Below, piece by piece: positions 1-40,458 of a stretch of 40,458 nucleotides of DNA. The DNA comes from Bacteroidota bacterium. GTDB taxonomy: Bacteria; Bacteroidota; Ignavibacteria; Kapaibacteriales; UBA2268. Each line of letters opens with the position of its first letter. Position 1 is the first letter of the stretch. The notes under the pieces are model-generated. The model was given only the letters and a program-made list of their open reading frames with translations. It did not search any database and had not been told where the DNA came from. A program made the translations under genes and the position numbers. Location of the stretch: the NCBI GenBank assembly GCA_009777815.1, contig WRLB01000007.1, positions 1-40,458 on the forward strand, given 5' to 3'.

Positions 1-81
1 CGTTATAGCAAGACATTAGAAATGTTAGATAATACATTATTATTGTTTTTTCACAGAAAGCAATTCAATACAAGTATTTAG
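1..81 (+). pseudogene. 3' end of a truncated gene, possibly an IS1-like transposase
   Basis: An open frame enters at base 1 and stops with TAG at 79-81, giving a 26-residue tail that contains KTLEMLDNTL. The same peptide is encoded at 36747-36800. A C-terminal pattern of basic/aromatic residue, SK, EM and hydrophobics loosely recalls IS1/IS1595-type transposase ends, but this is only a resemblance. Relative to the other copy there is a one-base deletion near position 45, so the last residues here are probably frame-shifted. Most of the gene lies outside the window, so function cannot be settled. Confidence 0.35.
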
Positions 82-137
82 TAACCAATGCCTCCGAGGA
101 GGGGTGGCATTTGCTTCAGCAAATGACGGGGTGGTTC
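81..137. repeat. Palindromic intergenic repeat, CCACCCC/GGGGTGG family
   Basis: This segment holds CCTCCGAGGAGG and the hairpin ATTTGCT-TC-AGCAAAT, and ends in CGGGGTGGTT. The same GGGGTGGTT end and stacked palindromes recur at 3779-3861. It lies between the truncated gene and the exonuclease promoter. Confidence 0.6.
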
Positions 138-149
138 AAAATATACTTT

Positions 150-165
150 TATTTTTGTATTTTTG
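150..165 (+). promoter_or_regulatory. Two overlapping -7 boxes for the exonuclease gene
   Basis: TATTTTTG occurs at 150-157 and again at 158-165, directly before the ATG at 169. Use of either box would put the transcription start within a few bases of the start codon, giving a very short or absent leader. No -33 TTTG at the usual spacing is evident. Confidence 0.55.
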
Positions 166-168
166 TAT

Positions 169-909
169 ATGAAACAATTTCTTATATTTGATATTGAAAC
201 AGGCCCATTAGATTGGGACGTCTTTTCTGATAGCCAGAAAGAATACTGGTTACGCGGAACTACTAATGAAAAAGAAGTAGAAGATAAAATGTTTATGCGT
301 GCTTTAACGCCAATGACAGGTAAAATAGTATGTATCGGTATGATGATAGTTGAAAAGAGCGAAACAGGTTGGAATACATTAAAAAAAGGTGTATTAGCAC
401 TCAATCCTGAAGATACTACAACAACTGAAATTACTACTGAATTGCTCGTAAATGACATTAAAATGCAATTATCTAATGAAAAGAAAATAATCGAAGATTT
501 TTGGAAAATTTTGCAGTATTATAGACAACCTACACTTATTACTTTCAATGGTCGTAATTTTGATATTCCTTTTATTATGCTCCGTTCAGCAATAAACAAA
601 ATTAGACCGCCTTTTAATCTTATGACAGGAACAAAATTTAATTATCCGAACCATATTGACCTTATTGATGAATTAACTTATTATAATGGTTCGCAATATG
701 GTGCGACAAGAAAATTTAATTTTGATTTTTATGCTCATTCATTTGGTATAGTATCGCCGAAGGCACAAGGCGTAGATGGTTCTAAAGTTCACATAATGTT
801 TGATGAAGGTAAAATAAAAGAAATATCTGAATATTGTATGCGTGATGTAGATGCTACTTTTGAACTTTTCTTGTTTTGGAACGAATATTTAAACTTTAAT
901 AGTATTTAA
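169..909 (+). CDS. Predicted PolB-type 3'-5' exonuclease (DEDDy)
   Basis: A 246-residue protein of the DnaQ-like fold, most like the stand-alone 3'-5' exonuclease domain related to family B DNA polymerases. Visible motifs are Exo I FDIETG (Asp8, Glu10), Exo II TFNGRNFDIPF and Exo III YCMRDVDATFE with the Tyr-x3-Asp of DEDDy enzymes. The expected role is metal-dependent 3' end trimming of DNA in repair or replication. ATG at 169 is chosen over the TTG at 163, because that TTG is part of the upstream TATTTTTG promoter box. The gene stands alone, with sufD convergent downstream. Family assignment is fairly secure; the cellular substrate is unknown. Confidence 0.85.
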   Translation: MKQFLIFDIETGPLDWDVFSDSQKEYWLRGTTNEKEVEDKMFMRALTPMTGKIVCIGMMIVEKSETGWNTLKKGVLALNPEDTTTTEITTELLVNDIKMQLSNEKKIIEDFWKILQYYRQPTLITFNGRNFDIPFIMLRSAINKIRPPFNLMTGTKFNYPNHIDLIDELTYYNGSQYGATRKFNFDFYAHSFGIVSPKAQGVDGSKVHIMFDEGKIKEISEYCMRDVDATFELFLFWNEYLNFNSI

Positions 910-971
910 GGTCAAAATGGTTTTAATTTTCCATATTTTGTGTAGTAGAAATAGAGCATCCTACAAATCCT

Positions 972-2282
972 TTAATTTATATCATTTATTATTAAATTAA
1001 TAACATTGTTTTTGAATTCATCGTTAATAGAAGAATGTTCTATAATGTCGTTTGCGAAAGCAACGAGCAAAAGTTTTTTTGCAGTATCTTCATCAATACA
1101 GCGAGTTTTCAGATAAAATAACAAGTCAGAATCTAAATTGCCGATAGCAGAACCGTGTGTTGCTTTTATGTCATCGTTATATATTTCTAATTGAGGTTGG
1201 AATTGAACCTGCGCATTGTCCGATAGTAAAATTGCTTTACTATTTTGTGTAGCGGAAGATTGCTCAGCATTTTCTTTAATTATTATTTTGCCATCAAAAT
1301 ACATTTTAGAATTGTCGTTTGCTACTACTTTAACTAACTGGTTTGATTTAGTATTTAGTGCTTTATGCTGTATAGTGGTATTCAAATCTACAACTTTATC
1401 ATTATTTGATAGGATAAAATATGTGTCATTTAATGTAGCATTATCGCCTTCTAATTTAATTAAAGTATCATTTTTATTATAATTTCTTCCTAATGTGATG
1501 CTATTCATATTTAGATTTGAATTTTTATCTAATTTGTAGTTACAGTTCTTTAAATAAGATGTTTTGTTAGTTAAATTATTGCTATCGAAATACACTTTAG
1601 AGTAATTTACATTAGCATTTTCTTTAAGGTAAATAGAATATGATTCAGAATAAATAGTATCAAATTTAGAAAAAATTAGCCCTATTTCAATGATATTAGC
1701 ATTAGAGTTTTTCCCTACTTTTATTAGTTTTTTTGAATTAACAAAATAGTTGTCAGGCAGTTCTGTAATAATATTTAAAAGATAAATTGGGAATTCTATT
1801 ATACTATTATTAGCAATATTTATGTAAATTCCGTTTTTGGATAGCAAATTGTTTAGTATAGAAATTTGTGTTTCATTTTCGCCATAATAAAACTCTACAA
1901 ATTGCTTTTTTATTTGCAAATAATCATAGTATTGCTTATTTGTGATACTTATTACATCAATATTTTTAGAAATTATTTTAGAATGTTTTTCAGAAAAATA
2001 ACCATTTATTGAAAAAATAATATTAGCATTTTCGGTAATTTGGGAAAGTATATCGTCAATATTTTTAAAACTATTTATTGCGATATTATAATCTTCGTTG
2101 TATATTTCGTAGTTAAAATCTTCAAAAAAATCTTTCGGATAAACTTTAAAATACTCGTTGTCATACTTAATAGTATCCATTTTTTGGAATATTTTTTCAT
2201 ATTCGTCTAAAAGAGCAAATGGACCTAATATACTTTGCTTATTTTTATTTATTTCTTTAAGAATTTTTTCTTTTATATCCAT
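972..2282 (-). CDS. sufD: Fe-S cluster assembly protein SufD
   Basis: A 436-residue SufB/SufD-family protein. The clearest part is the C-terminus, with ATHGSAIGNLDSDLLFYL followed by the TRCIDEDTAKKLLLVAFA helix, which is the conserved end of the family; the middle is a long beta-rich region as in the SufBD beta-helix. SufD partners SufB and the ATPase SufC as the scaffold that builds iron-sulfur clusters. Its length and weakly conserved N-terminus favour SufD over SufB. The usual neighbours sufB, sufC and sufS are absent from this window, so sufD is an orphan here. Two -7-like boxes lie upstream. Confidence 0.88.
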   Translation of the reverse strand: MDIKEKILKEINKNKQSILGPFALLDEYEKIFQKMDTIKYDNEYFKVYPKDFFEDFNYEIYNEDYNIAINSFKNIDDILSQITENANIIFSINGYFSEKHSKIISKNIDVISITNKQYYDYLQIKKQFVEFYYGENETQISILNNLLSKNGIYINIANNSIIEFPIYLLNIITELPDNYFVNSKKLIKVGKNSNANIIEIGLIFSKFDTIYSESYSIYLKENANVNYSKVYFDSNNLTNKTSYLKNCNYKLDKNSNLNMNSITLGRNYNKNDTLIKLEGDNATLNDTYFILSNNDKVVDLNTTIQHKALNTKSNQLVKVVANDNSKMYFDGKIIIKENAEQSSATQNSKAILLSDNAQVQFQPQLEIYNDDIKATHGSAIGNLDSDLLFYLKTRCIDEDTAKKLLLVAFANDIIEHSSINDEFKNNVINLIINDIN

Positions 2283-2289
2283 ATTTAAT

Positions 2290-2321
2290 CAAAAATATAC
2301 CATTATAATACTACAAATATA
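2290..2321 (-). promoter_or_regulatory. Two candidate -7 boxes for sufD
   Basis: On the minus strand TATTTTTG lies at 2297-2290 and TATATTTG at 2321-2314. The distal box is the better candidate, leaving a leader of about 25-30 bases. No comparable box is visible for the divergent gene at 2449. Confidence 0.45.
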
Positions 2322-2448
2322 ATAATTTTTTCAAAATTATTTATGCAGCGTATATACTCTTTATAAGGTGCATATTTTTTATTTTTAATAAATAATTGAT
2401 AATATTTTATTATATTAGTATTATTTAATTATGTAAAATTGAAAATAT

Positions 2449-3675
2449 ATGCTACAAAAAATTTGTTTAGAGTTGTTAAATGAAAAATGGAATTGTTTAA
2501 AACAAATAGAGTTTCCATTAAATGCAAAAAAAATCGCCGCCATAGAATGCTTTAATGATAGCATAAGGCAGTTCTTTTTTGCAGAAATAATTTATTATTG
2601 CAGGAATGTAATCAAACTACTTGCAGATAATAATAATATATCCTCGCAATTATTAAATGACGAAGATATAGAGCGTTTGATTAGTATTTTGTATGATTGG
2701 GTTGAGTTTGATGCTGAAAAAACAAAACTTGTTTTAGAAAATGCTATACAAACAGAACTGCTTTTTCTTATAAATCCTGCTAAATGTTTGGCAATGTTTT
2801 TATATAAAAGAAGTAATGAATGCATTGACGAAAGAACAATCAAGGATATAATAAAAGAATTAGATTTTATTAACGACCAACGCAATATTGTTAGTTCTAT
2901 AAAAGAAGAGTTGTTGGAAATTTCTAACCAAACAAATACTTTATCGCAATATGATTTTACAACGTTAATTAATGATATAGTATTTAATATAACTCAAAAT
3001 ATGGAACTTACTGAGTTGTTGCTCCCGTTAAATAACATTCAAACAATTTTGTCTAATGAAAATATCCCAATGACTATTATAGATATATTTTTCGCTGAAA
3101 ATGATTTGGCAGGAATACTAACTAAAATTAAAGAATATGCTACAAATAACGAAAAAGAAAGTTTAAGTTATAGCGAGATTTTAGATGTAGTAAATGATAC
3201 AATAAATAGCGTATATATTGAGCAACCAGAGGAAGAATCAAATACTAATAAAAACGAAAATATAGAAACTCCTGACGATTTAAATGAATATATTGAAGAT
3301 ATAGAATTAGAAGTTGATAATACAATAAACGAAATTGAAGAAGATAGCAATCAATTAAGTATTATTGAAGATGCAGAATTAGAAGTTGATAATACAATAA
3401 ATGAAATTGAAGAAGAGAGCAATCAATTAAGCATTGTTGAAGATGCAGAATTAGAAGTTGATAATACAATAAACGAAATTGAAGAAGAAAACAACATAGA
3501 AAATGCGATTAATTTAGAAGACGATGCAAACGATTCGCAAAAAGAATCTATAACAGAGATTCTTGTTAAACTACGTTCAGAAGACCTTAATCCAATAGAA
3601 ATAGAAAAAAATTATTTAGAAATGGAAAAAGAATTTTTGACTAACTTTAAATATAAACTATTAGGGTATTATTAA
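2449..3675 (+). CDS. Acidic protein of unknown function with 24-residue tandem repeats
   Basis: A 408-residue protein that I do not recognise. Residues 1 to about 260 are helical and of ordinary composition. Residues about 285-355 carry three near-perfect 24-residue repeats built on AELEVDNTINEIEEE and SNQLSI, encoded by 72-bp DNA repeats. The C-terminal 50 residues return to a mixed charged helix. There is no signal peptide or membrane segment, so it is probably cytoplasmic. The acidic Asn/Glu linker suggests a flexible spacer or a protein-binding region. The gene follows sufD divergently and no partner is obvious. Confidence 0.75.
   Translation: MLQKICLELLNEKWNCLKQIEFPLNAKKIAAIECFNDSIRQFFFAEIIYYCRNVIKLLADNNNISSQLLNDEDIERLISILYDWVEFDAEKTKLVLENAIQTELLFLINPAKCLAMFLYKRSNECIDERTIKDIIKELDFINDQRNIVSSIKEELLEISNQTNTLSQYDFTTLINDIVFNITQNMELTELLLPLNNIQTILSNENIPMTIIDIFFAENDLAGILTKIKEYATNNEKESLSYSEILDVVNDTINSVYIEQPEEESNTNKNENIETPDDLNEYIEDIELEVDNTINEIEEDSNQLSIIEDAELEVDNTINEIEEESNQLSIVEDAELEVDNTINEIEEENNIENAINLEDDANDSQKESITEILVKLRSEDLNPIEIEKNYLEMEKEFLTNFKYKLLGYY
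3284..3500 (+). repeat. Three 72-bp in-frame tandem repeats
   Basis: Three copies of a 72-bp unit encode the ELEVDNTINEIEE-containing repeat of the acidic protein. Units two and three differ from the first mostly by single-base, often synonymous, changes (for example GAT/GAG and ATT/GTT), so the expansion is fairly recent. The 72-bp period keeps the frame. Confidence 0.8.
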
Positions 3676-3704
3676 AAAAATGGTGACATATAGAAACAAC
3701 ATAC

Positions 3705-3939
3705 TTGTCATTCCGAACTTATTTAAGCATCTTATAAATTATTCTACTTTAACACGGGGGCTTGCCCCCGTGTTAATTAACCACCCCTGCCCCTCCACAG
3801 GAGGGGAACTGTTCCCACTCCTGTGGAGGGGAAGCAGTGCTTTAGCACTGCGGGGTGGTTCTTTTTTCATTCCGAACTTGTTTCGGAATCTCCTAATTAT
3901 ATGCGAGGAGACGCTGTATTAAATACAGCATTACAGGTT
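3705..3939. repeat. Cluster of dispersed palindromic repeats (gap without a gene)
   Basis: This gap after the acidic protein contains several dispersed elements in series. A CATTCCGAACTTATTT element starts at 3705. A perfect GC hairpin, AACACGGGGGC/GCCCCCGTGTT, lies at 3749-3776. A multi-stem element at 3779-3861 includes CCCCTCCACAGGAG/CTCCTGTGGAGGGG and GCAGTGC/GCACTGC. A CCGAACTTGTTTCGG element runs from 3868 and leads to an inverted pair CTGTATT/AATACAG near 3912. The small frame that crosses the gap is not believed to be a gene. Confidence 0.8.
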
Positions 3940-3956
3940 TTTTATGTAATTACATT

Positions 3957-5690
3957 TTATATGCTAAACTTTTCTGATTGAGTAAATTTAATTAAGTTCT
4001 CTAATAAAACTTCGCTTTGTGCAGTATTTTCTCCTAATGATTTTGCTATATTTGCTGCCATATTCATCTGATGTTTTAGTAGTTCGTTTGCTTGCAAAAT
4101 GATATTCATACGTAGTTCATCTAAAGAGTTTTCTTCATTGATATTTTTTGTAATATCCATAAATATCGCAGCAAAAGAATCATCTTCGGCAATACGATAT
4201 ATAAGTTCATAGCAAATAATATTATACTTATCGTGGACGACAGTTTTTTCTAATGTAGTAAGATTAGTATTATTAATTTCATAAAACGGCTCAGGATCCA
4301 TAATAGTAGAAATAGGTTTTCCAATATGAGTATCAGTAGTCCAAAATAGTTCTCGGAACTTTTTATTCATAGAAATAATTTTTAAATCACTTGAAAGAGT
4401 TACCACGCCATTAGGACTTGATTCAATAATTTTTGCTGCTTTACTTTCTGCCATTCTACGCATATATGGGGTACACATTTCTACCTCTGCCATTCCTTCT
4501 AACACAGCAGTAGCATGTTCAACACAAGTCGGATAGCCACAAGAAAAACAATTCGGTCTATTATCAGTAGAATTATTTTTCGTTTTTGTAAGTATTGTAT
4601 TAATTTGCTTTTCTGTAATAGTCGGTTTTGCAACTTTATTATTATAATTAAAAGTTCTATTAACATCAATTACTCCTTCTAAAGGGTCTTTATCTATTGT
4701 TTTATGTTTCCGTGATTTAATGTAATCTATAATTTCTTTTCTTTTTTCAAATATATTAGTATCAGTATGGATTCCAGGTCCATTAATACACCCTTTATAG
4801 CAAAAGAGAGAATCAACAAGGATACCTTTATTATTTTTTACAAAGTCCAATGAATGTTTTATATCTTGGAAGCCACTAATAACAAGAATGTTCGTTTCTA
4901 ATGTATTAATATACCCGTCCATCATATTTGCTAATCCGCCAACAAATTGATATAAGCGACCATTACCGAAAGGTATTTCATCATAACTACTTTCTTCACA
5001 CATTTTTAATGAAATGTTATTTTCATCAAAAAGTTCTCTTAATTCAGCAAAAGATAAAACTAAATCAACTATACCTTTAAACTCATCTCGCATTATTTCA
5101 ATCTTTTTAGGAAGACAGGAATCAATATGAACTATTACAATATCATTTCCTAATTTATGTCTTAGCCATTTAGCGTGTGCTATATATGGACTAACAACAG
5201 GAATGATATTTTCTATTAAATCGGGTCTATATTTTTCAATATAATTAACAACCGTAGGACAAGCCGAAGTGATATAACTTTTATTAGGATTATCTTTAAC
5301 TATTTTAGCCATCTGGTTAGCAACAACACTTGCACCAACAGAAGAACCCGATGCAAAATTAAATCCAAGTTGTCTCAACGCAGAAGGGAATCTTGCTCTT
5401 TCCCAATCAGCACAAATAGAAGAATAAGAAGGTGCAACTGAAGCAACTAATCTCTTTTTTGATTGCAGATATTCGTAAAACTTTTCTTTATTACTGATAT
5501 AAGAAATAGCATTTTGGGCACAATTCATTTTACATATATTGCAATCAATACATCTATCTTTCATAATATATGCTTGTCCGTGCTTGACTTTAATTGCTTT
5601 TACAGGGCAAGATTTTAAGCATCTATAACAATCTATACAATGTGCCTTTTTAGTAAAAACATAATCATTCTGTTTAATATCTTCATCCAT
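3957..5690 (-). CDS. Sensor-type [FeFe]-hydrogenase-like protein with PAS domain
   Basis: A 577-residue multi-domain protein. Order: two 4Fe-4S ferredoxin motifs (Cys18/21/24/28 and Cys47/50/53/57); an H-cluster domain at about 80-320; a further Fe-S motif (Cys381/384/389/406); a PAS domain at about 415-515; and a helical tail. The four H-cluster cysteines are present: Cys144 in TSACP, Cys192 in DSCLPKK, and Cys297/Cys301 in FCYKGC. The cysteine before Cys144, the proton-transfer residue of catalytic enzymes, is alanine, as described for sensory HydS-type proteins. This suggests hydrogen or redox sensing rather than bulk H2 turnover. No hydrogenase subunits or maturases are nearby. The domain calls are firm; the sensory role is inference. 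Confidence 0.85.
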   Translation of the reverse strand: MDEDIKQNDYVFTKKAHCIDCYRCLKSCPVKAIKVKHGQAYIMKDRCIDCNICKMNCAQNAISYISNKEKFYEYLQSKKRLVASVAPSYSSICADWERARFPSALRQLGFNFASGSSVGASVVANQMAKIVKDNPNKSYITSACPTVVNYIEKYRPDLIENIIPVVSPYIAHAKWLRHKLGNDIVIVHIDSCLPKKIEIMRDEFKGIVDLVLSFAELRELFDENNISLKMCEESSYDEIPFGNGRLYQFVGGLANMMDGYINTLETNILVISGFQDIKHSLDFVKNNKGILVDSLFCYKGCINGPGIHTDTNIFEKRKEIIDYIKSRKHKTIDKDPLEGVIDVNRTFNYNNKVAKPTITEKQINTILTKTKNNSTDNRPNCFSCGYPTCVEHATAVLEGMAEVEMCTPYMRRMAESKAAKIIESSPNGVVTLSSDLKIISMNKKFRELFWTTDTHIGKPISTIMDPEPFYEINNTNLTTLEKTVVHDKYNIICYELIYRIAEDDSFAAIFMDITKNINEENSLDELRMNIILQANELLKHQMNMAANIAKSLGENTAQSEVLLENLIKFTQSEKFSI

Positions 5691-5722
5691 ATAGCAAAAT
5701 AAGATTTTTTTGTAAATAACCT

Positions 5723-5730
5723 TATCTTTG
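5723..5730 (+). promoter_or_regulatory. -7 box for the Rpn-family gene
   Basis: TATCTTTG lies 34 bases before the ATG at 5765, fitting TAnnTTTG. The gap also has to serve the divergent H-cluster gene, for which no clear box was found. Confidence 0.5.
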
Positions 5731-5764
5731 CATTTTATAAGAATAAATTTAGATAATAGATATT

Positions 5765-6658
5765 ATGTCACAATATTTAGATCCGAAGAATGATTTAACT
5801 TTTAAGCGAGTATTTGGCGAACATAAACATCTTTGTATGAGTTTAATCAATAGTATGTTGCCACTTGAAGACCCGATTGTAAGCATTGAATATCAAACAG
5901 GCGAATTAGTTCCTGAATTGGCAGATATATTGCGTTACACTGTGGTTGATGTTCGTTGTACTGATTTAAAAGATCGCCAATTTATCGTTGAAATGCAGAT
6001 GTATTGGTCTGAAAGTTTCAAAAGTCGTGTATTACTTAATGCTTCCAAGGCATATGTAATGCAATTAGATAAAGCGAAAGATTTCAAATTGCTTCATCCC
6101 GTTTATGCTTTAAATTTTGTAAATGGCACCTTTGAGAAATCACCTGAGATGCGAGATGAATATTTTCATCATTACAAAATTGTAAATATAAAAGATACGG
6201 AGAAGCAAATTGAGGGCTTGGAGTTTCTTTTTGTAGAATTGCCGAAGTATAAGCCATTGGGTAGAGCAGAAAAGAAATTACATAATTTGTGGTTGCGTTT
6301 CTTAACGGAGATAAACGAGAGTACGAGTGAAGTTTCACAGGATTTGTTGAGTAATGAATTAACACGTGAGGCGGTTGGTTATATGGAAAGGTCCGCTTAT
6401 ACAAAGGAGCAGTTATTTGCATACGACAAGCGTAGGATAGATGCAATGACAGAGATTAGTGTTATAAGCGAAGCCAAAAGAGAAGGATTAGCCGAAGGTG
6501 AAGTAAAAGGAATAGCAAAAGGAAAAAGAGAAGGGAAAAGAGAAGGGAAAAAAGAAAAAGCATTAGAAATCGCTAAAGAACTAAAAGCACTCGGAATGCC
6601 AATTGAACAAATTAGCGAAATAACAAAATTATCAATAGTAGAAATAAAAAATATATGA
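5765..6658 (+). CDS. Rpn family recombination-promoting nuclease / PD-(D/E)XK transposase-like protein
   Basis: A 297-residue protein opening with the family hallmark YLDPKNDLTFKRVFGE. The PD-(D/E)XK-like active site is visible as Asp62 (VVDVRC) and Glu76-x-Gln78 (FIVEMQM). The C-terminal 80 residues are a lysine/glutamate/glycine-rich helical tail with short GKREGKREGKKEK repeats, then a small helix-turn-helix-like end (LGMPIEQISEITKLS). Rpn proteins are DNA endonucleases linked to RecA-independent recombination, often multicopy and prone to repeat variation. The gene appears intact, has its own promoter box and ends just before a GC hairpin repeat. Confidence 0.88.
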   Translation: MSQYLDPKNDLTFKRVFGEHKHLCMSLINSMLPLEDPIVSIEYQTGELVPELADILRYTVVDVRCTDLKDRQFIVEMQMYWSESFKSRVLLNASKAYVMQLDKAKDFKLLHPVYALNFVNGTFEKSPEMRDEYFHHYKIVNIKDTEKQIEGLEFLFVELPKYKPLGRAEKKLHNLWLRFLTEINESTSEVSQDLLSNELTREAVGYMERSAYTKEQLFAYDKRRIDAMTEISVISEAKREGLAEGEVKGIAKGKREGKREGKKEKALEIAKELKALGMPIEQISEITKLSIVEIKNI

Positions 6659-6676
6659 AAAAGTTATAATATATAA

Positions 6677-6741
6677 TTAACACGGGGGCAAGCCCCCGTG
6701 TTAATTTTGTGGAGATGCCGAAATAAGTTCAGCATAACAGG
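6677..6741. repeat. GC hairpin plus REP-like element
   Basis: A perfect inverted repeat with arms TTAACACGGGGGC/GCCCCCGTGTTAA at 6677-6704 is followed at 6711-6741 by a GATGCCGAAATAAGTTCAGC element. The hairpin could also end transcription of the Rpn-family gene, though no strong T-run follows. Confidence 0.75.
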
Positions 6742-6757
6742 ATTCAAACAACAAACT

Positions 6758-7144
6758 CTATGCTTTATTTATGGACATTTTAATTTTACCATCCAGAAAA
6801 TCTATTTCATTTTCGTCAGATAAAGTAGTGATGCTAATCGCATCACATAGCGTCTCATTACATACATAATCGTTCATTATTTTTATTGCAGATATAATAT
6901 TTTCATTTGCCTCTATACTTATATTTATTCTATCAACGACTTCTAATCCTGCATCTTTACGCATATTTTGTAATTTGCTGACAAATTCGCGTGCAATACC
7001 TTCCTGTATTAAATTGTCAGTTAGAGTAGTGTCAAGTGCAACAGTTATTCCGTTATTAGTTTCTACAAGCCAACCTTCTATATCATTATTTACAATTTCT
7101 GCGTCTTCTAAATTTATTTCAAAAGTTTTTATTTTTTGGTTCAT
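6758..7144 (-). CDS. Stand-alone C-terminal domain of isoleucyl-tRNA synthetase
   Basis: A 128-residue protein that matches only the extreme C-terminus of bacterial IleRS: DIEGWLVETNNGITVALDT, then LIQEGIAREFVSKLQNMRKDAG and a short beta-rich end. A full IleRS is over 900 residues, so the catalytic, editing and anticodon-binding cores are missing. The piece has a clean ATG, an in-frame TAA just upstream and a TATTTTTG box about 30 bases before the start. Either the gene was broken and this end is a relic, or the enzyme is encoded in separate parts. The open frame and promoter favour expression but do not prove it. Confidence 0.75.
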   Translation of the reverse strand: MNQKIKTFEINLEDAEIVNNDIEGWLVETNNGITVALDTTLTDNLIQEGIAREFVSKLQNMRKDAGLEVVDRINISIEANENIISAIKIMNDYVCNETLCDAISITTLSDENEIDFLDGKIKMSINKA

Positions 7145-7173
7145 TTTAATAGTTAAATTGCTATAAGAATTTT

Positions 7174-7181
7174 CAAAAATA
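7174..7181 (-). promoter_or_regulatory. -7 box before the IleRS fragment
   Basis: TATTTTTG on the minus strand, 30 bases before the ATG at 7144. Its presence suggests that the C-terminal piece is transcribed on its own. Confidence 0.5.
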
Positions 7182-7305
7182 ATGTTTTTTATCTATTTTT
7201 AGTAACTTACCAAAAAAGTTTTCCATTTTTACAATATATTTTATTAAATGCAAAATACATTTTTTTAACCAAGTAACAGCCATAAGATTACTTTAATAGC
7301 GAAAG

Positions 7306-7725
7306 TTATGTAATTGGGAATGAACGCTCAGCATATACGCTGCGTGTCTCATATAATCTTATTGTTAATATCTTAATGTTTTTATATGGTTGCAACTTTT
7401 CTTTGATAATGCTTCCCAAAAAATAACACAAATTTTCTGCTGTAGCATCAAAAGGCAATACTACCATTTTAAAATTATTTTGCTCTAAAAAAGATTTCAA
7501 TAAATTATCTTTTTCACTAACAGCAAAACTATGGTCAAAATTTTCTATTATGTCTCTGACTATATTGCCTAATATATAGTAATCTAATACCATTCCGTTT
7601 TCTGTTTCTTCGCTTTCTAATATTACTTGCATCCTATAAGAATGCCCGTGCGGATTGGAACACAAATTATGTTCTATTAGTCGGTGTCCCATTTCCCATT
7701 TAAATTCTTTACATATTTTTACCAT
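7306..7725 (-). CDS. queD: 6-carboxytetrahydropterin synthase (QueD/PTPS family)
   Basis: A 139-residue protein of usual family length. Zinc ligands are His14 (MGHRL) and His27/His29 (PHGHSY); Cys22 fits the catalytic cysteine. FDHSF, ATAENLCYFLG and the ending RLYETRSVYAE complete the family pattern. QueD converts dihydroneopterin triphosphate to 6-carboxytetrahydropterin in queuosine synthesis; other queuosine genes are not in the window. It starts 27 bases after ltaE ends, so it is likely the third gene of the STAS-ltaE-queD transcript. Confidence 0.9.
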   Translation of the reverse strand: MVKICKEFKWEMGHRLIEHNLCSNPHGHSYRMQVILESEETENGMVLDYYILGNIVRDIIENFDHSFAVSEKDNLLKSFLEQNNFKMVVLPFDATAENLCYFLGSIIKEKLQPYKNIKILTIRLYETRSVYAERSFPIT

Positions 7726-7752
7726 AATTTTATTTTTTTTATAATAAAATTT

Positions 7753-8775
7753 CTACTTCAAAATGTTTTTTAGGATTTCTGCGGCAGCAATAGTATCTTG
7801 TTTAGTAATTCCAAGATGAAATACAATACGCACTTTATTTTTTGCAATAGGATTAAATAGAAGTCCTTTTTGTTTTGCTCGTTCTGTGAGTTCAGCAGCA
7901 GTAAGATGAGCAGGCGTATTTAGTGCTAACATATTAGTTTGGACTTCGTTAAGATTGATATTTATGTTATCAAGTTTGTTAAGTTCATTAGCGAGTAGTT
8001 TAGTATGTTCGTGGTCATCGGCTAATCTTTCTATATTATTATTTAGTGCATATAATCCTGCAGCAGCAAGGATACCGACTTGTCGCATTCCTCCGCCGAG
8101 TATCTTTCGCCATTTTTTAGCAATAGTTATCTTTTCTTTAGAACCAACGAGCAAAGAACCTGCAGGCGTTCCCAATCCTTTTGATAAACATACAGATATA
8201 GTATCAAAATATTTAGCGTATTCGCAAACAGGAATTTTAGTAGCAACGGCGGCATTCCATAATCTTGCTCCGTCAAGGTGCATATTGATATTATTTTGCT
8301 TTGCTATTTGATGAACCTGCTTTATATAATCTAATGAAATAATAGTTCCGCCGTGTCTATTGTGAGTATTTTCAAGACATATTAAAGTTGTTTTAGGGAA
8401 ATAATAAATGTCGGGGCGAATAGCATTTTCAATATCTTTTATATCCATTTCGCCGAGTTCTGATGGAAGAGTTCGCATTTGAATATTAGAAATTATTGAC
8501 GGAGCAGCGGTCTCAAAGAAAAATATATGAGCATCTTTTTCTATAATAACTTCATCGCCGGGATTAGTATTTATTTTTATTCCGAGTTGGTTGCTCATCG
8601 TTCCAGTGGGAACAAAAATAGCATCTTCTTTTTGCAGAAGATTAGCAACATATTCTTGAAGTTTATTAACTGTTGGGTCTTCACCATAAACGTCATCGCC
8701 AAGTTCAGCATTAACAATAGCATTAAGCATAGCACCCGTTGGCTTAGTGACTGTATCGCTTCGTAAGTCAATCAT
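7753..8775 (-). CDS. ltaE: Low-specificity L-threonine aldolase
   Basis: A 340-residue PLP enzyme that splits threonine or allo-threonine into glycine and acetaldehyde. It opens with MIDLRSDTVTKPTGAM and has GDDVYGEDPTV. HLDGARLWNA supplies Asp168 for the PLP ring nitrogen, and SVCLSKGLGTPAGS supplies the Schiff-base Lys199. Length is normal. Its ATG overlaps the end of the upstream STAS gene by 8 bases, implying translational coupling, and queD follows closely. It is probably cytoplasmic. The annotation is secure. Confidence 0.95.
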   Translation of the reverse strand: MIDLRSDTVTKPTGAMLNAIVNAELGDDVYGEDPTVNKLQEYVANLLQKEDAIFVPTGTMSNQLGIKINTNPGDEVIIEKDAHIFFFETAAPSIISNIQMRTLPSELGEMDIKDIENAIRPDIYYFPKTTLICLENTHNRHGGTIISLDYIKQVHQIAKQNNINMHLDGARLWNAAVATKIPVCEYAKYFDTISVCLSKGLGTPAGSLLVGSKEKITIAKKWRKILGGGMRQVGILAAAGLYALNNNIERLADDHEHTKLLANELNKLDNININLNEVQTNMLALNTPAHLTAAELTERAKQKGLLFNPIAKNKVRIVFHLGITKQDTIAAAEILKNILK

Positions 8776-9106
8776 TATTTATTGTTTTTTTATATTCTAC
8801 AGGAATAACATAATCTAATTTTGTCATATTAAAAAGTTTTCTTGTGCTATCAGAAGCATTAATTATTTTTAGTTTAGTGTTATTTTTTTTTAAGACAATA
8901 TGTGCATTCAAAATCATTCCAATGCCCTGAGAAGTAAATAACTTTACATCTTCTATATCTATAACGGCAGATTCAGTGTCTTTATCTATACCATTAATAA
9001 TATTAGCGAACTCCATTGCTTCTACACCTGTAATAGCATTTTTGTTCAGCATTTTAATTACGACATTTTTTTTACCATTTTCGGTATTGTAATTAACATC
9101 AATCAT
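8768..9106 (-). CDS. STAS-domain anti-sigma factor antagonist
   Basis: A 112-residue single STAS domain like SpoIIAA/RsbV. The segment AVIDIEDVKLFTSQGIGMIL aligns with the loop that carries the regulatory phosphoserine; Ser59 is in that position. Such proteins switch a HATPase kinase/anti-sigma partner according to phosphorylation. A HATPase of this type is encoded 2 kb away at 10924-11337, but no sigma factor or PP2C phosphatase is in the window. It leads the STAS-ltaE-queD cluster and overlaps ltaE by 8 bases. Domain secure; partners inferred. Confidence 0.88.
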   Translation of the reverse strand: MIDVNYNTENGKKNVVIKMLNKNAITGVEAMEFANIINGIDKDTESAVIDIEDVKLFTSQGIGMILNAHIVLKKNNTKLKIINASDSTRKLFNMTKLDYVIPVEYKKTINND

Positions 9107-9136
9107 TATTTTCCTCTATATAATATATTACTATTA

Positions 9137-9144
9137 CAAAAATA
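9137..9144 (-). promoter_or_regulatory. -7 box for the STAS-ltaE-queD cluster
   Basis: TATTTTTG on the minus strand, 31 bases before the ATG of the STAS gene. Confidence 0.5.
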
Positions 9145-9202
9145 AGGATTTTTTAATAAAAAAATATTATATTGGCAGCAAAATTATTTTTTAAACTACA
9201 TT

Positions 9203-9916
9203 GTGAACAATATATATCAAAATTATCTTAATATACTGGATAGAATAAAAAACACTGCCGATAAAATTGGACGAAACTATAATGACATTAAGGTCCTTGC
9301 TGTTTCTAAAACTCAAACCGTGGATGTATTAGTTGATGCTATTAATAGCGGCATTCCTATATTAGCCGAAAATTATGCACAAGAATTTAGAGATAAATAT
9401 AAAGAACTTGCTGTTTCTAAAGCAGAGTTAAATAAATGTGAATTCCATTTTATAGGACATATACAATCCAATAAAGTAAAATATATAGTGCCAAATGTCA
9501 CTACAATCCATACAGTAGATTCCTTCCGATTGGCAAATGAAATTGATAAATATGCTAATAAAATAAACAAAAAAATAAATATTCTTATACAGATTAATAC
9601 ATCCGCTGAAGCAAATAAATCGGGTATAGATCCCCTTAAATGTGTTGGTTTCTCACAAAAATTATTACAATTAAAAAACCTTAATCTTATTGGACTAATG
9701 ACTATTGGAACATTTTCGGATAATGAAAAAATTATTAGAAAAGAGTTCACACTGCTTTCTAAATGCTTATCTGCAATAAATAATGAAAATGGTTTAAACC
9801 TAAAAGAATTATCTATGGGTATGTCGCACGATTTTGAAATTGCAATAGAACACGGTGCAACTATGATAAGAATAGGAACTGCTATTTTCGGCGAAAGAGA
9901 TTATAGTAACATCTAA
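9203..9916 (+). CDS. YggS/PLPBP family pyridoxal-phosphate homeostasis protein
   Basis: A 237-residue PLP-binding barrel protein. The conserved LAVSKTQ places the PLP lysine at residue 36. HFIGHIQSNKVKYIV, LIQINTSAEANKSGI, GLMTIG, LSMGMSHDFEIAIEHGATMIRIGTAIFG are family signatures. It buffers and delivers PLP and lacks known catalytic activity. The start is GTG at 9203; no good ATG fits the family N-terminus. Only a weak box (TATATTGG) is upstream. Confidence 0.93.
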   Translation: MNNIYQNYLNILDRIKNTADKIGRNYNDIKVLAVSKTQTVDVLVDAINSGIPILAENYAQEFRDKYKELAVSKAELNKCEFHFIGHIQSNKVKYIVPNVTTIHTVDSFRLANEIDKYANKINKKINILIQINTSAEANKSGIDPLKCVGFSQKLLQLKNLNLIGLMTIGTFSDNEKIIRKEFTLLSKCLSAINNENGLNLKELSMGMSHDFEIAIEHGATMIRIGTAIFGERDYSNI

Positions 9917-9920
9917 ATAC

Positions 9921-9949
9921 GTCATTCCGAATTTATTTTGGCATCACCT
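9921..9949. repeat. REP-like element with mismatched arms
   Basis: GTCATTCCGAATTTATTTTG followed by GCATCACC. The left arm is of the CCGAA type and the right arm of the TTGGCAT type, so the stem is decayed compared with other copies. Confidence 0.6.
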
Positions 9950-10014
9950 CGTATAAAATAAGTGGCTACCTTGTCTGAAACGACATATAAAATACGGAAG
10001 GAAAATTCTTATCT

Positions 10015-10821
10015 CTATGAGTTACCTATTCTTTGTGAAACTATTTTTTCTAATTCTTTTCTGACTGCGATAGAGATTTCTTCTTGCTTTAATTTATTAG
10101 TAGCATCTATAAATTGAGTAAGTTGTGAATTAAATTTTAGTAGTTCATTAGTTGTTTCTTGCATAGTTTCTACAACTTTGGGATTAGGATTTTGTATGTC
10201 AGCGAACTTATATGTAACATTTTTTAATGTATCTGCTAATTGATTTTGTTTATCAATAATGGTGAACAAGTGGTTGGCAATTTTATCTAATTGAGTAGAA
10301 GTAATAGCAAAATCTTTACTAATTTCCCCAATTTCATTTAATAGTTCTTTTTCTAAACTATCTTCGTTATTTTCTACGCTATAATTATTAACATCATCAT
10401 TTGGCGAAAACAACATAATTATAAAAATAAAAACAAGCATTGCCGCCTCAAAAGAAAAGCCATATAAAACAATATGATCATCAACTATATCTGAAAATCT
10501 ATTTAACCCCGCTAACACCAGCACAACAGCAGCACCAAAATATACAAACGCACTAATAAAACTAAAATAGTATCTATTAACAATCTCCTCCAACCATATA
10601 ATAGTTCCTTTAATAAAACCTAATTTATAAAGTATTTGTGTGTTTTCTTTAAGATAATAACTAATTAAAGAATTGGTAATAGATACATTAGAAATACATA
10701 TACGCCACATAATAAAAAGAGTTGCAATGCTGGACCTCTGTCTTTCAAAACGAATTATACGGAACAAATTATTTATTAAATGTCTTCCATTTATAGAAGA
10801 AAGAATGTCAATTTTCGTCAT
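10015..10821 (-). CDS. Membrane protein with C-terminal coiled coil, function unknown
   Basis: A protein of about 268 residues that I do not recognise. Two hydrophobic segments lie near the middle (YFSFISAFVYFGAAVVLVLA and EAAMLVFIFIIMLF), followed by a charged, heptad-rich half resembling the stalk of a chemoreceptor or an RmuC-like coil, but no signature motif of either is seen. ATG at 10821 is preferred to the longer TTG start at 10842, since that TTG lies inside the promoter box TATTTTTG. It is transcribed in the same direction as the STAS gene and the HATPase, but no operon link is clear. Confidence 0.65.
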   Translation of the reverse strand: MTKIDILSSINGRHLINNLFRIIRFERQRSSIATLFIMWRICISNVSITNSLISYYLKENTQILYKLGFIKGTIIWLEEIVNRYYFSFISAFVYFGAAVVLVLAGLNRFSDIVDDHIVLYGFSFEAAMLVFIFIIMLFSPNDDVNNYSVENNEDSLEKELLNEIGEISKDFAITSTQLDKIANHLFTIIDKQNQLADTLKNVTYKFADIQNPNPKVVETMQETTNELLKFNSQLTQFIDATNKLKQEEISIAVRKELEKIVSQRIGNS

Positions 10822-10839
10822 ATCTTTAATTAACTTTTG

Positions 10840-10847
10840 CAAAAATA
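10840..10847 (-). promoter_or_regulatory. -7 box for the coiled-coil membrane protein
   Basis: TATTTTTG on the minus strand, about 18 bases before the ATG at 10821. It overlaps and so discredits the alternative TTG start. Confidence 0.5.
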
Positions 10848-10890
10848 GTTATTTTTTTTATTTTTTTAATAAAAAGTTATTGCAAGTAGT

Positions 10891-10918
10891 TTAACACGGG
10901 GATTAAGCCCCGTGCTAA
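10891..10918. repeat. GC hairpin repeat (ACACGGGG family)
   Basis: TTAACACGGGG-ATTAAG-CCCCGTGCTAA; a shorter-stem variant of the element at 3749, 6677, 28725, 40089 and 40129. It follows the HATPase gene (minus strand). Confidence 0.7.
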
Positions 10919-10923
10919 ATTAT

Positions 10924-11337
10924 TTACATTTTTTTTATAAATATAAATTGATTTTTGTTGTCACAATATTTATATTCTAATTTATCGGCTAAATGTTTAA
11001 TTAAATAAATTCCTAAACCTCCTATATCGCGTTCTTCAACAGGCAAATTTACCTGTTTATATTCATCATACTCTATAGGATTGAACTGCACGCCATTATC
11101 AACAAATAATATGTTTATTTCTGTTTCGCTTATAGTTACATATATATCTAATTTAACATCAACAAAATTATTATAAGAAAATACATTGACACATACTTCA
11201 TCTATAATCAAATGAATGATTTTACATATTTCATCGGTCACGTTGCGTTCGTGCATTAAGTTACCAAAAAAGTTTTGGATGTTTGCTAAATCTTCTAATA
11301 GGTTCAATGAAGTTTTGAAATAGCGGTTCGTTTCCAT
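10924..11337 (-). CDS. RsbW/SpoIIAB-like ATP-binding serine kinase / anti-sigma factor
   Basis: A 137-residue single HATPase domain of the GHKL superfamily. The N box is IIDEVCVNVFSY, the G1 box VDNGVQFNP, and the G2 box DIGGLGIYLIKHLAD with the hydrophobic ending typical of RsbW-type proteins. There is no dimerisation domain or receptor part, which excludes an ordinary histidine kinase. It would bind a sigma factor or a STAS partner such as the 8768-9106 product. In some anaerobes such kinases accompany sensor [FeFe]-hydrogenase proteins, and one is encoded at 3957-5690. That link is inference. Confidence 0.85.
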   Translation of the reverse strand: METNRYFKTSLNLLEDLANIQNFFGNLMHERNVTDEICKIIHLIIDEVCVNVFSYNNFVDVKLDIYVTISETEINILFVDNGVQFNPIEYDEYKQVNLPVEERDIGGLGIYLIKHLADKLEYKYCDNKNQFIFIKKM

Positions 11338-11360
11338 TATAGTATAGTTTAAGATACATA

Positions 11361-11368
11361 CAAATATA
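11361..11368 (-). promoter_or_regulatory. -7 box for the HATPase gene
   Basis: TATATTTG on the minus strand, 24 bases before the ATG at 11337. Confidence 0.5.
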
Positions 11369-11458
11369 CAAAAAATATATTAAAGCGATTGTTTTTGTCA
11401 ACTTCTAAAAATATGTTCAGGATTAAGATATTAATGCAATTATTTTTTGTTTTTTTTG

Positions 11459-11466
11459 TATATTTG
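11459..11466 (+). promoter_or_regulatory. -7 box for the small protein at 11538
   Basis: TATATTTG, implying a leader of about 65 bases. The leader carries AACGGAGGC seven bases before the ATG, a strong Shine-Dalgarno sequence that is rare in this window. Confidence 0.5.
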
Positions 11467-11537
11467 TATTAAGTTTTATGCAAAAATTAAATTTTTGTGT
11501 AAATTAACCGATAACTAATATAAAAACGGAGGCAATC

Positions 11538-11765
11538 ATGACAATCGAAAGTAGTCATTTGCAAAAACCAACTGCTGCACCAAATAACCCTCAGATGAGT
11601 GTTCAAAATGAAATTCAAAAAGGTTTGGAAAAAGAAACAAGCCCAAACGCAGCAGTAAATTCGACCAAACAGGTCCTCGCAGCAAGTCAAGTTCCTCAAC
11701 AACAAAACCCACAACGTGTGGTGTCGGAACAAATAGCGAGAGGTTATTTAGATATAAAAATCTAA
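11538..11765 (+). CDS. Small Gln/Pro-rich protein of unknown function
   Basis: A 75-residue hydrophilic protein with no signal peptide, rich in Gln, Asn, Pro and Ala. A strong ribosome site (GGAGG) and a well-formed terminator suggest high expression. Its C-terminus, RVVSEQIARGYLDI, faintly recalls the region of the anti-sigma factor FlgM that binds sigma-28. The resemblance is too weak for a name, but the organism has at least one flagellar gene. Base use is a little less AT-rich than in neighbours. It lies alone between the divergent HATPase gene and the convergent hydrolase gene. Confidence 0.65.
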   Translation: MTIESSHLQKPTAAPNNPQMSVQNEIQKGLEKETSPNAAVNSTKQVLAASQVPQQQNPQRVVSEQIARGYLDIKI

Positions 11766-11770
11766 ATAAA

Positions 11771-11848
11771 ATAATGTTATTATATAAAAATCAGAAATAA
11801 CATTATAAAAAATAAACAAGCAGACATTGTTTCTGCTTGTTTTCTTTA
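11771..11848 (+). terminator. Double hairpin terminator
   Basis: Two stems follow the small protein gene. ATAATGTTATT/AATAACATTAT spans 11771-11806. AAACAAGCAGA/TCTGCTTGTTT at 11814-11842 is followed by a T-rich run; this second stem is a good intrinsic terminator. Confidence 0.75.
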
Positions 11849-11855
11849 ATATCCT

Positions 11856-11883
11856 ATTATGCTGAACTTGGTTCAGTATGACA
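11856..11883. repeat. REP-like element
   Basis: ATTATGCTGAACTTGGTTCA followed by GTATGAC, a copy of the CTGAAC-GTTCAG family between two convergent genes. Confidence 0.65.
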
Positions 11884-11903
11884 TTTTCAGCCATTGCCAT
11901 ATT

Positions 11904-13220
11904 TTATTTATGTATTTTCAGCCATTGCAAAATGTTATCTATGATTTTTTTGCTAACGTGTATAGGTTCTTTGTATTCAGTTGGGACTGAACGTCCTTCG
12001 CCTTCTTGCATTAAATGGTTCAATTCGTCAATCACAACAAATTTAACATTTTTGTTTTTAGACAAATCTTTCTTCCATAAATTAAAATCTGTCATCGTAA
12101 CTTGATAATCACGTCCGCCTTGAATAAATAAGATTGGGCGTTTTTCATTTTTAAATTCTTGCGTAGGATTATAGTTTTTTAAATCAAGCCAATACGCTGC
12201 AGGACTATTAATTAGTTCAGATGCAGGAGTATCTTTTGTAAAGTTTCCGCTTAATATAATATCGCAGGAAGCAGTTAAAGGTTCTAAATATTTTTTATCT
12301 AAACCAAACAAATCGCCAAGATATTCATATTGGTATTTCATTAATTCAGGTATTGAACGGGCATTTCCTGCAATAGAAATAAAGCCCTCAGTATTTTTAC
12401 TTTTCTTTGATATTCGTGGCATCACATAACCGCCTTGACTATGTCCAAGAACATATATTTTATCTATTTTATCGGCATAATTGTTTTTTATAAAATCAAC
12501 AGCACTAACAGCATCATCTACACTTTCTTCGTCTATCGTAAAATTATCTACATCTTTAATTTTGCCTAAATATGTTCTTTTATCATACCTCAAAACGGCA
12601 ATGTTATTTGAAGATAATCCAAACGCAATATCTCTGAATGGCTTTCTACCAAAAATAGTTTGGTCTAAATCTTGAGGACCAGAGCCATGAACTAATACTA
12701 CACATTGCACTTTTTTGCCTTTATCAATATTTTTAGGAATAGTTATTTTGCCTGTAATATCGTTGTTTTCTGCGAACTCTACATCAAATTCTTCGAACTT
12801 TGAAGTATCCACATAATCGGCATCTTTGTAATCTAAAATAATAGGCGGAACCATAAATAATCCTATTATCAAATTATCTTTATTTACGTTGACACTCAAT
12901 CCAATAGAATCGTTTTCAAAAATAATATTTCTAACTATTAGCATACCATTGGTAGTATCTAATTCTGCATATTCAGAAATACTTTCAAAATTGCCATTTT
13001 GAATAACAAGTTGCTGCCATAAATCTTCTAATTGTTCTGCTAAATCAGTTATTTTTGCTTCTTCTAAAACAGATTTGTCCCATTGTTCTTCAATCTTTTC
13101 GAATTTACCTGTAGTAAACCAAAAAAAGACAGAGTTTGCAATATGTTCGGGCAATAAATTTTGGCAATATACATTAGCATTTACTACTAATAAGAATAAT
13201 ACAATAACTATTTGTTTCAT
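11904..13220 (-). CDS. Exported alpha/beta hydrolase with N-terminal DUF3887-like domain
   Basis: A 438-residue protein with a signal peptide (KQIVIVLFLLVVNANVYC) and an N-terminal region at about 20-125 resembling DUF3887, which often precedes hydrolase domains. The alpha/beta hydrolase domain follows, with VLVHGSGPQDLD as the oxyanion region, nucleophile Ser261 in GHSQGG, Asp371 in GGRDYQV and His402 in LNHLM. The catalytic triad is complete. The likely role is as a periplasmic or surface esterase/peptidase; the substrate is unknown. Its own -7 box is upstream and it is not linked to rpsL. Confidence 0.88.
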   Translation of the reverse strand: MKQIVIVLFLLVVNANVYCQNLLPEHIANSVFFWFTTGKFEKIEEQWDKSVLEEAKITDLAEQLEDLWQQLVIQNGNFESISEYAELDTTNGMLIVRNIIFENDSIGLSVNVNKDNLIIGLFMVPPIILDYKDADYVDTSKFEEFDVEFAENNDITGKITIPKNIDKGKKVQCVVLVHGSGPQDLDQTIFGRKPFRDIAFGLSSNNIAVLRYDKRTYLGKIKDVDNFTIDEESVDDAVSAVDFIKNNYADKIDKIYVLGHSQGGYVMPRISKKSKNTEGFISIAGNARSIPELMKYQYEYLGDLFGLDKKYLEPLTASCDIILSGNFTKDTPASELINSPAAYWLDLKNYNPTQEFKNEKRPILFIQGGRDYQVTMTDFNLWKKDLSKNKNVKFVVIDELNHLMQEGEGRSVPTEYKEPIHVSKKIIDNILQWLKIHK

Positions 13221-13261
13221 AATGTTTTTATATATTTTATAAAAAATTAAATAATATATTG

Positions 13262-13269
13262 CAAATATA
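13262..13269 (-). promoter_or_regulatory. -7 box for the alpha/beta hydrolase
   Basis: TATATTTG on the minus strand, 42 bases before the ATG at 13220. Confidence 0.45.
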
Positions 13270-13354
13270 AACTTTTTTTGAAAAAACGCATAAAAAATAA
13301 TAGAGAATATTTTGTTATGCTAATGCGTTTTTGAATCTCCACATATAAAAATTA

Positions 13355-13381
13355 GTTATACCGTGTCAAACACGGTATAAC
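13355..13381 (-). terminator. Terminator after rpsL
   Basis: A perfect 12-bp stem GTTATACCGTGT/ACACGGTATAAC with a three-base loop lies 30 bases past the rpsL stop. On the minus strand it is followed by TAATTTTTAT. It also separates rpsL from the hydrolase gene. Confidence 0.75.
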
Positions 13382-13410
13382 ATTTTTTTATAAAAAAATA
13401 TTTTATAAAT

Positions 13411-13803
13411 TTATTTTTTAGTAGGAGCGGCAACTTTTTTCTTTTTAGAACCGTATTTGCTGCGTCCTTGCTGTCTTTTTGTTACGCCCTGTGTATCGGC
13501 AACGCCGCGAATAATATGATATCTAACTCCCGGCAAATCTTTAACTCTGCCACCGCGAATAAATACGAGTGAGTGTTCTTGTAAATTATGTCCTTCACCT
13601 GGTATATAGGCAGTAACTTCAAAGCCGCTGGAAAGCCGAACTCTTGCGACTTTTCTTAAAGCAGAATTAGGTTTTTTAGGTGTAGTTGTATATACGCGTG
13701 TACATACGCCACGCGCCTGCGGGCATGCTTTAAGTGCAGGCGATTTACTTTTTGCAACGATTTGTTTGCGTCCTTTTCTAACTAATTGACTTATAGTTGG
13801 CAC
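13411..13803 (-). CDS. rpsL: Small ribosomal subunit protein uS12
   Basis: A 130-residue S12 with the decoding-centre segments [17 protein letters not shown] and [12 protein letters not shown] followed by [15 protein letters not shown]. The two lysines where streptomycin-resistance changes occur are wild type. The GTG at 13803 is the start, giving (M)[11 protein letters not shown] as in other S12 proteins, with GGAG six bases upstream; the TTG four codons earlier overlaps that site. rpsL normally precedes rpsG and fusA, but neither follows here: a terminator ends the transcript. Confidence 0.97.
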
Positions 13804-13832
13804 AAAAATCTCCAATTTTAATATAAAGAATA

Positions 13833-13840
13833 CAAAAATA
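13833..13840 (-). promoter_or_regulatory. -7 box for rpsL
   Basis: TATTTTTG on the minus strand, 30 bases before the GTG. Its context ACGTATTTTTGTATTCTT matches the nuoM promoter almost exactly. Confidence 0.6.
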
Positions 13841-13903
13841 CGTTTTTTTTTATAAAAAAAGTAAATAATTATTTTTTTGAAAGCATTATTAAAATAAAAA
13901 CCT

Positions 13904-13911
13904 TATTTTTG
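13904..13911 (+). promoter_or_regulatory. -7 box for the TlpA-like gene
   Basis: TATTTTTG, 29 bases before the ATG at 13941. Confidence 0.5.
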
Positions 13912-13940
13912 TATTTTAAACATTAAATAATTGATATTTT

Positions 13941-14474
13941 ATGAATATGTTTTTGATAAAAAAAATTAACTATTTATTTTCAATATCTATAATTAGTTTT
14001 TTATTTATACCTAACCTAAACGCTGATGATATTGAAAAAGGGAAATCCACTCCAAGTGTAAATCTTAAAGATTTGATGGGCAAAACTATCAATTCAAGTG
14101 ATTTTGATAATGATAGTAAGCCGATAATTATTAGTTTTTGGGCTACTTGGTGTAAGCCCTGTCTTGAAGAACTAAATACTATTTCTGACCTATATGATGA
14201 ATGGGTAGAAGAAACAGGCGTTAAGTTAATTGCTATCTCTATTGACGATTCGCGCAGCAGCAAACGTGTTGCTCCTTTCACAAAATCAAAAAAGTGGAAG
14301 TTTGAAATATATTTAGACGAAAATGGCGATTTCAAGCGTGCTATGGGAGTTAGCAATCCGCCTCATACTTTTTTATTAGATGCTAATAAAAATATAGTGT
14401 TCGAGCATAATGGTTATGCGAGTGGAGACGAATTACATTTATATGAAAAAATAAAGAACATTACTAAAAAGTAA
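13941..14474 (+). CDS. TlpA/ResA-like thioredoxin-fold protein
   Basis: A 177-residue protein with an N-terminal hydrophobic signal or anchor (residues 9-27) and a thioredoxin-like domain. The redox motif is WATWCKPC, with Cys71 and Cys74; the cis-proline loop is SNPPHTFLLD. It acts outside the cytoplasmic membrane as a disulfide reductase/oxidase, for example in cytochrome maturation or oxidative defence. ddl starts 41 bases later on the same strand and may share its transcript. Confidence 0.9.
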   Translation: MNMFLIKKINYLFSISIISFLFIPNLNADDIEKGKSTPSVNLKDLMGKTINSSDFDNDSKPIIISFWATWCKPCLEELNTISDLYDEWVEETGVKLIAISIDDSRSSKRVAPFTKSKKWKFEIYLDENGDFKRAMGVSNPPHTFLLDANKNIVFEHNGYASGDELHLYEKIKNITKK

Positions 14475-14515
14475 CATCTTTAGATAGTGTTATTAAAAAA
14501 ATGTAGCAAATTTAT

Positions 14516-15553
14516 ATGAATATTGCAGTATTATTTGGTGGTATATCCACAGAAAGAAATGTGTCGTTAGTCGGCGGAAAAGCAGTAATAGATGCACTAC
14601 GCCGAAAAGGACATAATGTTATACCGATAGATCCTGCTTTCGGCAACGATATAGAACGAAAAGCAGAAGCACTACTAACAACCGATTTAGATAAAAACAT
14701 TAGTAAATTTAATACTATTGAAGAACTATCTGTATTTAATCCGCGTAGTTATATAGAGTGCGTTAATTCTGATTTATTTGATGATATTGATTGTGCTTTT
14801 ATTGTTTTGCATGGCAAGTATGGTGAGGATGGAACTATACAATCTTTGCTTGATTTAAGAGAAATAAAATATACAGGTAGCAATCCCAAATCAAGTGCTA
14901 TTGCTATGGATAAAGCAATGTCTAAAAATATATTTGTTGCTAATAGATTACTTACTCCACATTGGGAATTGCTTGCTCGCGAAGATGCAGATGATGATGA
15001 AGTTTTAAAATATATTATGAAATTGTTTGGCAAGAACATAGTAGTTAAGCCATCCGATCAAGGTTCTACTATTGGCTTGAGTATTATAGATGATGGCTAT
15101 ACTGATACATTTGCAAATGCAATTAAATATGCAGGAAATTATAGTAATAATATATTAATTGAAAAATATATAGAAGGCAGAGAATTAACTGTTGCTATAA
15201 TTGATGGCGAGGCATTGCCGATTGTTGAAATTATTACTGAAGATGGCTTTTACGATTACGAGCATAAATACATAAAAGGTAAAACAAACTATATTTGTCC
15301 TGATGATATTCCTAATGATATAGTAGATTTTACTCAAAGTGTTGCTACGGCGGCTTATAATTCGCTTGGTTGTAGTTGTTTTGGTCGTGTTGATTTTATT
15401 TTGGATGCGGAAGGACAGCCGTATTTATTAGAAGTTAATACTATTCCTGGTTTTTCTACTTCAAGTTTAGTTCCTAAAGCAGCACAAGAAATCGGTCTTG
15501 ATTTTGATAATTTATGCGAAAAATTAGTTAGCATTGCTTTAGGAAATGTTTAG
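14516..15553 (+). CDS. ddl: D-alanine--D-alanine ligase
   Basis: A 345-residue ATP-grasp ligase making the D-Ala-D-Ala dipeptide of peptidoglycan. Signatures are VLFGGISTERNVSL, HGKYGEDGTIQSLLDL, VKPSDQGSTIGLSI, IEKYIEGRELTVAI, and GRVDFILD followed by LLEVNTIPGFSTSSLVPKAA. Length is normal and all catalytic regions are present. It is downstream of the TlpA-like gene and away from mur genes. Confidence 0.96.
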   Translation: MNIAVLFGGISTERNVSLVGGKAVIDALRRKGHNVIPIDPAFGNDIERKAEALLTTDLDKNISKFNTIEELSVFNPRSYIECVNSDLFDDIDCAFIVLHGKYGEDGTIQSLLDLREIKYTGSNPKSSAIAMDKAMSKNIFVANRLLTPHWELLAREDADDDEVLKYIMKLFGKNIVVKPSDQGSTIGLSIIDDGYTDTFANAIKYAGNYSNNILIEKYIEGRELTVAIIDGEALPIVEIITEDGFYDYEHKYIKGKTNYICPDDIPNDIVDFTQSVATAAYNSLGCSCFGRVDFILDAEGQPYLLEVNTIPGFSTSSLVPKAAQEIGLDFDNLCEKLVSIALGNV

Positions 15554-15600
15554 AAAAAGTTGATTTAAGAATGGCTATAAAATGTAAGCAAAGAAAACTC

Positions 15601-15627
15601 TGTCATACTGAATTTATTTCAGCATCT
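15601..15627. repeat. REP-like element
   Basis: TGTCATACTGAATTTATTTC followed by AGCATCT; a copy of the CTGAA/TTCAG family after ddl. Confidence 0.65.
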
Positions 15628-15629
15628 AC

Positions 15630-15731
15630 TTATTTTATTACCATTTTTTCTAAAATATTTGTTAAATCTTTATCTAAATTTCCATTATAATCTTTATGTG
15701 GAATATTTAATTTTTCAAGTGCTAATTTACC
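15630..15731 (-). pseudogene. C-terminal remnant of an unidentified gene
   Basis: Just past the lipoprotein stop, in a different frame, about 33 codons read GKLALEKLNIPHKDYNGNLD and continue to a TAA at 15632-15630. The composition is protein-like and not repeat-like. An in-frame TAA closes the frame upstream. It may be the end of a gene once downstream of the methyltransferase, such as a restriction enzyme, but this is speculation. Confidence 0.3.
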
Positions 15732-16695
15732 ACATTAATTCTTGATTAGGTCTATATGTTTCAAATCTAAACAATAATTCAAAAAATAGCAAGTGAGAAT
15801 AGTGAATTTTTGGTTTCCTTTCTAAAACTAAAAATGAAGGATAATAATTTAATCCAAGATTAAATCTTTTTGACACCCTATAATATGTTGAAAAAGCTAA
15901 ACCTAAATTATTTTGTATTTTGCTATATTTCAAAATATCTATATACTCAGGAAACAATTCTATTGTTTCTCTTTCGTAATACGAAGTTTGATTAAATTGC
16001 AACCCTGCATCGTAATGTAATCGTTTATAATCACTTCCTATTTTAATATCGCCATAAAATGCATAAGATTGATTATAATCGCCTAAGTGATCAACTGGTG
16101 CAGGAAATGGGAGCATAAAATCTATTAATGCCCCAAAGTTCGTACTCAAACAATACTTGTCCGAAAAATAATATTCTAATCCCGCAGTAAGAAACATAAA
16201 TCCGAATGCACTACCATAACCATTACCTTTATTTAAATAAAAATGATTCCCTTCGGGTATTCCGTATTTAATATTTAAAAGACCTTTTTGTGGTTCCTTA
16301 AACCAAGGTGTCGGATTCAAATTAGGAACATCTTTTTCATCAAAATCTATAATAATTTTCTTTGGATATGTAAACCTTTTAGAATTTGTTAAGTCAGCAA
16401 TATACCCCAAACCATAAGAACATAGATTGCCAAACCAAAAAATATTAGAATTTTTACTTTTTACTTCTATTTGTTTTTGAACTGTATCTTTCTGAACAGT
16501 TATCTTTAAATTATTTTTTGACCGCATAACATCTATTTTAGTAGGTAATGTATGCCAATTCAAAGAATCATTATTAATATATACTTGAACACTATCCGAA
16601 TTAGATATTATATTGACTTCTGTTGTTTTCTTATTAACAATAGTTGCACACGAACTAAATGTTAATAAAAAGATTAAAAAAATACAAAAATTCAC
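15727..16695 (-). CDS. Outer-membrane-associated lipoprotein, internal start within the fused frame
   Basis: Starting at GTG 16695, with AGAAGGGG directly upstream as a ribosome site, this gives a 322-residue protein. A lipoprotein signal (NFCIFLIFLLTFSSC) ends in a lipobox cysteine at residue 16. A PEGA-like or carboxypeptidase-like N-terminal domain seems possible, then about 180 residues of alternating aromatic strands (FMFLTAGLEYYFSDKYCLST, YYRVSKRFNLGLNYYPSFLV) that look like an outer-membrane beta-barrel. A signal peptide cannot function inside a cytoplasmic methyltransferase, so separate translation is the simpler reading. Confidence 0.65.
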   Translation of the reverse strand: MNFCIFLIFLLTFSSCATIVNKKTTEVNIISNSDSVQVYINNDSLNWHTLPTKIDVMRSKNNLKITVQKDTVQKQIEVKSKNSNIFWFGNLCSYGLGYIADLTNSKRFTYPKKIIIDFDEKDVPNLNPTPWFKEPQKGLLNIKYGIPEGNHFYLNKGNGYGSAFGFMFLTAGLEYYFSDKYCLSTNFGALIDFMLPFPAPVDHLGDYNQSYAFYGDIKIGSDYKRLHYDAGLQFNQTSYYERETIELFPEYIDILKYSKIQNNLGLAFSTYYRVSKRFNLGLNYYPSFLVLERKPKIHYSHLLFFELLFRFETYRPNQELMW

Positions 16696-18066
16696 ACCCC
16701 TTCTAAACTCTTCTAATGTTTGAAACTTTGTTATTCTATCACTAAAAATTACTTGTGGTTTTTGTTTTGATTGCATATATTCGAAATACTTTGTATTTTG
16801 TTCTGTTAAGAAAAAGAACCTATTTAATGCTTTTGCTGTTCGTCCAAGTGTCCCGCTTCCTGCAAACGGGTCAAAAACTAAATCATCTCTATAAGAATAA
16901 TATTGTATAACTCTTTTGCAAAGTTCCACAGGAAAAACCGCCGAATGAACTTTATCAAAACAAGGATCTATTTTCCACACATTAGTTGTTTCATAACCAT
17001 CGCTAACTTTACTTTCCTCAACTATTTTATCATCATAACTTCGCATATTCCAATCTAATAATTTTTCTGTTGATTTTCTATATACCATTAAATATTCTGT
17101 TACAGCATTTGGCTTATAACCCAGTGGCTTGCGGTGTTGCATAAACCCACCAATACGATTTTTAACACTTGCTTCGGGCTTAAGCCAAACAATATCATCT
17201 ACAAATTCCCAACCATTCTTTACTAAATATGGATGTAAATCAAAAGGAATTCCATATCTTTTACTTGAATGAGAACGACTCACACGCGGAATAATTATAG
17301 GCGAAGTATTAACTATTAAAAACCTACCTTCTTTTGTAATTCTATGCGTTTCAATAAATACCTTTTCTAAAAAGTCCAAATATTCTTGATAACTTGGATA
17401 AATTGAATAATCTCTCGCATTATAATATGGTGGCGAGGTAAAAGTTAAATGAACACTTTCAGCAGGAACATACTTTAATACCTCTAAAACATCAGCATTT
17501 ACAACAACATTTTTTAAAAAGTTATATGTTTCTGAATGCGATAAATCATTTTTATTTTTTTTATCATTTGCAAAATATTCTTTATAAATTATTGAACGCA
17601 CCATCTCATTAGGATGATTTACAAAAGGTCGCAAATGTTCTTCTACATCTTTGTCGGTATCAAAAACAAGCAATCCTCTAATTGCTTGACATACAATTTT
17701 AGGGTCATTATCATTAAGAAAATTATATAAAAGTGGTTTGTTTTCACACCTTTTTTGCCTGCCGATAGAAGATACTATTTCTCGCCTAACACTTGTATCT
17801 TTTTCTTTTTTGTAAAGATTATAAAGCAAGTTCACATCCAATTTATCATTCATCTTACCGATATTTTTAACAGCATTTAGCCGAACTTGATGATGTGTAT
17901 GTTCTAAAAAATTATATAAAAAATCTATATTAAAATCATTCGGCAACCTTCCTAAATTTTCAAGCACAAAATTAATACTTCCCACATCTGTTTCATTACT
18001 GATTAGTGCAGAAATATTACCATTATCATTATATTTTAATTCTCTTATATATTCTTTTGTTAACAT
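15727..18066 (-). CDS. HEAT-repeat DNA methyltransferase, frame continuing into a lipoprotein
   Basis: A 779-codon frame. Residues 1 to about 165 are HEAT-like helical repeats. Residues about 185-457 are a beta-class DNA methyltransferase: motif IV TSPPY (210-214) comes before the AdoMet motif I DPFAGSG (399-405). TSPPY favours N4-cytosine methylation, but N6-adenine is not excluded. No restriction enzyme is adjacent. From residue 458 the frame becomes a lipoprotein with its own GTG start and ribosome site, so the methyltransferase has no stop of its own. A TGA overlapping that GTG lies in the +1 frame, so a small frameshift near the end of the methyltransferase could have fused two genes. 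True product: one fusion, or two proteins; undecided. Confidence 0.8.
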   Translation of the reverse strand: MLTKEYIRELKYNDNGNISALISNETDVGSINFVLENLGRLPNDFNIDFLYNFLEHTHHQVRLNAVKNIGKMNDKLDVNLLYNLYKKEKDTSVRREIVSSIGRQKRCENKPLLYNFLNDNDPKIVCQAIRGLLVFDTDKDVEEHLRPFVNHPNEMVRSIIYKEYFANDKKNKNDLSHSETYNFLKNVVVNADVLEVLKYVPAESVHLTFTSPPYYNARDYSIYPSYQEYLDFLEKVFIETHRITKEGRFLIVNTSPIIIPRVSRSHSSKRYGIPFDLHPYLVKNGWEFVDDIVWLKPEASVKNRIGGFMQHRKPLGYKPNAVTEYLMVYRKSTEKLLDWNMRSYDDKIVEESKVSDGYETTNVWKIDPCFDKVHSAVFPVELCKRVIQYYSYRDDLVFDPFAGSGTLGRTAKALNRFFFLTEQNTKYFEYMQSKQKPQVIFSDRITKFQTLEEFRRGVNFCIFLIFLLTFSSCATIVNKKTTEVNIISNSDSVQVYINNDSLNWHTLPTKIDVMRSKNNLKITVQKDTVQKQIEVKSKNSNIFWFGNLCSYGLGYIADLTNSKRFTYPKKIIIDFDEKDVPNLNPTPWFKEPQKGLLNIKYGIPEGNHFYLNKGNGYGSAFGFMFLTAGLEYYFSDKYCLSTNFGALIDFMLPFPAPVDHLGDYNQSYAFYGDIKIGSDYKRLHYDAGLQFNQTSYYERETIELFPEYIDILKYSKIQNNLGLAFSTYYRVSKRFNLGLNYYPSFLVLERKPKIHYSHLLFFELLFRFETYRPNQELMW

Positions 18067-18118
18067 AATTGTTTTTTAGACCCAGTAACGTTTTAGCAAT
18101 AGAATTTGCTTATTTTTA

Positions 18119-18126
18119 CAAATATA
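18119..18126 (-). promoter_or_regulatory. -7 box for the HEAT-methyltransferase gene
   Basis: TATATTTG on the minus strand, 53 bases before the ATG at 18066. Confidence 0.4.
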
Positions 18127-18170
18127 CATTTTTTTGTGAATTATATACATATTTTTCCCAAGAAAAGCGT

Positions 18171-18178
18171 TATTTTTG
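18171..18178 (+). promoter_or_regulatory. -7 box for the ABC exporter
   Basis: TATTTTTG, 27 bases before the ATG at 18206. Confidence 0.5.
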
Positions 18179-18205
18179 CATTCTATTCGCTATAATTTAT
18201 AAAAT

Positions 18206-20041
18206 ATGAACTATACAACTAAAATAATAAGAAAAATGATAAACTATATTGCGCCTTTCAAATTATTATTTGCGGGAGCATTAGTATTTAATTTGTTGTT
18301 CTCAATCCTGTCAGTAATATCCATCTCGCTAATAAAACCAATATTCGAAATAATTTTTGAAAAAACTGCAATAATAACAGACAACATTCCAAGTGTAGAA
18401 TTAAACTTTTTAGAGCAAATAAAAGAATCTTTTTTCGAATTAATTAACTTAATAATTGTGATAGAAGGGGAGACATTACAATCAACTTTACTGCGATTTG
18501 GAGTATTAATTTTCAGTTTGTTTTTGCTAAAAAATGTAGTAAAATATGTTGGAGTTGTAATGAATACCAAGTTCGAAGAAAGTGTAATAAAGAATATTCG
18601 CGACTCCGTTTTTATAAAATTAAATTCACTTTCAATAGATTTCTTTAACAAAAATAAAGTAGGCAATCTAATGTCTATAATTACTAATGACATCAGTATA
18701 TTAAATAATTCTACTATCAATGCTTTTAATACGGTGTTTAGGGAATCATTTCAGGTAATAATTTACATTTTGTTGTTGTTGTCAATATCCATAAAACTAA
18801 CGTTAGTTACCTTTATTGCAGGCGGTTTTATACTTCTAATTGTGCGTATTGCAACGAAATATTTAAGAAAATATGCAAAAAGAATTCAGCAAGCAATGGC
18901 TGACTTTACTACTACTATGTCGGAAATAATATCAGGAATAAGGATTGTTAAAGCATTTAATGGTGAAGAAATTGCGATTAGTAGGTTCGTAAAAGATACA
19001 AGTAATTACATTCGTTCTATTGTTAAATATCAAAAAATAGGGGCGTTAGTTCCTGTATTTAGTGAATTAGCGGCGATTGGTGCTTTATGTGTAGTGTTGT
19101 TAAAAGGTGGGACTATGGTTTTAGATTTAGAACTAACTGCCTCTGATTTGATGTTATTTTTGTTTAGCGTATTTGCTGTTATGGCACCGATTATTAGTGT
19201 TATTAATGCGATAACGCAGTTCCAACGAGGATATGTTGCGGCAGAAAGAATATTTAATGTATTAGATGAAGTGCCATCTGTTGCTAATGGTATTAACAAA
19301 AATGTGAAATTCCAACAGAGTATAGAATTTAAAAATGTTAGTTTTAAATACACTGATAATATAGTTTTAGATAACATAAATCTTAAAATAGAAAAAGGAA
19401 AACAAGTTGCTTTTGTAGGTAGTAGTGGAAGCGGAAAATCTACAATGTTAGATTTGTTAATTAGATTTTATGACCCAATAGAAGGTGAAATACTAATAGA
19501 TGGCAAGAATATTAAAAGTTATGACACAAAAGAATATCGTAATTTATTTGGTATTGTTTCGCAAGAAAATATCTTATTTAATGATACAGTCCGAAATAAT
19601 ATCGCTTTTGGATATAGTAATTTTAATAATGATGATTTAAAACTTGCAGCAGAAACTTCTAATTGTTATAATTTTGTTTCTAAAATGTCAGATGGTTTTA
19701 ATACTTTTGTCGGCGATAGGGGAGTGAATATTAGCGGAGGCGAAAGGCAAAGAATCGCTATTGCAAGAGCATTATTGCGTAAGCCACAATGTTTAATTTT
19801 TGATGAAGCAACTTCTGCTCTTGATGCCGAAAGCGAAAAATTAGTCCAAAACGCAATCAATAATTCATTAGAAAATAAAACTGCAGTAATTGTTGCTCAT
19901 CGTTTATCTACTATAATAAATTGCGACAAAATTGTTGTTTTTGATAAAGGAAAAATAGTAGAACAAGGCACCCATAAAGAACTTTTAGAAAATCGTTCAT
20001 ACTACACTAATCTATATAATTTGCAGTATAATAGGGAGTAG
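18206..20041 (+). CDS. MsbA-like ABC exporter (permease fused to ATPase)
   Basis: A 611-residue half-transporter. Six membrane helices occupy residues about 15-320, and the ATPase about 350-605. Walker A is GSSGSGKST near 405, the signature ISGGERQRIAIARALL near 510, Walker B CLIFDEATSALD, and the H-loop VIVAHRLST near 565. By length and order it matches MsbA/lipid A or multidrug exporters that work as homodimers. A role in lipid A-core flipping is likely for a Gram-negative but is not proved. It is a stand-alone gene with its own promoter box; uvrB follows after 114 bases with another box. Confidence 0.9.
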   Translation: MNYTTKIIRKMINYIAPFKLLFAGALVFNLLFSILSVISISLIKPIFEIIFEKTAIITDNIPSVELNFLEQIKESFFELINLIIVIEGETLQSTLLRFGVLIFSLFLLKNVVKYVGVVMNTKFEESVIKNIRDSVFIKLNSLSIDFFNKNKVGNLMSIITNDISILNNSTINAFNTVFRESFQVIIYILLLLSISIKLTLVTFIAGGFILLIVRIATKYLRKYAKRIQQAMADFTTTMSEIISGIRIVKAFNGEEIAISRFVKDTSNYIRSIVKYQKIGALVPVFSELAAIGALCVVLLKGGTMVLDLELTASDLMLFLFSVFAVMAPIISVINAITQFQRGYVAAERIFNVLDEVPSVANGINKNVKFQQSIEFKNVSFKYTDNIVLDNINLKIEKGKQVAFVGSSGSGKSTMLDLLIRFYDPIEGEILIDGKNIKSYDTKEYRNLFGIVSQENILFNDTVRNNIAFGYSNFNNDDLKLAAETSNCYNFVSKMSDGFNTFVGDRGVNISGGERQRIAIARALLRKPQCLIFDEATSALDAESEKLVQNAINNSLENKTAVIVAHRLSTIINCDKIVVFDKGKIVEQGTHKELLENRSYYTNLYNLQYNRE

Positions 20042-20125
20042 AAGATGAATCTTCGTCAGTGTAGAGTTTAGTTCGGATTTGCTTGGATTACTCTAAATTG
20101 TAGAAGATTTTTAAGAAAAATTTGG

Positions 20126-20133
20126 TATTTTTG
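20126..20133 (+). promoter_or_regulatory. -7 box for uvrB
   Basis: TATTTTTG, 22 bases before the TTG start of uvrB. Confidence 0.5.
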
Positions 20134-20155
20134 CATAAAAATTATATATAAGTTC

Positions 20156-22195
20156 TTGAATAAATTTAATCTACATTCAAATTATCAGCCCGCAGGCGAC
20201 CAACCAAAAGCAATAAAAGAACTTGTGGAAGGCATTAATAGAGGAGATAAGTTCCAAACATTGCTTGGAGTTACAGGGTCGGGCAAAACATTTACGATTT
20301 CTAATCTTATACAGCAAGTGCAAAAGCCAACGCTTGTTATATCGCCGAATAAAACGCTTGCAGCGCAATTATACGGGGAGTTTGCGGGTTTTTTCCCGCA
20401 AAATGCTATTGAGTATTTTATATCTTATTATGATTATTATCAGCCCGAAGCATATCTTCCGAAAACAGATACTTATATTGAAAAGGACTTTTCTATTAAC
20501 GATGAGATAGATAGATTGCGTTTGAAAGCAACAAGTGCATTGGTGGAAGATAGACGTGATGTTATTGTTATTGCATCTGTAAGTTGTATTTATAGTATTG
20601 GAAAGAAAGACGATTTTATGAATCAACTATTTACAATTCGTATTGGTGCTAAACTTGAGCGTCAGAAGTTTCTTTATAAACTTGCGGACTTACATTATTC
20701 AAGAAATGATTTAGAATTTACTCGTGGCACTTTTCGTGTGCGAGGTGATATAGTTGATATATTGCCTGGATACGAAAGAGAAGTAGGTATTAGGGTTGAG
20801 TTTTTTGGAAATGAAATAGAAAAAATATCTATGTTTGAAGTATCTACGGGGCAGATTGTAGATAAACTTGAAGTGATTACTATTTACCCTTCTAAAATAT
20901 TTGTAACAACAGAAGAGCAAATTAATCGCGGAATTATTAGAATTAGAGAAGAACTTCATCAGCGTCTTGATTATTTTTATAAGCAAGAAAAATACGCCGA
21001 AGCAGAACGATTAAAACAAAGAACTTTATTTGATTTAGAAATGATGCGGGAAGTTGGTTATTGTTCGGGGATAGAAAATTATTCTATGCATCTGTCGGGC
21101 AGAGATTTCGGAGAACGACCAAGTTGTATTTTTGATTTCTTTCCGCCTGATGATTATCTTTTAATTATTGATGAAAGTCATGTATCTATTCCGCAACTTC
21201 GTGCAATGTATAATGGCGATAGAAATCGCAAAACAACGCTTGTAGAACACGGCTTTCGGCTTCCTTCTGCTATTGAAAATAGACCATTAAAGTTCGAAGA
21301 AATACAAGGTTTAATCAACCAAGTTATATTTGTTAGTGCTACTCCCGGAGATTGGGAGTTAGAACAATGTGGCGGCGTAATTGTAGAACAAATAATAAGA
21401 CCTACAGGATTGCTTGACCCACAAATTTCTGTTCGTCCTATAAAAAATCAAATTGATGACCTAATGTATGAAATACGCAATCGAATAAAGAAAAAACAAC
21501 GCACACTCGTAACTACAATGACTAAAAGAATGGCAGAAGATTTAACAGCATACTTCAAAGAATATAAAATAAGTTGCCAATATTTGCATTCTGATGTAGA
21601 TAATTTTGAACGAGTAGAGATATTGCGTGAATTAAGATTAGGAGATATTGATGTTATAGTTGGTGTTAATTTATTGCGAGAAGGACTTGATTTGCCTGAA
21701 GTTGCACTTGTTGCTGTATTAGATGCAGATAAGGAAGGTTTTTTGCGAAGCGAACGTTCTTTGCTCCAAATTGCAGGTAGAACAGCAAGAAATGTGGAAG
21801 GATTAGTGATTATGTATGCCGACAGAATTACCCGTTCTATGCAATTAGTAATTGATGAAACCAATCGCAGACGCAAATTACAACAAGAATATAATGAAGC
21901 AAATAATATAAAACCCGAAACAATATACAAATCAATAGAAGAGATTATGAATACTACTTCTATTGCGGATATTGGAATTAAAAAACGAAATGAAAAGCAA
22001 AGTATGGAATTAAATAAAGCAGCAAAAAAAGTGGACGCTGTTGCAAAATTTGTTCCGCCATCGCAAATAAATACATACATTGAAGAACTTTATATAGCAA
22101 TGAAAGATGCAGCAAAAGATTTAGATTTTGAGCGTGCAGCCGCTATAAGAGACGAAATAGAAATACTAAATAAAAAGAAAGAATTAAGTAAATAA
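20156..22195 (+). CDS. uvrB: Excinuclease ABC subunit B
   Basis: A 679-residue UvrB of normal length. Walker A is GVTGSGKT (38-45); the damage-probing beta-hairpin region is YYDYYQPEAYLPKTDTYIEKD, about residues 91-111. The helicase motifs DESHVSIPQL, VSATPG and the LLREGLDLPEV to QIAGRTARN stretch follow, and the UVR motif that binds UvrC (AMKDAAKDLDFERAAAIRDEI) is at the end. It loads onto damaged DNA in nucleotide excision repair. The start is TTG at 20156, matching the conserved N-terminus FNLHSNYQPAGDQPKAI; no ATG fits. Confidence 0.98.
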   Translation: MNKFNLHSNYQPAGDQPKAIKELVEGINRGDKFQTLLGVTGSGKTFTISNLIQQVQKPTLVISPNKTLAAQLYGEFAGFFPQNAIEYFISYYDYYQPEAYLPKTDTYIEKDFSINDEIDRLRLKATSALVEDRRDVIVIASVSCIYSIGKKDDFMNQLFTIRIGAKLERQKFLYKLADLHYSRNDLEFTRGTFRVRGDIVDILPGYEREVGIRVEFFGNEIEKISMFEVSTGQIVDKLEVITIYPSKIFVTTEEQINRGIIRIREELHQRLDYFYKQEKYAEAERLKQRTLFDLEMMREVGYCSGIENYSMHLSGRDFGERPSCIFDFFPPDDYLLIIDESHVSIPQLRAMYNGDRNRKTTLVEHGFRLPSAIENRPLKFEEIQGLINQVIFVSATPGDWELEQCGGVIVEQIIRPTGLLDPQISVRPIKNQIDDLMYEIRNRIKKKQRTLVTTMTKRMAEDLTAYFKEYKISCQYLHSDVDNFERVEILRELRLGDIDVIVGVNLLREGLDLPEVALVAVLDADKEGFLRSERSLLQIAGRTARNVEGLVIMYADRITRSMQLVIDETNRRRKLQQEYNEANNIKPETIYKSIEEIMNTTSIADIGIKKRNEKQSMELNKAAKKVDAVAKFVPPSQINTYIEELYIAMKDAAKDLDFERAAAIRDEIEILNKKKELSK

Positions 22196-22218
22196 AATTA
22201 GAAAAATGTTTTTTATAC

Positions 22219-22290
22219 TTGTCATTCCGAACTTGTTTCGGAATCCCCTGATATTATGCGAGGAGATGCTGAAACGAGTTCAGCATGACA
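22219..22290. repeat. Pair of REP-like elements in a convergent gap
   Basis: GTCATTCCGAACTTGTTTCG at 22221 is paired with GATGCTGAAACGAGTTCAGC starting at 22264, with TTATGCGAGGA between them. The two stems sit back to back in the gap between the convergent uvrB and pyrC genes. The same spacer motif ATGCGAGG occurs at 3901 and 30708. Confidence 0.75.
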
Positions 22291-22301
22291 AAATAAAAAA
22301 C

Positions 22302-23591
22302 TTACAAATCACTTTTCCACATTTGGCGATTGTTAAAAGTATATTCGGGTTTGCCTTTGAATTTAACTTTATCGAAAGAAGTATTTCTTGCTTTGCTTTT
22401 GAACTTATTTTTATCTACAATCCATTCTTTGTTTGGCGAAAATATTGTAATATTAGCAATTTCATTAGCACGAATTTTTATAGATTCTAATCCAACAATT
22501 TTTCTTGGATTTATAGACAGCAAATTAATTATCTCTTCAATGCTAAAATTATGTTTATGATGAAGTAGTGTAAAAACTGCTCCAATAGTGGTTTCTAAAC
22601 CAATAATTCCTGTTGGAACTCTTTCAAATTCTGCTTCGCAATCTTGCGAACTATGTGGTGCATGGTCGGAAGCAATGCAATCAATTGTGCCATCTTTTAG
22701 TCCATTTATCAACTCTTTTATATCATTTTGTTTTCTTAAAGGCGGATTCATTTTATAATTTGCATCATAGTTTAATAAATTAGAATCATCAAACCATAAG
22801 TGATGCGGAGCCACTTCACAACTAATTGGCAATCTTTTTTTTGCTGCTCTAACAATAAACACGCTGCCCGCCGTTGATATATGTTGTATATGATAACGGC
22901 AACTTTGCTGATGCTTATTTTTATAGTATTCAATTAACTTAATATCTCTATCAATAATTATTTCTTCTGCTATAGTTGGATAACCAATTAGTCCAAGTTT
23001 CATAGAAATTTCGCTTTCATTCATAGCAAAATCTTTTGTTAATTGATGTTCTTCGCAATGCTGTGCTATCAAATAATTTTTATCTGCTATATATTGTATC
23101 GCTAATTTCATTACATTAGCATCATTTACGCAACTTCCATCATCAGTAAAAAACAATGCACCAGCCGATTTTAATGAGTGCATATTTGTTATTAATTCGC
23201 CTTTACGCCCTTGTGTTATTGCAGCCGAAATATGAACTTTTGTAAGAAAATCTTTCGTTTTATTAAGAATATTTTCTAAAACAATTGTGTTATCTATAGT
23301 AGGATTAGTATTAGGCATACAAACTATTTCAGTAAAACCGCCATTAGCAGCGGCATCTGTTCCTGTTTGCAATGTTTCTTTATGTGAGTATCCTGGTTCT
23401 CTTAAATGCGTATGTATATCTATAAAACCTGACGCAGCAATCATTCCACTTGCATCTACAATATCGCAACAATTAGGTATTGCATCTTGCGACATATTTA
23501 CAATAACTCCATCTACTATATGAAGATTAAAAACACCATTTATATTATTTGCAGGGTCTATTATAGTTATTCCATTAAAACAAATATTCAT
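22302..23591 (-). CDS. pyrC: Dihydroorotase
   Basis: A 429-residue amidohydrolase closing carbamoyl aspartate to dihydroorotate in pyrimidine synthesis. Metal site: His60 and His62 in DIHTHLREPG, Asp150/151 in FTDDGS, His178 in AQHCEEHQL, His237 in HIQHIST, and Asp309 in ASDHAPHS. The C-terminal FERVPTGIIGLET and LLSINPRKIVGL complete a class I dihydroorotase. All active-site residues are present, unlike inactive PyrC-like partners. It is a single gene with its own -7 box, divergent from an outer-membrane protein gene. Confidence 0.96.
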   Translation of the reverse strand: MNICFNGITIIDPANNINGVFNLHIVDGVIVNMSQDAIPNCCDIVDASGMIAASGFIDIHTHLREPGYSHKETLQTGTDAAANGGFTEIVCMPNTNPTIDNTIVLENILNKTKDFLTKVHISAAITQGRKGELITNMHSLKSAGALFFTDDGSCVNDANVMKLAIQYIADKNYLIAQHCEEHQLTKDFAMNESEISMKLGLIGYPTIAEEIIIDRDIKLIEYYKNKHQQSCRYHIQHISTAGSVFIVRAAKKRLPISCEVAPHHLWFDDSNLLNYDANYKMNPPLRKQNDIKELINGLKDGTIDCIASDHAPHSSQDCEAEFERVPTGIIGLETTIGAVFTLLHHKHNFSIEEIINLLSINPRKIVGLESIKIRANEIANITIFSPNKEWIVDKNKFKSKARNTSFDKVKFKGKPEYTFNNRQMWKSDL

Positions 23592-23624
23592 AATTATGAA
23601 AAGTTATTAAATTATTTTTTTATG

Positions 23625-23661
23625 CAAATATAAACTTTTTAAATAATTTTTTGTATTTTTG
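23625..23661. promoter_or_regulatory. Divergent -7 boxes for pyrC and the outer-membrane protein
   Basis: Minus-strand TATATTTG (23632-23625) serves pyrC. Plus-strand TATTTTTG (23654-23661) lies 19 bases before the ATG at 23681. The two promoters lie back to back in a gap of under 90 bases. Confidence 0.5.
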
Positions 23662-23680
23662 TGTAAAACTATTATTAAAT

Positions 23681-24577
23681 ATGCAAAATAAAATGCACTA
23701 TCTTGTTTTAATATTATGTTTGTTGTTTTGCTCTGATGTTTTGTTTGCTGATGGATTTGCATCCCCTATTGGTCCAGGCAAAAAGGAAAAAGAAAACTAT
23801 TTAGGAATAGTATTAGGATTTGGGCAAAATATTCAAAACGGAACGTCACTTGTAAATTGTGAACATTGTCAATTTACTGATGGTCTGGGATTTGGCTATA
23901 CATTTGGATTAGTTTATGAGAGGCAGATAGCACTTACTGAAGATAACACCTTTTGGGCCAATATGTATTACGGTGCTATGTTTAATCTGAGTAATGCTAA
24001 TGTTTCCTCGTCTTATCGCGAATTAACTAATCATAATTTTGAAGAATACGATATTTGGTTTCCTGTTTTATATCGGCAAACAAATGAAATTAGTTTGATG
24101 TCTGTGGGAGTGATGCCCTATATTAGTTATACTCCTATGAAATATCTCTTCGGTAGATTGGGATTCAATATTAATTATTTTTTTAGAAACAATACGAGGC
24201 ACACTACAGAATTATTAGATAGAAGAACAACACTTCCTAACGGCGAGGTTGTAAATATATATGTCCCTGCTGCTAATAACCCGAACAGGCGACTATATTC
24301 AATGTTATTACAAGATTCGGAGATAGCAGATATAAATAAATTGCAATTAGGTATAACTCCATCGCTTGGTAGCAATATATATTTTAGCAATAATTTTATT
24401 TTTTCACCGAGTTTTAGTTATTATATACCTTTCAGTAAATTAGTTCAAGATAGTGGGCTATCAATATCTACTTGGCGTTTAAATTTAGAATTTAAATATA
24501 ATATGGTTTCTACCGAGCGTATATATAAAGGAAAACAAAAACCTAAACAACCCATCAGAAGAACAAATACAAGATAA
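23681..24577 (+). CDS. Probable outer-membrane beta-barrel protein
   Basis: A 298-residue protein with a signal peptide (HYLVLILCLLFCSDVLFADG), followed by about 230 residues of alternating amphipathic strands rich in Tyr, Phe, Gly and Asn (for example GFGYTFGLVYERQIAL, FANMYYG-like turns, FIFSPSFSYYIPFSKL). The C-terminus is basic (KGKQKPKQPIRRTNTR). ATG at 23681 is preferred to an upstream TTG at 23651, which overlaps the promoter box. There is no recognised family; it resembles general OmpA-like or PorT-like barrels only in character. Confidence 0.7.
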   Translation: MQNKMHYLVLILCLLFCSDVLFADGFASPIGPGKKEKENYLGIVLGFGQNIQNGTSLVNCEHCQFTDGLGFGYTFGLVYERQIALTEDNTFWANMYYGAMFNLSNANVSSSYRELTNHNFEEYDIWFPVLYRQTNEISLMSVGVMPYISYTPMKYLFGRLGFNINYFFRNNTRHTTELLDRRTTLPNGEVVNIYVPAANNPNRRLYSMLLQDSEIADINKLQLGITPSLGSNIYFSNNFIFSPSFSYYIPFSKLVQDSGLSISTWRLNLEFKYNMVSTERIYKGKQKPKQPIRRTNTR

Positions 24578-24614
24578 AAAATCATTCTAACCTAATACTT
24601 ATGCAAAAAATTAT

Positions 24615-24622
24615 TATATTTG
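24615..24622 (+). promoter_or_regulatory. -7 box for uppS
   Basis: TATATTTG, 29 bases before the TTG start at 24652. AAGAGG follows at about 24639 as a ribosome site. Confidence 0.5.
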
Positions 24623-24651
24623 TAGGAATAATAAATGTAAGAGGCACTTAA

Positions 24652-25404
24652 TTGGAACGCTGGACTGATAATATCTATACAGAAATTAAAAATTATAATA
24701 TTCCTAACCATATTGCTATCATTATGGATGGTAATGGACGTTGGGCGAAATATAATAATCTTTCCAGAATTATAGGACACGAAAAAGGCATTAAAGTCGT
24801 TAAAGATATTGTTAAAATATGTTCGCAAATTGGAGTTAATTTTCTTACTTTATATGCTTTTTCAAAGGAAAACTGGCAACGTCCCGAAATAGAGGTAAAT
24901 GCTTTAATGTATTTATTAGAATTGTATCTTATATCTGAAATAGATGAATTGGATGAAAATAATGTTAGGATGAATTTTATAGGAAATATGGATGATTTGC
25001 CTGATTTTGTTGTTAAACAAATTAATAATTGCAAAAAAAGAACAAAAAATAATACGGGACTAACGTTATCTATTGCATTAAGTTATAGCAGTAGATTGGA
25101 TATAATAAATGCTACTAAAAAAATTATTAAACAAGCAATATATGATACTTCTATAATAGATAAAATTGATGAAAGTTTGTTTGCAAAGCATCTAACTACA
25201 CATAACATTCCTGACCCTGATTTGCTAATTAGAACAAGCGGCGAACTACGAATCAGCAATTTTTTGTTATGGGAAATTGCATACACGGAAATTTATATAA
25301 CCGATATATACTGGCCCCAATTTGATAAAGAAGAATTATTTAAAGCAATTATAGAATTTTCAAAAAGAGAAAGACGACTTGGAAAAATATCAGAACAACT
25401 ATAA
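24652..25404 (+). CDS. uppS: Isoprenyl transferase (undecaprenyl diphosphate synthase)
   Basis: A 250-residue cis-prenyltransferase making the lipid carrier for cell-wall synthesis. Signatures are [12 protein letters not shown] with the catalytic Asp, [41 protein letters not shown], and [24 protein letters not shown] followed by FSKRERRLG. The start is TTG at 24652, preceded by AAGAGG; the only nearby ATG is closed at once by a stop. It has normal length. cdsA and dxr, frequent partners, are not adjacent. Confidence 0.95.
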
Positions 25405-25418
25405 AAAATATTATTACT

Positions 25419-25826
25419 CTAATTTTTAACGTATTTATGTTTCAACAGGAGCATAATAATTACAAAACCAAAAAATTTTGCTATACAAAAAAATATAAAT
25501 GAGCATATAATTATACAAACAAATTCTGTAAAATTATTTATTGGCACGTTGAAATACTTAATTAAAACATTATAAATTACGTGCCTTGATGCTTCAAGTA
25601 TAATACCTAATTTAGTTCCGAAACACAAGAAATATATCCAAAATTGTTTCCAATTTATACTTTTTATATTTCGAAAAGGAGTTGATGACTTACCTAAAAT
25701 TGCTTCTTGGATATAATCAAATGTATTTTCAAAACCTTGCTCTTTTTTTGCTAACAAATAACATAAAAAATTATGCAAAACAGCAATTAGAACAATTATC
25801 ATTAATAAAACTATTATGTGTAACAT
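25419..25826 (-). CDS. Small membrane protein of unknown function
   Basis: A 135-residue protein with three hydrophobic segments (residues about 2-25, 60-75 and 105-128) and no motif I recognise. The central loop is polar and basic. It overlaps nothing, ends close to uppS in a convergent arrangement, and has a TATATTTG box on the minus strand at 25856-25849. It may be an integral inner-membrane protein. Confidence 0.65.
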   Translation of the reverse strand: MLHIIVLLMIIVLIAVLHNFLCYLLAKKEQGFENTFDYIQEAILGKSSTPFRNIKSINWKQFWIYFLCFGTKLGIILEASRHVIYNVLIKYFNVPINNFTEFVCIIICSFIFFCIAKFFGFVIIMLLLKHKYVKN

Positions 25827-25848
25827 AGTATTCTTTAAAACATAAATA

Positions 25849-25856
25849 CAAATATA
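25849..25856 (-). promoter_or_regulatory. -7 box for the small membrane protein
   Basis: TATATTTG on the minus strand, 23 bases before the ATG at 25826. It falls in the short gap after rnc, so the gene need not depend on rnc transcription. Confidence 0.45.
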
Positions 25857-25882
25857 CTTTTTATTTTTAAAAAAATTGGGTG

Positions 25883-26689
25883 TTAGAAAAAATTATTTAA
25901 AGCATTTTTTGATGCTTCTTGTTCGGCATCTTTTTTGGTCTTGCCTAATCCTGTTCCGAGCAGTATATCATTAAAATATACACCAACATTGTATGTTATA
26001 TTATGGTCAGGACCTTCTGCAGAAATAACTTTATATGTAGGCAAACATTTTGATTTTGCTTGTGTTATCTCTGACAATTTGCCTTTATAATTATTATCAA
26101 ACATAAAATCATCTAATTCTGTTAAAGGAATTAAGGTTTTATACAAAAAAGAAACCGCTTTTTCTATACCTGCATCAAAATAAATTGCTGCAATAAGGGC
26201 TTCAAAAGTATTAGCAATAAGTGATTCTCCTGCTTTATCAAAATTCTTTTGTGTTCCGAAACTAATTCGTAAAAATTGTTGTAATCCAATTTTATTAGCA
26301 ACATAAGCCAATGTATGCTTATTTACAAGACGTGAGCGAATTTTTGTTAATTCACCTTCTTTAGTATTAGGGAAAAAATTAAACAGATGGTCTGCAATAA
26401 TAAGCCCCAAAACAGCATCGCCAAGAAACTCCAATCTTTCATTAGAATATCCTACAACTTTCTTTTCTGTTTTGAGAATACTCAAATAAGAACTATGCGT
26501 AAATGCTTGCTCGTAATATGAAATATCTGTTATGCGTGTTCCTATCAATTTTTCTAATTGTTTTTTAGCATCACTATCAAAAAAACCAAGTCGAGGAAAG
26601 TGTTTTTTATGATCAATTAGATTAAACTTTCCAGTCATAGATTTCGGCAGAAATCTTAATAATCCCCTATACCAATCTTTGAATGCCAT
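25883..26689 (-). CDS. rnc: Ribonuclease III
   Basis: A 268-residue double-strand RNA endonuclease with the signature NERLEFLGDAVLGLI, a second acidic site ANTFEALIAAIYFDAG, and a C-terminal dsRNA-binding domain of about 70 residues ending in GKTKKDAEQEASKNAL. A basic N-terminal extension of about 30 residues is longer than in E. coli, as is common in Bacteroidota. It processes rRNA and structured RNAs. acpP/fabF, often found next to rnc in this phylum, are not here. Confidence 0.95.
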   Translation of the reverse strand: MAFKDWYRGLLRFLPKSMTGKFNLIDHKKHFPRLGFFDSDAKKQLEKLIGTRITDISYYEQAFTHSSYLSILKTEKKVVGYSNERLEFLGDAVLGLIIADHLFNFFPNTKEGELTKIRSRLVNKHTLAYVANKIGLQQFLRISFGTQKNFDKAGESLIANTFEALIAAIYFDAGIEKAVSFLYKTLIPLTELDDFMFDNNYKGKLSEITQAKSKCLPTYKVISAEGPDHNITYNVGVYFNDILLGTGLGKTKKDAEQEASKNALNNFF

Positions 26690-26711
26690 ATTAAATTATA
26701 AATTTTTAATG

Positions 26712-26719
26712 CAAATATA
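26712..26719 (-). promoter_or_regulatory. -7 box for rnc
   Basis: TATATTTG on the minus strand, 23 bases before the ATG at 26689. Confidence 0.45.
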
Positions 26720-26761
26720 ATGATTTTTTGTAATTTAGATTGTATGTAATCTATATAAAAA

Positions 26762-26829
26762 AGAGATGCTGAAACGAGTTCAGCATAACAGGTAGAAGAA
26801 GTGTTATGCCAAACTTGTTTTGGCATCTT
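26762..26829. repeat. Pair of REP-like elements with two stem types
   Basis: GATGCTGAAACGAGTTCAGC and GTTATGCCAAACTTGTTTTG with GCATC stand side by side in the gap between divergent rnc and nuoM. In the second the stem is TGCCAAA/TTTGGCA instead of TGCTGAA/TTCAGCA, with both sides of each changed pair altered together. Confidence 0.75.
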
Positions 26830-26881
26830 TTAAAATTATAAGGAATTAATTTTCAAAATCAAACTTTTATTTTAAAAAACG

Positions 26882-26889
26882 TATTTTTG
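26882..26889 (+). promoter_or_regulatory. -7 box for nuoM
   Basis: TATTTTTG, 30 bases before the ATG at 26920, in the same local context as the rpsL box. Confidence 0.55.
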
Positions 26890-26919
26890 TATTCTTAAAT
26901 AACGATTTATTAGAAAATT

Positions 26920-28539
26920 ATGTTCTCTTTTTTAGGATTAGGTCCATTAACGTTGATAACATTTATTCCATTGCTTGGAATACTTGCTATATTGCTCATC
27001 CCCAAGGGCAAAGATGAAGCAAGCCAAAATAAATCTACTAATTATTATAGATGGATAACAGTAGGTTTTACTTTCATTCAACTAATAATGGCATTTGCAA
27101 TATACTCGGGCTTCGATTGGACAATGCCCGGAGTTACTGACGAATCAACATTGCAATTCGTAGAAAAATTTAGGTGGATAGAATTAAGTGGTCTGCCTAT
27201 AATTGGCGATTTGCGAATTGATTATTTTATGGGCATTGATGGTATATCTGCCCCGATGATACTGCTAACAGCAATAGTTTGCTTCGTAGCAACGTTCTCA
27301 AGTTGGAGTATCAAAAAAGCACAAAAAGGATACTTCGCAATGTATCTATTACTTGATTTAGGAATGATGGGATTATTCTGTGCTTTAGATTTCTTCTTGT
27401 TCTTTGTGTTCTGGGAAATAATGCTTCTGCCGATGTATTTCCTTATCGGAATATGGGGCGGACCAAGAAGAGAATACGCCGCAATCAAGTTCTTTATTTA
27501 CACATTCTTCGGTTCTGTGTTTATACTATTAGTAATGATAGGATTGTATTTAAGCACAGGCACGTTCAATTTAATTGAACTAACTAATGCAGAATTATTT
27601 AAATCAGATTCCATATTTGCAGGACTAAATACAACTTGGCGATATCTTGCATTCATTGGACTGCTTGTTGGATTTGCAATAAAAGTTCCAACATTCCCGT
27701 TTCATACTTGGCTCCCCGATGCGCACGTTGAAGCACCAACACCAATATCTGTAATACTTGCAGGCGTTTTATTAAAAATGGGTATATACGGAATGCTACG
27801 AATATGCTTCCCTATATTCCCTGATGCCTTTGCATATTTCCAATGGTGGATTGCTCTAATTGGTGTTATCGGAATAGTATATGGTGGCTTATGTGCATTA
27901 GGTCAGCATAAGATCGGCAACAGAGATTTAAAGAAAATGATAGCATATTCTTCGGTATCTCACATGGGCTACGTAGTATTAGGCGTTGCCGCATTAAATG
28001 CACAAGGTATTTCAGGCGGAATACTGCAAATGTTTAGCCACGGCTTAATTACGTCAATGCTGTTCTTAATCGTTGGTGTAATTTACGACAGGGCGCATAC
28101 AAGATGTATGGACGATTTCGGCGGATTAGCAAACAAGATGCCTATTTACACAGTATTTATGGCTATATCGTTCTTTGCTGCAATAGGTCTTCCGTCAACA
28201 AGCGGATTCGTTGCTGAAGTATTATGTTTCATTGGTGGATTTAATACATTTCCTGTGCTTACTATTATTGCGGGTTCAGGAATCGTTATTGGAGCAGGAT
28301 ATATGCTATGGGCATTGCAAAAAGTATTTTTTGGCAAACCTAATCCAAAATGGGAAGGACCTTGGGATCCAACAAAAAAATATTACAAAACCGATGACGT
28401 AAATTGGGTTGAAGTTGTGTCGTTAGCACCATTAGCAATAATTATTATTGTAGTCGGTGTTCAGCCGCATTTGATATTAAATATGATGACTACATCTGTT
28501 AATCATTTAATAAACTTTATACAGCCATTTATAAAATAG
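26920..28539 (+). CDS. nuoM: NADH-quinone oxidoreductase subunit M
   Basis: A 539-residue antiporter-like membrane subunit of complex I with about 14 membrane helices. The family pattern FVEKFRWI, YFMGIDGISAPMILLT, FFVFWEIMLLPMYFLIGIWG with the key Glu, TFPFHTWLPDAHVEAPTPIS with the Lys/His region just before it, and SHMGYVVLG identify NuoM rather than NuoL or NuoN. It pumps protons in the membrane arm. nuoL and nuoN normally flank it, but here it is alone between rnc and an mscS-like gene. Base composition is somewhat less AT-rich than its neighbours. Confidence 0.94.
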   Translation: MFSFLGLGPLTLITFIPLLGILAILLIPKGKDEASQNKSTNYYRWITVGFTFIQLIMAFAIYSGFDWTMPGVTDESTLQFVEKFRWIELSGLPIIGDLRIDYFMGIDGISAPMILLTAIVCFVATFSSWSIKKAQKGYFAMYLLLDLGMMGLFCALDFFLFFVFWEIMLLPMYFLIGIWGGPRREYAAIKFFIYTFFGSVFILLVMIGLYLSTGTFNLIELTNAELFKSDSIFAGLNTTWRYLAFIGLLVGFAIKVPTFPFHTWLPDAHVEAPTPISVILAGVLLKMGIYGMLRICFPIFPDAFAYFQWWIALIGVIGIVYGGLCALGQHKIGNRDLKKMIAYSSVSHMGYVVLGVAALNAQGISGGILQMFSHGLITSMLFLIVGVIYDRAHTRCMDDFGGLANKMPIYTVFMAISFFAAIGLPSTSGFVAEVLCFIGGFNTFPVLTIIAGSGIVIGAGYMLWALQKVFFGKPNPKWEGPWDPTKKYYKTDDVNWVEVVSLAPLAIIIIVVGVQPHLILNMMTTSVNHLINFIQPFIK

Positions 28540-28628
28540 AAAATAGGGGTATCCTTTTATTAAAATCTCCTTTAAAATATTATTGAAAAAACATATTTTT
28601 TTATAGAAGGTACCCTTATAATTACAAA

Positions 28629-28660
28629 CACAACGCAGAACATTTTTGTTCTGCGTTGTG
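28629..28660. terminator. Perfect 14-bp hairpin after nuoM
   Basis: CACAACGCAGAACA/TGTTCTGCGTTGTG with a TTTT loop. It is not followed by a long T-run, so Rho-independent function is uncertain. A looser long-range inverted pair, GGGTATCCTT and AAGGTACCC, flanks 28548-28616 just before it. Confidence 0.55.
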
Positions 28661-28679
28661 CTGTTGTTAATTCTAATAA

Positions 28680-28756
28680 AGAGATGCCGAAATGAGTTAG
28701 GCATAACAGGTAAATAAAATAGCAAACACGGGGGCTTGCCCCCGTGTTTTTTTTAA
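28680..28756. repeat. REP-like element plus GC hairpin with T-run
   Basis: GATGCCGAAATGAGTTAGGC at 28683 is followed by AACACGGGGGC/GCCCCCGTGTT at 28725-28748 and then a run of eight or more T. This copy of the GC hairpin has all the features of an intrinsic terminator for plus-strand transcripts from nuoM. Confidence 0.7.
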
Positions 28757-28767
28757 TAAAAATTCTG

Positions 28768-28775
28768 TATTTTTG
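28768..28775 (+). promoter_or_regulatory. -7 box for the mscS-like gene
   Basis: TATTTTTG, 29 bases before the ATG at 28805. Confidence 0.5.
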
Positions 28776-28804
28776 TATTTTTACATATAAAATAAATATT
28801 TATT

Positions 28805-29968
28805 ATGGAAAATTTAATTATTAAACTTTGTGGAATATCCCCACTCTTGCAAAATTATTATGAATATCTTAATCAACCTTTAATAAATAAAATAGTAGAT
28901 GATATTTTTGATATTTTTAATAATAATAGTTTTTTTACTATAGAATTTTTAGGAAATTATGTATTTAATTACATAGTATTTGCAATAGTTTTTGTAGCAC
29001 TAATGCTACTAATAAAGCCACTCTTGAAACTAATTTTTACTATTTTTAGAAAATTAGCAAGCAAAACAAAAAGCAACTCTGATGATAAAATATTAAACTA
29101 TTTTTTAGAAAAAAAGAGTTCTTCATTCATATCTTTAGAAATAGTTGTTGTTTTATATTTATCGCTAAAAGTGTTGTGGTTGTCGCCACAAGTCCAAAAT
29201 GTAGTTGATAGTTTAGCAATAATTTTTATTACAATTTTTATTGTTTCTGTAATAATAGATGTAATAAAATATACAATTAGTTCAAGATACGGTGCCGAAG
29301 GTGATCCTCGTGGCAACTCTTTATTACTGATATTTCCGATAATAAAAATAGTTATTTGGGTATTAGCAGGGTTCTTTGTTTTATCTAATTTGGGCTATGA
29401 TGTTTCTGCATTATTAGCAGGATTAGGTATTGGTGGCGTAGCATTTGCATTGGCATCGCAATCATTTCTTAGCGATTTAATTTCGTTTATTTCTATAATA
29501 TCAGATAAGCCAATAGAAATTGGCGACTACATTTCAATTAATGGAATTGAAGGAACTGTTAAGAAAATCGGCATAAAATCCACTCGTATAGAACGTAATT
29601 TAGGCGAGGAAGTTATTATACCTAATTCTAAAATTACTGGTTCTGATTTGTTTAATTATAAGAGATTAGATAAAAGGCGATTTGATATTGTGCTACAAAT
29701 AAATCCGAATACTGCAAACGAAAAATTGCAATTAATTCCCGATATAGTTAATAAACTTATAGCAGAAAATGAAATGCTTCAATTAGTTCGTTGTTCGCTT
29801 GATACTATTGGTGATTTTTCATATAATTTTACTACAATAATTTATGTATTAACTGATGATGGAGCAACATATTTTAAACTAAAAGAAGATTTTATTTACA
29901 AAATAAAAACAGAATTAGAGACCAACAACATCAATTTAGCATATCCAATAATGGAAATTGCAAAATAG
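28805..29968 (+). CDS. MscS family mechanosensitive ion channel
   Basis: A 387-residue membrane channel. Hydrophobic helices lie at about 50-80, 105-125, 130-155 and 170-195. The pore helix LLAGLGIGGVAFALASQSFL, rich in Gly/Ala, leads into the cytoplasmic beta domain (IEIGDYISINGIEGTVKKIGIKSTRI and VIIPNSKITGSDLFNY). It releases solutes on hypo-osmotic shock. The C-terminal vestibule domain is short but complete. Family is certain; conductance type is not. Confidence 0.93.
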   Translation: MENLIIKLCGISPLLQNYYEYLNQPLINKIVDDIFDIFNNNSFFTIEFLGNYVFNYIVFAIVFVALMLLIKPLLKLIFTIFRKLASKTKSNSDDKILNYFLEKKSSSFISLEIVVVLYLSLKVLWLSPQVQNVVDSLAIIFITIFIVSVIIDVIKYTISSRYGAEGDPRGNSLLLIFPIIKIVIWVLAGFFVLSNLGYDVSALLAGLGIGGVAFALASQSFLSDLISFISIISDKPIEIGDYISINGIEGTVKKIGIKSTRIERNLGEEVIIPNSKITGSDLFNYKRLDKRRFDIVLQINPNTANEKLQLIPDIVNKLIAENEMLQLVRCSLDTIGDFSYNFTTIIYVLTDDGATYFKLKEDFIYKIKTELETNNINLAYPIMEIAK

Positions 29969-30027
29969 TGAACAATATTTGTTTTCTGCATCTTCACATT
30001 AATAGCAAGATTTATCAAATATTTTAT

Positions 30028-30035
30028 TATATTTG
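30028..30035 (+). promoter_or_regulatory. -7 box for the lipoprotein at 30074
   Basis: TATATTTG, 38 bases before the ATG. GGAGA at 30061 provides a Shine-Dalgarno sequence eight bases from the start. Confidence 0.5.
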
Positions 30036-30073
30036 TAATTAAATATTTATTTATCAATACGGAGAAATATACT

Positions 30074-30595
30074 ATGTCTAATTTATTAGTCCAGTTTGCA
30101 AGAATTCTGAAACTTGCCGCTATCTCAATCATAGCGTTAGTTGGTCTCGCTGCGTGTGGCGATGGCGGAAATCCAAATGAACCAAAACCGCCAATAGAAT
30201 TTAAAAATATAGAACATATTCACATTGAATGTGATTATTTGGATTCTATTTTTTCTATAAAAAATCAATTAATTCCTGTGAATTATGAAATAGATAAAAA
30301 CATATACATCATTAATTCAAAGGAAGAATTAAATGAAATAAATCCTTTCTATTTTGATGTAGATTGTATTGATTTTTCTAAATACACGCTAATAGGTGGG
30401 TATGTAACAACTCATAACAATGGTTTGGAATTGTTTACTTCATTTAATGAGGGAGCAATCAATTATTTTCTAGATATAACATATACGATGGGACCTTCAA
30501 GAGTATTTAATTGTCTGTATTTTTGGCGTTTATATCCAAAATTAAAAACAGATAAAAATATAACAATAAATACAACTGGATATCAAACAGAATAA
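30074..30595 (+). CDS. Small lipoprotein of unknown function
   Basis: A 173-residue protein with an N-terminal hydrophobic stretch (residues 12-27) ending in the lipobox LAAC at Cys28, then GDGGNPNEP, a typical polar tether. The remainder, about 130 residues, contains no motif that I recognise. It is predicted to be anchored in the outer or inner membrane facing the periplasm or surface. It has a promoter box, a ribosome site and a terminator, so it is a monocistronic gene. Confidence 0.75.
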   Translation: MSNLLVQFARILKLAAISIIALVGLAACGDGGNPNEPKPPIEFKNIEHIHIECDYLDSIFSIKNQLIPVNYEIDKNIYIINSKEELNEINPFYFDVDCIDFSKYTLIGGYVTTHNNGLELFTSFNEGAINYFLDITYTMGPSRVFNCLYFWRLYPKLKTDKNITINTTGYQTE

Positions 30596-30619
30596 GCATT
30601 AGAAAAACAACCATTCGAG

Positions 30620-30656
30620 CAGGCAGAAAAGATTGAGGAGTTTCTGCTTGTTTTTT
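30620..30656 (+). terminator. Intrinsic terminator after the lipoprotein gene
   Basis: CAGGCAGAAA pairs with TTTCTGCTTG (one G-U pair) across an 11-base loop, followed by TTTTTT. Confidence 0.75.
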
Positions 30657-30677
30657 ATGTATTATTTAAAAATGTAT

Positions 30678-30740
30678 TACTGAACTCGTTCAGCATCCAC
30701 TTATTATATGCGAGGGAATGGTGAAATAAATTCGGCATTA
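30678..30740. repeat. Decayed pair of REP-like elements
   Basis: TACTGAACTCGTTCAGCATC and, after TATATGCGAGGGA, GGTGAAATAAATTCGGCATT. It has the same two-element layout as at 22219, but the second stem is degraded. Confidence 0.65.
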
Positions 30741-30788
30741 TATTTTTAGAGGTTAATAATTAAATTACTATATTTACATTATAATTAA

Positions 30789-31352
30789 CTACTCATTGCC
30801 TGATGAAGTTGCTACTTGAGTGTATCTAATAACTTTATCTTTAAATAGATAACCATTCTGCAACACCATAGTTATTTTGCCTTCAGGAAGGTGCGATGTC
30901 TGACTCATTAGTGCCGAATGAAAATTAACATCAAAATCGTCACCAATACTAACTTCTATCATTTTAACACCTTGTTCTCTAAAAAATTTATCTGTTTTTT
31001 GATAAATCATTTCAACTCCTGCTTGTATAGAAGTAATATCTTGATGCTTTTTTGCTGATTCATTAGCGTTCCGCAAGTCATCAAGAATATCTATTAAAGC
31101 AGTAAAAACCCTTGTATTTCCATATTCTAACAAATCTGCTTTTTCTTGTGTTGTTCGTTTTCTATAATTATCAAACTCTGCTGTTCGCCTGATAAGAAGG
31201 TCTAAAAGTTCTGCATTTTTGCTTTTTAGTTCTTCTATTGATAGCAATTCTTCGACTTCATTATTTGGATTTTCTTCTGAAAATTGCTTCAAATCGCCGT
31301 TGTCTATCAGGACTTCTTGTTCTTCTTTTTGATTTATATTTTCTTGCTTCAT
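30789..31352 (-). CDS. grpE: Nucleotide exchange factor GrpE
   Basis: A 187-residue co-chaperone for DnaK. After an acidic N-terminus (residues 1-40) comes a long helix with AEFDNYRKRTTQEKADL, the dimer-forming coil, then the beta domain VEVSIGDDFDVNFHSAL-like segment (EVSIGDDFDVNFHSALM) and the C-terminal VLQNGYLFKDKVIRYTQV. The usual dnaJ or dnaK neighbours are missing. It begins 39 bases after the zinc-ribbon gene and no separate promoter box is evident, so the two probably share a transcript. Confidence 0.95.
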   Translation of the reverse strand: MKQENINQKEEQEVLIDNGDLKQFSEENPNNEVEELLSIEELKSKNAELLDLLIRRTAEFDNYRKRTTQEKADLLEYGNTRVFTALIDILDDLRNANESAKKHQDITSIQAGVEMIYQKTDKFFREQGVKMIEVSIGDDFDVNFHSALMSQTSHLPEGKITMVLQNGYLFKDKVIRYTQVATSSGNE

Positions 31353-31391
31353 TTTAGTATTATATTTTTATTTAACTATTTTTATGCTATT

Positions 31392-31742
31392 TTATGATTT
31401 ATAACTTGGCACATTAAATAATTCATCACCTTCATCCATCATTTCCATTGCCTCTATCTCCATCCTATCTAATCGCTTCAATCCTTCTATATGTTGTTCT
31501 TGTTTATATGCTTGCACTATCCATTCTGTTGGAGTAAAAATGCGTAAATACTCTTCCATACTGGTTATATGCCATCCTCCGCAAGCAACACAATAGTAAC
31601 TTCGCTGTGGTTTATGCCCAGGATCATCTTCAAATTCTGCACCATTGAATTTAATAAAATTATTTGCTTTTTTCTCTGTTTCGAAAAGTATTTTTCTTTT
31701 ACCGCAATCTTCACAGAAATGTCTATTTTTTACAGGTTTCAT
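31392..31742 (-). CDS. Small zinc-ribbon-like protein of unknown function
   Basis: A 116-residue protein with two CxxC pairs, HFCEDCGKRKILF (Cys9/12) and YYCVACGGWHIT (about Cys51/54), spaced as in a zinc ribbon. The YYCVACGGWHIT knuckle is seen in small phage and bacterial proteins of unknown role that bind nucleic acid or zinc. The remainder is helical and charged. Its position directly before grpE suggests joint transcription and perhaps a stress-related role, which is inference. No clear promoter box was found upstream. Confidence 0.7.
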   Translation of the reverse strand: MKPVKNRHFCEDCGKRKILFETEKKANNFIKFNGAEFEDDPGHKPQRSYYCVACGGWHITSMEEYLRIFTPTEWIVQAYKQEQHIEGLKRLDRMEIEAMEMMDEGDELFNVPSYKS

Positions 31743-32014
31743 ACTATTATTTATATAAAATACATCAAATAATTACACAATCATATTTTGCAACTAATTT
31801 AATAGTGTGATTCACATATTAACTGAATAGTAGGATTTGTTTATAATTTCATTATTAACAACCATTTAATTACCTAAATCCTATCCAATTCAACTTTCAA
31901 TATACTTATACATTTAATCTATTTTTTTCACATTTAATCTAATTTTTTTACAAAAATACGGATTTTTTCTATAAATAAAAAACATTATTTTTGCATATTT
32001 AATAGATATTTTAT
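31743..32014. other. AT-rich divergent intergenic gap
   Basis: This gap separates the zinc-ribbon gene from the M6 protease gene. It contains a direct repeat of ACATTTAATCTA (about 31910-31942) and the protease promoter box at 31986. No gene, tRNA or stable hairpin was recognised. Confidence 0.5.
31986..31993 (+). promoter_or_regulatory. -7 box for the M6 protease gene
   Basis: TATTTTTG, 21 bases before the ATG at 32015. Confidence 0.5.
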
Positions 32015-35000
32015 ATGAAAAATATGAAAACTAAATTAATATCTTTTATTTTTGTTGTAGTTATTTTATGTAGTCAAAATTATGTTAATGCTGCATTCTT
32101 ACAAAATGTGCCACAAAAAATAACCCAACCAACAGGGCAAATACTTGAATGTTTTGCCACAGGTGATGAGTTTTATAACTGGCTCCACGATGCAGATGAA
32201 TACACTATTATACAGAATCCTGAAACAAGATTTTATGTGTATGCAGATAAAATTGATGATGAACTTGTTCCAACGAATTTAATTTTTGGAATCCATCGTC
32301 CCGAAACATTGAACTTGCAAAAACGACTTATTGCTACAAATAATCTTGCAAGTAATGAGTTAAGAAGTGCATTCGAAGAAGCACTGAAAATACAATTTTT
32401 AGAACGTGAAAACCGACTGAAAAAATTGGGTGACCAATTACAAGCACAAAGAACGATTAATAACATTATTATTTTCGTTGAGTTTGCTGATGCGTCTTTT
32501 ACCAAGACAGATTTAACTGCTTACGAAAAAGAGTATAATACGGATGCGTTGTCTATGCGTTCTTACTTCGAAGAGGTTTCTTACGGAAATTGCATAATTA
32601 ACTCTCTATTCTTTCCTGTTTCTAATGATGGAAAAATAAAAGCATTCAAATTGCAAAGAAATCGTGGATATTTATTGCCACAATCTGCTCAAAATCCGCA
32701 AGGTTATTCTAACAACGGCGACAGAATGTTGCGTGAAAAAGAAATTTTAGAGGAAGTAATTCGTGCAATAAAACCTGAAATTTCTGTTAATTTAGATGTG
32801 GATTCTGACAATGATGGTTGGCTTGACGCACTAACAATTATTTGTCAAGGAGATGCCACAACTAATTCTGCGTTGTGGCCCCACGCTTTAAGTGGCGGAC
32901 TATTAACAACCGAAACAATCAACGGCAAAAGAATTAGAAATTTCAATCTGCTTCTTGAAACTCTTTCCGATTTCGGTGTTGCTACTCACGAAATGGGACA
33001 TATCTTAGGGGCACCAGATTTCTATACTTATGATAACATAGCACCTGTTGAGTATTGGGATGTGATGTCTAATGGCAATTATGCTATGCCTGAAATTCCG
33101 CATTTTATGATGCACTTAAAACAAAAATATTATGGATGGATTGATGATATTCCTGAAATTACACAAGCGGGAACTTATATTTTAAATCCTGTAACGAGTG
33201 CAACAAATAATGCTTATAAAATTAGGTCACCGTATTCTGAAGATGAATATTTTTTGTTGGAATATAGACGGCATATTGATAGCAGATTTGGTGGAAATGG
33301 TTTGAAAAACCGTTATCCGCAAAACAATGGACTGCTAATTTATAGGGTTGTTCCGAGTGTTAATGGCAATTTAAATTCGGTTGCAAATGGCAGACCTTAC
33401 GAAGTTTATGTTTATAGACCGAATGGCACACCAACAATAAACGGCAATGTTTCGCAAGCCGCTTTCAGCGATGAATATTCGCGAATTGCTATAAATGATA
33501 ACACAAATCCGAGTGCTTTTCTTTCCACAGGTGCAAATGGTGGTTTGGATATTTCAAATATTCAGTTAATAAATAATGGTGAGCAAATTCAATTTGGAAT
33601 AACAATTCCGCCGCGATATTATGATTTAATAGTGCTTACAGGTGGAGGAGTTGGAACAACGCAAACAAATCCTTCGCCATCAACGAATATATTAAGCGGA
33701 ACAGAAATTACTCTTACTGCAAATCCTGCTGCTAATTATGAATTAGCGAATTGGACAGATAAAAATAATACTATATTATCTACCGAAAACCCTTATACAA
33801 TAAAACTTACAAGGAATAGAACAATTACAGCAAATTTTGTTATGACAGGTCCTACAATAGTATTAAATGAAAATGATAATGGCTGGGGTTCGTTAAGGCA
33901 GGTTGTTACTGATGCTCCTAATCGTGCTATAATTACTTTTGCTGATACAGTAAATCATATTACGCTCACGAGTGCTGAAATAAAAATAATTGATAAAAGT
34001 TTAACTATTGATGGTGGTAGCAATACCACAAAAAAAATTACAATTGATGGGAATAATCGTTTTAGAATATTTAATACTATAAGAACACATAAGGCATTCT
34101 TCTATGATTTCGTAAATATAAATAACATTAAGTTCATTAACGGATATACTACATCTACAAGTGGCGGAGTCGTAGGTAGTGGTGGTGCAATGAATATAAA
34201 CGCTATGATTAATTGCACGACAATAAATTGTATCTTTGAAAAAAACTTGTCTGTTGCGGGTGGTGCTGTCTATAATGATGGCATTTTTAAGGTGGAGAAT
34301 TGTAGGTTTGTTAATAATTTTTCTGTTCATAGTGGTGGTGCAGTAGATAATACGGGAACTTTCATAGCCATAAATAGCACTTTTGATAACAATACGGCTG
34401 AAGATGCTTTTAATTTTAGAAGTGGAGTTGGTGGTGCTGTGTGTAATGATAGAGATTTTATTGCTATAAATTGCACCTTTGCTAATAACGATGCTATTTA
34501 TGGTGGAGCAATAGGTAGTGGTTATTTTGATCATTCTCCATTTCCTGGTTATCTATATTTATATCATTGCACTTTTGATAATAACACTGCAACCAATAAC
34601 GGTGCAGGAATACATACTGCCGCTAAAACTATCAACAGATTGTTTTCTTACAATTGCATATATACTGGAACTAATAACCAAATACAAGGCAGTATTACAG
34701 CAGGAGATAATTTAAGAGAAGGAATTGGCGGAGTAACACGAAATTTAGTTTTTGAAGATAATAAATTTGATTCTGTTCTTGGTTATATAACTCCACTTCC
34801 TTATGCTACAACAGCAACTTGGCTAACTAATGCAACTAATTTTGAAGTGCCAAACGGAATAACTAAAAACGAGATATTAGAAAAACTTGCCACAGACCAA
34901 GCAGTAAAACAGCGTCCATATTTATCATTTTCAGAAAACGATAATGTAACATTCGGTTCAATAGAAGCAACCATAACTCCACCCGTTGCAAAAACTTTTA

Positions 35001-35935
35001 CACTTACATTAAATACAAACACAGGCGGAACTACACATCCCAAAGGAGTAACAATAAGAGATAGTGGCGAAGTAGTAGAAATTGTAGCAGTTCCTGAAAA
35101 TTGTTATAGATTTTTGTATTGGACAGATGAAAATGATGCTGTCTTTTCGGAAGAAAATCCTTTATTTATAACTATGATTAGTGATACGATATTGGTCGCA
35201 AATTTTGAATATATTTGTGATACAATTGATGTAAAATTCACCATTCGTGCTGATACACATCAATTAGTTAGCCCGTCAGCAAGAAATTATAGAGTGCCGA
35301 TTTATATAACTGCTGACGAAGATATTTCGGGAACAACTATAGAAAAATTAGTTTTAGAAATTGATAGAAATATATATTTCCCAAGAAATATCATTAATAA
35401 TAATGGAACGATGTCAAGGAATTTTACTGATAGTGTTTTAGAAATAACTATTGAAAATATAACCGTTCCTGAACTAAAAGCAGGCGTAGAATCAATCTTA
35501 TTAACCATTAGAGGCGATATAATTTTAGGCAATAAAGATTCAAGTTTAATAAAATTAAAAGAAGTAATTTTTGCTAACGAGTTGAGCGAATATCCCGAAT
35601 TAATTGACGGCTATATAACTATAAATATTTGTGAAGCAGGTAGCGATAGATTTTTAGTTCATAAAGGACATTCGCCATCTATTACAATTACCCCTAATCC
35701 TCCGACAGATATGTTAGAAGTAGAGTGTAAAGTAATAGAAAGTGGTTATTACACAATTGAAATAGTTGATGTATTGGGCAAGGCAGCAATAGTAAAAGAG
35801 TGGTCAGTAAATGCAAACGATGAGCAAGAATATAACTTTACTATTCCTCTTTTAATGTATGGCAACGGCAGTTACTTTTTAATATTAAACACCCCATCAG
35901 CAAAATATTCGGAAAAGTTTATAGTAGAAAAGTAA
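32015..35935 (+). CDS. Secreted M6-family metalloprotease with beta-helix, Listeria-Bacteroides-type repeats and T9SS sorting domain
   Basis: A 1306-residue secreted protein. Signal peptide 1-27; M6 (immune-inhibitor-A-like) zinc protease at about 140-510 with HEMGH at 325-329 followed by LGAPDFY. A glycine-rich repeat (TLTANPAANYELANWTDKN) at about 540-610 recurs near 1000-1070. Between them a parallel beta-helix at about 620-900 repeats GGAV(Y/D/C)N and (F/N)NNTA motifs, like polymorphic outer-membrane proteins. The last 80 residues, from ITITPNPPTDMLEVE, form a type A T9SS signal ending in KFIVEK. It should be exported through the outer membrane and anchored or released. Zinc ligands are intact, so protease activity is likely. 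No T9SS machinery genes are in the window. Confidence 0.92.
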   Translation: MKNMKTKLISFIFVVVILCSQNYVNAAFLQNVPQKITQPTGQILECFATGDEFYNWLHDADEYTIIQNPETRFYVYADKIDDELVPTNLIFGIHRPETLNLQKRLIATNNLASNELRSAFEEALKIQFLERENRLKKLGDQLQAQRTINNIIIFVEFADASFTKTDLTAYEKEYNTDALSMRSYFEEVSYGNCIINSLFFPVSNDGKIKAFKLQRNRGYLLPQSAQNPQGYSNNGDRMLREKEILEEVIRAIKPEISVNLDVDSDNDGWLDALTIICQGDATTNSALWPHALSGGLLTTETINGKRIRNFNLLLETLSDFGVATHEMGHILGAPDFYTYDNIAPVEYWDVMSNGNYAMPEIPHFMMHLKQKYYGWIDDIPEITQAGTYILNPVTSATNNAYKIRSPYSEDEYFLLEYRRHIDSRFGGNGLKNRYPQNNGLLIYRVVPSVNGNLNSVANGRPYEVYVYRPNGTPTINGNVSQAAFSDEYSRIAINDNTNPSAFLSTGANGGLDISNIQLINNGEQIQFGITIPPRYYDLIVLTGGGVGTTQTNPSPSTNILSGTEITLTANPAANYELANWTDKNNTILSTENPYTIKLTRNRTITANFVMTGPTIVLNENDNGWGSLRQVVTDAPNRAIITFADTVNHITLTSAEIKIIDKSLTIDGGSNTTKKITIDGNNRFRIFNTIRTHKAFFYDFVNINNIKFINGYTTSTSGGVVGSGGAMNINAMINCTTINCIFEKNLSVAGGAVYNDGIFKVENCRFVNNFSVHSGGAVDNTGTFIAINSTFDNNTAEDAFNFRSGVGGAVCNDRDFIAINCTFANNDAIYGGAIGSGYFDHSPFPGYLYLYHCTFDNNTATNNGAGIHTAAKTINRLFSYNCIYTGTNNQIQGSITAGDNLREGIGGVTRNLVFEDNKFDSVLGYITPLPYATTATWLTNATNFEVPNGITKNEILEKLATDQAVKQRPYLSFSENDNVTFGSIEATITPPVAKTFTLTLNTNTGGTTHPKGVTIRDSGEVVEIVAVPENCYRFLYWTDENDAVFSEENPLFITMISDTILVANFEYICDTIDVKFTIRADTHQLVSPSARNYRVPIYITADEDISGTTIEKLVLEIDRNIYFPRNIINNNGTMSRNFTDSVLEITIENITVPELKAGVESILLTIRGDIILGNKDSSLIKLKEVIFANELSEYPELIDGYITINICEAGSDRFLVHKGHSPSITITPNPPTDMLEVECKVIESGYYTIEIVDVLGKAAIVKEWSVNANDEQEYNFTIPLLMYGNGSYFLILNTPSAKYSEKFIVEK

Positions 35936-35960
35936 CTAAATATAATGATATTAAGAAAAT

Positions 35961-36524
35961 ATGCAGATATTAGATATAAAAGAATTATCTATTCCCGATG
36001 TAAAAGTGATAAAGTTTGTAAAAAATAACGATTTTCGCGGCTATTTTTCAGAGACATTCAACATTAATGATATACAGCAAAAATGTTTGTTTTTGAATAA
36101 TTTTTCATTTGTTCAAACTAACGAATCTTTTTCTTTTGCTAATACATTTAGAGGATTGCACATCCAAAATAATATGGGAAAGTTGGTTCGTTTGATTTAC
36201 GGAAATATTATAGATTTTGCTTTAGATTTAAGAAAAGAAAGCAAATATTATAAGAAAATAATAGGATATAATTTGTCTTCAACTTGTGATTATTCTGAAT
36301 GGATTTGGCTACCACCAGGTATAGCACATGGAATGCTTATAAAAGAAAATTCTATGGTAGAATATTTTTGTTCTACTGTATATAATCCTGAAGAGCAACA
36401 TAATATATCTATTTTTTCTGATATGATTGATTGGGAACTCTGCAATGTTAGTATTTATAATTATTTATTTTCAATAGACAAAAACAAACTAAAAATTAAA
36501 GCAGAAGATTTAATTTGTCAATAA
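35961..36524 (+). CDS. dTDP-4-dehydrorhamnose 3,5-epimerase-like sugar epimerase
   Basis: A 187-residue cupin of the RmlC family. Recognisable parts are NDFRGYFSETFN, NTFRGLHIQNNMGKLVRLIYG with the catalytic His, IDFALDLRKESKYY with the partner Asp, and IWLPPGIAHGMLI followed by EYFCSTVYNP with the Tyr. It epimerises 4-keto-6-deoxy sugar nucleotides for surface polysaccharide. rmlA, B and D are absent, so the exact sugar is unknown. It follows the protease gene by 25 bases and may be read through from it. Confidence 0.85.
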   Translation: MQILDIKELSIPDVKVIKFVKNNDFRGYFSETFNINDIQQKCLFLNNFSFVQTNESFSFANTFRGLHIQNNMGKLVRLIYGNIIDFALDLRKESKYYKKIIGYNLSSTCDYSEWIWLPPGIAHGMLIKENSMVEYFCSTVYNPEEQHNISIFSDMIDWELCNVSIYNYLFSIDKNKLKIKAEDLICQ

Positions 36525-36877
36525 ATACTTTATAAATAGGTAACCTATAAAAACATTATTCTGAATTCATTTCAGCATCTCATTTTTTTTATTGATTTTA
36601 TGTGGTATTACTATATATTACCTGTTGTGCATTACTTTTTAGAACCATAATATTTTATTAGTTTTAATAATAAAAACGTATTTTTTTTGGAGCAATGCCA
36701 AATCCAATAGGTGCAAAATGCAAAAAATAGTAATACAAAACAGATACGTTATATCAAGACATTAGAAATGTTAGACAATACGCTATTTATTGTTTTTTAA
36801 CTACAAAAAAATATAAACGCTACATAAAGTGAACACTGCAGCAAAATATTATATTTATATAAAAAATATTTATTTTT
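36525..36877. other. Gap with REP element and degenerate gene tail
   Basis: A gap of about 350 bases. It holds a CTGAATTCATTTCAG element at 36559-36581, AT-rich sequence, a decayed coding tail at 36747-36800, and the promoter box of the SMC fragment. No intact gene was seen. Confidence 0.6.
36747..36800 (+). pseudogene. Degenerate C-terminal gene tail, paralogous to the window start
   Basis: Reads RYIKTLEMLDNTLFIVF then TAA, against RYSKTLEMLDNTL at bases 1-39. About 50 bases match with five mismatches and one indel. Several differences are silent (GAT/GAC, ACA/ACG, TTA/CTA), which suggests both were once coding. An in-frame stop about 45 bases upstream closes the frame. The match begins immediately before the SMC C-terminal piece, so it may mark a rearrangement edge. 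Confidence 0.4.
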
Positions 36878-36878
36878 G
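36871..36878 (+). promoter_or_regulatory. -7 box for the SMC C-terminal gene
   Basis: TATTTTTG, 20 bases before the ATG at 36899. The GTG beginning at its last base is therefore not used as a start. Confidence 0.5.
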
Positions 36879-36898
36879 TGGCACATAATAACATAATA

Positions 36899-38548
36899 AT
36901 GAAAACAAAAATACTAAACGAAAATCAAAATGTTAAAGCAATAGTGTCATTAGATGGGAAGTATATACATCGTGCAGGTGCTGTCTTCGGAGGGTCTATT
37001 AAAGAAGGAGAAGGAGCAAGATTCGGAAAGTTAGAAAAAATGAATAACCTAAAAATAGAAATAAAAGATATTGAGACACTAATAAAATCAACCGAAGAAG
37101 TCAAACAATCTCTCGAAAAACAAATTGCCGAAATTAATTTGCAAACGATAACTAACGAGATTAAAGCAATAGAAAATGAAAAAAAACTTTTTGACAACAA
37201 AACACAAGAACTAAAACTTAATAAATCACAACTGCAAAATAATTTTGAACTATTAGAAAAAAATATAAATACCTATACATCTGATATAACAGAATTAGAA
37301 AATGAAAATGAAGATATTTTGTCCAAAAATGAAATATATAATCAGGAATTAGCAAGTGTAGAGCAAGAATTGTTAGTTGCTAAAAATCATTTAACAGAAG
37401 TAGAGTTAAAGCAAAATGAAGTAGACAATGAGGTAAGGCAAATAGAATTAGCACAGGTTAGATTAATCGGCGAGATAAATTCAGCAAATAATGATAAAAT
37501 ACGCCTTACTCAACAAGAACAAAATTATAGAAACAGTATTGAAAGCAGAAAAGTAGAATTGCTAAATAATTCTAAATTAAATGAAGAGTTGAAAAGTAAA
37601 ATTGAGGAATTTACTATCTCGGTTTTATCCGATAAAAAGCAATTAGAAGAGTTAAAAATAAAAATTGATTTTGTGTCAGATAGAGAAAAAACTCTTAAAG
37701 AGCAGTTAGATAGTGCAGAGAATGAAATAGGAGATATTAGAAAACAATATGATAAAATTATAGAAAGTATTCACCAAAAAGAAATTAAATTAAGCGAAAA
37801 TAACACTTGGTTAAAAAACATTAGCAACAATTTTCAAAATAATTACCAACAAGATATTTCTGTTTTGAATATTGAATTGCCTGAAGATTTTGCCGAAGCA
37901 GAAGCCACTCAAAAAATAGCAGAACTAAAACAAAAATTGCAAAATCTTGGCAGTATTAACTTTGCTGCAATAGAAGAATACGATGTAGAAAAAGCAAGAT
38001 TGGATTTTTTAGAAAAGCAAGTTGCAGATTTAACAGATTCAGAAAAAACGTTGCGTGAATCTATTGACGAAATAAATAAAACTGCAGAACGAAAATTTTT
38101 AACAACATTTACCAACATTAGAACAAATTTTCAAAATCTATTTAAGAAATTGTTTGATGCCGAAGGTGAAGCCGATTTAAAGTTTGACGAGAGCAATCCA
38201 TTGGAAAGCGATATAAATATAATAGCCCGTCCTCCAAATAAAAGACCAAGTTCCATAGAACAATTATCCGGTGGCGAGAAAACATTAACGGCAATATCTT
38301 TGTTATTTGCAATTTATTTAGTTAAGCCATCTCCGTTCTGCATATTAGACGAGATAGATGCACCGCTTGATGATAATAATGTAGGTCGTTTTTTGAATAT
38401 TATTCGTGAATTTAGCCATAACACACAATTTTTAGTGGTTACACACAACAAGACAACAATGGCAGCCGCCGACACCCTCTACGGCGTAACAATGCAAGAA
38501 CCCGGCGTATCTAAAACCGCCTCCGTAAAGTTAGAAGAAGTGCAATAG
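36899..38548 (+). CDS. C-terminal half of chromosome-segregation SMC protein
   Basis: A 549-residue protein matching the part of SMC from the hinge's far edge to the C-terminus. The opening KAIVSLDGKYIHRAGAVFGGS matches the end of the hinge (VTLxGxxxxxGGxxxGG). A coiled coil of about 330 residues follows, and then the C-terminal ATPase half: the signature LSGGEKTLTAISLLFAIY, Walker B FCILDEIDAPLDD and the D/H-loop region FLVVTHNKTTM. The N-terminal head with Walker A, the first coil and most of the hinge are missing. The ATP site of SMC needs both halves, so it is either dead or works with a separately encoded N-half. Promoter box and intact frame suggest expression. Confidence 0.85.
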   Translation: MKTKILNENQNVKAIVSLDGKYIHRAGAVFGGSIKEGEGARFGKLEKMNNLKIEIKDIETLIKSTEEVKQSLEKQIAEINLQTITNEIKAIENEKKLFDNKTQELKLNKSQLQNNFELLEKNINTYTSDITELENENEDILSKNEIYNQELASVEQELLVAKNHLTEVELKQNEVDNEVRQIELAQVRLIGEINSANNDKIRLTQQEQNYRNSIESRKVELLNNSKLNEELKSKIEEFTISVLSDKKQLEELKIKIDFVSDREKTLKEQLDSAENEIGDIRKQYDKIIESIHQKEIKLSENNTWLKNISNNFQNNYQQDISVLNIELPEDFAEAEATQKIAELKQKLQNLGSINFAAIEEYDVEKARLDFLEKQVADLTDSEKTLRESIDEINKTAERKFLTTFTNIRTNFQNLFKKLFDAEGEADLKFDESNPLESDINIIARPPNKRPSSIEQLSGGEKTLTAISLLFAIYLVKPSPFCILDEIDAPLDDNNVGRFLNIIREFSHNTQFLVVTHNKTTMAAADTLYGVTMQEPGVSKTASVKLEEVQ

Positions 38549-38601
38549 GAAGAACCAGTTAGCATATAAAACTGGAAATATATAAAAATGGTTCGCATTT
38601 T

Positions 38602-39633
38602 CTATTTCTTTTTATAGGACACATCTTGTTCGTACATATCGTCAGGGGTAAGAGGACGTATAATACGGGCAGCTTTTTTGCCATCTACGATACCTGGTCG
38701 GGCGGCGAGTTTCCGTTTTCCTGCGATAACTATTTCTATTTCTTGGTCTATTCGCCTATCGGTTTTGAGGATATCGCCTTCTTTTAGGTCCATTAGTTCG
38801 GTCACGGTGATAGCCGTTTTGGCTAATTCGGCTATTACTTGCAAATACGTAGTAGATATTTGCTGATTGACTGTCATAATGTTTTCTTTAATTTTCTTTT
38901 TACTTTGCGGATGAGCCGCTGTGGTAACTTGTTGTCTATTTAATTTAGCGAGTATCTCTTCTAAAGCGAAGGTAGGAAAACATAAATTCATTAAAAAAGT
39001 GTGCTGTCCGACATGCACATCAAACGATATTACTATTACTATCTCCGAAGAAGGTGCTATTTGCACAAACTCTGCCTCTTGTTCTAAACGCTGATACTTA
39101 AATCCTATACTATCTGTAATTGAACGCCACGCTGTTTTTAAATCCGTAAACGAATGCTCCATTATAGAACGAATCACCGTCTGCTCTATCGTTGTAATCC
39201 CGCGTGGATTCGGAAGAACGTCCGCATTACCGCCCAACAAACGCTCCACTATCATTAACGCCAACTGAGAACTAATTTCTAATATACCGCTGCCATCCGT
39301 CCCTACAATATCAAATACATACAGACAACTCGGACTAATAACTGACGAAATATACTCCGAATAAAACAACTGGTCAACCTGTATATTACCGATATTTATA
39401 GTCGTCTGCAACCTTGTAACGAGATGATAACTAAACAACTCCGCAAAATTCTCATGTATTGAATGCAGTGTCCTTACTTGATTTTTAGAAATGCGATTCG
39501 GTCTCCTAAAATCGTAGTTATTTATCTCCATTTTAGTATATTTATTAGCGAGGTCATTTATATTTACATTCCCTCTATTTGCTTGCTTGATAAAACTATC
39601 TATTATATTTTGGTCTAAACCTGGTGATGCCAT
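38602..39633 (-). CDS. fliM: Flagellar motor switch protein FliM
   Basis: A 343-residue switch protein. The N-terminus is longer than usual before DFRRPNRISKNQVRTLHSIHENFAELFSYHL, the hallmark entry into the CheC-like middle domain. GSGILEISSQLALMIVERLLGG and IEQTVIRSIMEHSFTDLKTAW follow, and a C-terminal SpoA/FliN-like domain has VTELMDLKEGDILKTDR and a short basic end. It forms the rotor C-ring with FliG and FliN and binds CheY-P. The sequence is less AT-rich than most of the window. No other flagellar gene is adjacent. Convergent with the SMC piece. Confidence 0.93.
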   Translation of the reverse strand: MASPGLDQNIIDSFIKQANRGNVNINDLANKYTKMEINNYDFRRPNRISKNQVRTLHSIHENFAELFSYHLVTRLQTTINIGNIQVDQLFYSEYISSVISPSCLYVFDIVGTDGSGILEISSQLALMIVERLLGGNADVLPNPRGITTIEQTVIRSIMEHSFTDLKTAWRSITDSIGFKYQRLEQEAEFVQIAPSSEIVIVISFDVHVGQHTFLMNLCFPTFALEEILAKLNRQQVTTAAHPQSKKKIKENIMTVNQQISTTYLQVIAELAKTAITVTELMDLKEGDILKTDRRIDQEIEIVIAGKRKLAARPGIVDGKKAARIIRPLTPDDMYEQDVSYKKK

Positions 39634-39663
39634 AATCTTTTTTTTATATGTTTATATATTTAA

Positions 39664-39764
39664 TTTTCAAATATTTTCTTTATTTTTGTAATAGTTTTTT
39701 ATTTTTATTTTTTCATAATGTAATTCTGTTTACACACTTGCAATAGTAAGTGTGTTTTTTTATT
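39664..39764 (+). ncRNA. Putative small RNA unit 1: promoter box plus terminator hairpin
   Basis: TATTTTTG at 39681-39688 is followed about 45 bases later by a perfect hairpin, ACACACTT/AAGTGTGT at 39732-39755 with loop GCAATAGT, and seven T. A transcript of about 70 bases is implied. The unit is repeated next to it with the same order of parts. It could alternatively be a leader, or a transcription-blocking repeat. Its reverse strand overlaps the fliM upstream region. Confidence 0.45.
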
Positions 39765-39863
39765 TAAATATTTTCTTTATTTTTGCAATAGTAGTATTTT
39801 AAATATGCTATTTCATAATTTTTTAACCCCCAACACACCTGCAATCGTAGGTGTGTTTTTTTC
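39765..39863 (+). ncRNA. Putative small RNA unit 2: promoter box plus terminator hairpin
   Basis: TATTTTTG at 39778-39785, then AACACACCT/AGGTGTGTT at 39832-39857 with loop GCAATCGT and a T-run. Compared with unit 1, one T-A pair in the stem is C-G here, a compensatory change that keeps the helix. TTTCATAA is shared between the box and the hairpin. No open frame is present. Confidence 0.45.
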
Positions 39864-39871
39864 ATTCTTAT

Positions 39872-39931
39872 ATGCAACCTTCCCTTCTGTCATGCAACCT
39901 TCCCTTCTGTCATGCAACCTTCCCTTCTGTC
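39872..39931. repeat. Three 20-bp direct tandem repeats
   Basis: The unit CATGCAACCTTCCCTTCTGT occurs three times in a row and runs directly into a REP-like element beginning GTCATGCTGAA. The first copy begins TATGC. Confidence 0.85.
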
Positions 39932-40207
39932 ATGCTGAATTTATTTCAGCATCCCCTTATTTTATTTACTAACTTTTACTCGGATTTACTCATTATTTAC
40001 ATAATTTTACTAACATTTACTCAATTTTTACTCGGATTTACCTGTCATGCTGAACTTGTTTCAGCATCCCCAACTTTTATGCAATCATTTAACACGGGGG
40101 CTTGCCCCCTTGTTAAAAAGACAATCATTTAACACGGGGGCTTGCCCCCGTGATGAATATGCAATATATTTAACAATTATGAGATGCTGAAACGAGTTCA
40201 GCATGAC
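39929..40207. repeat. Mixed block of REP-like elements and GC hairpins
   Basis: REP-like stems lie at 39929-39956, 40043-40071 and 40181-40207. GC hairpins AACACGGGGGC/GCCCCC lie at 40089-40115 (right arm with a mismatch) and 40129-40153; these two also form a direct repeat with a 40-base offset beginning CAATCATTTAACACGG. Between the first two REP elements, TTTACTCGGATTTAC occurs twice and TTTACTAAC twice. Confidence 0.75.
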
Positions 40208-40281
40208 CCTTATAAAAATTGCAATTTTAGTAACGTTTTCTTAATTTATTTAGAGAATTCCCTATTTATCTGTTGTTTAAG

Positions 40282-40458
40282 CAATTATATAATTGAAAAA
40301 CCAATTATATAATTGAAAATTGCATTATAATACGCAATTTCCGATTTATATAATTGAAAATTGCATTATAATATGCAATTTCCGATTTATATAATTGATT
40401 ATTGCATTATAATACGCAATTTCCGATTATATAATTGCTTTTCCGATTATATAATTGC
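40282..40458. repeat. 41-bp palindromic tandem array at the window edge
   Basis: Units begin at 40319, 40360 and 40401 (41, 41 and 40 bases); a fourth, partial unit runs off the window. Each unit has ATTGCATTATAATACGCAAT, an imperfect palindrome, then TTCCGATT and the palindrome-like TATATAATTG. Two copies of the perfect 14-base palindrome CAATTATATAATTG (40282 and 40302) precede the array. Copies differ at a few bases. No gene is seen in it. It is not a CRISPR array: there are no unique spacers. Confidence 0.8.

Follow-up and report, generated by a model that had tools for sequence, protein, structure and literature searches.

Near the right end of a 40,458-nucleotide stretch of DNA from a Bacteroidota genome, two units of about 100 bp follow one another head to tail on the plus strand (39668-39761 and 39765-39862), each running from a promoter through a short body to a terminator hairpin. 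The locus raises the question of what such units are: genes for small RNAs, repeats that multiply without function, or elements that act on the genes beside them. The whole stretch, called the window below, forms contig C7 of an assembly of 1.94 Mb that is 73% complete, and the genome was searched for further units. Judged from these comparisons, we lean towards the view that the window units are small-RNA genes and part of a set of about 100 paralogous mini-genes spread by recombination.

Two promoter-terminator units beside fliM

The preliminary description had reported tandem units of about 100 bp, each with a promoter box and a perfect terminator hairpin, and these are indeed present, with stems of 10-11 bp (Table 1). 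Both units carry the box TATTTTTG, which is of the TAnnTTTG form known for Bacteroidota promoters. No other terminator-like site in the whole 40-kb window has such a box 28-100 nt upstream, and of the three terminator-like sites near the window end, where shuffled sequences average 1.2, two are the hairpins of these units. Both units point away from the flagellar motor switch gene fliM, and the first begins about 35 bases from its start codon.

Table 1. Features of the window and the longest arrays of the second hairpin family (window positions, or contig and positions)
Feature	Position	Strand	Description
fliM, flagellar motor switch gene	38602-39633	-	Pfam FliM, E=1.2e-47
Unit a promoter	39668-39688	+	CAAATATTTTCTTTATTTTTG; box TATTTTTG at 39681-39688; Bacteroidota TAnnTTTG type
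Unit a body	39689-39731	+	43 nt, AT-rich, without a frame
Unit a predicted RNA	about 39696-39761	+	start position predicted from the box
Unit a terminator	39732-39761	+	hairpin ACACACTTGC-AATA-GTAAGTGTGT (39732-39755), then T-run
Unit b promoter	39765-39785	+	TAAATATTTTCTTTATTTTTG; box TATTTTTG at 39778-39785
Unit b body	39786-39831	+	46 nt, AT-rich, without a frame; predicted 5' stem-loop (TAGTATTT...AAATATGCTA region); fold z -2.18
Unit b terminator	39832-39862	+	hairpin AACACACCTGC-AATC-GTAGGTGTGTT (39832-39857), then T-run
F2 array, nine units	C8:16030-16931
F2 array, eight units	C33:7791-8612
F2 array, seven units	C17:2010-2762
F2 array, seven units	C9:19596-20247

The window hairpin recurs only within units of the same order

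A search of the 1.94 Mb for the window hairpin (family F1) returned nine copies, two on C7, four on C43, two on C60 and one on C118. All nine belong to units in which the TATTTTTG box lies 51-72 nt upstream of the hairpin, the stem is intact and a T-run follows; since the hairpin is confined to these units within the 1.94 Mb, it is not a general-purpose terminator. The genome copies were inspected for broken stems, and the small-RNA idea survives this check: across the six distinct hairpins, 60 of 60 stem cells are paired (100%). The stem alignment holds changes on both sides at two pairs and on one side at another, and its covariation score was matched by 14 of 500 shuffles and by 0 slid versions. 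The T-A to C-G change between the stems of units a and b falls at pair 8-19 of this alignment. A further element of the window units proved less general than first described: TTTCATAA, found at 39711 in unit a and 39811 in unit b and taken to be constant, recurs in full in only one other copy, on C60; C118 retains its CATAA part, and the four C43 copies lack it.

The four C43 units occupy the gaps between flgD, a small flagellar ORF and flgE, and are oriented against these genes. C118 carries a gene that is fliL by position, has no Pfam match and shares 28% identity with the gene that directly precedes fliM in a relative (G002); C118 and C7 therefore probably border one and the same gap. Because the fliL-like gene and fliM are nearly adjacent in relatives, the units and the palindromes around them appear to have been inserted in the lineage of the source genome. 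A second fliM, 76% identical to the first, lies on C26 (24114-25270) beside a HinP1I-type restriction gene, and a promoter with a one-off, different hairpin (AAATGATGGC-TTTG-GCTATCATTT) occupies the same divergent position there as the window units; this gene either is a paralogue or sits on a contig that derives from a related strain. Several palindromic intergenic repeat families crowd gaps that also hold F1 units (20-bp CAATTATATAATTG arrays, GTCATGCTGAAC...TTTCAGCAT palindromes and CACGGGGGCTTGCCCCCGTG; window 39880-40458, C43:1-190 and 2154-2430, C118:1-200), and contigs end inside these repeats.

A second hairpin family forms arrays across the genome

Weak matches of the full-unit F1 model elsewhere in the genome led to a second family (F2), which shares this anatomy but has its own hairpin, AACAGCATGGC-TTCG-GTTATGCTGTT (RNA form AACAGCA..GC-UUCG-G...UGCUGUU). 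A model of the F2 unit has 102 matches in the genome, 94 of them at E<=0.001, and the hairpin pattern occurs 90 times against 0 for its reversed control. The units stand mostly in 18 tandem arrays (a count tallied by hand from the match lists) of 2-9 units each at about 100-bp spacing, with every unit of an array on one strand. The box TATTTTTG was present in the 77 extracted F2 units, and 97.9% of stem cells are paired. This hairpin too, being located mostly in arrays, is ruled out as a general-purpose terminator. A background check on 300 kb of the genome, from contigs chosen outside the known arrays and not meant as an estimate of density, covered 109 terminator-like sites and showed no tandem units. 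The reading of the window as tandemly duplicated mini-genes of promoter, short body and terminator without a frame thus gained about 100 further examples, in a census built from genome searches and examined stretches: every further copy has the same order, a box and an intact stem.

A single unit at C1:10244-10339 combines a similar promoter with another terminator, GCCACTACC-TTCG-GGTAGTGGC, and there may thus be additional hairpin families. One F2 array, at C9:9210-10357, immediately precedes rpsS and an rplV-like frame; those on its upstream side do not look ribosomal, and the usual order of the ribosomal operon may therefore be broken there.

The F2 arrays are located between ordinary genes, and their positions bear on whether they act in cis, as promoter and terminator arrays that insulate a following gene or set its expression by read-through. 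As a cis-acting element would, many stand immediately in front of a gene of the same orientation (tatD, rpsS, nuoA, glycogen phosphorylase and an HlyD-type gene), which has its own promoter after the final terminator. Against this, about five arrays (C15, C37, C60, C65 and C67) run towards the 3' end of a convergent gene, and the units of the flagellar loci point against the flagellar genes. These two arrangements make a shared cis role unlikely, and we give this explanation little weight.

Constant ends flank dissimilar but structured bodies

Mean identity among F2 units was 93% in the promoter and 91% in the hairpin, and fell to 53% in the body, against 51% for shuffled sequence. F1 promoters are 92% identical (nine units), and over both families the means were 92-93% for promoters, 82-91% for hairpins and 53-56% for bodies (51-53% shuffled). 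Wobbles and mismatches in the stems comprise 173 G.U cells, 0 A.C cells and 16 others. Because every G.U of the transcribed strand corresponds to an A.C mismatch on the opposite one, this asymmetry points to the transcribed RNA as the molecule that folds. It likewise bears on whether the units are REP- or MITE-type palindromic repeats, whose hairpin would matter as DNA and whose resemblance to a promoter would be incidental. REP-like palindromes do adjoin the F1 units, and the units recall such elements in being short, palindromic, intergenic and present many times in one genome; however, the hairpin is not symmetrical at the DNA level, the box keeps to a narrow range of distances from it, and the T-run lies on the same strand. 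Unlike REPs, REPINs or MITEs, each unit has a promoter first and then a terminator specific to the RNA strand, always in this order, and neither conserved element ends nor a transposase was seen. This reading is already contradicted, and we regard it as highly improbable.

Although they differ in sequence, the bodies fold more stably than their own shuffles (mean z -0.92 for 77 F2 bodies and -1.42 for nine F1 bodies). For 69 non-redundant bodies the mean z was -0.93, compared with -0.09 for 120 leaders that follow the same box elsewhere in the genome (p = 2.6e-6), where, by sequence, that element stands before ordinary genes. The effect is moderate, with 16-23% of bodies below p=0.05. The body had been described as poorly conserved and the hairpin itself as perhaps the functional part; bodies that are more structured than other leaders of the genome cannot be dismissed in this way, and the hairpin is most simply a terminator. 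Many F2 bodies begin with a short AT-rich stem-loop, and just downstream of the box certain starting sequences recur (TGGTGA in 15 of 77, TAATAG in 11 of 77). No common 5' seed was seen in the bodies.

The longest closed frame in the units is 16 codons, and in 71 of the 86 units it is under 10, which rules them out as coding sequences. The predicted RNAs are about 54-103 nt long, with a median of 71 nt. By sequence, the units thus present the features of small-RNA genes: a promoter of their own, an intrinsic terminator and no protein-coding frame.

Bodies recur between arrays and with different hairpin variants

Only 22 of 3655 body pairs are clearly alike; they form 10 groups, one or two of which rest on low-complexity stretches and may be due to chance, and leave 58 singletons. 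The matching pairs mostly join different arrays (17 of 22). The bodies at C17:2058 and C37:13583 are nearly identical on different contigs, and the units of C5 have only the first half of the body in common with C65:7405. At C8:16276 and C8:16702 nearly identical bodies are followed by different hairpin variants, a pattern suggesting that units have traded entire hairpins. If the constant promoter and hairpin segments served as sites of recombination, both the growth and the shuffling of the arrays would be accounted for. For the window, the paired difference between the stems of units a and b stands as described; its interpretation as stepwise compensation need not apply, given that F2 hairpin variants have been swapped on near-identical bodies.

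Such exchange also fits the main rival to the small-RNA interpretation, namely that these are neutral or selfish repeats, functionless promoter-terminator modules whose number grows through unequal crossing-over and gene conversion. Recombination would then homogenise the conserved ends and could not do so for non-homologous bodies, and terminators would be kept only because read-through harms neighbouring genes. The swapping of modules between units, the other palindromic repeats that fill the same gaps, and the insertion between the fliL-like gene and fliM all suit this explanation. By itself, however, it leaves the intact promoter boxes in nearly all units unexplained, as well as the stabler folding of dissimilar bodies relative to other leaders. 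We consider neutral or selfish multiplication a real possibility, though not the probable one.

The set is confined to one genome in the searches made

A search with the F1 model found the family absent from 99 relatives, and the exact F1 pattern is absent from GTDB species contigs. The F2 hairpin pattern was absent from 197 relatives, and the F2 unit model had no match in 59. Arrays with other hairpins were not found in about 600 kb sampled from six related genomes; the detector used, which recovered 8 and 6 pairs in two known arrays, has a threshold that misses the diverged pair of the window, so this survey is not exhaustive. The exact hairpin patterns gave no match in viral contigs, and one F2 array gave none in plasmids or phages, and on these searches an origin from a virus or plasmid was rejected. 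A known RNA family was likewise ruled out: at the Rfam gathering score, the window and 15 unit loci yielded no small-RNA family and only tRNAs. All the relatives searched belong to different genera, and the arrays might therefore also occur in a close congener. Confinement to one genome, which also counts in favour of the neutral or selfish explanation, fits recent spread of that kind as well as it fits function.

Discussion

In the small-RNA interpretation that we favour, the housekeeping RNA polymerase would start at the TAnnTTTG promoter that each unit possesses and stop at the hairpin. The resulting RNA would begin with a variable 5' part, folded in most cases, and end in a constant terminator hairpin and its U-tail. 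The approximately 100 paralogous mini-genes, with two main hairpin families in arrays and single units across the genome, would have spread through recombination at their repeated promoters and hairpins, swapping body and hairpin modules. A genome this rich in intergenic palindromic repeats may, on the other hand, simply accumulate repeats.

Tandem small-RNA genes with individual promoters and multicopy small RNAs of Bacteroidota are already known. NsiR1 of Nostoc sp. PCC 7120 is a small RNA of about 60 nt encoded in 12 tandem copies with individual promoters, some of them diverged, seven identical and one antisense to a neighbouring gene (PMC9045159; Ionescu et al, 2010). The units described here resemble it in standing as tandem copies, each with its own promoter, in arrays of 2-9; they differ in phylum and promoter type, in forming about 18 F2 arrays plus the F1 loci with about 100 units where NsiR1 is one array, and in having bodies that are mostly unlike each other, so that the high body similarity of sibling RNAs of the NsiR1 type is missing. 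The tandem siblings OmrA/OmrB, PrrF1/F2, AbcR1/2 and csRNAs number 2-6 copies (reviewed in PMC4211561). OmrA/B share with our units the plan of tandemly duplicated small genes with conserved ends and a divergent middle, whereas here the units are more than ten times as many genome-wide and nearly the whole body has diverged.

The small RNAs FopS and GibS of Bacteroides thetaiotaomicron are multicopy, are transcribed from sigma-ABfr promoters and are bound by the RRM protein RbpB; FopS, which has 14 members with a common 5' seed and is not described as tandem, consists of a single-stranded 5' part and a rho-independent terminator hairpin (PMC11697453). The promoter type and the layout with a terminator are the same in our units. 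FopS members share the R1 seed, whereas the 5' parts here have neither a common seed nor an Rfam match, and with a seed lacking, unlike in FopS or OmrA/B, a common target is unlikely. Our best guess, on the model of FopS and NsiR1, is that the variable 5' part may act as a base-pairing or protein-binding regulator. The source genome also encodes an RRM-domain protein with an RGG-like tail (C45:2162-2368), similar in layout to Bacteroidota RNA-binding proteins, which could conceivably be a partner, as RbpB is for FopS (PMC11697453). A single F2-like unit (E 0.012) lies 3.5 kb from this gene.

Compared with the open-access literature, the number, dispersal and body divergence of the units set them apart: the tandem or multicopy small-RNA families that we came across there range from 2 to 14 copies, and their bodies or seeds are mostly conserved. 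More speculatively, and at odds we would call rather poor, the set could be a cassette-like system that generates new small RNAs, in which constant promoter and terminator modules flank exchangeable bodies and arrays grow and swap by recombination, giving a renewed library of about 100 structured RNAs. If the units are selfish, they would represent a class of repeat in which every copy is a complete transcription unit. The small-RNA biology of this lineage is almost unstudied, and a genome with about 100 units of constant ends and shuffled, structured middles would be well suited to studying how small-RNA genes originate and diversify.
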